NCBI RefSeq assembly: GCF_030295975.1
Contig: NZ_AP027364.1
Location: forward strand, 4,030,001 to 4,094,000
DNA from: Thalassotalea atypica
Lineage (GTDB): Bacteria > Pseudomonadota > Gammaproteobacteria > Enterobacterales > Alteromonadaceae
Direction: 5' to 3'
Length of the DNA stretch: 64,000 nucleotides
Shown here: positions 1-64,000 of the stretch, in pieces
Numbering within the stretch: the first letter of the stretch is position 1
How the letters are laid out: the number at the start of each line of letters is the position of its first letter
Notes under the pieces: generated by a model
Databases searched by the model: none
Told to the model about the DNA's origin: nothing
The model's input: only the letters and a program-made list of their open reading frames with translations
Translations under genes and position numbers: made by a program

Positions 1-2
1 AT

Positions 3-89
3 GGTTTTACCTTAGCATTGTCAGATACTGACATCGACAATGATGATATGAAAGTCGTGGTTTCTTATAGTATTGATATTGACCTGTAA
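3..89 (+). CDS. C-terminal end of an unknown protein (5' partial)
   Basis: The third frame is open from the window edge to a TAA at 87-89 and encodes 28 residues, ending in the acidic stretch SDTDIDNDD and then an alternating beta-strand-like tail (VVVSYSIDIDL). A clean rho-independent terminator follows 30 bases later on the same strand, which supports a real gene end. The other two forward frames stop early. The fragment is too short to assign a family. Confidence 0.4.
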   Translation, partial: GFTLALSDTDIDNDDMKVVVSYSIDIDL

Positions 90-118
90 TACACCTTAAT
101 CAAGAATCAAGATACTAA

Positions 119-142
119 AGCCTGAACTACTCAGGCTTTTTT
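119..142 (+). terminator. Rho-independent terminator
   Basis: A perfect 7-bp stem (AGCCTGA at 119-125, TCAGGCT at 131-137) with a 5-base loop is followed directly by a run of T. It lies just after the stop codon of the partial gene at the window edge and before the DUF2970 gene, so it probably ends the transcript entering from the left. Confidence 0.8.
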
Positions 143-210
143 ATGCCATTGCATCTTTGTTGACTTGTTTGCATACTGAACCTTATCTATTTAAATCATT
201 AAGTGACGAA

Positions 211-402
211 ATGGCTAAATACACAATAGTAAATACCATAAAAAGTATCGGCGCAGCAGCGCTTGGTGTTCAAAGCGATAAAAATAGAGCGCATGATTTT
301 AGTGAAGGTAAGAGCAGCCACTTTATTATTGGTGGGATTATTGGTGTTGTGATTTTTGTACTAACACTGATATTGATTGTTTCAGCGGTGATGCCGAGTT
401 AA
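211..402 (+). CDS. DUF2970 family small membrane protein
   Basis: This 63-residue protein has an N-terminal amphipathic part containing the family-like core AALGVQSDKNRAHDF and one C-terminal transmembrane helix (about residues 36-58). That architecture and wording match DUF2970, a family of short proteins found in many Gammaproteobacteria with no known function. The open frame extends upstream to 157, but the ATG at 211 is preferred because family members begin just before the conserved core and the extra 18 residues look unrelated. It is convergent with dam. A single-pass inner-membrane protein is likely; the role is unknown. Confidence 0.7.
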   Translation: MAKYTIVNTIKSIGAAALGVQSDKNRAHDFSEGKSSHFIIGGIIGVVIFVLTLILIVSAVMPS

Positions 403-420
403 CACTGTTTTACTCAGCTG

Positions 421-443
421 AAATAGCGGCTTAACTGCTATTT
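421..443. terminator. Weak bidirectional terminator candidate between DUF2970 gene and dam
   Basis: AAATAGC at 421-427 and GCTATTT at 437-443 form a 7-bp stem with a 9-base loop. It overlaps the dam stop codon on the minus strand and follows the DUF2970 stop on the plus strand. Three A and three T residues form the stem ends, but there is no long T run, so this is only a candidate. Confidence 0.3.
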
Positions 444-1259
444 GTACATCGCTAGTAATTCACCCACTTTTTTACGACCATTCCCTTTCTGACTGATAGT
501 TCGCGCCACTTGTAGTTTTTTAATTCGCTTTGCATGCTCGTAAATTTTACGGGTCCAAATGGTGTCATGATTGCTGATCAAGACAGAGGTTTTTTCTATA
601 TTTTCAACGGTTTCTTCGGCGGCATTTGCCAAGTCTGCTTGCTCATCAAGGCCAAAACCATTGCCCGCATAGCTGGTGAAGCTAGCGGTTTTACTTAATG
701 GCACATAGGGAGGATCACAATATATGACATCACCAGAAGTTGCCCTCATAAAGGTATCACGATAGTTTTCACAGACAAAGGTCGCACGTTGTGCTTTTTC
801 AGCGAAGAAATTCAGTTCTTTTTCAGGGAAATATGGGCGCTTGTATTTGCCAAAAGGAACGTTATAGCCGCCAGATTTGTTATATCGACATAAACCATTA
901 TAGCCATGACGGTTCATATATAAAAACAATAGTGAGCGCTGGTAAACGTCAACAGTTTCATTGAAGGCTTTTCTATATTCATAATAAGCTTCAGCAACAT
1001 TATTCTGTTCGTTAAATATCGCCCTAGCATCACGAATAAATTGCTCAGGTTTGTGCTGCAGTATTTTATAGAGCTCAATTAAGTCTTTGTTGATGTCGTT
1101 CAGGATATAACGTTTGTAATTAGTATTTAAGAATACAGAGCCAGCACCAACAAAAGGTTCGATCAAACAATCACCTTGGGGAAGCATTTTATTAATAACA
1201 TCGCACAGGGTATATTTTCCACCGGCCCATTTTAGAAAAGCTCTGTTTTTATTGGTCAT
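438..1259 (-). CDS. dam: DNA adenine methyltransferase Dam
   Basis: This 273-residue protein is the orphan N6-adenine methyltransferase that methylates GATC, marking old strands for mismatch repair and timing replication initiation. The N-terminus carries the conserved FLKWAGGK block (residues 8-15). The AdoMet-binding EPFVGAGSVF lies at 34-43 and the catalytic DPPY at 182-185, the order expected for the D12 class. Length is close to the E. coli enzyme (278). It is the last gene of the pilMNOPQ-aroK-aroB-damX-dam run, about 60 bp downstream of damX. MutL, its mismatch-repair partner pathway, is also in this window. Confidence 0.96.
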   Translation of the reverse strand: MTNKNRAFLKWAGGKYTLCDVINKMLPQGDCLIEPFVGAGSVFLNTNYKRYILNDINKDLIELYKILQHKPEQFIRDARAIFNEQNNVAEAYYEYRKAFNETVDVYQRSLLFLYMNRHGYNGLCRYNKSGGYNVPFGKYKRPYFPEKELNFFAEKAQRATFVCENYRDTFMRATSGDVIYCDPPYVPLSKTASFTSYAGNGFGLDEQADLANAAEETVENIEKTSVLISNHDTIWTRKIYEHAKRIKKLQVARTISQKGNGRKKVGELLAMYK

Positions 1260-1318
1260 GCCACCAAATTAACCTACATTAAACGACTGAATTTATCGAC
1301 TGAGGATTGTAGCCTGAT

Positions 1319-2692
1319 TTAGTCGTTATTGGGAGCGTTAAACGCAGCTATTTCAGTTTTAACTTGGTCAACACTTTTGATCCACGGACCGTGTTGTGCC
1401 AATGGCCTAGGTAAAGTTTTTAACTCTGCCGTTGCTAGCTCTCTTTCGGTAAAAAACTCTGAGGTAATCACGAGTATTTTTTTATCATTAATTAGACGTT
1501 GATAAGATTTAAAGCGAAAGTTCTCATAGGGTGCAGCAAATGCTTCAACTAGTTTACTTATGTCTTGCTCACTCTGATATCCAATAGTGATATATTGAAT
1601 GACATAACCAAAGTCCAATTCCTTATAATAAGCCTCATTCGACGAGTAATCTATCTCTTGTTCAATAAATTCGAAGTCATTTAACGGTTCATTATTAACT
1701 TCTAATGCTAAAACATCATCGCTCACTAGAGTGGCCAATGCTTCAATAATGTCGGTAGTTGTTGCTAATTCTTCTTTTAACACCAAAGGTTCGGTTTTAT
1801 CAACAATAGCGCTTAAAATATCAACATTATTAGCTGGCACATTAACGTGGTCACTACCTCTAGAGGATGAAGCATCATGCTCAGTATCATTTATCTTAGT
1901 ATCATTTATCTTAGTATCAGTGGCGACTATACCGTCACTCAAAGCTGTTACAAAGCCCTGAGTAATGTTTTCGTCTATCACTTGTGCCGTATTAGAATTT
2001 AGACCACTAAAAGACAAATTTTCTCGTTGGTATAAGCCATAGATAACTGCACTACTCAACAAAATTAATAAACTGAAGAATATAATGAATTTTTTATATC
2101 CAGCAAATGAAAAGAAAGGTTTAGGCTCTTTAAACAAATTCGCACGGATGGAAATTAACTGGCCTGACTGAGCAGACACCATGGAGATCTTCTGATTGAA
2201 CAAAATTGGATTGGAAGCGATTAGTTTTCCGGAGGCAACTTGTCCTGTTAACACGACATTAATTTCACGTTCTGTTTTTTTAGCAATGTCCGCCAACTGA
2301 CATAATTCATGGAGAATCTGCAATGACAGGTGATGGCAATGCTCAATCACAATACTGATGGGAGCTTTATTGCCAGCAGTTAAATTAATAAGACTTGTGG
2401 CGAGAGGCTGCTCGGGATCAAATGGTGTGTTTGTAAATAATTGCTCAGTTATGCGACACCGTACTTGAATATCATTTAGTTTGGGAGAGAGTGCTAAATA
2501 AGCTGCATTATGGTTTTCAGGAAGTACTGTAAGAAATTGGCTCGCGACCGCGCTATAACCTTCATCAGAGTCGTCGATGACTAAAACGACTTGCTTTGAA
2601 AAACGGAGAATATAGTCAATACGCGCATTGGCATTGATAGAAGTAACTGATTCGTTTGTTTGTTGTTCTGGCTTGTTCGCTAAAGCAGGCAT
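1319..2692 (-). CDS. damX: DamX-like cell division protein with SPOR domain
   Basis: This 457-residue protein has a cytoplasmic ATPase-like region (about 1-190), one transmembrane helix (about 201-221), an acidic linker, and a C-terminal SPOR domain (about 365-440, starting near YVIQYITIGY) of the kind that binds denuded septal peptidoglycan. Position between aroB and dam and the TM-linker-SPOR layout identify it as DamX. The ATPase-like part lacks a recognisable Walker A loop: the expected site reads VLVIDDSDEGYSA. This suggests a dead AAA fold. The linker holds a short 15-bp tandem repeat. Role in division is inferred from the family. Confidence 0.88.
   Translation of the reverse strand: MPALANKPEQQTNESVTSINANARIDYILRFSKQVVLVIDDSDEGYSAVASQFLTVLPENHNAAYLALSPKLNDIQVRCRITEQLFTNTPFDPEQPLATSLINLTAGNKAPISIVIEHCHHLSLQILHELCQLADIAKKTEREINVVLTGQVASGKLIASNPILFNQKISMVSAQSGQLISIRANLFKEPKPFFSFAGYKKFIIFFSLLILLSSAVIYGLYQRENLSFSGLNSNTAQVIDENITQGFVTALSDGIVATDTKINDTKINDTEHDASSSRGSDHVNVPANNVDILSAIVDKTEPLVLKEELATTTDIIEALATLVSDDVLALEVNNEPLNDFEFIEQEIDYSSNEAYYKELDFGYVIQYITIGYQSEQDISKLVEAFAAPYENFRFKSYQRLINDKKILVITSEFFTERELATAELKTLPRPLAQHGPWIKSVDQVKTEIAAFNAPNND
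1883..1919. repeat. 15-bp tandem repeat (2.5 copies) inside damX
   Basis: The unit AGTATCATTTATCTT occurs at 1883-1897 and 1898-1912 and begins again at 1913-1919. On the coding strand it gives the repeated peptide DTKIN DTKIN D in the periplasmic linker of DamX. The unit is a multiple of three, so copy-number change would keep the frame. Confidence 0.8.
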
Positions 2693-2712
2693 AATCGACC
2701 TATATTTCTGTT

Positions 2713-3777
2713 TTACAGAATCTGCTTTAGTTCCTCTTCAGTTACATCATCACGCATTTCACTTTGACCAATCGCTGTCGGTACAATAAACCTTAAACAG
2801 CCACCGATATTCTTCTTATCTCTTTTCATATGCTTAACAAAGCTATCAAAGCCCATATCGGCTGGCGCTTCGGTTGGTAACGAAAAAGCAGAGATAAGTG
2901 ATTCAATGCGACGAAGATCTGACGCTTTAAGCAGTTCTTTGTTCACTGCTAGTTTAGAAGCAAGCACCATGCCAGTAGCAACAGCTTCTCCGTGAAGCCA
3001 TACGCCATAACCTTGCTCTGCTTCAATAGCATGTCCAAAGGTATGCCCAAGATTAAGCAGCGCTCTAAGTCCTGCTTCTTTCTCGTCTTGTGCAACAATA
3101 TCAGCCTTACATTGGCAACAAGTGCGAATCATTTCACTTAAGATATGACTTTCTTTAGCTAAAATAGCGTCTCGATGATTTTCTAACCAAGAAAAGAACT
3201 CACCGTCACCCAAGATACCATACTTAATAACTTCAGCCATACCCGCAGCAAACTCGCGTTCTGGTAGAGAAGAAAGAGAATCAATATCAATTAACACAGC
3301 ATTAGGCTGATAAAAAGCACCCACCATGTTTTTGCCTAGCGGATGATTGATTGCCGTCTTGCCACCAACTGAAGAGTCAACTTGCGATAGCAAGGTCGTT
3401 GGCACTTGAATAAAATCGACGCCTCGTTGATAACACGCCGCAGCAAAGCCACAGATATCACCAATGACACCACCACCCAATGCAATCAATGTCGTGTCAC
3501 GACCGTGATGATTGGTTAATAAGTGAGACATGATACGATCAAAATTTGTTAATGACTTTTCAGCTTCACCGTCAGGTAGGATAATGCTATCAATATCAAA
3601 TTCAGCGAGTATATTTACTAATTTTTCGCCATATAAAGGATACACAATATCGTTAGATACAATGCAAACACGTTTGGATTTTATATGGGAAACTAAAGGG
3701 CTATTAGAATTTAATAGCCCTTTGTTGATATAGATTGGATAACTTCGATCACCAAGATCGACTTTCAGTTCAGACAT
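2713..3777 (-). CDS. aroB: 3-dehydroquinate synthase
   Basis: This 354-residue enzyme converts DAHP to 3-dehydroquinate, step two of the shikimate pathway, using NAD and a divalent metal. The NAD-binding GGGVIGD lies at 101-107, followed by the conserved QVPTTLLSQVDSSVGGK block (about 124-140). The metal-ligand histidines sit in LGHTFGHAIE (about 243-252) and WLHGEAV. Length is typical. Its start codon directly abuts the aroK stop, so the two are translationally coupled, and damX follows 20 bp after its end. Confidence 0.97.
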   Translation of the reverse strand: MSELKVDLGDRSYPIYINKGLLNSNSPLVSHIKSKRVCIVSNDIVYPLYGEKLVNILAEFDIDSIILPDGEAEKSLTNFDRIMSHLLTNHHGRDTTLIALGGGVIGDICGFAAACYQRGVDFIQVPTTLLSQVDSSVGGKTAINHPLGKNMVGAFYQPNAVLIDIDSLSSLPEREFAAGMAEVIKYGILGDGEFFSWLENHRDAILAKESHILSEMIRTCCQCKADIVAQDEKEAGLRALLNLGHTFGHAIEAEQGYGVWLHGEAVATGMVLASKLAVNKELLKASDLRRIESLISAFSLPTEAPADMGFDSFVKHMKRDKKNIGGCLRFIVPTAIGQSEMRDDVTEEELKQIL

Positions 3778-4295
3778 TAAAAATCTAAACGATCAACAAT
3801 TTTATGCGCAACTACTTTTGCACTTTGATCATCAGTTTGAACAATAATGTCAGCAATTTCTTCGTAAAGAGGATTACGTTCGACTGCTAAGTTTTCTAGG
3901 ACTGTGCGAGGCTCTTCTGACGTTTGTAGAAGTGGACGACGACGGTCACGTTGTGTACGAGCGACTTGTTTGTCGATTGTAGTTTCGAGATAAACAACAA
4001 TACCGCGCGCTGATAAGCGATTTCTAACCAGATCACTAATTACAGAGCCGCCGCCTGTAGCCAAGACAATGCCTTGTTTTTCAGTCAAATCATCGATGAC
4101 ACCTTCTTCTCTTACGCGAAAGCCTTCTTCGCCTTCTAAGTCGAATACCCACGAAATGTCTGCACCTGTACGACGTTCTATTTCCTGATCTGAATCGAAG
4201 AATTCTAGGTGAAGCTTATCTGCTAATTCTCTACCAATCGTGCTTTTGCCCGCGCCCATAGGACCAACAAGGAAAATGTTACGTTTTTCTGCCAT
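3777..4295 (-). CDS. aroK: Shikimate kinase
   Basis: This 172-residue P-loop kinase phosphorylates shikimate at the 3-hydroxyl with ATP. The P-loop GPMGAGKST is at 11-19, the shikimate-binding [11 protein letters not shown] at about 32-42, the GGG substrate loop at about 80-82, and the lid-region RDRRRPLL at about 116-123. It matches AroK in length and in its position between pilQ and aroB. About 150 bp separate it from pilQ, so it may have its own promoter. Confidence 0.97.
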
Positions 4296-4448
4296 TAGAC
4301 TTACTTAATACTCGTAATAAATTTGTTAAAACAGGTAAGAGGAAACCCCCTTATAATTTTCAAGGGCGTAATTATCGCAATTCTTATGTATAGATTGCAA
4401 GTAAGTGAGGCAAAATTAACACACTTACTTGCTTATCTGACAAGAGCC

Positions 4449-6506
4449 TTAGAAATGTTCGGTGACTATTCTAGGTGTTACAAATATAAGTAACTCTTTC
4501 TTTTCACTGAAGTTATTTGTACTTCTAAACATCCATCCCATGTAAGGAATATCGCCAAGAACCGGCACTTTAGAAACACTATTTATTATTTGTTGTTGAT
4601 AAATACCACCTAAAACAATGGTTTCTCCATTATTAACCAACACTTGTGTACCTATTCTTTGTGTGTCTACTGCCGGTGCAGAGCCACTGGTAACTTCTGA
4701 AACCGTGTCTTGTGTTACTGTTAGGTCAAGAATAATTTTATTATCCGGAGTGATATGTGGCGTAACCGTTAAGCTCAATACTGCCTTTTTAAACTGCGTT
4801 GTAGTTGCACCACTTGAGGCTGCTTCTTGATATGGAATTTCCACACCTTGCTCTATAAAGGCTTCCTTTTGGTTTGACGTAGTAATACGCGGACTGGCGA
4901 TGATTTCACCTTTATTTTCTTTCTCAAGTGCGCTTAATTCAAGATCCAAAATCGTACCATCAGCTAAGCGAGCAACTTGAAACGCGATACTTCCTGCGGG
5001 GTTTACTACAGGCAGATTAACGTTTAACCGATCTGAAATTGAAGGAGCAACACCACCACCAGCAGAATCAGCGCCATCAAGCGATCCCGATGTTGAAGTT
5101 TCACCGTCAGTATCTGTAACTCCCCAACGAATGCCCATTTCTTCATTTATGTTATCTTTAACGGTTACCATTCGCGCTTCAATAACCACTTGGCGAATAG
5201 GAATATCTAGCACACCAACCATGCGTTTTATGTCTTCAATACTTTTCGCCGTATCACGGATTAGTAAAGTGTTTGTGCGTTCGTCTACTGAAACGCTACC
5301 TCGAGGAGACAGGATACTGGTATCTTCATTTTTGATAAGATTAGCAAACTCTGTCGCCTTGGCATAATTAATCTGAACATATTCTGAGTAAAGCGGCGCA
5401 AGCTCTTCAACTTGTTGTTGTGCTTGTAGATTTTTTGCTTCACGGGCAGCGAGTTCATCACTTGGTGCCACCATCAAAATATTACCTTCCATGCGCTTAT
5501 CTAAGCCTTTCACTTTTAAGATAATATCTAACGCTTGGTCCCATGGAACACCGTCTAACCTTAAAGTAATATTACCCGACACCGTATCACTGGTGATTAA
5601 GTTAAACTCGTTATAGTCAGCAATAATTTGCAATACTGTTCGTACGGAAATGTCTTGGAAATTCAAAGATATTGTACGGCCGCTGAAATCGTCAGCAGTC
5701 CCTAAATAACCCACTTCTTCAATACGCCTGTCAATATTGATAATAAATAAATTATCTTGTTGGTTATGTTCAAAGCTAAATGGCCCATCAACATCGATGA
5801 CAAGCTTAGAATTTCTACCTTCTCTGAACGTTTCAATGCCATTAACAACAGTTGCAAAATCTTTTACGTCTAATTTGTAAAGCATGTTTTCAGGAATTTC
5901 TGTGTTGTAGAACTCAACAACAACTTTCCCTAATTGATCATTGACATCAGCCGCAACAACACTGTCATCAAGATAAATCAGCACTTGCCCTTCTTGCTCA
6001 GCTTCACCACGTCTAAAGTCGATGGCATTTAGTGAATTAATAAACTCTTCACCTGCCGGTGCCACATTTTCGACAACCTCAGCAGCATCGCCATAACTCA
6101 ACGTAATTGCGTATTGATCACCTTCAATGGAAACATCAAATACTGTCAACTTGTCTAGTAAGATAGTCGCAACCATGGCCCCATTGCTGTTATTTAACTG
6201 CACATTTTTAACACCTGCATGTTCAACAACAGTTGACGCATATTCATCATCAAAAGCAACGTTATTAAACGTAACTTCTATCATTGCTGGCTCAATTGAT
6301 GTCTTCACTGCTGGCTGTCCAGTTATATCTGAAGACATTGAAAATACAACTTCAATTTGATCATTATGAATGGTGTTATATGCAATACCTGTTAAATCAG
6401 ACGCATGAACGTTGAACATTAGCATTGAAAAGCAAATCGCCACTAACACTTGTACCTTCTTCACAAAGGTAAAGATTTTATTTTTCTCAAATTTATTAAA
6501 TAGCAT
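4449..6506 (-). CDS. pilQ: Type IV pilus secretin PilQ
   Basis: PilQ forms the outer-membrane pore through which type IV pili extend. From this start the protein has 685 residues: a signal peptide ending near FNVHA, two AMIN-like beta domains, an STN/N0 segment (about 280-345, beginning ISLNFQDISVRTVLQII), and a C-terminal secretin domain ending in the typical VTPRIV. The frame extends to an ATG at 6530 that overlaps the pilP stop. The ATG at 6506 is preferred because AAGGGA lies 6 bases before it, while the upstream ATG has no ribosome site. It is the last gene of the pilMNOPQ set. Confidence 0.95.
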   Translation of the reverse strand: MLFNKFEKNKIFTFVKKVQVLVAICFSMLMFNVHASDLTGIAYNTIHNDQIEVVFSMSSDITGQPAVKTSIEPAMIEVTFNNVAFDDEYASTVVEHAGVKNVQLNNSNGAMVATILLDKLTVFDVSIEGDQYAITLSYGDAAEVVENVAPAGEEFINSLNAIDFRRGEAEQEGQVLIYLDDSVVAADVNDQLGKVVVEFYNTEIPENMLYKLDVKDFATVVNGIETFREGRNSKLVIDVDGPFSFEHNQQDNLFIINIDRRIEEVGYLGTADDFSGRTISLNFQDISVRTVLQIIADYNEFNLITSDTVSGNITLRLDGVPWDQALDIILKVKGLDKRMEGNILMVAPSDELAAREAKNLQAQQQVEELAPLYSEYVQINYAKATEFANLIKNEDTSILSPRGSVSVDERTNTLLIRDTAKSIEDIKRMVGVLDIPIRQVVIEARMVTVKDNINEEMGIRWGVTDTDGETSTSGSLDGADSAGGGVAPSISDRLNVNLPVVNPAGSIAFQVARLADGTILDLELSALEKENKGEIIASPRITTSNQKEAFIEQGVEIPYQEAASSGATTTQFKKAVLSLTVTPHITPDNKIILDLTVTQDTVSEVTSGSAPAVDTQRIGTQVLVNNGETIVLGGIYQQQIINSVSKVPVLGDIPYMGWMFRSTNNFSEKKELLIFVTPRIVTEHF

Positions 6507-6522
6507 CGTTACTTCCCTTACC

Positions 6523-7044
6523 TTAACCATTCAATTGAACTAGTTCTACGACAGTTTCGCGTTCTACCCAACAGCCTGCACCGTCTGGAGTTAATTCAAC
6601 TATTTTCACGTTATCATTACCCACTTCTGTAATTTTTCCGTTATATAAACCAACATAATTACCGATGGATACACGATGAAGCGTACTATCGGATGCTTCA
6701 ATCAATGCCCAAGTTACGCCGCCTTCACCTAAGGTGCCACGCATAATTAGGTCACCAAGCGCAAATTTTTCTAATGGCTGCTTACGACGTCTAGGATCTG
6801 GACTCAAACATCCAGACATTTGTTGTAATTTTTCTTGTATTGCTTCTGGTCTTGGCGCCACAAATGGGCTCCTAAGTTCGAACGCAGAATAATCAAAATG
6901 ATTAAAATTAGGAACCTCTGGCATAGGTTCAATATAGCTTTTCGTATTGGCTTTAACTTTTGCTATATGTGCCTTTATTTCACTGGTGTCATCAAAACAA
7001 CCCGACAACAAAATAAGGCTACTGACTAAGGCTAGTTTTTTCAT
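6523..7044 (-). CDS. pilP: Type IV pilus lipoprotein PilP
   Basis: PilP is the inner-membrane lipoprotein that links the PilN/PilO pair to the PilQ secretin. The 173-residue product begins with a lipoprotein signal peptide whose lipobox is LSGC, putting the acylated cysteine at residue 16. An extended N-terminal stretch is followed by a beta-rich HR domain (about 75-170) starting after the RSPFVAPRPE motif. Its start overlaps the end of pilO by 4 bp. Confidence 0.94.
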   Translation of the reverse strand: MKKLALVSSLILLSGCFDDTSEIKAHIAKVKANTKSYIEPMPEVPNFNHFDYSAFELRSPFVAPRPEAIQEKLQQMSGCLSPDPRRRKQPLEKFALGDLIMRGTLGEGGVTWALIEASDSTLHRVSIGNYVGLYNGKITEVGNDNVKIVELTPDGAGCWVERETVVELVQLNG

Positions 7045-7649
7045 TGTTCACTTGCCTCCTGGTACCTATAGGTTTTTGCTTGTAATTTTAAATTTAAAAT
7101 TTCTTTCTCAGGCTGTGGAATAACAATTGTGAAGTCATGTAAGGTTACTATACGAGGCAGGCCTGCAATTTTACTCACGAAACTACCAAAATCATGGTAC
7201 GCACCGATCACTTCAATATCGATAGGTAACTCAATATAAATTTCTTTGGTAATTTCTGGTTGCCAATTCAACTTGACAAAATCCAAGCCACTGGTGGTGC
7301 CTATAAACGTAATATCATCTAGTAGGCCAGGCGTTTCGTGGCTTTCTGGTAAACTTCTAAGTTGATTGGCAAAAATAGTTTCCGCTTCTATCATTTGTTG
7401 TTGGAAAAGCTCCAAATTAGCGGCAACATAATATTTTGAAGAATACTGTTGTTTCAATTCAATTTCTTCTTTTGCTACACTTTCTAGCTGCACAATGCGG
7501 TCTTTTACCATAGTCATGTATAAAAGACCTGAAAGCACTACAGACAGAAAAATCGCAACGACAACTTTAACAGCGACAGGCCATTGACCGATATTCTCAA
7601 CGTCTAAATCATTAAATTGCTCTAAAAACTGGTTAATATCGGAGTTCAT
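7041..7649 (-). CDS. pilO: Type IV pilus inner-membrane protein PilO
   Basis: This 202-residue bitopic protein pairs with PilN in the pilus alignment subcomplex. It shows a short cytoplasmic N-terminus with the family-like DINQFLEQFNDLDVENIGQWP, one transmembrane helix (about 26-46), a coiled-coil stretch (about 50-100), and a periplasmic ferredoxin-like domain. Its ATG starts at the pilN stop, and its end overlaps pilP. Confidence 0.94.
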   Translation of the reverse strand: MNSDINQFLEQFNDLDVENIGQWPVAVKVVVAIFLSVVLSGLLYMTMVKDRIVQLESVAKEEIELKQQYSSKYYVAANLELFQQQMIEAETIFANQLRSLPESHETPGLLDDITFIGTTSGLDFVKLNWQPEITKEIYIELPIDIEVIGAYHDFGSFVSKIAGLPRIVTLHDFTIVIPQPEKEILNLKLQAKTYRYQEASEQ

Positions 7650-8227
7650 TATTTATTCTCCTTTAACGCAGCGTCTAAATCTTCAACTAGGCCTCTAATT
7701 TTCACACGCATTTTGAAGTCACTTAACAATTTCGTGGCTTGTTCATCGGTGATAATTGACTCTGGCGTCGCATCTGTAAATAAATCTGATAGTTCAATTT
7801 CTCGGATCATATTGGCTAAATGGTTGTTTGATTCACTTTTTCCCATCAGCTGCAAAATATTTCCCTGTTTTTCCAATTTCGTTAGGTAAACACCGTTGGG
7901 AATAATTTTTGCTATTTCATCCAAAACTTGCGTACCAACATTTCGGCTACGCTGAAGCTGCTCTATAACACTAATACGTTTTTGTAAGGCTTCTTTCTTT
8001 TCATTAAGAGTTTTAATTTCTGCAATACGCACATCAAGTATTTGAATTTCATTTTTTAAATACTGATTTTTTGCTCGCTGCCCATCGATTTGTGCTTGAT
8101 AATAACTACTCACCCCGAACACAACCAAAAAAGTAAAAAGACCAACAAGGGCTAATATGCTTATGTATTCTTTCTTTTTTGCTTTGAGCGCTTCTTCACG
8201 CCAAGGGAGTAGGTTTATATATGCCAT
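7649..8227 (-). CDS. pilN: Type IV pilus inner-membrane protein PilN
   Basis: The 192-residue product begins MAYINLLPWREE. This N-terminal INLLPWR motif is the signature by which PilN docks on PilM. A transmembrane helix (about 22-42) is followed by a coiled coil (about 48-95) and a periplasmic ferredoxin-like fold. The gene overlaps the pilM end by 13 bp and abuts pilO, consistent with one polycistronic message. Confidence 0.95.
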   Translation of the reverse strand: MAYINLLPWREEALKAKKKEYISILALVGLFTFLVVFGVSSYYQAQIDGQRAKNQYLKNEIQILDVRIAEIKTLNEKKEALQKRISVIEQLQRSRNVGTQVLDEIAKIIPNGVYLTKLEKQGNILQLMGKSESNNHLANMIREIELSDLFTDATPESIITDEQATKLLSDFKMRVKIRGLVEDLDAALKENK

Positions 8228-9294
8228 GGCGAAAAGCTCCTTAACGCTAACCCCGAAGCCACCATTAGTTGTGGTGCTACTTTAGCCAACTCATCCTCAT
8301 CAATTTTCGCCGCGAATTCCATATCATTAAAAGGGTCGGCTATGACGGTATAAATTCCTAATTCTTCAGTAAGTAATTCTTGTACTCCCTCAACTAAAGC
8401 CGTACCGCCAGATATCAATAGGTAATCAACTTTGTCAAAACCGCTTGAGGTTAAAAACATTTGTATAGCGCGGCGAATTTGTTGTACCAAGATAGTGTGG
8501 AAGGGTGCTAATACTTCAAAACGATAGTTTGGAGGTAGATCACCTTTAACTTTCGCATTTTCAGCTTCTTCAAACGATTGATTGTAATAGGATACGATTG
8601 AGCGTGTATATTGCTCGCCGCCGAATAATTGGTCTCGGCTAAAAACATGTTCATTTTCATTAGCTGCAGAAAATAATGTCATTGTCGCACCTAAATCAAC
8701 CATGGCGACCATTTTATTACTCGCATCATCAGGTAGCTGAGATAAACAGAGATCATATGTACGACTGATGGCGTATGATTCAACGTCAACAACTTTTGTG
8801 GAAAAACCTCCTGACTCTAAGGCTTCAACACGCGCTCCAATTGATTCTGTGCGGGCAGCACTTAACAGAACATTGATTTTACTAGGATCGGATTCATTGA
8901 CAGACAATTTTTCAAAATCTAAGCTAACTTCATCAAGCGGATAAGGAATTAAACTGTCGGCTTCAATTTCAATTTGACCGGCCAGTTCTTCATCGCTCAG
9001 CGCGACATCCATATAGATAACTTTGGTAATAACAGTTTGGCCTGAAACGGCAATTGCAGATTCTTTGATTGAGGTAGATATTTTTTTTCTTATTTTTGCA
9101 ATCACTTTGCCGACAGCTTCAATATCTTGAATTTCTCGGTCAATAACGGCACCGCGGGGCATCGGTTCAATAGCATAGTCTTCGAGAATATAGCCATTGT
9201 CTCCCTGACTTAGCAAAACAGCCTTAACAGCATAAGAACCAATATCGATCCCTACCATCATGGATGCCTTTTTTTTCCATAGCTTGCTTAGCAT
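8215..9294 (-). CDS. pilM: Type IV pilus assembly ATPase-like protein PilM
   Basis: This 359-residue actin-like protein sits on the cytoplasmic face and binds the PilN tail. It has the actin-fold phosphate-1 motif VGIDIGSYAVK (about 14-24), a second motif MVDLGATMTLF (about 197-208) and an adenosine motif LLISGGTALVEG (about 293-304). It is the first gene of pilMNOPQ and is divergent from mrcA across about 130 bp, the usual gammaproteobacterial arrangement. Confidence 0.95.
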   Translation of the reverse strand: MLSKLWKKKASMMVGIDIGSYAVKAVLLSQGDNGYILEDYAIEPMPRGAVIDREIQDIEAVGKVIAKIRKKISTSIKESAIAVSGQTVITKVIYMDVALSDEELAGQIEIEADSLIPYPLDEVSLDFEKLSVNESDPSKINVLLSAARTESIGARVEALESGGFSTKVVDVESYAISRTYDLCLSQLPDDASNKMVAMVDLGATMTLFSAANENEHVFSRDQLFGGEQYTRSIVSYYNQSFEEAENAKVKGDLPPNYRFEVLAPFHTILVQQIRRAIQMFLTSSGFDKVDYLLISGGTALVEGVQELLTEELGIYTVIADPFNDMEFAAKIDEDELAKVAPQLMVASGLALRSFSPWHI

Positions 9295-9423
9295 AACTTC
9301 CTACTAAATCTTATAATTGTAATTTTTTCAGATGCAATATACGCATAAATACATTTATTACATGGTTTTACACGATATACTAGTACTATCTTACACTTTT
9401 TTTTATAAATTAGAGCATTTTCT

Positions 9424-12066
9424 GTGTTTTCACTTAAAAATTTAGTCAAATTGGCTGTAGCACTATGTTTTTTGGTCATTCTAGCGCTTTCAATTCTCTA
9501 TATGGGGATGCGAAGTGAGCTGCCTAGTGTAGAGTCACTTAAAGATTTGAAGTGGCAAACGCCCATGCAAATTTATAGTCAGGATAGAAAGCTTATTTCA
9601 CAGTTTGGTGAAAAAAAACGAATTCCATTAACCTTACAACAAATGCCTAAACAGCTGATCAATGCAATCCTAGCAACCGAAGATGATCGTTTTTACCAGC
9701 ATTTTGGTGTTGATCCTATTGGTGTTGGTCGTGCAATTATTGGAAAACTATTGGGACAAAATAAGGGTGGTGCCAGCACTATAACCATGCAAGTTGCCCG
9801 AAATTTTTTCCTAAGCCGGGAAGTAACGTACACACGAAAAATACGAGAAGTATTTCTCGCATTTCATATTGAATATTTGTTATCAAAAGACGAAATTCTC
9901 GCACTGTATATGAATAAAATTGAACTAGGACATCGTTCTTTTGGTTTTGGGGCTGCAGCTCAAGTTTATTACGGCAAAGATGTCAACGACTTAACATTAG
10001 CGCAAATAGCAGTGTTGGCAGGGCTACCAAAGGCACCATCAACCTTGAACCCTATCCGCTCTCCTGAAAGAGCACAAAGCCGCCGCACTGTTGTATTGCA
10101 ACGTATGCTAGTCAGTGGCTATATCACACAGCAGCAATATGATATTGCCAATAATGCCCCGATGACAGGTAAAAAGCATGGTGCCGAAATAGAGCTAGAT
10201 GCGCCGTATATTGCGGAAATGGCGCATCAGATGATGTTAGATAAGTATGGAAAAGAAGAAGCGTATACCGGCGGCTATAAGGTTTATCTAAGCACTCCTT
10301 CTCATCTTCAACAGGCAGCACAACAGGCAGTTATCAATAATCTATTGGATTATGACAAGCGACACGGATACCGAGGTCCAATTCGTTCGATAAGACAAGA
10401 GCTTAGGGAATATTACTCTAGCAAAAAATCGAGTTTAACTACCGACGAACTGAATGAAGCACCTATTTTTGAACCGATAACTGAGCAGGAAATTGTTGAA
10501 ACATTAAGCCAGGTTTCAACTATTCAGCACTTAATCCCTGCGATAGTAACTGATGTAGCAGAGCAGAATGCGACAATTGCTATTGCAGCTGATGAGTTTG
10601 CCAATATAGCATGGACTGGCATGAGCTGGGCAAGGGAATATATCAGCGATCAGAAGCAAGGAGCAGCGCCTAAATTAGCCAATGAAATTTTGGCCGTGGG
10701 TGATGTTATATGGGTATCAAAAATCGATGAAGGTTATCAATTAAATCAACTACCACAAGCAAGCGCAGCTTTAGTCGCGTTATCACCTGACTCAGGTGCA
10801 ATCAAAGCTGCTGTTGGCGGATTTAGCTTCAAGCAAAGTCAGTTCAATAGAGCGACACAAGCGAAAAGACAAGTGGGCTCAAACATCAAGCCTTTCATTT
10901 ATTCAGCAGCATTAGAGAATGGCTATACGCTCGCATCACTAGTCAATGATGCCCCCATAAACCAATGGGATAAAAGTTCAGGCATTGTTTGGCGTCCTAA
11001 AAATTCACCACCAGAATACAATGGACCCATTCGCGTAAAAACCGCCCTCGCGCGGTCTAAGAACGTCGTTGCTGTAAGGCTATTAAGGGCAGTTGGGCTA
11101 GATGGCATCATTAATCATTTGGGATCTTTTGGTTTTATACCTGACGAACTACCTCGAAACGAATCTTTGGCTTTAGGATCAGCGTCACTGACGCCAACTG
11201 AGGTAGCAACAGGATTTGCCACATTTGCCAATGGCGGCCACTTAATCACACCTTATTTAATTGAACGAATTGAAGATTCATTTGGCAACCTTGTTTTTCA
11301 AGCTCAACCTGAATATGCATGTGATCCTTGTGATTTTGAATACTTGCCAGCAAGTCCGAATGTCAAAGGTGAAGGAGAGCGTCTCGCACCTGTCGATGAG
11401 CAGTTAATCACATCAACAGAAGACAATATACAAGAAAGTGACGCTTCGTTTTTGAATAGTCAACAAGTCGATCGACTTAAGCCTGAAATAAAACAAGCAC
11501 CACGTGTGATCAGTGCGCAAAATGCATTCTTAATCACAGAAGGGTTAAATGAGGCGATATGGGGCGCAGATTGGTCAACATCACCCGGCTGGCAAGGTAC
11601 AGGGTTTAGAGGGCGGAAATTAAAGCGTCGAGATATTGCGGGAAAAACGGGAACCACGAATGAATCAAAAGATGCCTGGTTTTCTGGTTTTAGTCGTCGC
11701 ATTGTTGCCACATCCTGGATTGGTTTTGATGATCATTCCCGAAATTTAGGCAAAACAACCTTTAACCGTAACCTCGATAAGAATCAAATCACAGGAAAAG
11801 AGTTTGGCGCAAAATCAGCACAACCTGCGTGGATCAGCTTTATGAGAACTGCGTTAAATGACTTGCCTTTTGAACCTTTTGAGCCACCAGAGAATATTGT
11901 TTCGGTTCGAATCGATAAAGCAACAGGTAAGCTGACAACAAAAACCGACCGTTCAAGCCTATTTGAATATTTTCAATCAGGTACAGTACCAGAAGAGTAC
12001 ATCAATCAAGATGAAAGTTCCGTTATTCTAGACGGTGAGATTGAACCTGAAGAGGAAATATTTTAG
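9424..12066 (+). CDS. mrcA: Penicillin-binding protein 1A (bifunctional transglycosylase/transpeptidase)
   Basis: This class A PBP polymerises and cross-links peptidoglycan at the inner membrane. The 880-residue protein has an N-terminal anchor (about 7-28), a glycosyltransferase domain with catalytic Glu86 in ATEDDRFYQHFGVD, and a transpeptidase domain with Ser486 in SNIK (486-489) and the KTGTT box at 741-745. An insert between the domains (about 270-440) fits the ODD/OB region of PBP1A. The start is a GTG; an in-frame stop lies 18 bases upstream, so no earlier start is available. It is divergent from pilM. Confidence 0.96.
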   Translation: MFSLKNLVKLAVALCFLVILALSILYMGMRSELPSVESLKDLKWQTPMQIYSQDRKLISQFGEKKRIPLTLQQMPKQLINAILATEDDRFYQHFGVDPIGVGRAIIGKLLGQNKGGASTITMQVARNFFLSREVTYTRKIREVFLAFHIEYLLSKDEILALYMNKIELGHRSFGFGAAAQVYYGKDVNDLTLAQIAVLAGLPKAPSTLNPIRSPERAQSRRTVVLQRMLVSGYITQQQYDIANNAPMTGKKHGAEIELDAPYIAEMAHQMMLDKYGKEEAYTGGYKVYLSTPSHLQQAAQQAVINNLLDYDKRHGYRGPIRSIRQELREYYSSKKSSLTTDELNEAPIFEPITEQEIVETLSQVSTIQHLIPAIVTDVAEQNATIAIAADEFANIAWTGMSWAREYISDQKQGAAPKLANEILAVGDVIWVSKIDEGYQLNQLPQASAALVALSPDSGAIKAAVGGFSFKQSQFNRATQAKRQVGSNIKPFIYSAALENGYTLASLVNDAPINQWDKSSGIVWRPKNSPPEYNGPIRVKTALARSKNVVAVRLLRAVGLDGIINHLGSFGFIPDELPRNESLALGSASLTPTEVATGFATFANGGHLITPYLIERIEDSFGNLVFQAQPEYACDPCDFEYLPASPNVKGEGERLAPVDEQLITSTEDNIQESDASFLNSQQVDRLKPEIKQAPRVISAQNAFLITEGLNEAIWGADWSTSPGWQGTGFRGRKLKRRDIAGKTGTTNESKDAWFSGFSRRIVATSWIGFDDHSRNLGKTTFNRNLDKNQITGKEFGAKSAQPAWISFMRTALNDLPFEPFEPPENIVSVRIDKATGKLTTKTDRSSLFEYFQSGTVPEEYINQDESSVILDGEIEPEEEIF

Positions 12067-12293
12067 CCATACGTTAGTAACCAATTATAACCTCCATAAC
12101 CAATCTAACTTGTTGATAAAAAAATACAAGAGAGCAAGTTACGTTGGGCTAGATTATTGCCAAACAAGAGTCTTAGCCTGCACTTTGTTAAAAAATAGCT
12201 AAAGTTATTTCGATTATATACGTTAATCCTTAAACATCTGCATAAAAAGCAGGCAAGGTTTATAAGATGAACCGTCACTGGGAAGGGACTCTT

Positions 12294-13166
12294 ATGCTAA
12301 AAGCATTTATCAACAAATATAAATTATCGCCGTCCTATCAAGACGTTGCTAATAAGTGGTTTATCCCGTTATCAAATAATATTGAGCAACACCTAAATAA
12401 TGATAAAAGCCCACTAATGATAGGGTTAAACGGTTGCCAAGGCATAGGTAAGTCTACTTTGGTTGCATTTATTGCTGACTACCTTAAATCAACATTTAAT
12501 TTAAACGTGGTTACCTTTTCTATCGATGACTTTTATTATTGCCAAGAAAAAAGAAAGAAACTGGCTGATAGAATTCACCCTTTATTAGTCACTCGTGGTG
12601 TTCCTGGTACGCATGATACTTCCATGCTAAAACAAGTCTTAATCTCATTAAAGCAACAAAAAAGCACCCTAATCCCCCGATTTAATAAAGCCATAGATAA
12701 CCCCTTTCCTGCGACCAGTTGGCCGAAAACAAATGAGAACACAGATATTGTCATTGTCGACGGTTGGTGCTGGGGGGTGCCGCCACAGCACTCTGAGGCG
12801 CTGTCCTCCCCAATTAACGAACTGGAAAAATTTAAAGATCCGCAACAAGTTTGGCGAACCTATGTAAATGAGCGTTTAGCCAGTCATTACCAGCCGCTTT
12901 ATACTGTTATGGATAAATGGATCTTGTTGAAGGCGCCTGACTTTAAACAAGTAGCTCAATGGCGTTGGCAGCAAGAACAAAAATTAGCATTAGATAACCC
13001 TCACGGGGGTAATTATGGCATCATGGATTTTGAGCAAGTTAAGCACTTTGTCTCATATTTTCAGCGCCTAACCACCCATGGGCTAAAAGTGCTACCTAAA
13101 ACATCCAATATTATTTTCGAATTCGACGAGCAACGCGAGATAATTTTACAAACGGGTGAACTTTAA
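12294..13166 (+). CDS. P-loop kinase, glycerate 3-kinase-like
   Basis: The 290-residue product has a Walker A loop GCQGIGKST (47-55), a VVTFSIDDFYY segment after it, and a Walker B-like IVIVDGWCWG (about 154-163). The TFSIDDFY and DGWxxG pattern resembles the plant-type D-glycerate 3-kinase and uridine kinase-like group, so glycerate or a related small substrate is plausible; this is inference. The ATG at 12294 is preferred because GGAAGGGA lies 6 bases upstream; an ATG at 12267 with a weaker AAGG is the alternative. It stands alone, convergent with argA. Confidence 0.75.
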   Translation: MLKAFINKYKLSPSYQDVANKWFIPLSNNIEQHLNNDKSPLMIGLNGCQGIGKSTLVAFIADYLKSTFNLNVVTFSIDDFYYCQEKRKKLADRIHPLLVTRGVPGTHDTSMLKQVLISLKQQKSTLIPRFNKAIDNPFPATSWPKTNENTDIVIVDGWCWGVPPQHSEALSSPINELEKFKDPQQVWRTYVNERLASHYQPLYTVMDKWILLKAPDFKQVAQWRWQQEQKLALDNPHGGNYGIMDFEQVKHFVSYFQRLTTHGLKVLPKTSNIIFEFDEQREIILQTGEL

Positions 13167-13186
13167 TGGCTTACAACATAGATGGT

Positions 13187-14539
13187 TCAAATAGATTTGA
13201 TCAGTACTTTCGATTTTCGCTGATAGTTATATAGCTGTTTTTTGCTTTCCGGCAACGCATCAATAGACGTTTCAACGAAACCTTGCTCCAAAAACCAATG
13301 ATAACTTACTGTCGTTAGCACAAATAGTTGTTCTAACTTTTGACGCTTAGCGAAAGATTCTACCGCAGCGATCAGACGATCCCCTCGATTACCTTTACGA
13401 TAATCGGGATGAATCACTACACACGCCAATTCACCTGTCCTTGCCTCTTGATACGGATATAATGCAGCACAGGCAATAATTACATCTTCCTTTTTAAGGA
13501 CAATAAAGCGATCAATTTCCATCTCCAGCAATTTCCGAGAGCGCTTAACCAAAATACCCTCTTCTTCTAATGGCCTGATCAACTCTAAAATACCACCGAC
13601 ATCGTCAATGGTTGCCGTGGTAATTTGCTCTTTGTGATCTTTCGCAATTAACGTACCTGCCCCGTCGCGGGTAAACAGCTCTTGTAATAACGCAGTATCA
13701 CTTTGGTAACTCACGCAGTGGCAGCGCTCAACGCCATTTTCTGAACTTTGAATAATCGCCCGCAGCAATAGCTGGCGAACATGTTCACCGGGCTGTTCAA
13801 GTAAAGATTTCACCGTTCCGGCATTACAGCTACGAATTAATTGGCCTGATGCGTCTATTAAACCTTCATCTTCAGTAAAAGTGATTAATTTATCTGCTTG
13901 TAATGAAATAGCGGTCTGAGTTGCTACATCTTCCAAAGCTAAATTAAACACTTCCCCTGTGGTTGAATATCCTACTGGTGAAAGCAGCACAATCGAGCCA
14001 AAATCCAATTGAGTATTGATACCAACAGTATCAATTCTTCGTACCAACCCAGTATGTTTGTAGTCAACTCCGTCTTTGATACCAATCGGCCTCGCGATAA
14101 CAAAATTACCAGTACTGACACGAATTTGAGAGCCATGCATTGGGGAATTTGCTAGCCCCATAGTCAAAAGCGCTTCGATATGAACGCGCAATGAACCAGT
14201 AGCGTCTTTAACCGCCATTAAGGTTTCAGGATCGGTAATGCGCAACTCATCATTAAATTGTTGCTTGACGCCAAGCAATTTAGCACGTTCAGCAATTTGA
14301 GGACGAGCGCCATGAACAATTACCAACTTGACTCCTAAACTTCTGAGTAAAGCAATATCATGGATAATATTGGCAAAATTAGGGTGTTGGACTGCCTCAC
14401 CACCAAACATCAATACAACAGTTTTACCACGATGTGCATTAATATAGGGTGCAGCATTCCTGAACCACTTCACATAGTCTTTGTCAGTGTTCACCAGCGA
14501 CATATTATCCACACTTTCAATCATTTCGCTTTTACCCAT
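13187..14539 (-). CDS. argA: N-acetylglutamate synthase (amino-acid kinase-like plus GNAT)
   Basis: This 450-residue enzyme acetylates glutamate, the first and usually feedback-inhibited step of arginine synthesis. An amino-acid kinase-fold domain (about 20-290, with VLMFGGEAV and LVIVHGARPQI) is followed by a GNAT acetyltransferase domain (about 300-440, with VVIHPDYRKGNRGDRLI as the acetyl-CoA loop). Length matches E. coli ArgA (443). It starts 12 bp after argH(A), so it is probably the last gene of the argC operon. The operon therefore carries two possible glutamate acetyltransferase domains. Confidence 0.95.
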   Translation of the reverse strand: MGKSEMIESVDNMSLVNTDKDYVKWFRNAAPYINAHRGKTVVLMFGGEAVQHPNFANIIHDIALLRSLGVKLVIVHGARPQIAERAKLLGVKQQFNDELRITDPETLMAVKDATGSLRVHIEALLTMGLANSPMHGSQIRVSTGNFVIARPIGIKDGVDYKHTGLVRRIDTVGINTQLDFGSIVLLSPVGYSTTGEVFNLALEDVATQTAISLQADKLITFTEDEGLIDASGQLIRSCNAGTVKSLLEQPGEHVRQLLLRAIIQSSENGVERCHCVSYQSDTALLQELFTRDGAGTLIAKDHKEQITTATIDDVGGILELIRPLEEEGILVKRSRKLLEMEIDRFIVLKKEDVIIACAALYPYQEARTGELACVVIHPDYRKGNRGDRLIAAVESFAKRQKLEQLFVLTTVSYHWFLEQGFVETSIDALPESKKQLYNYQRKSKVLIKSI

Positions 14540-14551
14540 TAACCCGAGACC

Positions 14552-16492
14552 TTATTGCCCTGACCTGTCGACAATATAAGCCATCGCAACTTCATCAGCA
14601 GGATCTTTATATGGGCTAGGTTCACTGTCTTCGATGATATTGTCAGCTAAGGATGATTTTTCGATCACGGAGAAACCTAGCTCACTGAAGTAATCGGGGA
14701 TGTAGGTCAATACAATAATCCTTTGCAATTCCATTTGGTGAGCAAACTCTAATAAATACTGCACTAAAGCTTTTCCTTGACCTAAATGGTGAGATTGTTC
14801 ATCAACTACAATCGAGCGAATCTCCGCTAAACCTGTTTCATAAATATAAAGTGAGGCGCAGCCAACCACTTCACCGTCAATTTCTGCAACAACAAAGTTT
14901 TGAATGTCATGAATGATATTGTCACGAGTTCTCGGTAGTATTTCACCTTTTTCTGACCAAAATTCAACTTGTTGAAAAATTTTATCTACGTCAGACATCC
15001 GTGCACGGCGCACGGACATTGCAGCCGCACGTTGTGCATTTAAGCGCTGTTTAACTTGCTTAAGGGCGACTTTCACTTGTTGCTTGCCCGGCGCACCAAC
15101 GACTTGCTCATTCAAGATTTCACTTTTACCTTTTTGAATATCATCTATAGTTTTTTGCACTTGAGCACGGCTCGTCCCACCTAATGCTTCACGTTTATCT
15201 AACGTCGATTCAATCGACAAATGCTGATAGACGTCTTGTTCAATGGTGTCACTGTAGGCTCGAAGTTGCGTTAAGGTGAGATCTTCTAGCGGGCAACCTT
15301 TGTCAATTGCCGCTAGCACCACTTCACCGACAATGTGATGCGCCTCTCTAAACGGAATATCTTTACCTACTAAGTAGTCAGCCAGTTCAGTAGCATTGGC
15401 ATAGCCTTGCTGCGCTGCTGCTAACGTTCTAGTTGCGTTAACTTTTAAACCATCGGCAACTAGTACCGCCATTTCCATGCATTCTTGCCATGTATCTAAG
15501 GCATCAAAAAGCCCTTCTTTGTCTTCTTGCATGTCTTTGTTGTAAGCAAGTGCAAGGGCCTTCATCGTGGCTAACATACCCGTCAACGAGCCAAAAACAC
15601 GCCCTGCTTTACCACGAATGAGCTCACAAGCATCTGGGTTTTTCTTTTGTGGCATCAGCGATGAACCTGAGCTGACTAAGTCGCTCATTTCAACAAAACC
15701 TGCTTCACCTGAATTATAGAAAATTAAATCTTCAGCAAAACGAGACAAATGCATCATTGAAATGCTCGCTGTTGCTAACAACTCGATGACATGATCTCGG
15801 TCTGAAACCGCATCTAAACTGTTCAATGTTGCCGCGCGAAATCCTAAATTGTTTGCGAGAACATCACGATCAATCGGATAAGCTGTACCTGCTAGTGCGC
15901 CTGAGCCCAAAGGAGATACGTCTAATCGATAAAGTGAATCTTTTAAACGACCAATATCCCGGTTGAACATTTCAACATAAGCCAAACACCAATGACCAAA
16001 AGTGACCGGTTGAGCACGTTGTAAATGCGTGTAACCTGGCAGCACTGTATTACTTTCTCTTTCGGCTAAGTTCATCAAGGCTTGTTGTAAGTTGACCAGT
16101 GAAAACAATAAGTCGCCGCCAGTTTCTTTACACCAAAGCTTAAGATCAGTTGCCACTTGGTCATTACGGCTGCGGCCTGTATGAAGCTTTTTGCCCAAGT
16201 CACCAGTTTTTTCGATGAGTTGAATTTCAACCCAGCTGTGAATATCTTCAGCGTCAGACAATAAAATTTGCTTTGGATTTTCTTCCACTGATGCTTTAAG
16301 TTCAAGCAGAGCTGACTCAAGGCGTGCTACTTCGTCATCTGACAGCACGCCTACTTGATTGAGCGCCCCAGCCCAAGCAATAGAACCAACAATGTCTTGC
16401 ACCGCCATACGGTAATCAACAGGTAGAGAGTCATTAAACTTTTTAAATTGAACACTCGCTTTTTCTTTAAACCGGCCACCCCATAATGCCAT
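14552..16492 (-). CDS. argH: ArgH(A): argininosuccinate lyase fused to a GNAT acetyltransferase
   Basis: The first 460 or so residues are argininosuccinate lyase, which splits argininosuccinate into arginine and fumarate; the fumarase/ASL signature [12 protein letters not shown] is at 276-287 and the catalytic-histidine block [10 protein letters not shown] at 153-162. The remainder (about 490-646) is a GNAT domain with an acetyl-CoA loop near [11 protein letters not shown]. This ArgH(A) fusion is known from Moritella and vibrios, where the extra domain supplies N-acetylglutamate synthase activity. Here it coexists with a full argA directly downstream. Confidence 0.95.
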
Positions 16493-16530
16493 GGTCTTTT
16501 CTCCTAAATTCTTTCTTTACTGCATTAACG

Positions 16531-17760
16531 CTATTTTTTGAGCTGTTGGTTCATTGCTGTGATTCTGCTGGATAAGCTGAACAAACGAATAAAGCCTTCG
16601 GCATGTTTTTGGTCGTACACTTCATCTGCGCCGAATGTAGCAAACTCTTCAGAGTATAGGCTGTTTGGCGAACGGCGCTGCGTAACTGTGGCGTTGCCTT
16701 TATATAGCTTAACAACGACATCACCAGTAACGTTAGTTGCCAGAGAAGCAGCAGCAGCAAGCTGCGATTTTGCCAATGGCGTAAACCAACGTCCGTCATA
16801 GATAACGTGTGAGAACTCTAATCCAACGGACTCTCTAAACTTTAGTGATTCTTTGTCCAAAATCAGCGTTTCTAAGCCTTTATAAGCCGCCATTAGTACA
16901 GTGCCACCTGGGGTTTCATAACAACCTCTAGACTTCATCCCCACCAAACGGTTTTCAACAATATCAATACGCCCAACACCATGTGCTGCTGCTTTATCGT
17001 TGAGATAGGTTAGTGACTCAAAAGCCGATAATTGTTGTCCATCTACAGCCACTAGTTCACCTTCATTAAAACTTAAGGTCACAGAATCTGGCGTATCAGG
17101 GGCATCCATCGGGTCAACCGTCATGGTCCACACTTCTTTTGAAGGCTCACACCATGGATCTTCTAATTCACCGCCTTCATGTGATATATGCCAAGCATTG
17201 GCGTCACGGCTGTAGATTTTTGTTAAAGATGCAGAACAAGGAATATCACGCTCCGCTAAATAATCGAGCAGGTCTTCACGCGAAACCATGTCCCATTCAC
17301 GCCACGGAGCAATGACCGTTAGCTCTGGTGCAAGGGCTGCAAAACAAGACTCAAAACGTACTTGGTCATTTCCCTTACCTGTACATCCGTGACAAACTGC
17401 ATCTGCCCCCACTTTCAGTGCTACTTCAACATGAGCCTTTGCAATCACAGGACGTGCCATCGACGTACCCAACAAGTACTGCCCTTCGTATACTGAGCCA
17501 GTTTTGATGATCGGGTAAATGTAGTCTTTTACAAATTCTTCTTTTAGATCAACAACGTGACACTCTGAAGCGCCAGAAGCGATAGCTTTTTCTTGGATAC
17601 CTTCAAGTTCTTCATCGCCTTGACCAACGTCGGCGCAAAACGCAACCACTTCACAGCCATCATAATTTTCTTTTAACCATGGAATTATCGCTGAGGTGTC
17701 TAACCCACCAGAGTACGCTAGTACGACTTTTTTAATTTGTTTTTTTGCTGAAATTGCCAT
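16531..17760 (-). CDS. argG: Argininosuccinate synthase
   Basis: This 409-residue enzyme joins citrulline and aspartate using ATP. The N-terminal PP-loop [12 protein letters not shown] (about 13-24) and the conserved [13 protein letters not shown] (about 125-137) are the family signatures. Length matches the shorter ArgG type (about 400), unlike the longer E. coli form. It sits between argF and argH(A) in the operon. Confidence 0.97.
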
Positions 17761-17810
17761 TATCTAATACCTATAAAATCTAATTTGTTCTTTATTCAAT
17801 TGACGACGGT

Positions 17811-18743
17811 TTATTCGCCTAATAACGATACAAGCACTGAATTTTGTGCCCACATTCTATTTTCCGCTTGTTGAAAGACAACAGATTTACTTTCATCGTC
17901 AAATAACTCAGTTGTAATTTCTTGTTCCAAGTGTGCTGGCTGACAGTGCATAACCGTGCTAGCGCCAGCACTTTCCATCAGTTTATGGTTGACTTGATAG
18001 GGCATAAACTTGGCCAAAATATCATCGACTTTGGTGTTATCGCCCATTGATATCCATGTGTCGGTGTATATCACATCCTGCTGACCAAGCGATTTGATGT
18101 CTGAAGTCATGGTTAAACTACTGCCAGCAATTGAAGCTAATGTAGTGGCTTTATCAAACAGCGCCATATCAGGCTCAAATCCTTCTGGGCAAACCAGTGT
18201 GAAATCGACACCTAGAATAGCTGCCATGGTCATTAATGAGTTTGAAACATTATTACCATCACCAATATAGGCCAATTTAATCGAAGATAAGTCTTGTCCT
18301 TTATCGTCTACAAATACTTCTGACAGAGTTACAAAATCAGCTAATGCTTGGCACGGATGATACAAATCACACAAAGCATTGATCACCGGTACGCTGCCAT
18401 GTTCGGCAAGTCCTGAAATCGAACGGTGCTCGAAAACACGAGCAACAATAAGATCGGCATAACACGAGAGGTTTTTTGCATAATCGCTAACCCGTTCACG
18501 TTCACCTAACTTACCGTTTTGTTGACCCAAATACAGGGCATGACCGCCCAGTTTAGCAATACCAATATCAAAGCTGACATGAGTTCTTAAAGAAGGCTTT
18601 TCAAAAATCATTGCTATTGATTTCCCCGCCAAAGATTGATGGTAAGCGCTAGGGTTTTGCTTTATGTTTTTTGCTAAATCAATGAGCGATAAGAGTTGTG
18701 TTTTACTTAGCTGATCGTCAGCTAAAAAATGAGTTAATTTCAT
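17811..18743 (-). CDS. argF: Ornithine carbamoyltransferase
   Basis: This 310-residue enzyme makes citrulline from ornithine and carbamoyl phosphate. The carbamoyl-phosphate site reads EKPSLRTHVSFD, where many family members have STRTR; the first arginine is kept and the second is histidine. The ornithine-side motif is MHCQPAH rather than HCLP. Both variants look like a lineage-specific form rather than decay, since the frame and length are intact. It lies between argB and argG with gaps of 40-70 bp. Confidence 0.93.
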   Translation of the reverse strand: MKLTHFLADDQLSKTQLLSLIDLAKNIKQNPSAYHQSLAGKSIAMIFEKPSLRTHVSFDIGIAKLGGHALYLGQQNGKLGERERVSDYAKNLSCYADLIVARVFEHRSISGLAEHGSVPVINALCDLYHPCQALADFVTLSEVFVDDKGQDLSSIKLAYIGDGNNVSNSLMTMAAILGVDFTLVCPEGFEPDMALFDKATTLASIAGSSLTMTSDIKSLGQQDVIYTDTWISMGDNTKVDDILAKFMPYQVNHKLMESAGASTVMHCQPAHLEQEITTELFDDESKSVVFQQAENRMWAQNSVLVSLLGE

Positions 18744-18782
18744 GGTTTTTCCGTAAAGTATCTAAATAATTATCGTCTGCAG

Positions 18783-19559
18783 CTAAGCTGCGATTTCAGG
18801 GATAATGCGGGTGCCTACATTAGCGCCAGCAAGCAAATCTGGTATTTGCTCAGGCGCCTGCCAACTGGCAACCGCGATACTTCGTCGTAATTGATTAGCC
18901 GCTGCAAAAGCAGCGTTTACTTTGGCGGTCATCCCGCCTTTAATAACACCACTTTTGATCAGCGCATTGGCATTAGCTTGAGTTAAATCTGGCAGATAGT
19001 TTCCATCGCCATCCATCACGCCATTAACATCAGTTAACAGCAATAACTTTGCATTTAATAACTGGCAAATAACAACGGCCGCATCATCAGCATTAACATT
19101 CACCAGCTCTCCTGTATCAAGTGCGCCAATCGAAGAAATAACCGGTAGAAATTTCGCTTTTAGTAAGTTATCGAGTAAGTGACTTTGACTTGCCGTAGGT
19201 ACACCTACTGCACCTAATCCTTGCGTATTTAACTGACATTTGACCATGTTGCCATCAGTTAGTGATAATCCGACAGCAGGTAACGACAAACTATTTGCAG
19301 TCGCAACAATAGATTTATTGACATGCCCCGCCAGCGCACCACTAATAATTGGCATTTGTGCCTTTGGCGTTATCCGTAGTCCGTCTTTTTTCTCTGTTAC
19401 AAATCCTGCTTGTGCAAGCATGTCATCAACAACACAGCCGCCGCCATGAACAAGCACAATGGCTTGGTCTTTTAATTGGCTAATAACGTCGAGCAAAAGC
19501 ATGAGTGCTTTAGGCTTTTCTAAGATTGCGCCACCGATTTTAATCACTAATGGCTTCAT
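18783..19559 (-). CDS. argB: Acetylglutamate kinase
   Basis: This 258-residue amino-acid kinase phosphorylates N-acetylglutamate. The nucleotide-site KIGGAIL (about 7-13), the VHGGG loop (about 38-42) and the VNADDAAVVIC segment (about 155-165) are as expected. The length is that of the short, arginine-insensitive type (E. coli 258). Its start codon abuts the argC stop, so the two are probably translationally coupled. Confidence 0.96.
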   Translation of the reverse strand: MKPLVIKIGGAILEKPKALMLLLDVISQLKDQAIVLVHGGGCVVDDMLAQAGFVTEKKDGLRITPKAQMPIISGALAGHVNKSIVATANSLSLPAVGLSLTDGNMVKCQLNTQGLGAVGVPTASQSHLLDNLLKAKFLPVISSIGALDTGELVNVNADDAAVVICQLLNAKLLLLTDVNGVMDGDGNYLPDLTQANANALIKSGVIKGGMTAKVNAAFAAANQLRRSIAVASWQAPEQIPDLLAGANVGTRIIPEIAA

Positions 19560-20602
19560 TATGCGCTCCCTTGTTGACTTAATTGATGTATAGGGAGTAA
19601 TCCATATTCACTTGGCAGCCCCATGACTACATTGGCACATTGAATAGCTTGCGATGCTGCGCCTTTGAGTAAATTGTCAATGGCACAACTAATCACCGCG
19701 ACTTGGTTCGCTTCATCGACTTGCCAATGAATATCAGCAAACGGTGTGTACGCTACATGGTCGATTTGAGGCCAACTGTGCTTTATCCGCACCAAAGGTT
19801 GCGTTTTATATGCAACGGCAAACACTTGATCAACATCTGAAGCACTCACTCCATCATTTAATGACACAGTGACCGTCGCTAGCAATCCACGCTTATAAGG
19901 CGCTAAATGCGGATTAAAAATCACCTGTACACCCGCTTCTTGGCTTATCTCAGGTTGATGTCTATGCTGCAAAATGTTGTAAGGCTTTAAGCTCACTTCA
20001 TTAAAACTGGTGGCCAATGTCGCATTTCGTCCTGCTCCGCTTACACCACTGATGCCGTTAACAACAATCAGGCTATTTTCTTGGACTAGGCCAGCTTGAG
20101 TAAGTGGTTTTAATGACAATAAACTGGCGGTTGGATAACATCCGGGAACGGCGACAAGATTGGCATCAGCAAAATCAGCAGATATCCATTCAGCTAAGCC
20201 ATATTTTGCTTGAGTTAAGGCCTCAAGTGATTGATGTTCAAAGCCATAATAAGCTGGATAGTTAGCAGGTTCTTTGAGTCGAAAGCCGCCAGAGAGATCA
20301 AATACTTTAACGCCCGCATTGATAAATGATTGCGCCCATTGGGCACTAAATTCGTGCGGAGTTGCAAAAAAAACCGCGTCTAGCGTATCAACAGCCTTAG
20401 AAAACCATGCTTGAGAAAAAGCCTGGAGGGGTACATCACAGATCCCCTGCCAGCGAGCATGTAACTCTGAAAATAATAATCCAGTTGAAGTACTGTTTTC
20501 CGATACCACAAGATGCGTAATCGAAACTTTATCATGTTGGCAAAGCAGACCAATTAGCTCTGCTCCAACGTAACCACTTGCGCCAATAACCGCGACTTTC
20601 AT
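19559..20602 (-). CDS. argC: N-acetyl-gamma-glutamyl-phosphate reductase
   Basis: This 347-residue NADPH-dependent enzyme reduces N-acetylglutamyl phosphate to the semialdehyde. The Rossmann motif VIGASGYVGAEL lies at 4-15 and the catalytic cysteine sits in VAVPGCYPTAS (about 151-161). It is the first gene of argCBFGH(A)-argA. The 250 bp upstream, shared with divergent argE, carry an ARG-box-like palindrome 16 bp from the start codon. Confidence 0.97.
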   Translation of the reverse strand: MKVAVIGASGYVGAELIGLLCQHDKVSITHLVVSENSTSTGLLFSELHARWQGICDVPLQAFSQAWFSKAVDTLDAVFFATPHEFSAQWAQSFINAGVKVFDLSGGFRLKEPANYPAYYGFEHQSLEALTQAKYGLAEWISADFADANLVAVPGCYPTASLLSLKPLTQAGLVQENSLIVVNGISGVSGAGRNATLATSFNEVSLKPYNILQHRHQPEISQEAGVQVIFNPHLAPYKRGLLATVTVSLNDGVSASDVDQVFAVAYKTQPLVRIKHSWPQIDHVAYTPFADIHWQVDEANQVAVISCAIDNLLKGAASQAIQCANVVMGLPSEYGLLPIHQLSQQGSA

Positions 20603-20617
20603 AACAACACCATTGTT

Positions 20618-20635
20618 TTTGCAATTATATTCAAA
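20618..20635. promoter_or_regulatory. ARG-box-like ArgR operator upstream of argC
   Basis: TGCAATTATATTCA at 20620-20633 fits the ArgR half-site arrangement TGAAT-N4-ATTCA with a perfect right arm. It lies just before argC in the argC/argE intergenic region, where ArgR binds in related bacteria. Weaker candidates in the same gap are TGAATGCATTGTTA (20735-20748, perfect left arm) and an ATGC-N9-GCAT palindrome (20816-20832) 21 bp before argE. Assignment to ArgR is inference. Confidence 0.55.
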
Positions 20636-20853
20636 CGTAAAAATAAACTTAGTTTTAATTTTTTAGACATACTACATAACCTAAAACAGATTAACTTTCC
20701 CCATCAAGCCTATGATATGTCGTCGTCGAATAACTGAATGCATTGTTAATTTTCCGTAGCGTTCTTAATAAGGTTATTTACACTGTGAAAGAAAAGTAAC
20801 ATCTAATGGGTTTTTATGCAATAATTTAGCATAATTATTTTATAGGTGTTTTT

Positions 20854-22011
20854 ATGGCAAGTTTACCTGATTTCAAAGTTTCACTAAAAGAGCTCATCGC
20901 TGCTCCTTCCATCAGCTCAACACAATCTAGTTGGGATCAAGGAAATAAGGCAATTATTGACTTATTGGCGGGTTGGTTTAGCAGTTTGGACTTCGAGGTA
21001 TTTATTCATCAAGTGCCCAATACTCGCAATAAATTCAATATGCTAGCCAAGCTTGGTCACGGCGAAGGTGGATTATTGCTTGCGGGGCATAGCGATACGG
21101 TGCCATTTGACGAAAATCGCTGGTGCAGTGATCCTTTAAAATTGACAGAAAGTTCAGATAGATTTTTTGGTTTAGGCACCTGTGACATGAAAGGCTTCTT
21201 CGCCTTTATATTGCAGTTGGCCAAGCAGCTTAACGCCAAGCACATGAAAAAGCCTTTATATGTTTTAGCAACAGCGGATGAAGAAACCACCATGGCCGGT
21301 GCACGTTTTTTTGCGGAACAGCAGCTTATTAAGCCGGATGTGGCAGTTATAGGTGAGCCTACAAACTTAGTGCCTGTGGTTATGCATAAAGGACATATGT
21401 CACATCGCATTTCTGTTAAAGGGCAATCAGGGCATTCGAGTCAGCCCCACAAAGGGGTCAATGCAATCGAAATTATGGTGCAAGTCATCAATCAATTGCA
21501 AAGTTTAAAAACAACACTTACACAAAATTATCATAATCCAGCCTTCGACGTGCCTGAGCCAACATTAAATTTTGGTGCAATTAAAGGTGGAGATAATGCG
21601 AATCGCATTTGCGGGCATTGTGATTTAGATATTGATATGCGATCACTACCAGGTATAAAAGATGAAGAATTAATACAATGGTTGGCTGACGCATTAGCGC
21701 CTCTTGCACAGCAGTATCCTGACAGGATCAGTTTTGAGGAGTTACACCCAAGCTCTCCTAGCTTCAAACAAGAACCGCAATCAGCACTGGTTGAATTTGC
21801 TCAACATGCTTCCGGTCACACATGCTGCGCCGTTAATTACGCAACAGAAGCGCCATATATTCAGCAACTGGGCTGTGAAACAATTGTTATGGGCCCAGGC
21901 TCAATTGATCAAGCACATCAACCAAACGAATTTTTGAGCTTTTCACAAGTATCGGCAACCCATACATTATTGCTTGAGCTGGTTAACCGATTTTGTATGA
22001 CATTAAAATAG
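20854..22011 (+). CDS. argE: Acetylornithine deacetylase
   Basis: This 385-residue M20 metallopeptidase-family enzyme releases ornithine from N-acetylornithine. The first metal-binding motif is GHSDTVPFD (about 75-83) and the second is TADEETTMAG (about 143-152), and EPTNLVP (about 168-174) supplies another ligand region. AGGTG precedes the ATG by 5 bases. It is divergent from argC, the classic argE/argCBH arrangement, so both directions can be controlled from the shared operator region. Confidence 0.95.
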   Translation: MASLPDFKVSLKELIAAPSISSTQSSWDQGNKAIIDLLAGWFSSLDFEVFIHQVPNTRNKFNMLAKLGHGEGGLLLAGHSDTVPFDENRWCSDPLKLTESSDRFFGLGTCDMKGFFAFILQLAKQLNAKHMKKPLYVLATADEETTMAGARFFAEQQLIKPDVAVIGEPTNLVPVVMHKGHMSHRISVKGQSGHSSQPHKGVNAIEIMVQVINQLQSLKTTLTQNYHNPAFDVPEPTLNFGAIKGGDNANRICGHCDLDIDMRSLPGIKDEELIQWLADALAPLAQQYPDRISFEELHPSSPSFKQEPQSALVEFAQHASGHTCCAVNYATEAPYIQQLGCETIVMGPGSIDQAHQPNEFLSFSQVSATHTLLLELVNRFCMTLK

Positions 22012-22030
22012 GTGGCTTAATTTACTGTTA

Positions 22031-23500
22031 TTATGCTTTATTCCACAGTTTTTGATTTTCTTTGACACTGAAAAAATCTTTCGCGTTCCAGCAGCGCGGT
22101 ATCAAATCAAGCTCTGAGCGCTCAGAATAGTTTGAAACGAGCTTTTCTAGAATTTCCAGTAACCGCTCTTTACTTATTTTAGCCAAGCGCTCTGCCGATT
22201 CTTTAAAGTATAAATTTTCCGGCTTTAAAATCACTAAATCTGTGCCGTAACTGATGTATGAAAGCTGCCTTGTGGCAATACGACAGACTGGCTCTTCCGG
22301 ATTATCAGGGTAAAGGCTATTGACGATCGCATATTCATAGCGCTCTAAAGAAGTACCATGGGCATCTAGTGGAATGTTCGTTACACCAAAACCCTGGGGA
22401 AACATCCCGGTAATTTTATATAAAGCATCGACGACAACTTGGCTACAATTTCCACGCTCGGCATTTTGATTAAGAGCTTGATAGACTTTCGGAATAAGCT
22501 TATACGAATAGCTGCTTTTCGTTGACAAGACAATTGACGTATAAATCTGCGGCACTTTAATTATGTTACCAATTCCTTCTTTCGGCGCAATCGCCTTTTT
22601 GAGTATTGATTTCATGAACTGCATTTTGTCTTTTTCAACTTGATTAAATTTATCACGCTCTGACTTTGAATTACCCAAATAGGGAGCCAAACCTAAACCA
22701 TGCATAAGATAATTCAGTGTTTCTCTAAAATTTACCTGAAGTAGTTTTTTTCGATCATCAAGTTCTAGCGTTCGGTAAGGATCTAAATTGCCGCTTTCTC
22801 CGTTCAAGATAAGTTGGGCTTCAGGGTGAAAGTTACCTATGTCTTGAATAATAGAAGCCATCAGCACCGCACGTTTTACATCAACGCGAAACGCTTCAAA
22901 TAAATCACCGTCAATGGTACGTAACCGTTGATACTGTTTTGGTGAGTACTTACCAACAAAGCTTGCTATGTAGCTATCATCCATGGTGCTATCCATTAAT
23001 AGCCGATCAAATAAACGAAGGGTCAATATCGATTTATATAACGGTTTACTAGCTTCATTTACAATGGCTCTATTTTTCCCTTCAATAGGGCTTAATAGTT
23101 GAATAGTGCCTAAAACCTGCGCTGATTTTCGATTCGTTTCCTCAAAGGTTTCCCCTTCAGTCAGCTCTAATATTTCATCACAAATATTCAAAAAGTGAGC
23201 CAAACGTTCAGTCCTTTCACTGGTGAGTTGCTCTTCAAAATTTGCTTTTTCAACACTTAAACTGTCGAGTTTCTGTTTATGAGTGCCGCTTCCTTTGATA
23301 CCCGTAGCTTCAATTTCTGAAGTAGTTTTGGCATGCTTTTGCGCAAACTGATCTTGAATTTCTTTGACGGATAGCTGGTTATTAAAAAAGATAATCGCTT
23401 TGTCTAAAATGGAATCTTTTAGGGTGTTTTGAATAAACATCCGCTGAAGTAAATTTCGGATTTGAGCGGTCAATATGGATTCGTGACGTTTCTTACTCAT
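22031..23500 (-). CDS. Conserved protein of unknown function with a degenerate HD-like core
   Basis: This 489-residue soluble protein has no signal peptide or membrane helix. An N-terminal helical part (about 1-125) contains a likely coiled coil (about 75-105). The middle holds AVLMASIIQDIGNFHPEAQ (about 211-229), which looks like the HDIGK core of an HD/HD-GYP hydrolase with the first histidine replaced by glutamine. The later GMFPQGFGVTNIP and CRIATRQL segments resemble HD-GYP C-terminal wording. I cannot name a function. It lies between argE (convergent, 19 bp) and metF and appears to be transcribed alone. Confidence 0.65.
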   Translation of the reverse strand: MSKKRHESILTAQIRNLLQRMFIQNTLKDSILDKAIIFFNNQLSVKEIQDQFAQKHAKTTSEIEATGIKGSGTHKQKLDSLSVEKANFEEQLTSERTERLAHFLNICDEILELTEGETFEETNRKSAQVLGTIQLLSPIEGKNRAIVNEASKPLYKSILTLRLFDRLLMDSTMDDSYIASFVGKYSPKQYQRLRTIDGDLFEAFRVDVKRAVLMASIIQDIGNFHPEAQLILNGESGNLDPYRTLELDDRKKLLQVNFRETLNYLMHGLGLAPYLGNSKSERDKFNQVEKDKMQFMKSILKKAIAPKEGIGNIIKVPQIYTSIVLSTKSSYSYKLIPKVYQALNQNAERGNCSQVVVDALYKITGMFPQGFGVTNIPLDAHGTSLERYEYAIVNSLYPDNPEEPVCRIATRQLSYISYGTDLVILKPENLYFKESAERLAKISKERLLEILEKLVSNYSERSELDLIPRCWNAKDFFSVKENQKLWNKA

Positions 23501-23601
23501 GAAGCTTTGGCTGTTTCTTGTCGCGCAAATGTTTGTTCATTTAACAATAAGTTAAATCAGATAAAAAGACAAAACATTGTGATTATTTTTAACAAGTAGA
23601 C

Positions 23602-23635
23602 AAAGTCCCGTATATTATTTATACAGCGGGACTTT
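23602..23635 (-). terminator. Hairpin terminator downstream of metF
   Basis: AAAGTCCCG at 23602-23610 pairs with CGGGACTTT at 23627-23635, and the loop contains a further TATA/TATA pairing. It lies 10 bp after the metF stop on the minus strand. The following T run is short, so efficiency is uncertain. Confidence 0.55.
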
Positions 23636-23645
23636 ATATCTTCAT

Positions 23646-27012
<3,367 letters not shown>

Positions 27013-27019
<7 letters not shown>

Positions 27020-28254
27020 ACTGCCGCTTGCGATGAGCTAACACGAAACTGCGGCGTTTTCTTTGCGTAATCATTTTGCAACGATGTCACTTTCTGACCG
27101 TGTTGGCTGGCGTTAAGGCCATTATTTAAGTCTGTTAGGATGTCGTTGATATCTTCTAACCCCACCGAAACTCGCACTAAAGACTGTGTAATACCGGCTT
27201 CGAGTTGTGCTTCAATTTCCATTCCTGCATGAGTCATGGTTGATGGGTGGCTTATTAAGCTCTCAACGCCTCCAAGTGATTGTGCAAGTGTGAATAGCTC
27301 AAGGTTAGCAAAAAGTGCTTTAACTGCTTCTACGCCACCCTTAACTTCAAAACTGAGCATTGCACCAAAGCCTTGCTGCTGCTGTTGAGCCAACTCATGG
27401 TTAGGATGATTGGCTAGTCCAGGAAAATACACTTGCTTTATCGCTGGGTGTGTTGCTAAAAATTCTGCAACTGATTGCGCATTTTCCTGATGCTGTTTCA
27501 TCCTTAGCGGGAGAGTTTTTAGTCCACGTAGTGCTAAAAAGCTATCAAACGCTGAACCAGTTATACCAATGCAATTTGCCCACCAAGCCAGCTCTTCGCC
27601 AAGTTCTTTTTCTTTCGCTACGAGTACGCCACCTACAACATCACTATGACCGTTGATGTATTTGGTTGTTGAATGAAAAACAATATCAGCCCCAAGTGCA
27701 ATTGGTTGCTGAAGTACGGGAGACAAGAACGTATTATCCACTGCAACAATGGCACCAACTGCATGGGCTTGTTGTGCTATTGCGCGAATATCAACTAATC
27801 GTAATAATGGGTTACTTGGCGTTTCAATAAGAACTAATTTAGGTTGTTCAGCCAGTGCTTTCGACAATTGCTCGGCGTCAGATTGGTCAACAACTATGAC
27901 TTCAAATTGTCCTCGCTTGGCCAAATGAGTAAATAAGCGATAACTGCCACCGTAGCAATCATGAGGTATAACAACTTTTTCTCCTACCGACAATAATTGG
28001 CATAACAAATGAACCGCTGACATACCGGTACTGGTGACAATGCCCACAGCCCCACCTTCTAGATCCGCAATTGCTTGGCCGAAAGTAGCGCGCGTTGGAT
28101 TGCCCGTGCGCGAATAATCAAACTGGCGTTTATCATTAAAGCCTTTAAGTGAATATGTACTAGATAAATGAATTGGTGCGACAACAGCACCATGATGCTG
28201 ATCGGTATTAATACCAGCCCTGACGGCTGTTGTGGCGATGTTTTTGGCACTCAT
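27013..28254 (-). CDS. metB: Cystathionine gamma-synthase
   Basis: This 413-residue PLP enzyme joins activated homoserine and cysteine to give cystathionine. The Cys/Met-metabolism PLP signature DIVFHSTTKYINGHSD (about 190-205) contains the Schiff-base lysine. The N-terminal Tyr/Arg region FDYSRTGNPTR is typical. The C-terminus runs about 25 residues past the usual end and finishes QAAVW. It is the first gene of metB-metL-metF and is divergent from metJ. Confidence 0.95.
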
Positions 28255-28266
28255 AAATATTCACTT

Positions 28267-28306
28267 TTACGTTTAGATGTTTGGACGTCTATAAATCTAT
28301 ACGTTT
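28267..28306. promoter_or_regulatory. Tandem met boxes (five 8-mers) upstream of metB
   Basis: Five consecutive 8-bp units resemble the MetJ consensus AGACGTCT: TTACGTTT, AGATGTTT, GGACGTCT, ATAAATCT and ATACGTTT. MetJ binds such head-to-tail arrays cooperatively with S-adenosylmethionine as corepressor. This array starts 12 bp before the metB ATG and would repress metBLF. Confidence 0.88.
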
Positions 28307-28322
28307 TCTTTTGAAGGGTCAA

Positions 28323-28354
28323 GAAGTTTTAGACATCTAAACTTCTACACATCA
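28323..28354. promoter_or_regulatory. Second tandem met-box array (four 8-mers) upstream of metJ
   Basis: Four contiguous 8-mers, GAAGTTTT, AGACATCT, AAACTTCT and ACACATCA, continue the MetJ pattern 16 bp beyond the first array. It lies nearer metJ and probably serves metJ autoregulation and/or metB repression. The best unit, AGACATCT, differs from the consensus at one position. Confidence 0.8.
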
Positions 28355-28424
28355 AGGTTGACTCAGTCGCGTCAACAAGTACAATTTGCATTGGCTTAAA
28401 GAATAAAACTGCAGAGGTATTTAA

Positions 28425-28757
28425 ATGGCTGAATGGAATGGCGAATATATTAACCCATACGCCGAGCACGGAAAAAAAAGCGAACAAGTAAAAAAAATTA
28501 CCGTTTCCATTCCGTTACGTGTTTTAAAAGTACTTACTGATGAGAGAACTCGTCGCCAAGTAAACAATTTACGTCACGCAACAAACAGTGAATTATTATG
28601 TGAAGCATTTTTACATGCGTTCACCGGACAGCCGCTGCCCAATGACGAAGATTTGGCAAAAGACAATAATGAGAAGTTACCACACAGTGTTCGCCAATTA
28701 TTGGAAGCACAAGGGGTGACAGATTTCAGTCAGTATGAAGATGAAGTTGAAGAGTAG
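28425..28757 (+). CDS. metJ: Methionine regulon repressor MetJ
   Basis: This 110-residue ribbon-helix-helix repressor uses S-adenosylmethionine as corepressor. The beta-strand region [23 protein letters not shown] (from about residue 22) and the following [29 protein letters not shown] correspond to the well-conserved MetJ core. Length is close to E. coli MetJ (105). It faces metB across two met-box arrays, which confirms the assignment. Confidence 0.98.
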
Positions 28758-28794
28758 TTTGCTTTACAAATTCATATAATTAGATAAAGACAAC

Positions 28795-28824
28795 AAAGGC
28801 GCTATTAGGCGCCTTTGTTATTTC
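28795..28824 (+). terminator. Rho-independent terminator after metJ
   Basis: AAAGGCGC at 28795-28802 pairs with GCGCCTTT at 28809-28816, leaving a 6-base loop, and a T-rich stretch follows. It lies 38 bp after the metJ stop and also faces the end of the malic enzyme gene, so it could act in both directions. Confidence 0.85.
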
Positions 28825-28848
28825 TAGATTAGGCTATAAACTTACCTG

Positions 28849-30093
28849 TTATTCCGCCATGTAGTTTTCAGGCATATCAAGTGCTGCAACCCCTGACTCA
28901 ATCGCAGCTTGTGCTACCGCTTTGGCAACACGAGAACATAAGCGAGAATCCATTGGTTTTGGAATGATGTAACTACTACCAAAAGTGAGTGCGTCACTAC
29001 CGCTGGCTTTTAGTACTTCCTCTGGCACTGGCTCTTTAGCAAGTTCTCGAATGGCATGTACAGCGGCAATTTTCATTTCGTCATTAATTGCTCTTGCTCT
29101 AACATCAAGTGCACCACGGAAAATAAATGGGAAACACAAGACGTTATTTACTTGGTTAGGGTAGTCAGAACGGCCGGTTGCCATAATAAGATCATCACGT
29201 GCAGCTGTCGCTAGCTCAGGTTTAATTTCTGGATCAGGATTTGAACAAGCAAAAACCACAGGTTTATCTGCCATTAATTTAAGTTGCTCAGGTGATAGCA
29301 AATTTGGACCTGAAACACCTACGAAGACATCAGCGCCTTCGATGACATCATCTAGGGTTCTTTTATCGGTGTTGTTGGCAAATAGTTTTTTGTATTCATT
29401 CAAATCATCGCGACGAGTGTGGATCACTCCTTTTCGGTCAAGCATATAGATTTTTTCACGCTGTGCACCGCATTTAATTAACAGTTCCATACAAGCCACG
29501 GCCGCTGCTCCAGCGCCCAAACAAACGATGTTAGCTTGCTTAATAGACTTACCTTGGATCTCGAGTGCATTTAACATACCCGCCGCGGTAACAATGGCCG
29601 TACCATGTTGGTCGTCATGAAATACAGGTACTTTACAACGCTCGATTAATGCGCGCTCTATTTCAAAACACTCTGGTGCTTTGATGTCTTCTAAATTTAT
29701 GCCACCGAAGCTGTCTGCAATATTAGCTACCGTTGTTACAAAGTCCTCAACAGATTTATGTTTTACTTCAATATCGAAAGAATCAATTCCAGCAAAGCGT
29801 TTAAACAACAATGCCTTACCTTCCATAACTGGCTTAGACGCCATCGGGCCAAGGTTTCCTAACCCAAGGATGGCAGTACCATTAGAAATTACAGCAACGG
29901 TATTTCCTTTCGCCGTATATTTGTAAACATCATCTGGGTTATCAGCAATCTCACGTACTGGCTCTGCAACTCCAGGGCTATAAGCAAGAGCAAGATCTAA
30001 ACTTGTCTCTGCTGGAGTAGTTAATTCAACACTGATTTTACCTGGCCTAGGTAGAGCATGATAATCAAGTGCTTGTTGTCGAAAATCTGTCAT
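28849..30093 (-). CDS. Malic enzyme (single-domain, decarboxylating)
   Basis: The 414-residue enzyme oxidatively decarboxylates malate to pyruvate. It has the malic-enzyme N-terminal TSLDLALAYSPGVAEP block, the DDQHGTAIV motif (about 162-170), and an NAD(P)-binding loop IVCLGAGAAAVA (about 188-199). It corresponds to the malic domain of MaeB but lacks the C-terminal phosphotransacetylase-like domain of the roughly 760-residue MaeB type. AGGAA lies 8 bp before the ATG. Cofactor preference cannot be told from sequence alone. Confidence 0.9.
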   Translation of the reverse strand: MTDFRQQALDYHALPRPGKISVELTTPAETSLDLALAYSPGVAEPVREIADNPDDVYKYTAKGNTVAVISNGTAILGLGNLGPMASKPVMEGKALLFKRFAGIDSFDIEVKHKSVEDFVTTVANIADSFGGINLEDIKAPECFEIERALIERCKVPVFHDDQHGTAIVTAAGMLNALEIQGKSIKQANIVCLGAGAAAVACMELLIKCGAQREKIYMLDRKGVIHTRRDDLNEYKKLFANNTDKRTLDDVIEGADVFVGVSGPNLLSPEQLKLMADKPVVFACSNPDPEIKPELATAARDDLIMATGRSDYPNQVNNVLCFPFIFRGALDVRARAINDEMKIAAVHAIRELAKEPVPEEVLKASGSDALTFGSSYIIPKPMDSRLCSRVAKAVAQAAIESGVAALDMPENYMAE

Positions 30094-30398
30094 GGTGCGT
30101 TCCTAATATTAAACACGTTACTGTAGCTTCTTGTATGTGGTTTAGTTTGTAAACCGACTTAGCGTTATAATTATTATTTTTGCTCTTTATATGGTATTTG
30201 ATAAAGGATCGAAGATACAAGCTCATTTTCATATAAAAAATCGCTGAACGCTATAATACACAAGAGGTTAGACCATTCAAAACAGCATGTTTAGTCTTCT
30301 AAAATACGCTAAAAGAGACAAAGTAAATGGTTATACCTTTGTTTTACACATAAAAAAACCAGCTAGATAGCTGGTTTTTAAAATTAAGAAATTATCAT
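30094..30398. other. 305-bp gap between malic enzyme gene and purA
   Basis: No coding frame is supported here. The left part should hold the malic enzyme promoter, reading leftward. The right end holds the purA terminator. A TATAAT hexamer occurs on the plus strand at 30252-30257, but no plus-strand gene follows it, so I attach no function. Confidence 0.5.
30352..30380 (-). terminator. Rho-independent terminator after purA
   Basis: AAAACCAGCTA (30355-30365) is followed two bases later by its reverse complement TAGCTGGTTTT (30368-30378). A-tracts on the left give a T run when read on the minus strand. It lies about 20 bp after the purA stop, and the symmetric sequence could stop transcription from either side. 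Confidence 0.85.
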
Positions 30399-31718
<1,320 letters not shown>

Positions 31719-31805
31719 TTAGGCGGGGATTCTATCAAAATTAAAATAGCAGTCCAAGTATAAATTGGTGAAATTTAAACCTGTTGATGTATCTGTGCTG
31801 TTATT

Positions 31806-31997
31806 CTAAAGCTCGCTAAACCACCAAAGCATAGCTAACCCCATGAGCATTATAACAATTCCAATCATTCGAATATTGGCAACGGGCTCTTGGGCAAGTT
31901 TGGCAACATAAGCTCTCCATTTATTAGGAAACAAAGCAGGCGCTAGTCCTTCAAGAATGAATGCCACCGCAATAGCCATTAATATTATTTTGGTCAT
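31806..31997 (-). CDS. DUF2065 family inner-membrane protein (YjeT-like)
   Basis: This 63-residue protein has two predicted transmembrane helices (about 4-22 and 43-60) joined by PALFPNKWRAYVAKLAQEP, the pattern of DUF2065/YjeT. The location between hflC and purA matches E. coli yjeT. No function is established. A strong terminator directly upstream separates it from hflC, so it probably has its own promoter or is reached by readthrough. Confidence 0.85.
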   Translation of the reverse strand: MTKIILMAIAVAFILEGLAPALFPNKWRAYVAKLAQEPVANIRMIGIVIMLMGLAMLWWFSEL

Positions 31998-32008
31998 TTG
32001 GGTTCCTA

Positions 32009-32039
32009 AAAAGAAAAAGCCATGTTGAACATGGCTTTA
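32009..32039 (-). terminator. Rho-independent terminator after hflC
   Basis: AAAGCCATG (32017-32025) and CATGGCTTT (32031-32039) form a 9-bp stem with a 5-base loop. Read on the minus strand the hairpin is followed by TTTTTCTTTTT. It lies 8 bp after the hflC stop, and the DUF2065 start codon is only 12 bp beyond it. Confidence 0.92.
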
Positions 32040-32046
32040 TTTGGAT

Positions 32047-32931
32047 TTACTTTTTAGCTTGGTTGGTATCTTTGAGGTAGTGGAAGAAATCACTATCTGG
32101 TTTCACCACCATGATATCACTTTTGCTATTGAAACTATTTTCGTAGGCTTCAAGACTTCGAAAGAAACTATAAAATTCTGCGTCTTTACTGTAAGTATCC
32201 GCATAAATTTTAGCAGCCAATGCATCCCCTTCACCACGAGTCTCTTGTGCACTTTTTTGTGCATTAGCAAGCATGACAGTTACTTTCGCATCAATTGTTG
32301 CGCGAATGATCTCAGATTGCTCCTGACCTTGAGAGCGATGCTCTTTCGCAACAGCAGTTCGTTCAGCACGCATACGTTCGAATATTGAGTTACTGACTTC
32401 CGTTGGAAGGTTGATAGCTTTTACACGAACATCAATAACCTCAATACCCAAGTCTTCACGGCTGCTGCCCGCACTTTCCAATGCTTTAATCATGATACTG
32501 TCACGATCGCCAGAGACAATTTCTTTGATCGTTCGAGAACCAAACTCAGTACGAAGACCGTTATTAATTTTCTGCTTTAATAAAGCACGTGCATTATCTA
32601 TAGAGCCGGTGGTACGTAAGTAATACGTTGAGAAGTCGACGATGCGCCATTTTACGTATGAGTCGACCATCAAATCTTTTTTCTCTGACGTCACAAAGCG
32701 ATCTGGCGCTTCATCTAAGGTTTGAATACGTGCATCAAGCTTTTTAACCGTCTCAATTAACGGCACTTTAAAATGCAATCCCGGTTCAAAAATTAGCATG
32801 CCACCAGTGGAGTCACGCTTTATCTTTGAAAACTGAAATACAATACCACGTTGACCTTCAGGTACAACAAACACTGACGAGACAACCAATATAAATAATA
32901 AAGCGATGGCAGTTACTATAAAGTTTTTCAT
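32047..32931 (-). CDS. hflC: HflC, regulator of FtsH protease
   Basis: This 294-residue SPFH/prohibitin-family protein forms with HflK a large periplasm-facing cage around FtsH and limits its proteolysis of membrane proteins. An N-terminal signal anchor (about 5-22) is followed by VVPEGQRGIVFQF and the SPFH domain (about 20-190), then a charged helical region with RMRAERTAVAKEHRSQGQEQ. It begins 3 bp after the hflK stop, and a terminator follows its end. Confidence 0.96.
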   Translation of the reverse strand: MKNFIVTAIALLFILVVSSVFVVPEGQRGIVFQFSKIKRDSTGGMLIFEPGLHFKVPLIETVKKLDARIQTLDEAPDRFVTSEKKDLMVDSYVKWRIVDFSTYYLRTTGSIDNARALLKQKINNGLRTEFGSRTIKEIVSGDRDSIMIKALESAGSSREDLGIEVIDVRVKAINLPTEVSNSIFERMRAERTAVAKEHRSQGQEQSEIIRATIDAKVTVMLANAQKSAQETRGEGDALAAKIYADTYSKDAEFYSFFRSLEAYENSFNSKSDIMVVKPDSDFFHYLKDTNQAKK

Positions 32932-32934
32932 GCT

Positions 32935-34071
32935 CTAGTTTCTCCCATTGTTAAATCGGTCACTGCGGCTATTACTAGACGAAGGTTTCGTCGTATTTTG
33001 TTGTGGCATTGTCGGCATTGATTGCGGAATAATACGCGGAGACGATGATTGCGACATTATTTTATCTAACGGCAAATACATCATGTTGTTACCACCTTCT
33101 ACATCAACCATCACTTTGCTCGTATTGCTATACACTTTTTCCATAGTAGCTAGGTACAAACGTTGACGCGTAACTTCAGGCGCTGCTTGGTACTCAGGTA
33201 ATAGCTTTTCAAACTTAGCCACTTCACCTTCTGCATCTAAAACGATTTGTTGTTTATAAGCGTTTGCTTCTTGTTCCATACGTTTTGCACGACCACGCGC
33301 ACGTGGCTCAATTCCTCGAGCATAAGCTTCAGCTTCTCGAAGAAAACGAACCTCATCTTCTTGTGCAGCGATGGCGTCATCGAAGGCATCCTTAACTTCT
33401 TCAGGAGGACGCGCATCTTTAAAGTTAACATCGACAACAATTAAGCCCAAATTATATGGCTCAATGATCTTTTCAAGTTCAGACCACACCTGTTGGCGAA
33501 CACTTTCACGGCCACTGGTTAAGATATCGTCCATGTTTTGATGGCCGACGACATAACGTAGGGCGCTGTCTAATGATTGACTCAAGCTATCGTCCGCATT
33601 AGTGACGCTGAAGATATAGTTACGCGCATTTTGTACTCGGTATTGTACTTGCATTTCTACGTGAACAACGTTCTCATCTCTAGTAAGCATAAAGCCTGAC
33701 GCTGGTAGGTCACGTGTTGTTTGTACATCAATCGGAATGATATTTTCAATAAATGTCCACTTCCAACTTAGACCAGGTTCAACTTCACCAACATATTCAC
33801 CAAATCTTAATTTAATGCCGCGCTCTGCTTCTTTGATTGTATAGATACAGGTAAATAAATAGGCAAATAAAGCAATGAACAGTGCAAGTGTGACTGCCGC
33901 ACCAGAAAAACTACCGCCAGATGAACTGCCACCAGATTTTCCACCAAAAATTCCACCAAACTTATTGCCTAGGTCTTTTAATAAGTCATCTAAATCAGGT
34001 GGTCCTTGGTTATTCCCACCTTTATTTTTCCAGGGATCTTTATCGTTATTCCCCGGTTCGTTCCACGCCAT
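32935..34071 (-). CDS. hflK: HflK, regulator of FtsH protease
   Basis: The 378-residue protein starts with MAWNEPGNNDKDPWK and a glycine-rich cytoplasmic tail, then a membrane helix (about 58-75) and an SPFH domain beginning TIKEAERGIKLRFGEY. The helical EAEAYARGIEPRARGRAKRMEQ region and a polar Gln/Asn/Ser tail follow. It partners HflC. About 60 bp separate it from hflX upstream. Confidence 0.97.
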   Translation of the reverse strand: MAWNEPGNNDKDPWKNKGGNNQGPPDLDDLLKDLGNKFGGIFGGKSGGSSSGGSFSGAAVTLALFIALFAYLFTCIYTIKEAERGIKLRFGEYVGEVEPGLSWKWTFIENIIPIDVQTTRDLPASGFMLTRDENVVHVEMQVQYRVQNARNYIFSVTNADDSLSQSLDSALRYVVGHQNMDDILTSGRESVRQQVWSELEKIIEPYNLGLIVVDVNFKDARPPEEVKDAFDDAIAAQEDEVRFLREAEAYARGIEPRARGRAKRMEQEANAYKQQIVLDAEGEVAKFEKLLPEYQAAPEVTRQRLYLATMEKVYSNTSKVMVDVEGGNNMMYLPLDKIMSQSSSPRIIPQSMPTMPQQNTTKPSSSNSRSDRFNNGRN

Positions 34072-34129
34072 GACGCTCTCCGATCGATTCTAAAAATTTA
34101 AAAGTTTAATAGCTAACTATATCAGCCAG

Positions 34130-35434
34130 TTAGTTTTCGATAAAGCCTTCGACAGCTGCTTTATCTTGTTTAATGATTCTATTCCATTCTCGAACAGGCA
34201 TTTTTACGTCAACAAGACAGTTTCCCTGTTCATCATATTCTTCATTAGCAATGCAATTTAATTGGTAAAGCATGCCGATAAATTTTCCCGCACTTGGTGG
34301 AATTTTCAAGCTATGTTGAATAACTTGGCGCCCCATCCGTTCGGCTAAAGCGTCAAACAGTAAATCAATACCAATGTTTGCTTGCGCGGAAATCCATACC
34401 CTAATAGGCAGACCGGTCTCATCCCGATCAATTCTCGGCTGACAATCCTCTAAACTATCTATCTTATTGCAGATCAGCAATTGTGGTACTTCATTAGCTT
34501 CTATTTCAGCTAGCACATTTTCCACTTGGCCAATATTTTCACTTCTTCTTTCATCCGCAATATCAACAACATGAAGCAATAATTCTGCTTCTCTTGTTTC
34601 TGTTAATGTCGCTTTAAAAGCAGCGACTAAGTCATGAGGTAAATGACGAATAAAACCAACCGTATCAGCGAGAATAACGCGTCCTACATCTTCCACTTCA
34701 ATCTTTCGCAATGTTGGATCTAGGGTGGCAAACAATTGATCTGCGGCATAAACATCGGCATCAGTGATTAAATTAAACAATGTCGATTTACCCGCGTTGG
34801 TATAGCCCACTAAAGAAACTGTTGGTATTTCGGCTCGTACGCGTGACCGACGACCTTGTTGTCGTTGACGTTCTACTTTATCTAAACGTCTCATGATACC
34901 TTGCATACGCTCACGAATTAAGCGCCTATCTGTTTCTAATTGTGTTTCACCAGGACCACGTAAACCAATACCACCCTTTTGACGCTCTAAGTGAGTCCAA
35001 CCTCGAATAAGTCGTGTACTTATATGTCTTAATTGTGCAAGCTCAACTTGCATTTTACCTTCGTGGGTGCGAGCACGTTGAGCAAAAATATCGAGAATAA
35101 GTGTCGTTCGATCAACAACTCTGCATTGACATAAAGCTTCGATGTTCTTTTCTTGAGATGGAGACAAGCTATGATTAAATAAGACAACATTGCCTTCAAA
35201 CAGCTTTACAGCGTCAGCTATTTCTTCGGCTTTACCACTACCGACAAAATATTTTGGGTGCGGTGTACTTCGCTTACCTGTGACCACAGAAAGCGCATTG
35301 ACGCCAGCTGAAGACACCAACATTTTGAATTCTTGTAAGTCTTCTCTGCTGCTTTCGTCTGGAAAATCTACATGAACAAGTATCGCCTGCTCACCTGCCT
35401 GATAACGATCAAACAAATGAGCGACTCCATACAA
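34130..35434 (-). CDS. hflX: GTPase HflX, ribosome-associated
   Basis: This 434-residue GTPase splits and rescues stalled 70S ribosomes in characterised bacteria. The N-terminal domain includes SSAGVNALSVVTGKR and HPKYFVGSGKAEEI; the linker has GGIGLRGPGETQLETDRR. The G domain has GYTNAGKSTLF (G1), DTVGF (G3) and NKID (G4). The start used is the ATG at 35434; a TTG six codons in (35416), preceded by GGAG, would give the LFDRYQAGEQ start that matches E. coli HflX. It follows hfq by 21 bp. Confidence 0.96.
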   Translation of the reverse strand: MYGVAHLFDRYQAGEQAILVHVDFPDESSREDLQEFKMLVSSAGVNALSVVTGKRSTPHPKYFVGSGKAEEIADAVKLFEGNVVLFNHSLSPSQEKNIEALCQCRVVDRTTLILDIFAQRARTHEGKMQVELAQLRHISTRLIRGWTHLERQKGGIGLRGPGETQLETDRRLIRERMQGIMRRLDKVERQRQQGRRSRVRAEIPTVSLVGYTNAGKSTLFNLITDADVYAADQLFATLDPTLRKIEVEDVGRVILADTVGFIRHLPHDLVAAFKATLTETREAELLLHVVDIADERRSENIGQVENVLAEIEANEVPQLLICNKIDSLEDCQPRIDRDETGLPIRVWISAQANIGIDLLFDALAERMGRQVIQHSLKIPPSAGKFIGMLYQLNCIANEEYDEQGNCLVDVKMPVREWNRIIKQDKAAVEGFIEN

Positions 35435-35455
35435 TACTTTCTTTGAACATTAAGA

Positions 35456-35713
35456 TTATGAATCCGATGAAGAGTTAAAGTCTGATTGTCCCTGAACAGG
35501 CATAGTTGACACTGCACGAGCAGGGACAACAGTAGAAATAGCGTGTTTATAAACCATCTGACTGACTGTGTTTTTCAGTAAAATGACGAACTGGTCAAAC
35601 GATTCTACTTGACCTTGAAGTTTAATGCCATTAACTAAGTAAATTGCGACTGGAATGCGATCGCGACGTAGCGCATTCAAAAATGGGTCTTGTAAAGATT
35701 GCCCCTTTGCCAT
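35456..35713 (-). CDS. hfq: RNA chaperone Hfq
   Basis: The 85-residue protein forms the hexameric ring that pairs small RNAs with mRNAs. The Sm1 region ([39 protein letters not shown], from about residue 8) and the Sm2 motif [10 protein letters not shown] (about 55-64) match the canonical protein, including the distal and proximal RNA-binding residues. The C-terminal tail is short. It lies between miaA and hflX as in most Gammaproteobacteria. Confidence 0.99.
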
Positions 35714-35798
35714 TCGTTGGCCCCTTTTGTTATTGTTAGGTAAAAATAAATTCTTTTATATCAGTTACTCAGTACCGATATTAATTATACATCATGTT

Positions 35799-36734
35799 TC
35801 ACAGATTGCTCACTGTGGATACAACTTGTTGTAAATTTGTTTCGTCTTCCATATCGAGCCAGGTTAAATTCGGCCAACTTCTCAACCAAGTTAATTGACG
35901 CTTGGCCAATTGTCGAGTCGCACAAATGCCTCGAAAGACCATTTCATCATGACTACACTCACCGTGCAAATACTGCCACATCTGACGATAACCAACACAG
36001 CGTATAGATGGAAGATCTTCGTGTAAATCGTCGCGCTCTTTTAAGGCTTTAACCTCATGTTCAAAGCCTTGTTCAATCATTTGATTAAAACGTAACTCGA
36101 TACGACCGTGTAATGTTGAACGTTCTTTCGGCGTTATCGCAAATTGTAAAACATCGCCTTCAACACTAGCACCTTTTATTTGCGTTAATTGTGTCAAAGT
36201 ATTTCCAGTTAAACGATATACTTCCATCGCACGAGTCAATCGCTGAGGATCATTTTGATGTATTCTTTGCGCTGAAACGGGATCAACTTTTGCCAACATT
36301 TCATGCACATACGACCAGCCTTTTTCACTTGCAACGGCTTCTATTTCTTTCCTCACTTCAGCGTTAGCTTCAGGTAGCGGTGAGATTCCATCAATCAGAC
36401 TCTTGTAGTACATCATAGTTCCGCCAACAAGCAACGGAATCCGGTTTTTAGCTCTGATCTCAGCAATTTCCTGTAACGCATCGTGACAAAAATCTGCTGC
36501 TGAATATGTTTGTGCCGCATCCCTTATATTAATTAAGCGATGTGGATACTTATCTAGTTCATCCTGTGTCGGTTTTGCTGTACCAATATCCATGTCACGA
36601 TAAACGAGTGCAGAATCAACACTGATAATGTCACAAGGCAAGTTGTCGTGCAGAGCCATTGCCAGCGCTGTTTTGCCTGAGGCTGTTGGCCCCATTAAAC
36701 AAATTACTGGAGGCTGATTTTTAGTTTCAGACAT
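35799..36734 (-). CDS. miaA: tRNA dimethylallyltransferase
   Basis: This 311-residue enzyme adds a dimethylallyl group to A37 of tRNAs that read UNN codons. The P-loop [11 protein letters not shown] (about 15-25), [17 protein letters not shown] (about 38-54) and the [12 protein letters not shown] region (about 109-120) are conserved. It begins 6 bp after mutL, and hfq follows after about 85 bp. Confidence 0.98.
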
Positions 36735-36740
36735 ATTGGA

Positions 36741-38603
36741 TTAATTTAATCGACTTATCTCAGATGTAAGGTCAATTTCGACCGAATTCAAGTGCAAGTA
36801 CTCATTAAGTTTCTCTTTGAGTATAATTTTAGCATTTGATAGCAAAAACGTTGCCGACTCTACCGAGTATTGAGAAGCGCAAATTACGGCGACCAAGGCG
36901 CTTATCATAGTGTTTTCTGTAATATTTTCTTTGTTTTGCATCATACTATTTAGAATTTGCATTAAACAAACCTGTACATCATTGTCACGCAGCATCGCTG
37001 GAAATTGTCTCACTTTGAGTTTTTCATGTGAAAGCACATCAACCAAAATTCCAGCTTTTTCAAACAATGTGATATGACTTTTGGTTAATGCCATGTGCTC
37101 ACTTGATAGCTTTACCATAACAGGTAAAAGTAAAGGCTGACTCACTATGCCGGTTTGCCATCGTTCAATCATACGTTTTCGCTCAACATGTTGTGCAAGC
37201 TTATCTAACGCAAGTAGCCGTAAGTGCTTTTTGATTACAATGACCGCGTAAGTTGATTCTTTGACATAAATTACTGACGTACCATTCACATCAGTATTTA
37301 TGATGTCATGACTACTTTTTGTATTTACTGAAGTCTCTTTATCTTCAACTTGATAGGGTGTCATTAATTGTTGATAGGTTTGCGCGGCACTATCGTTAGG
37401 TTGTGCACGTTGCCTATTAGGCTCACCGATATGAGCAAGCGGTTTAACGTAGGATCGCTCAGTGGCGGAATTAGCTCCTGTATAGTGAGGAGAAAGTTGC
37501 TGCTGAACAGAAGCTTCAATGCTGGACGGTGGATTAGCCTGAAGATGGCCATTTTGCTCGACTACCTGTTCAGTAAAAACATCAGCTTGCTCATAGGATT
37601 GTGTATTGGCTTGTTGTAATGCTTGATGACAAACTGAAAAAATAAAATCATGAACATAGCGCCCTTGATGAAAACGTACTTCATGCTTTGCTGGGTGCAC
37701 ATTTACATCCACTTCTTTGTGATCTAATTCTAGAAACAGTACAAAAGCAGGGTACCCGTCGCCTGAAATGAGATCGGCATACGCCTGACGTATGCCGTGA
37801 TTGATGAGCTTGTCACGCATCATTCGACCATTGACATAGCTATAGCACAAGTCATTGTTTGGCCTAGTGTAGCTTGGTTTGGCTATCCATCCCCACAAAT
37901 GCAAATTATCGTGTCGGCATTTAATTTCTATGCTGCTGTCGACAAATTTTTGTCCACACACCGACGCTACTCGTTTTACGTACTGCGCGTTACTTGTAGC
38001 CTCACGATATTGACGTATCGTTTTACCATTATGGGTTAAGGTAAAACCAACATCAAAACGGGCTAACGCGATTCGCCGGATCACCTCATCAATATGATTA
38101 AATTCTGTTTTTTCTGTACGAAGGAATTTTCTGCGTGCGGGTGTGTTGAAAAACAGATCATTGACTTCAATAGTGGTACCATTGGGATGTGCTGCAGGCT
38201 TTATCGTGACATCCATATCTCTGCCTTCAGCAAAGGCTTGCCACGCATTTTCTTGTTCTGCGGGTTTTGATGTCAGCGTCAGCCTCGCCACCGAGCTAAT
38301 ACTGGCTAGTGCTTCACCGCGAAATCCTAAACTGGCAATAGCCTCTAAATCCGATAAATTTGTTATTTTGCTGGTGGCATGCCGACTTAAAGCTAGACCC
38401 AACTCTTCTTTTACAATGCCGCAACCGTTGTCAGCGATTTTAATTTTCTTGGCGCCGCCTTTTTCGATGTCGATGTGTATTTTTGTTGCGCCCGCATCCA
38501 GACTGTTCTCTACCAATTCTTTAATCACGGAAGCAGGGCGTTCAACCACTTCGCCTGCTGCTATTTGGTTAGCCAAGCGTGCAGGTAATATTTGTATTGC
38601 CAT
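36741..38603 (-). CDS. mutL: DNA mismatch repair protein MutL
   Basis: This 620-residue GHKL ATPase couples MutS mismatch recognition to MutH and UvrD. ATP-site motifs ELVENSLDAGAT (about 29-40), DNGCGI (about 58-63) and GFRGEALASI (about 93-102) are present. A variable linker (about 335-430) precedes the dimerisation domain. I see no DQHA(x)2E(x)4E endonuclease motif, as expected for an organism with Dam-directed, MutH-type repair. It begins 3 bp after the amidase gene ends. Confidence 0.97.
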   Translation of the reverse strand: MAIQILPARLANQIAAGEVVERPASVIKELVENSLDAGATKIHIDIEKGGAKKIKIADNGCGIVKEELGLALSRHATSKITNLSDLEAIASLGFRGEALASISSVARLTLTSKPAEQENAWQAFAEGRDMDVTIKPAAHPNGTTIEVNDLFFNTPARRKFLRTEKTEFNHIDEVIRRIALARFDVGFTLTHNGKTIRQYREATSNAQYVKRVASVCGQKFVDSSIEIKCRHDNLHLWGWIAKPSYTRPNNDLCYSYVNGRMMRDKLINHGIRQAYADLISGDGYPAFVLFLELDHKEVDVNVHPAKHEVRFHQGRYVHDFIFSVCHQALQQANTQSYEQADVFTEQVVEQNGHLQANPPSSIEASVQQQLSPHYTGANSATERSYVKPLAHIGEPNRQRAQPNDSAAQTYQQLMTPYQVEDKETSVNTKSSHDIINTDVNGTSVIYVKESTYAVIVIKKHLRLLALDKLAQHVERKRMIERWQTGIVSQPLLLPVMVKLSSEHMALTKSHITLFEKAGILVDVLSHEKLKVRQFPAMLRDNDVQVCLMQILNSMMQNKENITENTMISALVAVICASQYSVESATFLLSNAKIILKEKLNEYLHLNSVEIDLTSEISRLN

Positions 38604-38606
38604 AAG

Positions 38607-39929
38607 TTAATCGGCTCTGGGAATTTTTAACGTTTGTCCAATCACCACTGTATTGTTGGTGAGATTGTTAGCTGATTTTATTTTATTCACAGATACTTTA
38701 TATCGTTGTGCTAAAACAGACAGCGACTCACCCTTTGAAACGCGGTGCTTTTTGGTCACAACTTTTGCATAATACGAGTCCATAGGTGGACGATCGGAGA
38801 AGTAAGATTTAACACCGTTAAAGATAGCTTTCGCTAATTTATTTTGGTGTACACTCGACGTTAAATTTCGTTCTTCTTGATGATTAGAAATAAATCCCGT
38901 TTCAACGAGTATCGACGGATAGTCTGACGCTTTTAATACGCCAAAATTACCATGTTGTGGTGTTTTCTTGTGCATTTTTGTGATTTTTTTCAGCTGATTT
39001 TGCACTTTATACGCCATCGACATACTCACCTCTAGCGTATGTTCCTTGCTCATATCAGCCAGAGTAATGGCTAAGTTTTCATCTGAAGTATTTTTAATAA
39101 CACCGCCACCTCCACCTAACAGCTCTGAATTTTTCTCTCGGTTGCGTAGCCATTTCGCCAGCTCAGATTCTACTCGTCTGTTTGATACCACCCAGACAGA
39201 AGCACCTCGAGGTTGGGGCGTATAAAACGCATCGGCGTGAATAGACACCATAAAATCTACTTGTTTTCTACGGGCTATTTCACTGCGTTTACCAACCGGA
39301 ATATAATAATCCCCTTTGCGGATCATTTCCGCTTTTAGCCCTTTTTCATTATTGATCAGCGCTTGAAGTTTCTTTGCGATGGCTAAGGTCACTCGCTTTT
39401 CATAGGTCCCTTTAGGGCCTACTGAGCCGGGGTCTTCACCGCCGTGCCCCGCATCAATCCCTATGATAATATCGCGCGCTTTATTTTTCGGTACAGATAC
39501 CGTTGCCTTTGGGATAACCTTTGCGTTGTCGTGTAAATCAACAACTAGTCGATTGCCATATTGGCCGGCAGGTGCGAGTGGAAATACCGTTAGTTTATAT
39601 TTGTCAGCCAATTCAAGCACGATGCGTGAACCGCCTTTAGTTTTAGCCTTGCTGGTACGAATGCGGTTTATGCGCGGATCTTTTTTCGCAAGATCCTTGA
39701 GCGCAACAATATTTTTGCTGTTTTTGAAATCAATAACTAATCGTTCAGGACTCGACAAACTAAAATAGCTGTACTGAGGTTTATTCGTTAAATCAAAAAC
39801 AACACGTGTGTTTTCAGGAGCTGGCCAAACGCGAATACCGTTTATTTTTTCCTTAGCAAAAGCTTGTCCGGAAAAAACCGACGAAAATAAGAGTAATAAT
39901 AAACAATAAGTTTTAATACGTTTAAGCAA
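38607..39929 (-). CDS. amiB: N-acetylmuramoyl-L-alanine amidase (AMIN, Amidase_3, LysM)
   Basis: The 440-residue exported enzyme cleaves septal peptidoglycan during cell separation. A signal peptide (about 1-25) leads into an AMIN domain (about 28-130), a zinc Amidase_3 domain (about 150-375; ligand motifs IGIDAGHGGEDPG and VSIHADAF, late ETGFISN) and one LysM repeat (about 393-437). An autoinhibitory helix region with SDENLAITLADM lies inside the catalytic domain, the part opened by EnvC. A likely envC is at the right end of this window. The choice amiB rather than amiC rests on position before mutL. Confidence 0.93.
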   Translation of the reverse strand: MLKRIKTYCLLLLLFSSVFSGQAFAKEKINGIRVWPAPENTRVVFDLTNKPQYSYFSLSSPERLVIDFKNSKNIVALKDLAKKDPRINRIRTSKAKTKGGSRIVLELADKYKLTVFPLAPAGQYGNRLVVDLHDNAKVIPKATVSVPKNKARDIIIGIDAGHGGEDPGSVGPKGTYEKRVTLAIAKKLQALINNEKGLKAEMIRKGDYYIPVGKRSEIARRKQVDFMVSIHADAFYTPQPRGASVWVVSNRRVESELAKWLRNREKNSELLGGGGGVIKNTSDENLAITLADMSKEHTLEVSMSMAYKVQNQLKKITKMHKKTPQHGNFGVLKASDYPSILVETGFISNHQEERNLTSSVHQNKLAKAIFNGVKSYFSDRPPMDSYYAKVVTKKHRVSKGESLSVLAQRYKVSVNKIKSANNLTNNTVVIGQTLKIPRAD

Positions 39930-39940
39930 CTTGAAGCCTT

Positions 39941-40420
39941 TTAACTGCGATAGTATTCCATTAGTGCTGACAATGCCTGTTCTCCCAAAGTGGAATTCAC
40001 TTCAAATGATACACAACGTTGTTCGTTATCATACGCTATGTTAATAGTAAGATCAGGTTTAGCCAATAGTCCATAGCCTTTTTCTGGCCATTCAATAAAA
40101 CAACAACTTTGTGAGTTAAAGTAATCTCTTATACCCATAAATTCCAGCTCTTCTGGATCGGCCAGTCGATATAAATCAAAGTGATAGACGTGCCACCCCT
40201 CTAACTCATAGGGTTCAACTAGCGTATATGTTGGGCTTTTAACATTACCTTTATGACCCATGCCTTTGACAAAGCCACGAGTAAAAGTGGTTTTCCCTGC
40301 CCCTAAATCACCGTTTAGGTACACAGTAATCCCTTGCTTTACTTTATTTTTTACCGCTTGTGCTAGCTGATTTCCACATTCAACAGTAGCGGCTTCATCT
40401 ATGAGTGATAATTGGGCCAT
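39941..40420 (-). CDS. tsaE: tRNA threonylcarbamoyladenosine biosynthesis ATPase TsaE
   Basis: This 159-residue P-loop ATPase supports TsaB-TsaD in making t6A37 of ANN-decoding tRNAs. The Walker A YLNGDLGAGKTTFTRGF is at about 34-50, and KSPTYTLVEPY (about 61-71) and the HFDLYRLADPEELE segment (about 80-93) are family hallmarks. It lies between nnr (26 bp) and the amidase gene (11 bp) in the conserved cluster. Confidence 0.97.
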   Translation of the reverse strand: MAQLSLIDEAATVECGNQLAQAVKNKVKQGITVYLNGDLGAGKTTFTRGFVKGMGHKGNVKSPTYTLVEPYELEGWHVYHFDLYRLADPEELEFMGIRDYFNSQSCCFIEWPEKGYGLLAKPDLTINIAYDNEQRCVSFEVNSTLGEQALSALMEYYRS

Positions 40421-40446
40421 GGGTACTATTAGTTATTTCCTATTTA

Positions 40447-41970
40447 TTAATACTGATTGACTAAGCATCGCAACGGTTCGAATAAATCGCTGGCTAATAA
40501 ACCTCGTTGACCATATTTATTGGCAACACTATCCGCCGCTTGACCGTGAATACTCACCGCAAGCCTTACCGCATCAATCACTGATGGAGACTGTAAAATT
40601 AATGCTGCTATTATGCCTGATAATACGTCCCCCATGCCACCCGTAGCCATCCCTGAATTTCCAGTTTGGTTAATCCAAGTCCGTTCGCCGTCACAAATTA
40701 AACTACCCGCGCCTTTTAATACGCATATGCCACCGTAACGTTGAGTTATTTCAGTAACAGCAGAAAATCGGTCTTTTTCGATTGTCTTCGTATCTGTCCC
40801 TAACAAATGCGCGGCTTCACCTGGGTGTGGTGTTAATACCCAGTCATCTCGCTTTTGTGGGTTACGACTGAGTATCCTTAGCGCATCAGCATCCACGATA
40901 AGAGGGCTCTTGTGCTCACACATTAGTTCAAATAAATTGACAGCCCATGCTTCACTACCTAGACCGGGGCCAATCACTATCACGCCTGCTTTGTCGAAAA
41001 ATCGTGATTGAGCTAGTTCAGCTGGAGTATCTGGCGCTAGCATTAGCTCCGGTCTACCATTTAACATAAGGTTATGATTATCTTTATGGCAGCACACGGC
41101 AACTAAAGCTGCGCCGGTTCTCAATGCGGCTTCACTGGCAAGCCTTATTGCCCCAGGCATATTTTCATTACCACCAACAGTTAACGCAAGTCCAATATTG
41201 CCTTTATGCATCGCTTGAGTTCTAGCGGCTAAGCAAGGTAAATGTTGGCGACCCTGTGCAATAATCTTGCTTTTCAATGTTGACACAAATTCAGTAGCAA
41301 CCTCTAAATCAGCGTAGATAATCCGCCCAACATAATGAGAAGCAACACCAGTTAACAACCCTTGCTTGATGGCGATAAAAGTCACTGTGGCCGTAGCGAT
41401 AATACCATCACCATTGCCAGTCGTTGCATTGAGTCCCGATGGTACATCAACACTTAATACCTCAGCTTGATTTTCATTTACTGCTTTTATAACTGCATTA
41501 TACTCTTCAGACAAAGTACCCTTAAATCCGATACCAAATATGGCATCAACAATAAGTTCGCCTTGAAACGCATCGATGATCGATTTAACTTCGGCGAGAT
41601 TACTGATAAAGAGTACAGGACTGACACTTGGACTAACCTGGTGTAACACTGATAATGCCTGTTTAGCATCTCCGTTAATGTCTTTTTCCTCTACCAAACT
41701 AATGGTTTGCACGTGATAGCCATATTCAATTGCAAGACGAGCAATAACAAAACCATCTCCGCCATTATTCCCTTTGCCACATAGCACCAACAACGTATTG
41801 TGCTTATCATAGTGTTTAGCCAAATAATCAAATGTCGCTTGGCCGGCCCGTTCCATCAGTTGATATAATGAAAGGCCAAATGATTTAGCGACCACTTTCT
41901 CATGACTGAGTACGTCTGTCGCACTATAGACAGGCTGTGGTAAACTCTGCTGCAAAGGTATTAACGACAT
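40447..41970 (-). CDS. nnr: Bifunctional NAD(P)H-hydrate epimerase / ADP-dependent dehydratase
   Basis: The 507-residue protein repairs hydrated NAD(P)H. The N-terminal YjeF_N epimerase domain (about 15-225) has LCGKGNNGGDGFVIARLA, and the C-terminal ribokinase-like dehydratase domain (about 240-500) has GPGLGS, LTPHPGEAAHLL and GMGDVLSGIIAAL. The frame extends upstream to 42060, but that part overlaps divergent queG coding sequence and looks unrelated. The ATG at 41970 (MSLIPLQQ) fits the family start better. Confidence 0.94.
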   Translation of the reverse strand: MSLIPLQQSLPQPVYSATDVLSHEKVVAKSFGLSLYQLMERAGQATFDYLAKHYDKHNTLLVLCGKGNNGGDGFVIARLAIEYGYHVQTISLVEEKDINGDAKQALSVLHQVSPSVSPVLFISNLAEVKSIIDAFQGELIVDAIFGIGFKGTLSEEYNAVIKAVNENQAEVLSVDVPSGLNATTGNGDGIIATATVTFIAIKQGLLTGVASHYVGRIIYADLEVATEFVSTLKSKIIAQGRQHLPCLAARTQAMHKGNIGLALTVGGNENMPGAIRLASEAALRTGAALVAVCCHKDNHNLMLNGRPELMLAPDTPAELAQSRFFDKAGVIVIGPGLGSEAWAVNLFELMCEHKSPLIVDADALRILSRNPQKRDDWVLTPHPGEAAHLLGTDTKTIEKDRFSAVTEITQRYGGICVLKGAGSLICDGERTWINQTGNSGMATGGMGDVLSGIIAALILQSPSVIDAVRLAVSIHGQAADSVANKYGQRGLLASDLFEPLRCLVNQY

Positions 41971-41985
41971 AGCAATAACGAATAA

Positions 41986-43161
41986 ATGAATTCTACTATC
42001 CACTATCAAGATCTGGCTGAAAAAATCAAGCTTTGGGGCGAGGAACTTGGATTTTCCCAAGTGGGTATCAGTGATATTGACCTATCGGTTCATGAACAAC
42101 ACTTGCAAAAGTGGTTAGATAATCAATACCACGGTGATATGGACTACATGGAAAAACATGGCATGATGCGAGCACGCCCTCACGAACTAGAACCAGGTTC
42201 GGTTCGGGCGATAAGTGTCCGCTTAGATTATTTACCCACTGATGCAAAGTTTGCCCGAACCCTAAAAAACAAATCCAAGGCCTATGTAAGTCGTTATGCA
42301 TTGGGCCGCGATTACCATAAGTTGATGCGCAAGCGACTGCAGCAACTAGGTAAAAAAATACACGAGTATTGCGAAGAATTTAACTTTCGTCCTTTTGTAG
42401 ATTCTGCACCAGTACTTGAGCGACCCCTTGCCGAAAAAGCAGGACTGGGCTGGGTCGGAAAACACAGTTTGCTGATCAACGAAGAGGCAGGCTCATGGTT
42501 TTTTATCGGTGAATTATTAGTCAACATTCCCTTAACCCTCGATAGTACAAGTGTTGAAAATAAGTGTGGTAGTTGCATATCGTGCATTAAGATTTGCCCG
42601 ACTCAGGCTATTGTTGAGCCGTATGTAGTGGATGCAAGAAGGTGCATTTCTTATTTAACCATCGAACTTCAAGGTGCAATACCTGAAGAATTTAGGTCAC
42701 TCATTGGCAACAGGATATATGGCTGTGATGATTGTCAATTAATTTGCCCTTGGAATAAATTTGCGAAACTCTCAATTGTAGATGACTTTCAACCCAGACA
42801 AGCACTCGACAATACCGACCTACTTGAGTTGTTCGATTGGACGGAAACGGAGTTTCTTGATAGAACCCAAGGCTCTCCCATTCGAAGAATTGGTTTTCAA
42901 AGCTGGCAACGTAACATTGCCGTTGCATTGGGTAACGCCCCATACCATGAGGCGATATTTAGCGCATTAACACAGAAAAAAGACGTTGAAGACGCCATCA
43001 TCAAAGAACACGTGCAATGGGCACTAAAACAACAGCAAACCAAACAGGCGCACCTACAACATCAGTTAGAAAAAGCGCAGCAGGATAAGAGCAATAAGAT
43101 TATTCGTCTGAATGAGCGCTTGATCCGATCGATTGAAAAGGGTCTACCAAGAGACGCCTAA
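41986..43161 (+). CDS. queG: Epoxyqueuosine reductase
   Basis: This 391-residue cobalamin- and iron-sulfur-dependent enzyme performs the last step of queuosine synthesis in tRNA. Two [4Fe-4S] cluster motifs are visible: CGSCISCIKICP (about 192-203) and CDDCQLICP (about 245-253). The catalytic-region DSAPVLERPLAEKAGLGW precedes them. The C-terminal HEAT-like tail is shorter than in some homologues and ends in a charged helix. It starts 15 bp from the divergent nnr start codon. Confidence 0.96.
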   Translation: MNSTIHYQDLAEKIKLWGEELGFSQVGISDIDLSVHEQHLQKWLDNQYHGDMDYMEKHGMMRARPHELEPGSVRAISVRLDYLPTDAKFARTLKNKSKAYVSRYALGRDYHKLMRKRLQQLGKKIHEYCEEFNFRPFVDSAPVLERPLAEKAGLGWVGKHSLLINEEAGSWFFIGELLVNIPLTLDSTSVENKCGSCISCIKICPTQAIVEPYVVDARRCISYLTIELQGAIPEEFRSLIGNRIYGCDDCQLICPWNKFAKLSIVDDFQPRQALDNTDLLELFDWTETEFLDRTQGSPIRRIGFQSWQRNIAVALGNAPYHEAIFSALTQKKDVEDAIIKEHVQWALKQQQTKQAHLQHQLEKAQQDKSNKIIRLNERLIRSIEKGLPRDA

Positions 43162-43180
43162 AGCCTAGGAAACAGTCAAC

Positions 43181-43390
43181 TTATGAGTAGTGTTCCTCAT
43201 GCGCCTGTTTTCTCGAGGCGCACAGACGTAATGTGTCTTTTTTTCTCTTCACTGACATAGACTGCCACTGGGTAATTTCATCAAGGTGGCGAAAACAACC
43301 AAGGCAGATATCCTGCGGATCTAAACAGCAATTTCTAACGCAAGGACTAGCTGGTATACCTGCCTCATTTTTATTAACACAATCCTCCAT
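43181..43390 (-). CDS. DUF1289 family cysteine-rich small protein
   Basis: The 69-residue protein carries the family motif SPCVRNCCLDPQDICLGCFR, in which cysteines are spaced as C-x3-C-x(8)-C-x2-C with an aspartate before the third; this pattern suggests metal binding. It is followed by HLDEITQWQSMS, also typical of DUF1289. No function is established for the family. It begins 22 bp after the large sensor-like gene upstream and is probably co-transcribed with it; it is convergent with queG. Confidence 0.85.
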   Translation of the reverse strand: MEDCVNKNEAGIPASPCVRNCCLDPQDICLGCFRHLDEITQWQSMSVKRKKDTLRLCASRKQAHEEHYS

Positions 43391-43412
43391 TTTTCCTCAC
43401 TTGTTTATATGC

Positions 43413-46400
43413 TTAGATCGCCTCAGCATAAGCCTTGATGGCAGACAATTCTAACTTGGCTTGTACAAGCAAACGTTCCATTTTATCGTACGCTTCGTTA
43501 ACAAGCGATTGCTCAAGCTGCTGAGCAACTTGTATTAATCCGGTGGCGGATAATATATTAGCGGTCAAATTAAGCTGTTTTAATAGCGAATCAAGAGGTT
43601 TGTACAACTGCTTGGTTAACGTGACTTCGATTAAACGAATGTCTTCCTCTAATGAGGTAATGTAGTCTTCTAGCATATACACTGCGAGTTCAGGCGAGCC
43701 TTGATTGTTAGCATATTTATCTAAATCAAAAGCCGGCAACAGGGTATCAAGCAGGCTAGAATCAAAAATATTAGGATCCAGTAGCGCCTGCCCATCAGTG
43801 CCTGATTTCATGCCCAAAGATCGCTCCATCGCGACATCATTTTTGTGAACACGAACTTGATGTTTTAACCAAGGTGACAATAACTGTACTATCGTTTTAA
43901 TCTGTGTAATTTTAGGCACGGTGCCAAAGTGCCAATGCTTCGCAATTTCTGCTTGTTTTTCATCGAGCTCGATGACTTCTTCGTTAGAGAAACTAAACAC
44001 TCCCCGTGCAATGGTTTTACCGGTTAGTAACTCAATTAACGGACTATGTGTAAACTCATTAAATAACACCAAATAGCGGCCAGATTGCCAATGTTTTTCC
44101 ATAGATTTACCATGACAAACCACCTTTACATGAAAACCTAACCATTGCAAAATGAGCCATAAACCTTGATGTTGCTGAGGAGACTTTACCGCCAGCAATA
44201 CCTCGACTTGACTCGGTTCATATTTAAACGGCGTTAATTTTTCACTGCAAATTAATAGATTACTATTTTCAGGTGATCGTAAAATACGCTCGCATTCACT
44301 CTGTAATTTTTCTTGGCAAAGCGGCGTTACCACCAGCGAATAAAGGCCGTTTCGCGATAAAGAGTCATTGTTGCTGTTTTGTAATACAATAAGCTTAGGT
44401 CTTTTTGCTTTAGGCAAACTATCGATATGAGCAATGACATCTTCAACGCTTTCTTTTTCGTGTTCGGCAAAGACGACAATATCGAGTTTGTGCCTGTTCA
44501 GATAACTCACGCCAAACTGTTCTGAAAATAGCTCAATTTCTGTCAAACCCGTAACTTTGGACATGACTTGCGCCAAGTATTTTTTAATAACGCTTTGTTT
44601 TTGTTTATCCCGACACAGTACTAATGCATGATAATTTTTCGCTGAATATTCTAACGATTTAGTCTTAGCTTTAAGTGAGGTTGCAATGGGTATTTCAAAT
44701 GAAATTTTATACCCAAGATCAGTTAACTCTGCGTTTAAGTTCTTACCATAAAATGCGCGGTACAATCTTAAGAAGTATGTCTCGGCCTCTTTATTATTAT
44801 CATTGAGCGCGCCGTCATTAATCAGGCATGCGTGTGAGGGTAATTCGATCAATGTTTTTAAGGTAGTTACATGGGCACTACACTTGATCAGTTGCTGTCC
44901 TGCATTTTGATCAATGGCGGTTACCGTTAGTAGCATTTGGCTTTTGTATTGCTCCTTCAATGCTGTCCGGCAAAAACTCGTTAACAGGCGCGTGAAAAGT
45001 CTGACATCAATTTTTGCTTGTTCGGCAAGATTTTCATCACACTGTAAAACAAGATTATTTTGCTGCAATTGAGCTTCATTAAAGGCATTAAAAGCAGCAC
45101 AATGAATTTCATCTCCCAAAACAACATCTTGCATGTTTCTGTTTTTTTCGCCGTAGTTCAATTGAGCGATAATCTGCTGCTGTCTGATCCATTCATACAT
45201 CCTAGCCAAAGGTCGATAAGATGATTGAATAGATATCCCTGAGACCAATGCAATGTTTTGATTTTGCAACATTGCCTGCACCAACATTTGCGACAGTTTC
45301 TCATAACTTTCATTCGAGTTTTTGTGTGCCTGCGCTTTGACAATTTCTTGTTGGCTGCGCAATGATTCAATTTCATTAAGCTGTGCAATTTTGAGTTCAT
45401 TATTCGCAATTGTGCCGAGCCACTGTTCTTGCTCAAATGCAATAGTCAACACAACAGCCGGCCCTGAAAGTAAAGTTACTTCTATAGATTCACTTTTTTT
45501 TGTTTCTTTCACTAAGCGAGCGCACTTGATAATACTTTTTGTCGTAGATGACGAAAAGTTACGTCGCCATGTCTGAGCAATATCTTGATTGCTCTGAGTT
45601 ACCATTTTTATGGTCTCAGTAGACTCTTTGTCAAGTTGGCCAGACGTCAAACGCCAGTCAGATACGTCCGTAGAATGCATGATATGTTCAAGGCGTTTAC
45701 GTAACGTTTGTTCAAGGTTTTTATAGTCTTCTTCATCATGTTCAGGGCGACTTACGCTACTGACTTGGCTACCAATTTCTTCGGCGTCTTGAGTTTGTAA
45801 AACCAGCTCATTCAACGCACTACCATCGAGCGTGTGTTGAACGACATTTTTAAGATGTACTTGGTGAAATTGTACCGTTCGATATAGTCGAAAAAACAAA
45901 AATAAAAGCACAGACACTGATAATATTAACCCGCCCCATATAACTGCAAGTATCTGCTCGTATGAAATATCAATGCCTAATTGGCTCAATAACTTTATTT
46001 TTGCCAGTGGTTGATGTTTTAGAAGCACTTTAGTGCCGGTAGGGCTGTGTGGAATTGATGCCAACGCTTGCTCAACCGCTAATTGATATGGGGCAAATAA
46101 CCGTAAATAACCACGCCATTTTGCCAGCAAGCGTTGCTCTTCAATAAGCAGATGATGTAATTCATTCATTTGCAATGAAATATTCTGAAATTGACCGAGG
46201 CTTTTTACATCATCATATAGCGTGAAGACTTGTAGCACATTTTCAGCGAAAAGTTCAAAGTCATCGATTGGCGTTTGTATATTTAGGTTATTAAGTTGAT
46301 GAGATATACGTGTCAGCATACGATGCATGAAATGCAGTTTTTCATCTGTTGTTTGCATTCCCTCTATTGGGCGTTTTTGCAACATCACACGCTCAAACGA

Positions 46401-46823
46401 GGCCAAAATAATATGTGCCTGATTAGCACTTTGTTGCCTGAACGTTTCATTTTTCTCACTGTTTTCACCAAGACGTTCTAATATTGCCTGATCAAATTCT
46501 AATAAATCAGCATGTTGTAATTGTTGTCTGTTGGATAAAAACGAGAAGTTTTCAATAATCACTTGATGATTTTCTTTTAACATATCACCTAATTTATAAC
46601 GTCCGACGTTATTAAGTGCGTAAAGAAATTGTGCATTCTTATTTGCTGTTTCTAGCGCTATTTTTGTTTGTGGAAGCTGCTCTGATAGCTGACTTTCCAA
46701 CTTTACTTGGTGTTGAAAAAACAACGAACCTATGCACAGCACAACACAGACCATCACAAAAATGATGAGTAATATTTGTGACAAAATTTGCCTAGAAAAA
46801 GGCGTTAACTTGCTATTATCCAT
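43413..46823 (-). CDS. Large membrane sensor-like protein with degenerate hybrid histidine kinase domains
   Basis: The 1136-residue protein has a transmembrane helix (about 14-36), a largely helical periplasmic domain (about 37-288), a second helix (about 290-313), and a long cytoplasmic part. That part reads like a hybrid kinase without its catalytic residues. The dimerisation helix (about 490-525) has valine where the phospho-histidine is expected, the ATPase-like region (about 605-715) shows no N or G boxes, and two receiver-like folds (about 731-850 and 871-985) lack the phospho-aspartate. A C-terminal Hpt-like four-helix region (about 1040-1130) contains no histidine. Function is unknown; a scaffolding or allosteric role is inference. 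Confidence 0.75.
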   Translation of the reverse strand: MDNSKLTPFSRQILSQILLIIFVMVCVVLCIGSLFFQHQVKLESQLSEQLPQTKIALETANKNAQFLYALNNVGRYKLGDMLKENHQVIIENFSFLSNRQQLQHADLLEFDQAILERLGENSEKNETFRQQSANQAHIILASFERVMLQKRPIEGMQTTDEKLHFMHRMLTRISHQLNNLNIQTPIDDFELFAENVLQVFTLYDDVKSLGQFQNISLQMNELHHLLIEEQRLLAKWRGYLRLFAPYQLAVEQALASIPHSPTGTKVLLKHQPLAKIKLLSQLGIDISYEQILAVIWGGLILSVSVLLFLFFRLYRTVQFHQVHLKNVVQHTLDGSALNELVLQTQDAEEIGSQVSSVSRPEHDEEDYKNLEQTLRKRLEHIMHSTDVSDWRLTSGQLDKESTETIKMVTQSNQDIAQTWRRNFSSSTTKSIIKCARLVKETKKSESIEVTLLSGPAVVLTIAFEQEQWLGTIANNELKIAQLNEIESLRSQQEIVKAQAHKNSNESYEKLSQMLVQAMLQNQNIALVSGISIQSSYRPLARMYEWIRQQQIIAQLNYGEKNRNMQDVVLGDEIHCAAFNAFNEAQLQQNNLVLQCDENLAEQAKIDVRLFTRLLTSFCRTALKEQYKSQMLLTVTAIDQNAGQQLIKCSAHVTTLKTLIELPSHACLINDGALNDNNKEAETYFLRLYRAFYGKNLNAELTDLGYKISFEIPIATSLKAKTKSLEYSAKNYHALVLCRDKQKQSVIKKYLAQVMSKVTGLTEIELFSEQFGVSYLNRHKLDIVVFAEHEKESVEDVIAHIDSLPKAKRPKLIVLQNSNNDSLSRNGLYSLVVTPLCQEKLQSECERILRSPENSNLLICSEKLTPFKYEPSQVEVLLAVKSPQQHQGLWLILQWLGFHVKVVCHGKSMEKHWQSGRYLVLFNEFTHSPLIELLTGKTIARGVFSFSNEEVIELDEKQAEIAKHWHFGTVPKITQIKTIVQLLSPWLKHQVRVHKNDVAMERSLGMKSGTDGQALLDPNIFDSSLLDTLLPAFDLDKYANNQGSPELAVYMLEDYITSLEEDIRLIEVTLTKQLYKPLDSLLKQLNLTANILSATGLIQVAQQLEQSLVNEAYDKMERLLVQAKLELSAIKAYAEAI

Positions 46824-46891
46824 TACAATTGACCAACTTTATTATTGGCACTTCCTTGTTATTTGGTTGAATATTCCTTCAAATTCACTGC

Positions 46892-46917
46892 TCGATCATT
46901 GCATGTACAATAATCGA
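46892..46917. promoter_or_regulatory. 26-bp operator-like inverted repeat upstream of the sensor-like gene
   Basis: TCGATCATTG (46892-46901) and CAATAATCGA (46908-46917) form 10-bp arms with one mismatch around a 6-base centre. It lies about 70-95 bp upstream of the sensor-like gene and 55 bp beyond the end of the DUF4442 gene. Spacing and symmetry fit a binding site for a dimeric regulator; no regulator can be named. Confidence 0.45.
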
Positions 46918-46971
46918 ACAAATGCTTCTTGCTAGTGTAATGGATTCATTTAGATATTCAAAGGCTACGGA

Positions 46972-47457
46972 TTAACGTTTCTTATTTACCCACGCCCAAT
47001 GCATTTCGCAGTCTATCGGCTCTAGCCCTGATTCATCCGTGATCTTAACCGAAACTATCACATCCCCTTTATCTTGTGATTGAATTAGCGTGACTTGTTC
47101 ATCAGTTAGTGTAGCCACTGCACTCAAGTCTCCTTGCATTCTCCGCGTGTAATTTACTGTCATAGATTTTAATAATGGAATATGACTGTCTGGTACGTTC
47201 ATGCCAAACACGATGCCGGTCGCAGACTCAGCTAATAAACTCGCCGCAATTGCGTGAACGCCACCAATGTGATTTTGTACTTTTTTTCTATTTTTGAGGG
47301 TTAAGTGCGTCTGACGTTGACTGACTGCAATAATTTTGACGCCTGACGTATTTGCATATTTCACCATAGTACAGAATAGTTTCGTCAGCAAAAAACTTTG
47401 CGTAAACACAGGAAAAGTATAAATTTTTGCTACTGCTTTACTAAACCGATTGGCCAT
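46972..47457 (-). CDS. DUF4442 hotdog-fold protein (possible thioesterase)
   Basis: This 161-residue protein matches the DUF4442 branch of the hotdog superfamily: a helical N-terminus, then NHIGGVHAIAASLLAESATG (about 82-101), where the His/Ala pattern is the PaaI-like active-site helix, and a C-terminal beta-strand region. PaaI-type relatives hydrolyse acyl-CoA thioesters, so thioesterase activity is plausible but unproven. It is transcribed in the same direction as the sensor-like gene, 148 bp upstream of it. Confidence 0.75.
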   Translation of the reverse strand: MANRFSKAVAKIYTFPVFTQSFLLTKLFCTMVKYANTSGVKIIAVSQRQTHLTLKNRKKVQNHIGGVHAIAASLLAESATGIVFGMNVPDSHIPLLKSMTVNYTRRMQGDLSAVATLTDEQVTLIQSQDKGDVIVSVKITDESGLEPIDCEMHWAWVNKKR

Positions 47458-47638
47458 AAGGTTATCTCTTTTATAATCTTTAGTTATTTTATTGTTCTAC
47501 AAACTGGTCTGACCTTCAAGGATAATCTAATTGTTATAGACATGCAAAGGCTTGTAAAAACACACAGAGAGGCGCAAGTGTACTCACTCATATAACAAGT
47601 TTTAGGTGAATCAAATTAGAAGTGAATGATAGGAAATA

Positions 47639-47670
47639 CGGCCTTGCATATATGAAAATGTGCAAGGCCG
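47639..47670 (-). terminator. Strong hairpin downstream of orn
   Basis: CGGCCTTGCA (47639-47648) and TGCAAGGCCG (47661-47670) form a perfect 10-bp GC-rich stem with a 12-base loop, 33 bp after the orn stop. Read on the minus strand it is followed by TATTTCC, a poor T run, so it may instead act as a 3' stabilising hairpin. Confidence 0.5.
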
Positions 47671-47703
47671 ATACAATATAGAAGTCTTATGATGAATGTT
47701 TTC

Positions 47704-48249
47704 TTAAAGATTAAAAAAGTGCGCTTGATAGACTTTGAGCTCTGCAATTGACTCCCTAATGTCATCTAACGCTAAGTGCGCTCCCGTCTTGACGACTTTA
47801 TCCAGCACCTCTGGTTTCCAGCGTCTGGCTAGCTCTTTAATGGTGCTGACATCCAAATTACGGTAATGAAAGTACTCTTCAAAATCCGGCATATATTTAT
47901 TAATAAAACGGCGATCTTGGCCAATACTGTTGCCGCACATGGGAGACTTGCCTTTGGCGACAAATTGCTCAACAAATTGCAGTGTCTGTTGTGTTGCCGT
48001 TACCAAATCCGTTTTACTGTCGCGACAACGCTGTGTCAAACCCGATTTTCCATGATGTTCAATACACCAATCGCTCATATTATCGAGTATCTGATCTGTT
48101 TGGTGAATCGCAAACACAGGACCCTCGGCCAAAATGTTTAACTGACTATCAGTTACTATCGTAGCAATCTCTAAAATAACATCGACTTTAGGTTCTAAGC
48201 CTGTCATTTCGAGATCTAACCAGATTAAATTACTGTCATTACAACTCAT
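47704..48249 (-). CDS. orn: Oligoribonuclease
   Basis: This 181-residue DEDDh 3'-5' exonuclease degrades 2-5-nt RNAs, including pGpG from c-di-GMP breakdown. The first acidic motif [11 protein letters not shown] lies at about 9-19, [11 protein letters not shown] (about 107-117) holds the second, and the C-terminal [11 protein letters not shown] has the third with its histidine. The frame extends to 48408, but the ATG at 48249 gives the canonical length and N-terminus and has AAAGAGAA upstream. It is divergent from rsgA, a conserved pairing. Confidence 0.97.
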
Positions 48250-48310
48250 GCGTTTCTCTTTAAGCAAATGCCTACCAAGATAAGCATTAGGTGAATGATT
48301 AATAACTAAG

Positions 48311-48316
48311 TATAAT
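48311..48316 (+). promoter_or_regulatory. Perfect -10 hexamer upstream of rsgA
   Basis: TATAAT occurs 67 bp before the preferred rsgA start in the orn/rsgA gap. No convincing -35 is visible at 16-18 bp. If used, transcription would begin near 48323, too close to the ATG at 48332 to leave room for a ribosome site, which favours the downstream GTG start. Confidence 0.4.
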
Positions 48317-48382
48317 ACGTGAGAACTAACCATGATGAAAAGCCATTGTTTATCCATTGGCGAAATTAACGAAACTTTACCC

Positions 48383-49420
48383 GTGGCGAAAAAGAGAAAG
48401 CTGACCAAAGGTCAAACAAGGCGCATACAAGCTAATCAAGACAAAAAGCTAAATCGCAAAAACGATACCGTCAATTGGCAAGATGAAGAGTTAGGCGAGC
48501 CTCAAACAGGTGTGGTGATCAGCCGATTCGGCCAACATGCAGACATTGAAAGTCAGTCTGGTGACATTCACCGCTGTAATTTGCGCCGTTCTATCAAATC
48601 ACTCGTCTGTGGTGATAAAGTGTTATGGCGACAAGGTAAGGAGACTGAGCACAGTATTTCAGGTGTTATTGAAGCCGTACATGAACGGGCTTCCGAATTA
48701 AGCCGTCCTGACGTATATGACGGCGTAAAGCCCATTGCCGCAAATATAAGCCAAATTGTTATTGTTTCTTCTGTACTCCCCGCATTTAATGCAGACATAA
48801 TCGACCGATACATTATTGCCTGTGAACAAATCAGTATTAAGCCCACTATTTTGCTCAATAAAATTGATCTGCTTGATGGTGCACAAGAGCAAGAAATTGC
48901 CAAGCAATTAGACATATACCGAGATATTGGCTATCAAATATTATTTGCCAGCAGCGAGAGCGAGCATGGCATTGAGGATTTACGCACTCAACTCAAAGAT
49001 CACATCAGTATTTTTGTTGGACAGTCAGGAGTGGGTAAGTCAACATTGGTAAATTCGCTAATGCCTGAACTTGGCTTATTAACGAAATCAGTATCAGAAA
49101 ACTCTGGGCTCGGACAACATACAACAACAGTTGCCAGACTATACCATTTTAAAGAAGGCGGAGACTTAATTGACTCCCCAGGAATTCGGGAATTTGGCCT
49201 CTGGCATTTATCTCCAGAACAAGTTGCTGAAGGGTTTATCGAATTTTCAGACTTTTTAGGAACCTGTAAATTCAGAGATTGTAAGCATAAAAAAGATCCC
49301 GGTTGTGCTTTGATTGCAGCAAGTGAGCAGGGAAAAATACACCCTGAACGACTGGCAAGTTTTCAACGCATTGTCGATAGTTTAGATACAAATACATTAA
49401 CGTCTCGATTTAGAGATTAA
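48383..49420 (+). CDS. rsgA: Ribosome small-subunit GTPase RsgA
   Basis: This 345-residue circularly permuted GTPase checks 30S subunit maturation. An N-terminal basic tail ([18 protein letters not shown]) and OB fold precede the G domain with NKIDLL (G4), then [14 protein letters not shown] (G1) and [10 protein letters not shown] (G3); a zinc motif [14 protein letters not shown] follows. The frame opens at an ATG at 48332. The GTG at 48383 is preferred because it aligns with the E. coli N-terminus and fits the upstream -10; the ribosome site is weak in both cases. Confidence 0.95.
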
Positions 49421-49456
49421 TTCACACCCTATTATTGAATGATTTAAGGAAAATTC

Positions 49457-50323
49457 GTGTTACTTGATAAATTAAAAATTACCTTACAGTACATTATGCC
49501 TAAACATGCCCTGTCACGTTTAGTAGGTAAATTTGCCGCAGCAGAGGCTGGATGGTTCACCACCCAAGCCATATCTTGGTTTATCAAGGCTTATGACATT
49601 AACATGGATGAAGCGAAGTTGAAGAAAGCCACTGATTTCAATACGTTCAATGATTTTTTCACTCGAGAATTAGAAGATGGGGCTCGCACCATTAATAATA
49701 ATGAGATGACGCTTTGTTATCCGGTAGATGGAAAAATTAGCCAGCAAGGTGATATCGAAGCAGGCAAGCTGATTCAAGCAAAAGGTTTTGATTACAGTTT
49801 AACCACGTTACTCGGCGGTGATGAGCAGACTGCGAAGCCATTTGAAGACGGTAAGTTTTCCTGCATTTACCTAGCCCCTAAAGATTATCATCGTATTCAT
49901 ATGCCTATAACCGGCACGTTGCGTGAAATGATCTATGTTCCTGGCGATTTGTTTTCTGTTAACCCGTTGACGGCAAACAATGTGCCTAATTTATTCGCCC
50001 GTAATGAAAGAGTAGTGACTATATTTGATACGGCTAACGGCCCAATGGCAATGGTACTTGTAGGAGCGACAATAGTGGCAAGCATCGAAACAGTTTGGGC
50101 AGGTACTATCACTCCACCTGCCGGTAAAGATGTTTTCCGCTGGCATTACCCTGCATCGGGTATTGATGCCATTACCTTGCAAAAAGGTGACGAAATGGGC
50201 CGATTTAAACTAGGCTCAACGGTAGTAACTACGTTTGCGAAAAATATGGTTGAGTTTAATGAAACAGCTGGACCGGAAACAGTTACGCGCCTAGGTAAAC
50301 ATTATGCGGATATCAAAGCTTAA
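49457..50323 (+). CDS. psd: Phosphatidylserine decarboxylase proenzyme
   Basis: The 288-residue proenzyme makes phosphatidylethanolamine. It cleaves itself between Gly253 and Ser254 in the LGST motif (252-255) to give a pyruvoyl-bearing alpha chain. Conserved segments include [24 protein letters not shown] (charge-relay histidines) and [11 protein letters not shown]. The start is GTG with AAGGAAAA 5 bases upstream. It follows rsgA by 36 bp and is followed by a glycerophosphodiesterase gene. Confidence 0.97.
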
Positions 50324-50332
50324 GTTTATCGT

Positions 50333-51055
50333 ATGTTGATCATTGCACATCGCGGCGCGAGTGGTGAATATCCTGAAAATACCCTACTTGCGTTTGAACA
50401 AGCTATTGAACAAGGTGCTGATGGCGTCGAGCTCGACGTTCAGCATCACCCAAGCGGCGAGCTGTTGCTGATTCATGATCGTTACGTGAATACAAATCAT
50501 GGTGAAGTAAAGCACTATAGCGAGCTCTCCAGCGAACAAATCAAAAAACTCTCGCTGCCTGAAAAACAGTCAGTTGTTACTCTTAAACAAGCGCTAACCT
50601 GTATTGCCGGAAGATGTTTGGTGAACATTGAACTCAAATGTATGAGTGATAATGAAGTAGAAATAACCTCGCTCCTTGAACACATAAGGAAAGTTATCGG
50701 CCAAGCGGTTAATAACTCAGGCTTTTCAAATCAGCAATTTATCATTTCTTCTTTCAATCATTCCTTACTAAAGCACTGTGAAGAAATAATTCCTGAAGTA
50801 AGTAAAGCAGCACTCATCGCTTGCAATCCTCTTAATGTTAAAAGCTTGACCGACGAGCTTTCGCTCGTAGCTATCAACCCTTCAATTGATTGTCTTAATC
50901 ACAGTTTTGTAAAACGTGTTCATCAGCTAGATATGCAAGTATGGGTTTATACTGTAGATCACACCTTAGATATTGAAAAATGTCGTGAATTAGGTGTTGA
51001 CGCAATTTTTACGAATTATCCCCGCAAAACCCGCAATTATTTATCAGCAATTTAA
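50333..51055 (+). CDS. Glycerophosphodiester phosphodiesterase family protein
   Basis: This 240-residue TIM-barrel enzyme is of the GDPD/UgpQ type, which splits glycerophosphodiesters such as glycerophosphoethanolamine into glycerol-3-phosphate and an alcohol. The N-terminal IAHRGASGEYPENT (about 3-16) holds the catalytic His-Arg, GADGVELDVQ (about 29-38) the metal-binding acids, and LLIHDRYVN (about 44-52) the second histidine. There is no signal peptide, so it should be cytoplasmic. It lies 9 bp after psd and is probably co-transcribed. Confidence 0.92.
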   Translation: MLIIAHRGASGEYPENTLLAFEQAIEQGADGVELDVQHHPSGELLLIHDRYVNTNHGEVKHYSELSSEQIKKLSLPEKQSVVTLKQALTCIAGRCLVNIELKCMSDNEVEITSLLEHIRKVIGQAVNNSGFSNQQFIISSFNHSLLKHCEEIIPEVSKAALIACNPLNVKSLTDELSLVAINPSIDCLNHSFVKRVHQLDMQVWVYTVDHTLDIEKCRELGVDAIFTNYPRKTRNYLSAI

Positions 51056-51139
51056 CCATAGAATGATTGCGTAGCACTCAAATTTAAGTGACACTGGAAA
51101 ATAGAATACAAAAACATTTGCTCATTTTATATCCAGAGT

Positions 51140-51174
51140 ATACGATTAAGTTCGTATGTGACATTTTTGTAACA
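51140..51174. promoter_or_regulatory. Two adjoining inverted repeats upstream of the BlaI-like gene
   Basis: ATACGA-N6-TCGTAT (51140-51157) is directly followed by TGTGACA-N4-TGTAACA (51157-51174, one mismatch in the arms). They lie 80-115 bp upstream of the BlaI/MecI-like gene. BlaI-type repressors bind dyads rich in TACA/TGTA, so these are candidate autoregulatory operators. This link is inference. Confidence 0.45.
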
Positions 51175-51255
51175 CTAAATTTTTGCTTATTTGATCGAAA
51201 AATGGATGTTCACAACTCCATAAAAATAAGTATTTACGTATAAAGGAAGTATTAA

Positions 51256-51636
51256 ATGGCTAGAGACAACTCAAGCGTTAAGCCGACGGAAGCCGAATTA
51301 ACATTGCTCAACATATTGTGGCAAATTGGCCCTGCTACTGTCAGACAAGTACATGAAACTGTCAGTAAAAATCAAAGAACGGGCTATACTACGGTATTGA
51401 AGATATTGCAGATCATGCATGAAAAATCATTGGTCATTCGCGATGAAAGCAACCGCGCTCATGTATATGCGGCAGCAAACAGCGAAATGCAAACTCAGTC
51501 TTCATTGATTAAAGATCTCATCAGTAAAGCATTTGGTGGGTCAACGTCTAAACTAGTGATGCGCGCAATCGATGACACTACTAGTCAAAAAGACATTGAT
51601 GATATTCGTCAATTATTGAACAGTTTAGAAAAGTAA
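51256..51636 (+). CDS. BlaI/MecI/CopY family transcriptional repressor
   Basis: The 126-residue protein is a winged-helix repressor: PTEAELTLLNILWQIGPATVRQVHE (from about residue 11) and TGYTTVLKILQIMHEKSLVIRDES (about 41-64) are the DNA-binding part. The C-terminal helices mediate dimerisation. In characterised systems a partner M56 peptidase triggers repressor cleavage. The M56 gene here starts 18 bp downstream, so the two form a pair. AAGGA precedes the ATG by 8 bases. Targets are unknown; no beta-lactamase gene is nearby. Confidence 0.93.
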   Translation: MARDNSSVKPTEAELTLLNILWQIGPATVRQVHETVSKNQRTGYTTVLKILQIMHEKSLVIRDESNRAHVYAAANSEMQTQSSLIKDLISKAFGGSTSKLVMRAIDDTTSQKDIDDIRQLLNSLEK

Positions 51637-51654
51637 AAAGGTATAGCAATACAA

Positions 51655-53649
51655 ATGCTGGAACACTTAACAAGTAATCCAATTTTAAGCGCCTTAGCAC
51701 TCACTTTATTCCACTTCATGTGGCAAGGTGTATTGATCGCTGGTGTTTTAAAATTAATGCTTGTCATTGTATCTAAGCAAAAGTCGTTGATTCGGTATAG
51801 CTTGTCTTGTCTTGCAATGAGTGCCAATTTAGTTGTCCCTCTCATTACTTTTTTTTGGTGCTACCAATTATATTCTTTGGATTCCAATTCAATTAACTCC
51901 GCCTATGCCATAACGCCTACTGCGCTGTTAAGTGAAGGTGTATCCTCCGGCGTGAATTTAACTTGGTACACAAAGTTAACCCCATATTTACCCTATGTAT
52001 CAATTACTTGGTTTGTCTGTGTTGCTTGCCTCACTCTTAAGCTATTGTTAGAGCTGCATTCAGTTACTCGATTGCCATATCAACAATCAATACCAGCCAG
52101 TAAAGAGCTTCAAGCAAAATTTTCTTCTTTAGTTAAACAGTTGGAATTAAAGCAATCACCAAAATTAATCGTGTCGTTAAAGGTTGATATTCCAATGGCT
52201 ATAGGCTGGTTGAAACCAGTCGTTTTATTGCCAGCGAATATGCTGGGCGGGTTATCCCCTACTCAGTTAGAAATGTTGCTACTGCACGAATTGGCACATA
52301 TCCGTCGTCACGATTACATTGTTAATTTCTTGCAAACTTTAGTCGAAATTTTGCTGTTCTTTCATCCAGCGGTGATGTGGGTATCTAAGCAAATGCGACA
52401 AGAACGCGAGTACTGCAGTGATGATATAGCCGTTGCACACTGTGGCAATGCAGTTGCCTATGCACATACACTTGCTGACACTGCCTCATTATGTAAAAAG
52501 CATCGTCATGCCACTATCCCAACCATGGCCATGGCCGCATCAGGAGGCGACTTAAAACAGCGAGTTATTCGTTTAGTTGATCATCAGTGCAGCAATAATA
52601 ATGATGCTGGACGTTGGTTTGCCGGCGCTATATTAGGTTTATCACTAGTGCTTATGATGAGTAAGCAATTTTTGTCAATTCCCCAGCTTAATGTGGCCGT
52701 AGGTGAGCTAAGTTTATTTAATTTTTACAACAAAGCGGCTAAGTCAGCATTCAATGAAGAATCCTCACATAAACCTGAACCATTAGTCGAAACAACCATA
52801 GCGAAACAATTAATTGCTAAGCAATACAATGAACAGAAAATCGTCGTATCACCAAATAGTTTTTTACAAACCAAAGCTGATGTTCATGTGCCTAAATTGG
52901 TTAAACTTGAAACCGCTACGATATTTGAGAAACGTCAAGAGCAATTAAGTGAAGTAGTACAGACAATCAATACCGCTGAGGGTAGTGAACAGAAGATTCC
53001 TCTTGAACTCGCGCCCCAACAATCGGTTGTAGCACAAAAGCTCAATGTTAAAACCGCAGACCAACAATCTTTTACATCAACAGTGTCGAAAGATCTTACG
53101 AAAGCGACAGCTTCTGATACAAGTTTTGAAACAAACTTTGCCGTAGAGAATAGCGCCAAAACAGATAACCCTTACGCTCATGATATAGCTGAACTAGCGG
53201 CTGGGTTAGATGAACCTAAAGCAAACATTGCACTAAAAGCCACCAAGAAAGACACTATTTTTGAAAAAGAAACGGATAGTTCAATCAGTTTTACCGCATC
53301 TGATAACAATGAACTTTTAACTAAACCCTTTGAAATTAGGCTGAATAAAACGCAAAAGTCACCGGTTAATTTGCCCGTTAAATATAGCGCTGAATTGATC
53401 AGTGCTTCCGAGCCACGTTACCCATCAATAGCGAAACGTAAAGGGATTGAATTAGATGTGTTGGTTAATTTTACCATCGGTAAAGACGGACGCATTCGTA
53501 ATATTGAATTTAAACACCAAAATAAAATCAGCTACTTTAAAAGTGCCATTATTTCTGCGATGAATAAATGGACTTTTCTACCGGCTCAAATGGATGGGCA
53601 GCCAGTAGAAAGTCAAATGTCCAAAATATTTTCATTTAATTTGTCTTAG
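51655..53649 (+). CDS. M56 (BlaR1-type) membrane metallopeptidase with C-terminal TonB-like domain
   Basis: This 664-residue protein has several membrane helices (about 10-37, 47-70, 112-133, 320-340) and a zinc-peptidase site HELAHIRRHD (211-220) with the downstream EREYCSDD (250-257), as in BlaR1/MecR1. Instead of the penicillin-binding sensor domain of BlaR1 it has a long polar linker and a TonB C-terminal-like domain (about 575-664, from PVKYSAELISASEPRYPSIAKRKG). It probably senses an envelope signal and inactivates the BlaI-like repressor. Its stop overlaps the convergent CpxP-like gene by 4 bp. Confidence 0.9.
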   Translation: MLEHLTSNPILSALALTLFHFMWQGVLIAGVLKLMLVIVSKQKSLIRYSLSCLAMSANLVVPLITFFWCYQLYSLDSNSINSAYAITPTALLSEGVSSGVNLTWYTKLTPYLPYVSITWFVCVACLTLKLLLELHSVTRLPYQQSIPASKELQAKFSSLVKQLELKQSPKLIVSLKVDIPMAIGWLKPVVLLPANMLGGLSPTQLEMLLLHELAHIRRHDYIVNFLQTLVEILLFFHPAVMWVSKQMRQEREYCSDDIAVAHCGNAVAYAHTLADTASLCKKHRHATIPTMAMAASGGDLKQRVIRLVDHQCSNNNDAGRWFAGAILGLSLVLMMSKQFLSIPQLNVAVGELSLFNFYNKAAKSAFNEESSHKPEPLVETTIAKQLIAKQYNEQKIVVSPNSFLQTKADVHVPKLVKLETATIFEKRQEQLSEVVQTINTAEGSEQKIPLELAPQQSVVAQKLNVKTADQQSFTSTVSKDLTKATASDTSFETNFAVENSAKTDNPYAHDIAELAAGLDEPKANIALKATKKDTIFEKETDSSISFTASDNNELLTKPFEIRLNKTQKSPVNLPVKYSAELISASEPRYPSIAKRKGIELDVLVNFTIGKDGRIRNIEFKHQNKISYFKSAIISAMNKWTFLPAQMDGQPVESQMSKIFSFNLS

Positions 53650-54134
53650 AATTTTCCTTTTCTTTTTTCCTGTCTTTTCGCTTTAAAATCGTCCCATTTG
53701 GCCTGCTGTTCAGGAGTTAATACATGATATATTGCATGTTTAACTTTGGCTTTATGCAATGCCATTGAGGCGAATTCATCTTGATATTGCGCATACATTT
53801 CATTAAACGTTTGTTCATCGAAAATTGTGTTGTTTTTCAGAGATGCTGCTGACTCAAAAAAAGGCTTAATATTTAATTTTATCGCTGCACCATCGACTTT
53901 TGCCTGTTCACGAATAATTTTGATTTGCGTCACTTGATCTTCATTAAGCTTCAAATACTTCACCATTTTTTTGAATACTTTTCGGTCCATTCTGTGATGT
54001 TTTTGATGAAAAGAGGAAGGTTCAATTGACGGAGATATCTCTTCCGCCAATACGGTTGTAGGCGTGTTAATTACTGCACAAAGCAGTGCAGAAAGAATTA
54101 TTTTTTGACTATTTATGGTATTTTTAAACGTCAT
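53646..54134 (-). CDS. Spy/CpxP-family periplasmic protein
   Basis: The 162-residue product has a signal peptide ending near TTVLA (about 1-30) and a mostly helical mature part with two LTxxQ-like motifs: LKLNEDQ (about 61-67) and LTPEQQAKWDDF (about 142-153). That is the signature of Spy/CpxP, which act as periplasmic chaperones and, in CpxP, as an inhibitor of CpxA. It is divergent from cpxR with a perfect CpxR site between them, so CpxP is the more likely equivalent. The basic tail (KAKRQEKRKGK) is long. Confidence 0.85.
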   Translation of the reverse strand: MTFKNTINSQKIILSALLCAVINTPTTVLAEEISPSIEPSSFHQKHHRMDRKVFKKMVKYLKLNEDQVTQIKIIREQAKVDGAAIKLNIKPFFESAASLKNNTIFDEQTFNEMYAQYQDEFASMALHKAKVKHAIYHVLTPEQQAKWDDFKAKRQEKRKGKF

Positions 54135-54201
54135 GTTGTTTCCTTAAATAAGTGTGTTTAATTAGTTTTGATTTATTGAAACAAAGTATAGATAGGTCAA
54201 C

Positions 54202-54237
54202 GCAAAGAAACGCAAAGGGTGTGTAAATGTGTGTAAA
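54202..54237. promoter_or_regulatory. CpxR-box array in the cpxP-like / cpxR divergent promoter
   Basis: A perfect CpxR site, GTAAA (54223-54227)-N5-GTAAA (54233-54237), is preceded by GCAAA (54202-54206)-N5-GCAAA (54212-54216). The four repeats start 10, 11 and 10 bp apart, so they face the same side of the helix. The array is 65 bp from cpxR and 68 bp from the CpxP-like gene, which indicates shared autoregulated control. Confidence 0.85.
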
Positions 54238-54302
54238 GATATATCTGACTGGCATGTAATTCATTTATATTATCAACCCTAGGTTGTGAAAGGAAAATTC
54301 TC

Positions 54303-55001
54303 ATGAGCACAAAGCGCATACTATTAATTGACGATGATATCGAGCTCGCCCAATTGCTGTCTGACTATTTGGGGCAAGAAGGCTATGCTGTTGAGTGCTG
54401 TCATGACGGCTTGACTGGATTAACTAAATCTTATGATGACGGCCTTGATCTAATATTACTCGACGTGATGATGCCAAATCTATCTGGCTTTGAAGTGTTA
54501 AAAGCACTTGGAGGTTCACATAAAACACCTATTTTGATGTTGACCGCCAAAGGTGACGACGCCGATAGAATATTAGGGCTTGAATTAGGCGCCGATGATT
54601 ATTTAGCAAAGCCGTTTCATCACCGGGAATTATTGGCTCGTATAAAAGCTATTTTTCGCCGTATAGAAATCGTCACTCAACAAAAAGCTCCACAGCAAAA
54701 ATTGGCCGTTAACGGTGTCGTATTAGACCACGGAAAACGCGAAGTTTTTTGCCATGAACAACCGGTTGAATTGACGGGTACCGAATATGAAATGCTGCAT
54801 TGTTTGATGGAGCAGCATGGCACTATCGTCAGTAAAGACGCTTTATCCGAACAAGTGTTAGGCCGTAAACTCAGTCCTTTTGACCGCAGCATAGACATGC
54901 ATGTAAGTAATATCAGACGAAAAATTTCCCAGTTTGATGAGCAAGACAAAATCAAGACGATACGTGGTTCAGGCTACTTGTTCCTCACTGGAGACAGCTA
55001 G
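54303..55001 (+). CDS. cpxR: Response regulator CpxR
   Basis: This 232-residue OmpR-class regulator has acidic-pocket residues DDD at 10-12, phospho-acceptor Asp54 in LLDVMMP, and the conserved lysine in LAKPFHHREL (about 103). A winged-helix DNA-binding domain follows (about 135-230, with LTGTEYEMLHCLMEQ and SNIRRKI). Pairing with cpxA, the divergent CpxP-like gene and the GTAAA repeats upstream identify it as CpxR. AAGGAAAA lies 5 bases before the ATG. Confidence 0.95.
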   Translation: MSTKRILLIDDDIELAQLLSDYLGQEGYAVECCHDGLTGLTKSYDDGLDLILLDVMMPNLSGFEVLKALGGSHKTPILMLTAKGDDADRILGLELGADDYLAKPFHHRELLARIKAIFRRIEIVTQQKAPQQKLAVNGVVLDHGKREVFCHEQPVELTGTEYEMLHCLMEQHGTIVSKDALSEQVLGRKLSPFDRSIDMHVSNIRRKISQFDEQDKIKTIRGSGYLFLTGDS

Positions 55002-56395
55002 TGTTCGAGAAAATATTGCCCGTTATTGCCTCAATAAAAGTTAAGTTGTTTTTATGGTTTTGGCTGATCACTATCAGTTCAATTGTAATCACCCGATTTA
55101 TATTAATACAGCTCAGTGAAGAAATGATCACCATGCCGATTCACGATCATGATCTGCGGCAATTGAATGCACTGGCGAATATGCTCCAGCGTATAGAGCC
55201 AAATTCAATAGAAGATTTAGTTGAAACACTGCAAAAACGAAAAAGGCATTCCTTTAAACGCGAATTGTGGATTAAGGATTTAAACTCTAACCAACTTTGG
55301 TCAACAAGAAATAAGCCCAATGTTGAAATTCAGCACTTTATCCAGACCAACGAATTGACAGAGCAAAACACCTGGCAGTTTCCACATTTCAAAATTGTTG
55401 GGCCACTTGAAACTTCCATCAGTGAAACCTCTGTACAACTCTACTTTTCGCAGCACAGTAAAACTCCGAAGCACTTGTCCTTGGCATTTCGCCATTTACC
55501 AATTTGGCAAAAAGTAGCCATTCCGCTGGTCATCAGCATGATATTTTGCTGGCTACTTGCACGATCACTTTCACGTCCCATGTCAAATATTGCGAAAGTC
55601 GCTCATACCTTAGGAGAAGGAGACTTTAGTGTTCGCCTACAAAAAGAAGAAGAACGTAATGATGAGTTAGGGCACCTAGCCAAAAGTTTCAATGTTATGG
55701 CAGATAAAATAGAGCAAAGTATGACCGCTCAACAGCGCTTATTAGGAGACGTATCTCACGAATTACGTTCGCCACTGACAAGGCTGCAAATGGCATTAGG
55801 GTTAATTCAAAATAACGAAAATAATTCTGATGCACGTGCAAGCTATCTGGCTCGCTGTGAACTGGAAGTCACTCGATTGGATAGCATGATTGGTGATGTA
55901 CTTGCCTTGTCTCGTCTAGAAAACACATTACAAAGTGCTCACACTGAGCCCTGCAATATAACTCAATTGATCTCTGTCTTGGTCGATGATGCTACCTTTG
56001 TTGCCAATGAGAAAGAGGTCACAATAGCTTACCATTGTCCGCTAGACATTATGCTTAATGTTGATAGCCAACTAATTGCGAGCGCTATTGGGAATGTGAT
56101 TAATAATGCCGTCAAATACACGCCAAATGGTTCTACCGTAGACATCGATATTTCCCAAGTAAATGGCTTAGTTAAAGTGATTATCAGTGACAACGGTATG
56201 GGCGTACCTGAAGCCGCTTTGGCGCAATTATTCGATCCTTTTTACCGCGTTGCAGAAGCAAGAGATCGTAGCTCTGGCGGCACTGGTTTAGGGCTAGCAA
56301 TAGCCAAGCAGGCGGTCATGCTTCACCAAGGAAAAATCAGTGCAAAAAATAAACATGACGGCGGCTTACAAATTACCGTAGAATTACCTCAATAA
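55001..56395 (+). CDS. cpxA: Sensor histidine kinase CpxA
   Basis: The 464-residue envelope-stress sensor has two membrane helices (about 14-37 and 171-189) enclosing a periplasmic domain, a HAMP domain (about 190-242), the H-box DVSHELRSPLTRL with His253, and an ATPase domain with NVINNAVKY (N box), DNGMGVP (G1) and GGTGLGLAIAKQ (G2). The GTG start overlaps the last base of the cpxR stop, so translation is coupled. All catalytic motifs are intact, unlike the large sensor-like protein at 43-47 kb. Confidence 0.95.
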   Translation: MFEKILPVIASIKVKLFLWFWLITISSIVITRFILIQLSEEMITMPIHDHDLRQLNALANMLQRIEPNSIEDLVETLQKRKRHSFKRELWIKDLNSNQLWSTRNKPNVEIQHFIQTNELTEQNTWQFPHFKIVGPLETSISETSVQLYFSQHSKTPKHLSLAFRHLPIWQKVAIPLVISMIFCWLLARSLSRPMSNIAKVAHTLGEGDFSVRLQKEEERNDELGHLAKSFNVMADKIEQSMTAQQRLLGDVSHELRSPLTRLQMALGLIQNNENNSDARASYLARCELEVTRLDSMIGDVLALSRLENTLQSAHTEPCNITQLISVLVDDATFVANEKEVTIAYHCPLDIMLNVDSQLIASAIGNVINNAVKYTPNGSTVDIDISQVNGLVKVIISDNGMGVPEAALAQLFDPFYRVAEARDRSSGGTGLGLAIAKQAVMLHQGKISAKNKHDGGLQITVELPQ

Positions 56396-56421
56396 AAATA
56401 AAAGCAATTAATACAACTAGG

Positions 56422-57507
56422 ATGTTGATTCGCATGATCAAATCAAAACCGATTATCAAGCATTTACTCGCGTTGCTACCTCTATTAGGAATCTCATTTA
56501 TGTCTCTTGCACAGTCATACAGTTCAGAGCTTGATCTTAAAATACGCGTAGAGACATCAATCAGCGACTTCTGGTTCACAGGTCACTTTGACTCATTTCA
56601 AGGAGTAGATGATACGCGTGTAAACTATGCAAGCTTTTCAGATGCCAATCATCAGCGCTGTATTGTAGTGGTGCCAGGCCGATCAGAGGGCTATTTAAAG
56701 TACAAAGAATTAAGCCATGAATTGTTTGAACAAGGATATGACGTACATATAATCGACCACCGTGGTCAAGGCATATCCGAGCGACTCACCAAAAACCCTC
56801 ATAAAGGTTATGTGAAAACATTCGACGACTACAGTACAGATTTAGCGAAGTTTATTAATACGATTATTGAACCTCGCTGTGACAAGATCTATTTGTTGGC
56901 TCATTCAATGGGCGGCGCGATTGCGACACGTTACATGCAGCAACATGAATCAAAAATACAAGCATCTGTACTGGCTTCGCCAATGATAGCAATCAATGGC
57001 GGGGGTATACCATCGTGGCTGGCAAGTTTTCTGATCAAGGCGGGTGACAAATTAAATAGCTTATTCTCTGATCAACCATGGTATTTTTTAGGCCAGAGCG
57101 ATCACACTACCACTGCTTTTGAGGACAACAAACTCAGTCAGTCAGCTAACCGATATCAGGTGTTTTCAGAGCTTTATACGCAAACACCGTCATTGCAACT
57201 AGGCGGCGTTACCTTTCACTGGCTCGCGCAAGCCATAGAGGCCAATGTGAATATTTTTAACGAGATTGAAAAGCTTAAAATACCAACTTTAGTGCTTCAA
57301 GCGGGCAACGACACAGTTGTCGACAATGATGCACAAAATGAGTTTTGTCAGGCATTGCATGCTGCTATGCCTGAGTCATGTCCCCATGGTACACCAACGG
57401 TTATTCCGGGCGCGTTACATGAGCTATTTTTTGAACAAGATCAATATCGAGATCAAGCGATGTCTGCAGTTTTAAAGTGGTTTAAACAACACAACAATAG
57501 CTATTGA
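56422..57507 (+). CDS. Exported alpha/beta hydrolase, lysophospholipase (PldB)-like
   Basis: This 361-residue protein has an N-terminal signal sequence (about 6-31) and a serine-hydrolase core. The nucleophile elbow is HSMGG with Ser162, DHRGQG (about 112-117) precedes it, and late Asp and His (around VLQAGNDTVVDND and PGALHELFFE) complete the triad. The layout resembles lysophospholipase L2/monoacylglycerol lipase, but with a cleavable signal, so the substrate would be met in the periplasm. It lies 26 bp after cpxA and may be in the cpx transcript. The start could also be the ATG four codons in (56434). Confidence 0.85.
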   Translation: MLIRMIKSKPIIKHLLALLPLLGISFMSLAQSYSSELDLKIRVETSISDFWFTGHFDSFQGVDDTRVNYASFSDANHQRCIVVVPGRSEGYLKYKELSHELFEQGYDVHIIDHRGQGISERLTKNPHKGYVKTFDDYSTDLAKFINTIIEPRCDKIYLLAHSMGGAIATRYMQQHESKIQASVLASPMIAINGGGIPSWLASFLIKAGDKLNSLFSDQPWYFLGQSDHTTTAFEDNKLSQSANRYQVFSELYTQTPSLQLGGVTFHWLAQAIEANVNIFNEIEKLKIPTLVLQAGNDTVVDNDAQNEFCQALHAAMPESCPHGTPTVIPGALHELFFEQDQYRDQAMSAVLKWFKQHNNSY

Positions 57508-57518
57508 TTCTCTCATGA

Positions 57519-58424
57519 TTACTCAAGTTCTAACGTTCGATTTTTAACAACAGAACTAGGGTCATGATGTATGAGTACTTCACAAGACGTGTACAGTGCC
57601 GCGATTTCCTGCTCTATACTCTCACCAATATTATGCGCTACTAGCAAAGTCAGCTCACCGTCTAATTCCAGATGGAATTGGATAAACGTCATAGGACCAG
57701 ACTGGCGTGTTTTGAGATCATGTATGCCAATAGCTTGTGGATGAGCAAAAACAATATCTTTTATTTTTCTAATGTCCTCCTCATCTAACTCCTGATCCAT
57801 CAACTGCGTGAAGCTCTGCTTGGCAATAGAGATTGCGCTTATTAGTAAATAGCCACCAATGATCAAGGTAAACAAACCATCAGCCAATGGCCACAACTTT
57901 TGACTAAGCACGAGCGCAACTAAAACCGCCACATTCAGTAGTAAGTCTGATTTGTAGTGCAACATATCGGCGCTAATAGCTAATGAACCAGTACGTTTCA
58001 CGACATATTGCTGAAATAATACTAACAGCAACGTCAGCACAACAGTCGCTATGGTGACATTAATGGCTAAGCTGGTCTGCGTCAGTTTGACCGGGTTTAT
58101 GAGCCGGTCTGCTCCATTTAACATCAGCAAAATAGCGGAGCCAGTAATGAAGGCTGCTTGGAACAAACTACCTAAGCTTTCTGCTTTGCCATGACCAAAA
58201 CGATGATCTTGATCAGGCGGCGATAGTGCAATTTTTAAAATAAACAGGTTCATTAACGAAGCAAATAAATCCAGCAGCGAGTCGGTTGCCGTTGCCAGCA
58301 TGACGCTGGCTTCTGAATCAAACCAAGCAAAAATTTTCATGATCAGTAGCAACACGGCGACAGTGACAGAGGTTCTTGCCGCAAACTTTACCCAATACTC
58401 ATATCCATTTGATTTTGTGCTCAT
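57519..58424 (-). CDS. Cation diffusion facilitator (FieF-like)
   Basis: The 301-residue transporter exports divalent metals such as Zn or Fe in exchange for protons. Six membrane helices fill the first 200 residues. Metal-site patterns DSLLD (about 45-49) and DQDHRFGHGKAESL (about 68-81) are typical of the FieF/YiiP branch, and a cytoplasmic metallochaperone-like domain follows (about 205-290, with IGIHDLKTRQSGP). GGAAGAAG precedes the ATG. It converges with the hydrolase gene (11 bp). The metal cannot be fixed from sequence. Confidence 0.92.
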   Translation of the reverse strand: MSTKSNGYEYWVKFAARTSVTVAVLLLIMKIFAWFDSEASVMLATATDSLLDLFASLMNLFILKIALSPPDQDHRFGHGKAESLGSLFQAAFITGSAILLMLNGADRLINPVKLTQTSLAINVTIATVVLTLLLVLFQQYVVKRTGSLAISADMLHYKSDLLLNVAVLVALVLSQKLWPLADGLFTLIIGGYLLISAISIAKQSFTQLMDQELDEEDIRKIKDIVFAHPQAIGIHDLKTRQSGPMTFIQFHLELDGELTLLVAHNIGESIEQEIAALYTSCEVLIHHDPSSVVKNRTLELE

Positions 58425-58542
58425 CTTCTTCCTACTACACGATATTTAATTGGAAATTATAACCACCTTTAATTGGCAATTAGTTTTCTCGGATCAACAT
58501 TAAAGAGTATAATTGAATAAAATTAGATTAATGAATTGCTAT

Positions 58543-59007
58543 ATGCTTGATATTGTACTGTTTCAACCTGAAATTCCACCAAACACAGGTAATATAATTA
58601 GGCTTTGTGCCAACACGGGCTTTCGACTACACCTGATTGAGCCGCTAGGCTTTTCCATTGAAGACAAGCGCTTAAGACGTGCAGGGTTAGACTATCACGA
58701 ATTTGCCAACTTAAAACGACACAAGAATTTCAGTGCGTTTAAAGAGAGTGAACAGCCTAAACGTATTTTGGCGGTAACCACAAAATCTAGCAATTTTCAT
58801 CATCACGTTGAATTTCAGTCAGGTGACTACCTGTTATTTGGCTCTGAAACAAAAGGGTTGCCAGAAGAAGTGCGTCAACAAATACCTGATCAGGACAAGA
58901 TTAGAATACCTATGGTTCAAGACAGTCGCAGTATGAATTTATCTAACTCAGCCGCAGTAATTATTTTTGAAGCATGGCGACAAATGGGATTTGAACACGG
59001 CGTTTAA
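58543..59007 (+). CDS. trmL: tRNA (cytidine/uridine-34 2'-O)-methyltransferase
   Basis: This 154-residue SPOUT methyltransferase modifies the wobble base of tRNA-Leu isoacceptors. Conserved motifs are [21 protein letters not shown] (split around residues 5-25), FGSETKGLP (about 101-109), and [16 protein letters not shown] (about 124-139), which forms the knot. The frame opens at a TTG at 58513, but the ATG at 58543 gives the standard MLDIVLF start and length (E. coli 157). A terminator overlaps its stop codon. Confidence 0.96.
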
Positions 59008-59031
59008 CTTTAGAAAAACGCCGTGTTTATT
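58995..59031 (+). terminator. Bidirectional terminator between trmL and gpsA
   Basis: ACACGGCGTTT (58995-59005) and AAACGCCGTGT (59016-59026) form an 11-bp stem with a 10-base loop, followed by TTATTG. The left arm contains the last codons and part of the TAA stop of trmL. The convergent gpsA gene ends 23 bp to the right, so the hairpin may serve both, though the minus-strand T run is weak. Confidence 0.75.
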
Positions 59032-59048
59032 GATGCTACAGTATACAG

Positions 59049-60056
59049 CTATTCAGACTTAGGTGTACGTGCCAGTAAATCATATGCCGCTAACTTAGCG
59101 GCTTTACCGCAATACAACACTTGATAAACCTGTTCAACGATCGGCATTTCAACACCCAAACGCTGCGCAAGCATGTGTACTTCTTTGGTATTACGATAAC
59201 CTTCGACCACTTGACCAATTTCACTCATGGCATGCTCTACTGAATCACCTTTCCCCAATGCCAAACCGAAGCGTCGGTTACGGGATTGATTATCAGTGCA
59301 GGTCAACACTAAATCGCCTAAGCCCGCCATACCCATAAACGTGGCGGGATCTGCTTTCAATGCAACGCCTAATCGCGTCATTTCAGCTAAACCTCGGGTA
59401 ATCAATGCGGTTCTAGCGTTCGCCCCAAAGCCAATACCATCGGCCATGCCCGCGCCAATAGCGATAGCGTTTTTAACGGCGCCACCGAGTTGAATGCCAA
59501 TAAAGTCACTATTACGATACACTCGGAAGGTCTTGTCACAATGTAACAGCGCTGAAAGCTCATTAACAAAATCATCATCTGTTGACGACATAGAAATTGC
59601 CGTCGGCAAGCCTGCTGCCATCTCTTTAGCAAAAGTAGGGCCAGATAACACAGCTAAAGATATCTGTTCACCTAGAATCTCCTTGGCCACTTCTTGCAGT
59701 ATTTGACCAGAGTTTGGATCTAATCCCTTGGTTGCCCAAGCAACTTTCGAATTTTGACGCAAATGGGGTTTTATCTGGCTTAACATGTCGCCAAAAACAT
59801 GGCTAGGAACAACGATCAAAATGATGTCGCTTGCATCTAATGCTGAGGACAAGTCGGATTCTAAGTGTAAACTTTCAGGAAACTTACTGCCCGGTAGGTA
59901 CCTTTCATTGCTGCGTGTTGAAGCCATTTCTTGTACATGCTCAGGGTTTCGTCCCCAAAGCATCGTCTGATGACCGTTTCGAGCAAAACAAATAGCAAGG
60001 GCAGAGCCATACGACCCTGCCCCTATTACTGTAATCTTAGCGCGTTGTTGCGACAT
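59049..60056 (-). CDS. gpsA: Glycerol-3-phosphate dehydrogenase [NAD(P)+]
   Basis: This 335-residue enzyme makes sn-glycerol-3-phosphate for phospholipid synthesis. The NAD loop [12 protein letters not shown] (about 11-22), the catalytic-lysine region [17 protein letters not shown] (about 192-208) and the GLGDLVLTC segment (about 246-254) are conserved. It starts 5 bp after secB and is the last gene of the rhodanese-grxC-secB-gpsA cluster, which is conserved in Gammaproteobacteria. Confidence 0.97.
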
Positions 60057-60061
60057 AAAGT

Positions 60062-60556
60062 TTAGTGTTTTTCTGAACTAGCCGCTGCAGCTTCTTCTTG
60101 TGCTTGACGCTGCTGAAGGTAGCTAGTGAACAAAGCATCAAAATTTACTGGTGCAAGGTTAAGCTGTGGGAATGAACCGTGATTAACTAAGCCAGAAATG
60201 GTTTCACGAGCATATGGGAACAAAGTATTTGGACAGAATGCACCAATCATGTGAGCAATTTGACCTTCAGGCATATTACCGATAGTGAAAATACCCGCCT
60301 GTTGAACTTCTGCTAAAAATGCTGTTTGCTCTTCAACCAAAGCTGTTACTGTTACTGATAGAATGACTTCATAAGTATCGTTCGCTAGTCTGTTTGAACG
60401 CGTATCAATGTCAAGCTTGATTTCTGGTTGCCATTCTTTTTGAAAGATAGCAGGAGAATTAGGAGTTTCAAACGACACATCTTTCGTGTAAATACGTTGA
60501 ATTGCAAATTGTGGTTCTTGTGCGTTCTCGCCGCCTGCTTGTACTTCATCAGCCAT
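60062..60556 (-). CDS. secB: Protein-export chaperone SecB
   Basis: The 164-residue chaperone forms tetramers that keep preproteins unfolded for SecA. Conserved strands include [19 protein letters not shown] (from about residue 17), QQAGIFTI and the [18 protein letters not shown] helix region (about 104-121). The C-terminal SecA-binding tail is rich in Ala and Glu and ends SSEKH. It lies between grxC and gpsA. Confidence 0.97.
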
Positions 60557-60593
60557 GTGAATATTTCCTGTTATATAATTTCGATTACAGTGT

Positions 60594-60857
60594 TTACTGT
60601 ATATTTAATAAGGTGTTTAGCTTACCCTGTGATTCCAAGGCGTAGATATCATCACAACCACCCACATGTACATCATCTATGAAAATTTGCGGGACCGTGA
60701 AGCCACCTTGTGCGCGTTCAATCATTTCAGCTCTAAGTTCAGCATTCATGTCGATCTTTATTTCATTGAATTCAACTTGTTTTTTAGCAAGTAACGCTTT
60801 AGCGTGCATGCAATAAGGGCAAGTCATTTTGGTGTAAATATCTACTTTAGCTGTCAA
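60594..60857 (-). CDS. grxC: Glutaredoxin 3
   Basis: This 87-residue thioredoxin-fold protein reduces disulfides with glutathione. The active site is CPYC at 13-16, with [20 protein letters not shown] (about 52-71, cis-proline and GSH-binding loop) further on. The start is probably the TTG at 60857, preceded by AAAGAGA with 6-7 bases spacing, which gives the usual GrxC length. A TTG at 60881 inside the upstream rhodanese gene is the longer alternative. Confidence 0.94.
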
Positions 60858-60867
60858 AACAATCTCT

Positions 60868-61296
60868 TTATTTCTTAGCAACCGGTAAGCCTGCGCCTAC
60901 CCATGCATTCATCCCGCCTTTAAGCAAATTTGTATTTGCAAATCCGGCCTTTAACAACTGGTTAGCCACTTTCGACGCGGTCATTCCTGCTGCACATACC
61001 ACAATGATGGGTTTATCTTTATATTTTTCAAGGCTAGTAAAGTCATTTTTATTGGCTTTTTCCATTGAAAAATTAACCGCTTCTAAAATATGGCTACTTT
61101 TAAACTCTTTTGCCGCACGAATATCAACAACCACACCTTCTTCTCGGTTAACCAAGAATGTTAATTCTTGAGGACTAAGCTGCTTAATCGGTGACATTTT
61201 GATTAGGATTGTGACAACAATCAGCGCAACGAAAATTCCGACCCACGCTAAGCTAAGTAACGGATGGTTACTAGCCAATACCATCAATTGTTCCAT
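60868..61296 (-). CDS. Membrane-anchored rhodanese-like protein (YibN-like)
   Basis: The 142-residue protein has an N-terminal membrane helix (about 13-33) and a rhodanese domain (about 40-140) with active-site loop CAAGMTAS, catalytic Cys101. The anchored single-domain layout and the position directly before grxC-secB match E. coli YibN. Rhodaneses transfer sulfane sulfur, but the physiological role of this member is not established. It is divergent from gpmI. Confidence 0.92.
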   Translation of the reverse strand: MEQLMVLASNHPLLSLAWVGIFVALIVVTILIKMSPIKQLSPQELTFLVNREEGVVVDIRAAKEFKSSHILEAVNFSMEKANKNDFTSLEKYKDKPIIVVCAAGMTASKVANQLLKAGFANTNLLKGGMNAWVGAGLPVAKK

Positions 61297-61464
61297 AAAA
61301 ATTTACCATTCTTTTAATTGTTGAATAAAACGCGCCCAGTATACAGATTAATGCGCTAAACCCAAACTGAATAATCTAAGAAATAACCATGGAGTTAGTG
61401 AATAAGTTGACCAAATCTGTAAAATATTGTCAGCTTTCAGATCAACTACAAACAGGATACACAG

Positions 61465-63006
61465 ATGCCAAACAAGAAGTCGATGGTTCTTATCATATTA
61501 GATGGGTGGGGATACAGTGAAAATAAAGACTCGAATGCTATTTTTCATGCCAATACACCAACCCTCGACAAACTCAAGGCTGAATATCCAAATATGCTGA
61601 TTAATACTTCAGGTATGGCGGTTGGTTTGCCGGACGGACAGATGGGAAATTCCGAAGTAGGCCACGTTAATTTAGGCGCAGGCCGGGTGGTCTATCAAGA
61701 CTTCACCCGTATCACTAAAGCGATTGAAGACGGTGAGTTCAATCAAAATGCGACATTAACAGGCGCTATTGACGGTGCCGTTGCACATGATAAAGCCGTG
61801 CATATATTCGGGCTTCTGTCTCCGGGCGGCGTACACAGCCACGAAGATCACATTTTTGCCATGATGGATCTTGCCAAAACTCGGGGCGCGACAAAAATAT
61901 ACCTTCATGCCTTTCTAGACGGTCGTGATACACCACCACGAAGTGCACATGCCTCTCTTCAAAAAGCGCAAAACAAGTTTGCTGAAATTGGCTGTGGTCA
62001 AGTGGCTTCTATTATCGGCCGATATTTTGCAATGGATCGAGATCAGCGCTGGGATCGCGTTGAAACAGCTTACAATTTGATGGTTAGTGGTACAGCAGCA
62101 TTTGAATTTAACGACGCTACTTCCGCCTTAGACGCCGCATATGAGCGAGACGAGAATGACGAGTTTGTACAAGCCAGTGCCATTGTTAATGCGCAAGGAG
62201 AAACCATCAAAGTGAACGATGGTGATGCCATGATTTTCATGAACTTTCGCGCTGACCGTGCCCGTCAGTTTTCCCGTTGTTTTACCGAACAGAACTTTGA
62301 CGGCTTTAACCGTCAATCTATTCCCGCTATTTCCAATTTTGTTATGCTTACCGAATATGCAGCAGATATTGAAGCGCCAAGTGCCTTTCCTCCTGCTACG
62401 CTGAATAACGTATTAGGTGAATGGCTAGAAAAGCATCAGAAAACACAATTGCGTATATCTGAAACAGAAAAATACGCCCACGTTACCTTCTTCTTCAGTG
62501 GCGGTCGAGAAAACGAATTTCGCGGTGAAGATCGCGTACTTATACCCTCCCCCAAAGTAGCTACTTATGATCTGCAACCAGAGATGAATTCCACATTACT
62601 CACAGATAGACTCGTCAGTGCGATTGAAAGTGGCGAACATGATTTTATCGTGTGCAATTACCCTAATGGCGATATGGTTGGGCATACCGGTAGCTTTGAT
62701 GCTGCCGTAAAAGCTTGTGAAGCCGTTGACCACTCTGTTTCACGCGTTATCGCAGCACTCGATGCAACGGGTGGAGAATGCTTAATAACCGCCGATCATG
62801 GTAATGCAGAACAAATGGTAGACCCTAATTCAGGGCAAGCTCATACTGCACATACCTGTGAGCCAGTACCGTTAATTTATTTTGGTCGTAGCGCAACACC
62901 TACTAAGTCTGGTACCTTAAGTGATATTGCACCAACGTTGTTGCACTTAATGGGGTTGGAACAACCCAAAGAAATGACCGGCTCTGTATTAATGGAGCTT
63001 AAATAA
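61465..63006 (+). CDS. gpmI: 2,3-bisphosphoglycerate-independent phosphoglycerate mutase
   Basis: This 513-residue Mn-dependent enzyme interconverts 3- and 2-phosphoglycerate. Metal ligands lie in [11 protein letters not shown] (about 9-19), the phospho-serine is Ser63 in QMGNSEVGH, and the C-terminal [11 protein letters not shown] (about 442-452) supplies further ligands. Length is canonical (about 510). ACAGG lies upstream of the ATG. It is followed after 18 bp by envC, a conserved gammaproteobacterial pair. Confidence 0.98.
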
Positions 63007-63024
63007 TTAAAAATAAAAAAAATA

Positions 63025-64000
63025 ATGATATTTTATAGACAAATCATCACGTTAAGCACATTAACCCTTTGTGGTTTATTGTGCTTTTCTTTACCTGTAC
63101 TGGCTCAAGAGCAAACAAAGCAGCTCGATACGGTCAAGAAACAAATTGCTCAACAAAAATCTGAAATTGTCAAAGTAAACAAGAAAAGAGAAGCATTGAA
63201 CAAGCAGTTAAAGCGTGATGATTATGCAATTGCTAAGGTTGCAAAAGCAATTAACAGTACCAATAAGGTGCGCAAGCAAACTCAAGTAAAGCTAGCTAAA
63301 TTAGTTAAACAGCAAAGAATCCTTAATCTTGCTAAAGCTAAACAAGAAAAAGTATTAGCAATCCAGTTGCGCTCTTCTTATATTTCGGGCCAGCACGATT
63401 ATATGAAGATGCTGTTAAATCAAGAAGAAACTTCTGACGTACAAAAAAACATAACCTACTACCAATACTTAAATAATGCTCGCTTAGTCGAAATAGACAA
63501 ATTCCAAGAAACGTTAACCAAACTCGACGATATTGCTGTTGCCCATGAGCAACAAGTGCAGAAACTCACTTCACTACAAACCAAACAGCAAGAACAAAAA
63601 GCTGCGCTTGAGCAAAACAAGAAACGTCGAACAAAGACACTACAATCCCTTCAGAAAGAATTGCTCAGCACTCAACAACAACTCGCTAAACTCAAAGAAG
63701 AGGAAGCGAGCCTTAAACAAGCCTTGAGCCAACTTGCCTCGCTGAGCCAGAAAACCATTAATCTGGATGGTCTGTCTAAGCTAAGAGGCAAGTTGAAATG
63801 GCCGATAAAAGGCAGACTACGACACAGCTTTGGTTCAAGAAAACAAGGATACTTAAAATGGAAAGGTGTGTTGATTTCAGCACCGGTTGGGCGAGCCGTT
63901 AATACTATTCATGATGGTAAAGTATTATTTGCCGACTGGCTAAAAGGCTATGGCTTAGTTACCGTTGTTGATCATGGCAAAGGATACATGAGTCTTTATG
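63025..64000 (+). CDS. envC: Murein hydrolase activator EnvC (3' partial)
   Basis: The frame opens at ATG 63025 and stays open to the window edge, giving 325 residues. A signal peptide (about 1-27, ending PVLAQ) is followed by two long coiled-coil stretches (about 28-110 and 160-245) and the beginning of a LytM/M23 domain (from about 252, WPIKGRLRHSFGSR). At the usual zinc-ligand site the sequence is WKGVLISAP instead of HxGxDxxAP. This is the known inactive form, which activates AmiA/AmiB rather than cutting peptidoglycan. The AMIN-LysM amidase at 38607-39929 is a likely partner. Confidence 0.95.
   Translation, partial: MIFYRQIITLSTLTLCGLLCFSLPVLAQEQTKQLDTVKKQIAQQKSEIVKVNKKREALNKQLKRDDYAIAKVAKAINSTNKVRKQTQVKLAKLVKQQRILNLAKAKQEKVLAIQLRSSYISGQHDYMKMLLNQEETSDVQKNITYYQYLNNARLVEIDKFQETLTKLDDIAVAHEQQVQKLTSLQTKQQEQKAALEQNKKRRTKTLQSLQKELLSTQQQLAKLKEEEASLKQALSQLASLSQKTINLDGLSKLRGKLKWPIKGRLRHSFGSRKQGYLKWKGVLISAPVGRAVNTIHDGKVLFADWLKGYGLVTVVDHGKGYMSLY

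Follow-up and report, generated by a model that had tools for sequence, protein, structure and literature searches.

Unorthodox hybrid histidine kinases of the BarA, GacS, and TorS type are built from a transmembrane (TM) segment, a periplasmic sensor, a second TM segment, a DHp and an ATPase module, a receiver, and an Hpt domain. Besides these complete kinases, several related proteins are described in which part of the machinery is inactive. RcsD is reported to combine a pseudo-histidine-kinase part with a C-terminal Hpt domain (PMC3762810), while the histidine-kinase-like membrane protein RetS is presented as acting on another kinase by contact (PMC12148439). In the same line, DivL and a pseudokinase variant of ChrS, the latter a product of laboratory evolution, are described as kinase-like proteins acting without ordinary kinase output (PMC4211667, PMC9430884, PMC9491836). 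Finally, bacterial pseudo-receivers (PsR) have the receiver fold without the phosphorylatable Asp, and the article that treats them calls their mechanisms a mystery (PMC12632262). No description of the protein family presented below was found in literature searches.

The gene considered here lies in a 64,000-nucleotide window of the Thalassotalea atypica genome and runs on the minus strand, from an ATG at 46823 down to 43413. The intact frame of 1136 residues that a sequence-only reading had placed there is thus real, and the plus strand read in the matching register contains stops throughout. Structure prediction (mean pLDDT 80), fold comparison, and profile-profile alignment also bear out the hybrid-sensor layout proposed in that reading; in addition, the model has a PAS-like fold that follows TM2 and precedes the DHp helices. 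The predicted order is TM, periplasmic helical bundle, TM, PAS-like, DHp-like, ATPase-like, two receivers, and Hpt-like, in a whole-protein model whose inter-domain arrangement is unreliable (pTM 0.51). The features of the locus are the following:

43413..46823, minus strand: whole gene, tripartite hybrid-kinase-like membrane protein with dead catalytic sites, 1136 residues (open reading frame and structure prediction)
46716..46790, minus strand: TM1, residues ~12-36 (by eye; within predicted helix 9-75)
45963..46715, minus strand: periplasmic helical bundle, residues 37-287 (fold comparison and conserved columns)
45888..45962, minus strand: TM2, residues 288-312 (by eye; within predicted helix 288-332)
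45402..45668, minus strand: PAS-like domain, residues 386-474 (strand and helix order in the model; no Pfam match)
45144..45401, minus strand: DHp-like helix pair, residues 475-560, without conserved His (model, fold comparison, alignment)
44670..45143, minus strand: ATPase-like domain, residues 561-718, from which the N box, the G boxes, and the ATP lid have disappeared (hhalign, fold, alignment)
44235..44648, minus strand: pseudo-receiver 1, residues 726-863, Asp position A786 (hhalign, fold, alignment)
43854..44222, minus strand: pseudo-receiver 2, residues 868-990, Asp position N922 (hhalign, own model, alignment)
43746..43853, minus strand: variable disordered linker, residues 991-1026 (pLDDT <50 at 991-1025; mean pairwise identity 11%)
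43416..43745, minus strand: helical Hpt-like domain, residues 1027-1136, with K1082 at the His position (profile, fold, alignment)
46972..47457, minus strand: DUF4442 gene, immediately upstream (present in the stretches fetched for 36 of the 50 copies)
41986..43161, plus strand: queG, neighbouring gene in convergent orientation (present in the stretches fetched for 48 of the 50 copies)

The window protein shares its module order with BarA/GacS and TorS, and its predicted folds match the GacS kinase, the BarA Hpt domain, and, more tentatively, the TorS sensor; by contrast, its family lacks catalytic residues at the aligned sites, and it carries two receivers, against a single one in the BarA-like protein encoded by the same genome. 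The fold comparison suggested with the initial layout recovers kinase, receiver, and Hpt folds. A DHp-ATPase fold is present in residues 436-716, for which the closest fold is the GacS kinase (Z 17.3, 261 residues, rmsd 6.6), and the ETR1 catalytic domain also matches this region (Z 12.4, 148 residues, rmsd 2.9). Receiver 1 has the (beta-alpha)5 fold, residues 729-851 matching receivers at Z ~12 (1nxp: Z 12.5, 112 residues, rmsd 2.5), and receiver 2, folded alone (pLDDT 87.5), adopts a receiver fold without helix 3 (3i42: Z 10.4, 104 residues, rmsd 2.8). Residues 1028-1136 form an Hpt helical bundle, matching HptB (Z 15.9, 109 residues, rmsd 2.0) and the BarA Hpt domain (Z 14.6, 110 residues, rmsd 2.5). 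The periplasmic bundle may resemble the sensors of TorS (Z 12.5, 207 residues, rmsd 6.9), McpS (Z 12.5, 208 residues, rmsd 6.8), and PilJ (Z 12.4, 213 residues, rmsd 4.7), scores that helical bundles reach by their arrangement alone.

To sequence profiles, this architecture is hardly visible. With Pfam at E<=10, the window protein matches Hpt below threshold (17.1 bits for a cut-off of 24.6) together with two irrelevant models, and no HisKA, HATPase_c, or receiver; with NCBIfam, two weak irrelevant matches are the only ones. Across 23 members, neither HisKA nor HATPase_c is among the 25 of 49 Pfam matches listed. Ten canonical hybrid kinases are encoded in the same genome, and all five of those scanned score above the respective Pfam cut-offs of HisKA, HATPase_c, and Response_reg. 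When the family profile is aligned with that of live hybrid kinases, the ATPase, both receivers, and Hpt are matched, in order (hhalign probability 92.5 and E 4.9e-7 for the ATPase-like domain, 96.4 and 1e-9 for receiver 1, probability 91.2 for receiver 2), with three shuffled and six unrelated controls all below probability 2; this match is partly circular because nine of the 13 rows of the canonical profile stem from loci fetched by the family's own searches, and two of these nine (L054, L072) are pieces of one protein. The DHp helices alone have no significant profile-profile match (probability 0.2). The segment-wise comparison with known domains thus succeeded by profile-profile alignment for the ATPase, the receivers, and Hpt, the last being sub-threshold in Pfam, and failed for DHp taken alone. 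A profile search of solved structures returned no match at E<=10. As for the nearest canonical paralogue in the genome, there is no clear winner, the best being L199 (probability 75.6, E 2.4e-5, residues 470-1136), and single domains compared with single kinases of the genome were mostly not significant.

The catalytic residues that had been found absent by eye from the window protein are also missing at the aligned sites of its relatives. In a 46-row orthologue alignment, the N-box Asn (column 620), the receiver-2 Asp, and the Hpt His (column 1082) are each found in none of the 46 orthologues, and the receiver-1 Asp in none of 37, the other nine rows being gapped and without the domain; alignment to canonical kinases shows that the G boxes and the ATP lid are gone as well. 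The loss is common to all aligned orthologues, and the motifs FAEHE and FNEF do occupy the receiver Asp positions, as first proposed. Because the DHp helices alone have no significant sequence match, the phospho-His column cannot be fixed, and all columns from 488 to 526 were therefore checked: His occurs in at most seven of 46 rows in any of them, and the window protein has no His at residues 501-526.

One could imagine that phosphate is handled on shifted or other residues, such as a relocated His or Ser, Thr, Glu, or Asp of the pseudo-receivers. The Asp position of receiver 2, occupied by Thr, Ser, or Asn, is indeed followed by Glu in 37 of 46 rows and by Asp in six, and near-site residues occur here and there: Asp within one residue of the receiver-1 site (5/46), Asn within one residue of the N-box site (3/46), and His within two residues of the Hpt site (4/46). 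Such column counts depend on the alignment, the register of receiver 1 being uncertain by about one residue: right after its site, alignment A3 (34 rows) has Glu in 16 rows and Asp in six, out of 27, whereas the 46-row alignment has each of the two in five rows out of 37. However, no such His or Asp is common to the family, His being confined to the DHp counts given above and to at most four of 46 rows in any column from 1070 to 1095, and the missing G boxes and ATP lid also speak against non-standard catalysis, which we regard as very improbable. Since the usual catalytic residues are missing in it and in the relatives examined, the protein probably signals by contact and not by phosphate transfer. 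It resembles RcsD in having a dead kinase part and a C-terminal Hpt-like domain, but whereas the Hpt domain of RcsD hands phosphate to RcsB, the window protein has no Hpt His and carries two pseudo-receivers.

Such a protein could also be a decaying relic without function. Divergence is fast (the other sequences of alignment A1 share 17-31% identity with the window protein), one additional copy, from a MAG, is broken, and the gene is missing from G062 and G073, both inside the clade, whose assemblies are 91% and 89% complete. On the other hand, the 30 closest among 86 pairs of relatives, which overlap and do not include the window's own copy, have dN/dS values of 0.12-0.29, indicating that the gene is selected and not decaying. 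Three residues of receiver 2 (W912, R940, W985) are invariant in all 46 orthologues, the 50 distinct copies are open frames, although they were selected as such to begin with, and the listed search matches have no internal stops. The gene is retained at one locus across much of Colwelliaceae; the scoring of candidates covered at most two per genome. A relic is accordingly hardly credible, and the selection first argued from the intact frame is seen as purifying in the pairs of relatives tested. On sequence and predicted structure, the protein can be assigned to the pseudo-histidine kinases, having a kinase fold, lost catalytic residues, and a gene under selection.

The distribution of conserved columns suggests where the output may lie. 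Among the 110 columns of the Hpt-like domain, 11 are at least 90% conserved in 46 rows, nine of them in residues 1030-1070 and none in the phospho-helix, and helices A and B carry the motif NQGSxELAxxMLxEY. Receiver 2 has 11 such columns of 123, the ATPase-like domain six of 158 (N579, L630, D638, Q643, Q644, L687), and the periplasmic part four of 242 (N125, L128, K235, W236). Columns of receiver 1 could hardly reach this level because nine of the 46 rows are gapped there; with the gapped rows left aside, P809, G826, and N855 pass as well. We favour, with modest confidence, a phosphorylation-independent membrane sensor or scaffold whose main output is the Hpt-like end, through protein-protein contact. 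The periplasmic bundle would bind a ligand or a protein of the periplasm, the resulting change would be relayed via TM2 and the long helices, and the output would be made mainly by the helix A/B face of the C-terminal domain, assisted by pseudo-receiver 2 where present.

The output need not sit in the Hpt-like end alone, because the ATPase-like domain keeps its six conserved columns and DHp has the lowest pooled dN/dS of all parts (0.18, with 0.19 for the Hpt-like domain). In this context, the dead DHp-ATPase part could pair with an active hybrid kinase, for instance a BarA-like one, and inhibit or prime it by contact, as RetS does with GacS through a DHp contact on record (PMC12148439). The window protein is, like RetS, histidine-kinase-like and membrane-bound, RetS is among the best predicted-fold matches of residues 436-716 (Z 14.2; 7n0e 14.4) next to GacS, a BarA-like kinase is present in the genome (L202: sCache_4, HAMP, HisKA, HATPase_c, Response_reg, Hpt), and Q520, Q522, and Q548 persist in 38 of 46 orthologues. 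Nevertheless, every DHp column of the 46-row alignment stays below 90% conservation (in a 23-row alignment, Q520, Q522, and L539 attain it), and three orthologues differ from RetS in lacking any DHp part, so that a RetS-like role seems rather unlikely.

These three orthologues, of 525-592 residues, consist of the sensor and the His-less Hpt-like end, with the intervening block not recognisable: the profile aligns window-protein residues 1-405 at the widest, then 993-1016 to the end, and nothing between. The Hpt His position is occupied by Gln, Asp, and Asn in the three, and the helix A/B motif is largely retained in all three. A single origin was not rejected in AU tests (p-AU 0.064 and 0.069), and the block would presumably have been lost in the short forms. 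In addition, L052 (884 residues) has 27 residues where the periplasmic bundle stands in others, so the sensor is not universal in the family. In our preferred reading of a contact-based sensor or scaffold, an unorthodox hybrid kinase of the BarA/GacS/TorS type would have lost catalysis in the ancestor of these Colwelliaceae and then been kept.

At the locus itself, a REC-TPR gene adjoins the kinase-like gene in 21 of the 50 distinct copies and, in those that also have queG, sits between the two. All 21 of these REC-TPR genes encode Ser or Ala at the receiver Asp position. The kinase-like protein might then be the upper half of a phosphate-free pathway acting on this REC-TPR protein. Yet the window's own genome has no REC-TPR orthologue (best match 21%), nor have, among other carriers, G009, G019, G033, G043, G053, and G066; orthologues in genomes without the kinase-like gene also lack the Asp, which was observed in no rows but the distant L176 and L177, so that a tie between Asp loss and the kinase-like gene was rejected; and the adjacency requires four changes on the queG tree. 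We consider this pathway improbable. A broader proposal, a phosphate-free "ghost phosphorelay" in which all relay modules are dead and kept as an allosteric interaction machine, acting in a large part of the family on the Asp-less REC-TPR protein and with the Hpt-like end as minimal output, is put forward very tentatively.

The idea of a canonical ancestor at the same locus was rejected after 20 stretches lying downstream of queG had been fetched, all but one (G045) taken from genomes that lack the gene. The ten neighbouring proteins scanned are unrelated except L126, a separate canonical kinase; the unrelated proteins found downstream of queG include GGDEF/EAL proteins, a RecQ-like helicase, an Na/H exchanger, an acyl-CoA dehydrogenase, ABC proteins, a methyltransferase, and others. 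A scan for promoters and terminators returned counts like those expected by chance.

Taken together, the two-component pseudo-kinases in the literature found keep at least one live module, as far as the consulted parts of these sources describe them, whereas in the aligned members of this family no module retains a live catalytic site. A chain of dead receivers and Hpt, as in the window protein, is not mentioned for DivL or the ChrS variant in the text consulted, and, in contrast to the PsR proteins described, two pseudo-receivers stand here in one chain alongside kinase and Hpt parts that are themselves dead. A census of degenerate two-component proteins based on models such as those of Pfam or NCBIfam would overlook this family, because they hardly see it. 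With all modules dead, the locus nonetheless kept, and three members without the kinase-receiver block, the family would offer a testable case for phosphate-free use of receiver and Hpt folds.

The gene coding for the kinase-like protein is the only match within the window genome and lies in the order mutL-amiB-tsaE-nnr-queG, kinase-like gene, DUF4442, orn, rsgA-psd, where it shares its strand with DUF4442 and is convergent with queG. An AlphaFold2 model of the protein, built from a 34-row alignment, has a mean pLDDT of 80.3 and a pTM of 0.51, this last value making the arrangement of the domains relative to each other unreliable. The reading frame and the modelled segments are the following:

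46823 to 43413, minus strand: open frame of the kinase-like protein, 1136 aa from ATG
residues up to 256: TM1-bearing helix, then periplasmic helices
between the periplasmic helices and the PAS-like fold: TM2
residues 387-474: PAS-like fold
residues 475-557: two long helices (DHp-like)
residues 565-715: ATPase-like fold
residues 729-863: receiver 1
residues 874-985: receiver 2
between receiver 2 and the C-terminal helices: disordered linker
residues 1034-1135: C-terminal (Hpt-like) helices

Structural comparison with VIA-align relates residues 436-716 to the GacS kinase (Z 17.3), residues ~1028-1136 to HptB (Z 15.9) and the BarA Hpt domain (Z 14.6), residues 50-267 to the TorS sensor (Z 12.5) and residues 729-851 to receivers (Z ~12). 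Receiver 2, modelled alone (pLDDT 87.5), reaches a top Z of 10.4, the matches listed being receivers or receiver-bearing chains; Foldseek alone is weaker for this domain (best E 2.2e-4). At the sequence level, profiles of the family segments were compared with 13 canonical kinase rows, nine of which came from the family's own searches, so that the match is partly circular: the ATPase-like segment (probability 92.5%, E 4.9e-7), receiver 1 (96.4%, E 1e-9), receiver 2 (91.2%, E 9.8e-7) and the Hpt-like segment (85.4%, E 5.8e-6) all matched, in the canonical order, and no match to these rows was obtained for the DHp, linker and periplasmic segments. All controls, namely three profiles with shuffled columns and six from unrelated families, stayed below a probability of 2. 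When the ten kinases of the window genome were compared one by one, the best (L199) gave E 2.4e-5, and the reverse search with the canonical kinase L054 recovered the kinase-like gene at E 1.9e-5. In Pfam, a sub-threshold Hpt is the sole two-component match of the window protein; among the matches listed at E<=1 for 23 members, Hpt occurs in five and Response_reg in one.

The complete layout is confirmed as apparently dead, as the sequence-only reading had proposed, and the concern that the motifs had been misplaced in a single protein is settled by the orthologues. Over an alignment of 46 members, no Asn occupies the N-box column (0/46), no Asp the receiver 1 (0/37, with nine gaps) or receiver 2 site (0/46; Thr 23, Ser 10, Asn 9, others 4), and no His the Hpt site (0/46), which indicates a loss common to the family and not a register error in one sequence. 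Near misses are few: Asp within one residue of the receiver 1 site in 5/46, Asn within one residue of the N box in 3/46 and His within two residues of the Hpt site in 4/46. The residue after the receiver 2 site is Glu in 37/46 and Asp in 6/46. His is scattered along the DHp helix, at most 7/46 in any single column, and alignment to canonical kinases shows the G boxes and ATP lid to be missing. According to a domain-model sampling (PMC12632262), phospho-sites are missing in 0.9% of both HisKA and Hpt domains and in 2.0% of receiver domains. The nearest described cases found in the open-licence literature are RcsD, RetS-GacS, DivL, a ChrS variant and a Caulobacter hybrid kinase, the latter with its His absent and its Asp present. 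This literature yielded no description of the present family. Elsewhere in the window, positions 54315-56404 (plus strand), with matches to a receiver (G000:C1:4084315-4084656) and to a histidine kinase (G000:C1:4085700-4086404, across two stops), probably hold two-component genes, judging from sequence.

Conservation, taken as identity of at least 90% over the 46 rows, is unevenly spread. It concerns 11/110 columns in the Hpt-like domain, 11/123 in receiver 2, 6/158 in the ATPase-like segment, 4/242 in the periplasm and 2/138 in receiver 1, a figure lowered by gaps; no column reaches this threshold in the DHp, PAS, TMs and residues 313-385, although Q520, Q522 and Q548 of the DHp part are kept in 38/46. 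In canonical Hpt domains, conservation is centred around the phospho-His, whereas here nine of the 11 Hpt-like columns fall in residues 1030-1070 and the phospho-helix (1073-1091) has none, so that the constraint is carried by NQGSxELAxxMLxEY, the motif of helices A/B.

The proposal that the intact frame reflects selection on a dead hybrid-kinase-like protein is likewise supported. Out of 86 pairs, the 30 with the highest similarity, which do not include the window's own copy, give a dN/dS of 0.12-0.29 for the gene, whereas most values of the neighbouring genes lie at 0.01-0.2 (a DUF4442 value of 0.38 comes from a comparison of different genes). The gene is thus under purifying selection in close pairs, looser than on most neighbours. 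Pooled over eight overlapping pairs, dN/dS is lowest in the DHp part (0.18), followed by 0.19 in the Hpt-like and 0.22 in the ATPase-like domain, and highest in linker 991-1026 (0.36). Two side cases were seen: a copy from an uncultured Colwellia MAG (L117:4351-7271), which is disrupted by several stops and frameshifts, and the pair L034/L035, where a dS of 1.43 for the gene against ~0.2 for queG, orn and nnr makes replacement through recombination with a divergent allele probable.

Among 118 related genomes, 27 gave a match (E<=1e-3), all in the window organism's own family, a count that takes in the window's genome and G050, whose match is the canonical kinase L054. When 394 genomes from the order were searched with a profile, scoring no more than two candidates in each, 22 gave matches, the long ones confined to the same family. 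A scan of genome contigs yielded 35 named loci, with the labels Thalassotalea, Colwellia, Pseudocolwellia, Cognaticolwellia, Thalassomonas, Colwelliaceae and, once, Alteromonadaceae. Merging of duplicates, with L054 and L117 left out, yielded 50 distinct copies: 46 longer than 850 aa, three short forms and one truncated at a contig end. queG lies within the fetched stretch of 48 of them (exceptions L053 and L090), and in the queG tree (60 rows) all carriers fall inside one 52-row clade (support 100/98), which also contains two rows without the gene.

The short forms match the family profile only at their two ends, with no match in between: L053 (592 aa) at positions 1-432 and 1064-1187, L055 (556 aa) at 18-408 and 1032-1185, and L056 (525 aa) at 12-442 and 1067-1187, corresponding at the widest to window-protein residues 1-405 and 993-1136. 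In these forms the Hpt His is absent and most of the helix A/B motif is preserved. L055 and L056 are located in the queG interval, while L053 adjoins a DUF4442 gene, its queG being on a different contig. The best queG tree requires three changes, and a single origin is not rejected (p-AU 0.064 with the queG tree, 0.069 with the protein itself). Deletion from the long form would be the likelier direction, since the long form has the domain order of canonical kinases. Other reductions include the absence of receiver 1 in 9/46 members (the C. psychrerythraea group, L050 and L051) and, in L052:5256-7907 (plus strand), from an assembly given as 80% complete, a stretch of just 27 residues where other members have the periplasmic bundle. 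The three short forms bear on a possible RetS-like action of the protein on BarA, which we consider less likely than the model given below: by dN/dS the DHp part is as constrained as the Hpt-like end, but three orthologues do without it.

It is also tempting to see a partner in the REC-TPR protein, whose gene adjoins the kinase-like gene in 21/50 copies and whose receiver is itself devoid of a phosphorylatable Asp. However, this protein is missing from the window genome and therefore cannot be the partner there. In all inspected REC-TPR rows of at least 35% identity, from genomes with and without the kinase-like gene, Ser or Ala stands at the Asp position (L038:8342-9991, plus strand; L033:2515-4185, minus strand; further loci), with the Lys retained and the acidic pair largely so. 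Three carriers have a second paralogue, with Gly at this position (L170, G000:C1:37021-38547; L171; L172).

Taken together, the predicted folds, the empty sites, the selection in close pairs, the conserved patches and the reduced forms are what the analysis shows, and they underlie a proposed model of signalling through contact. The signal would pass from the periplasmic bundle through the helices, and the output of the protein would be contact with other proteins, chiefly at the Hpt-like end together with pseudo-receiver 2.
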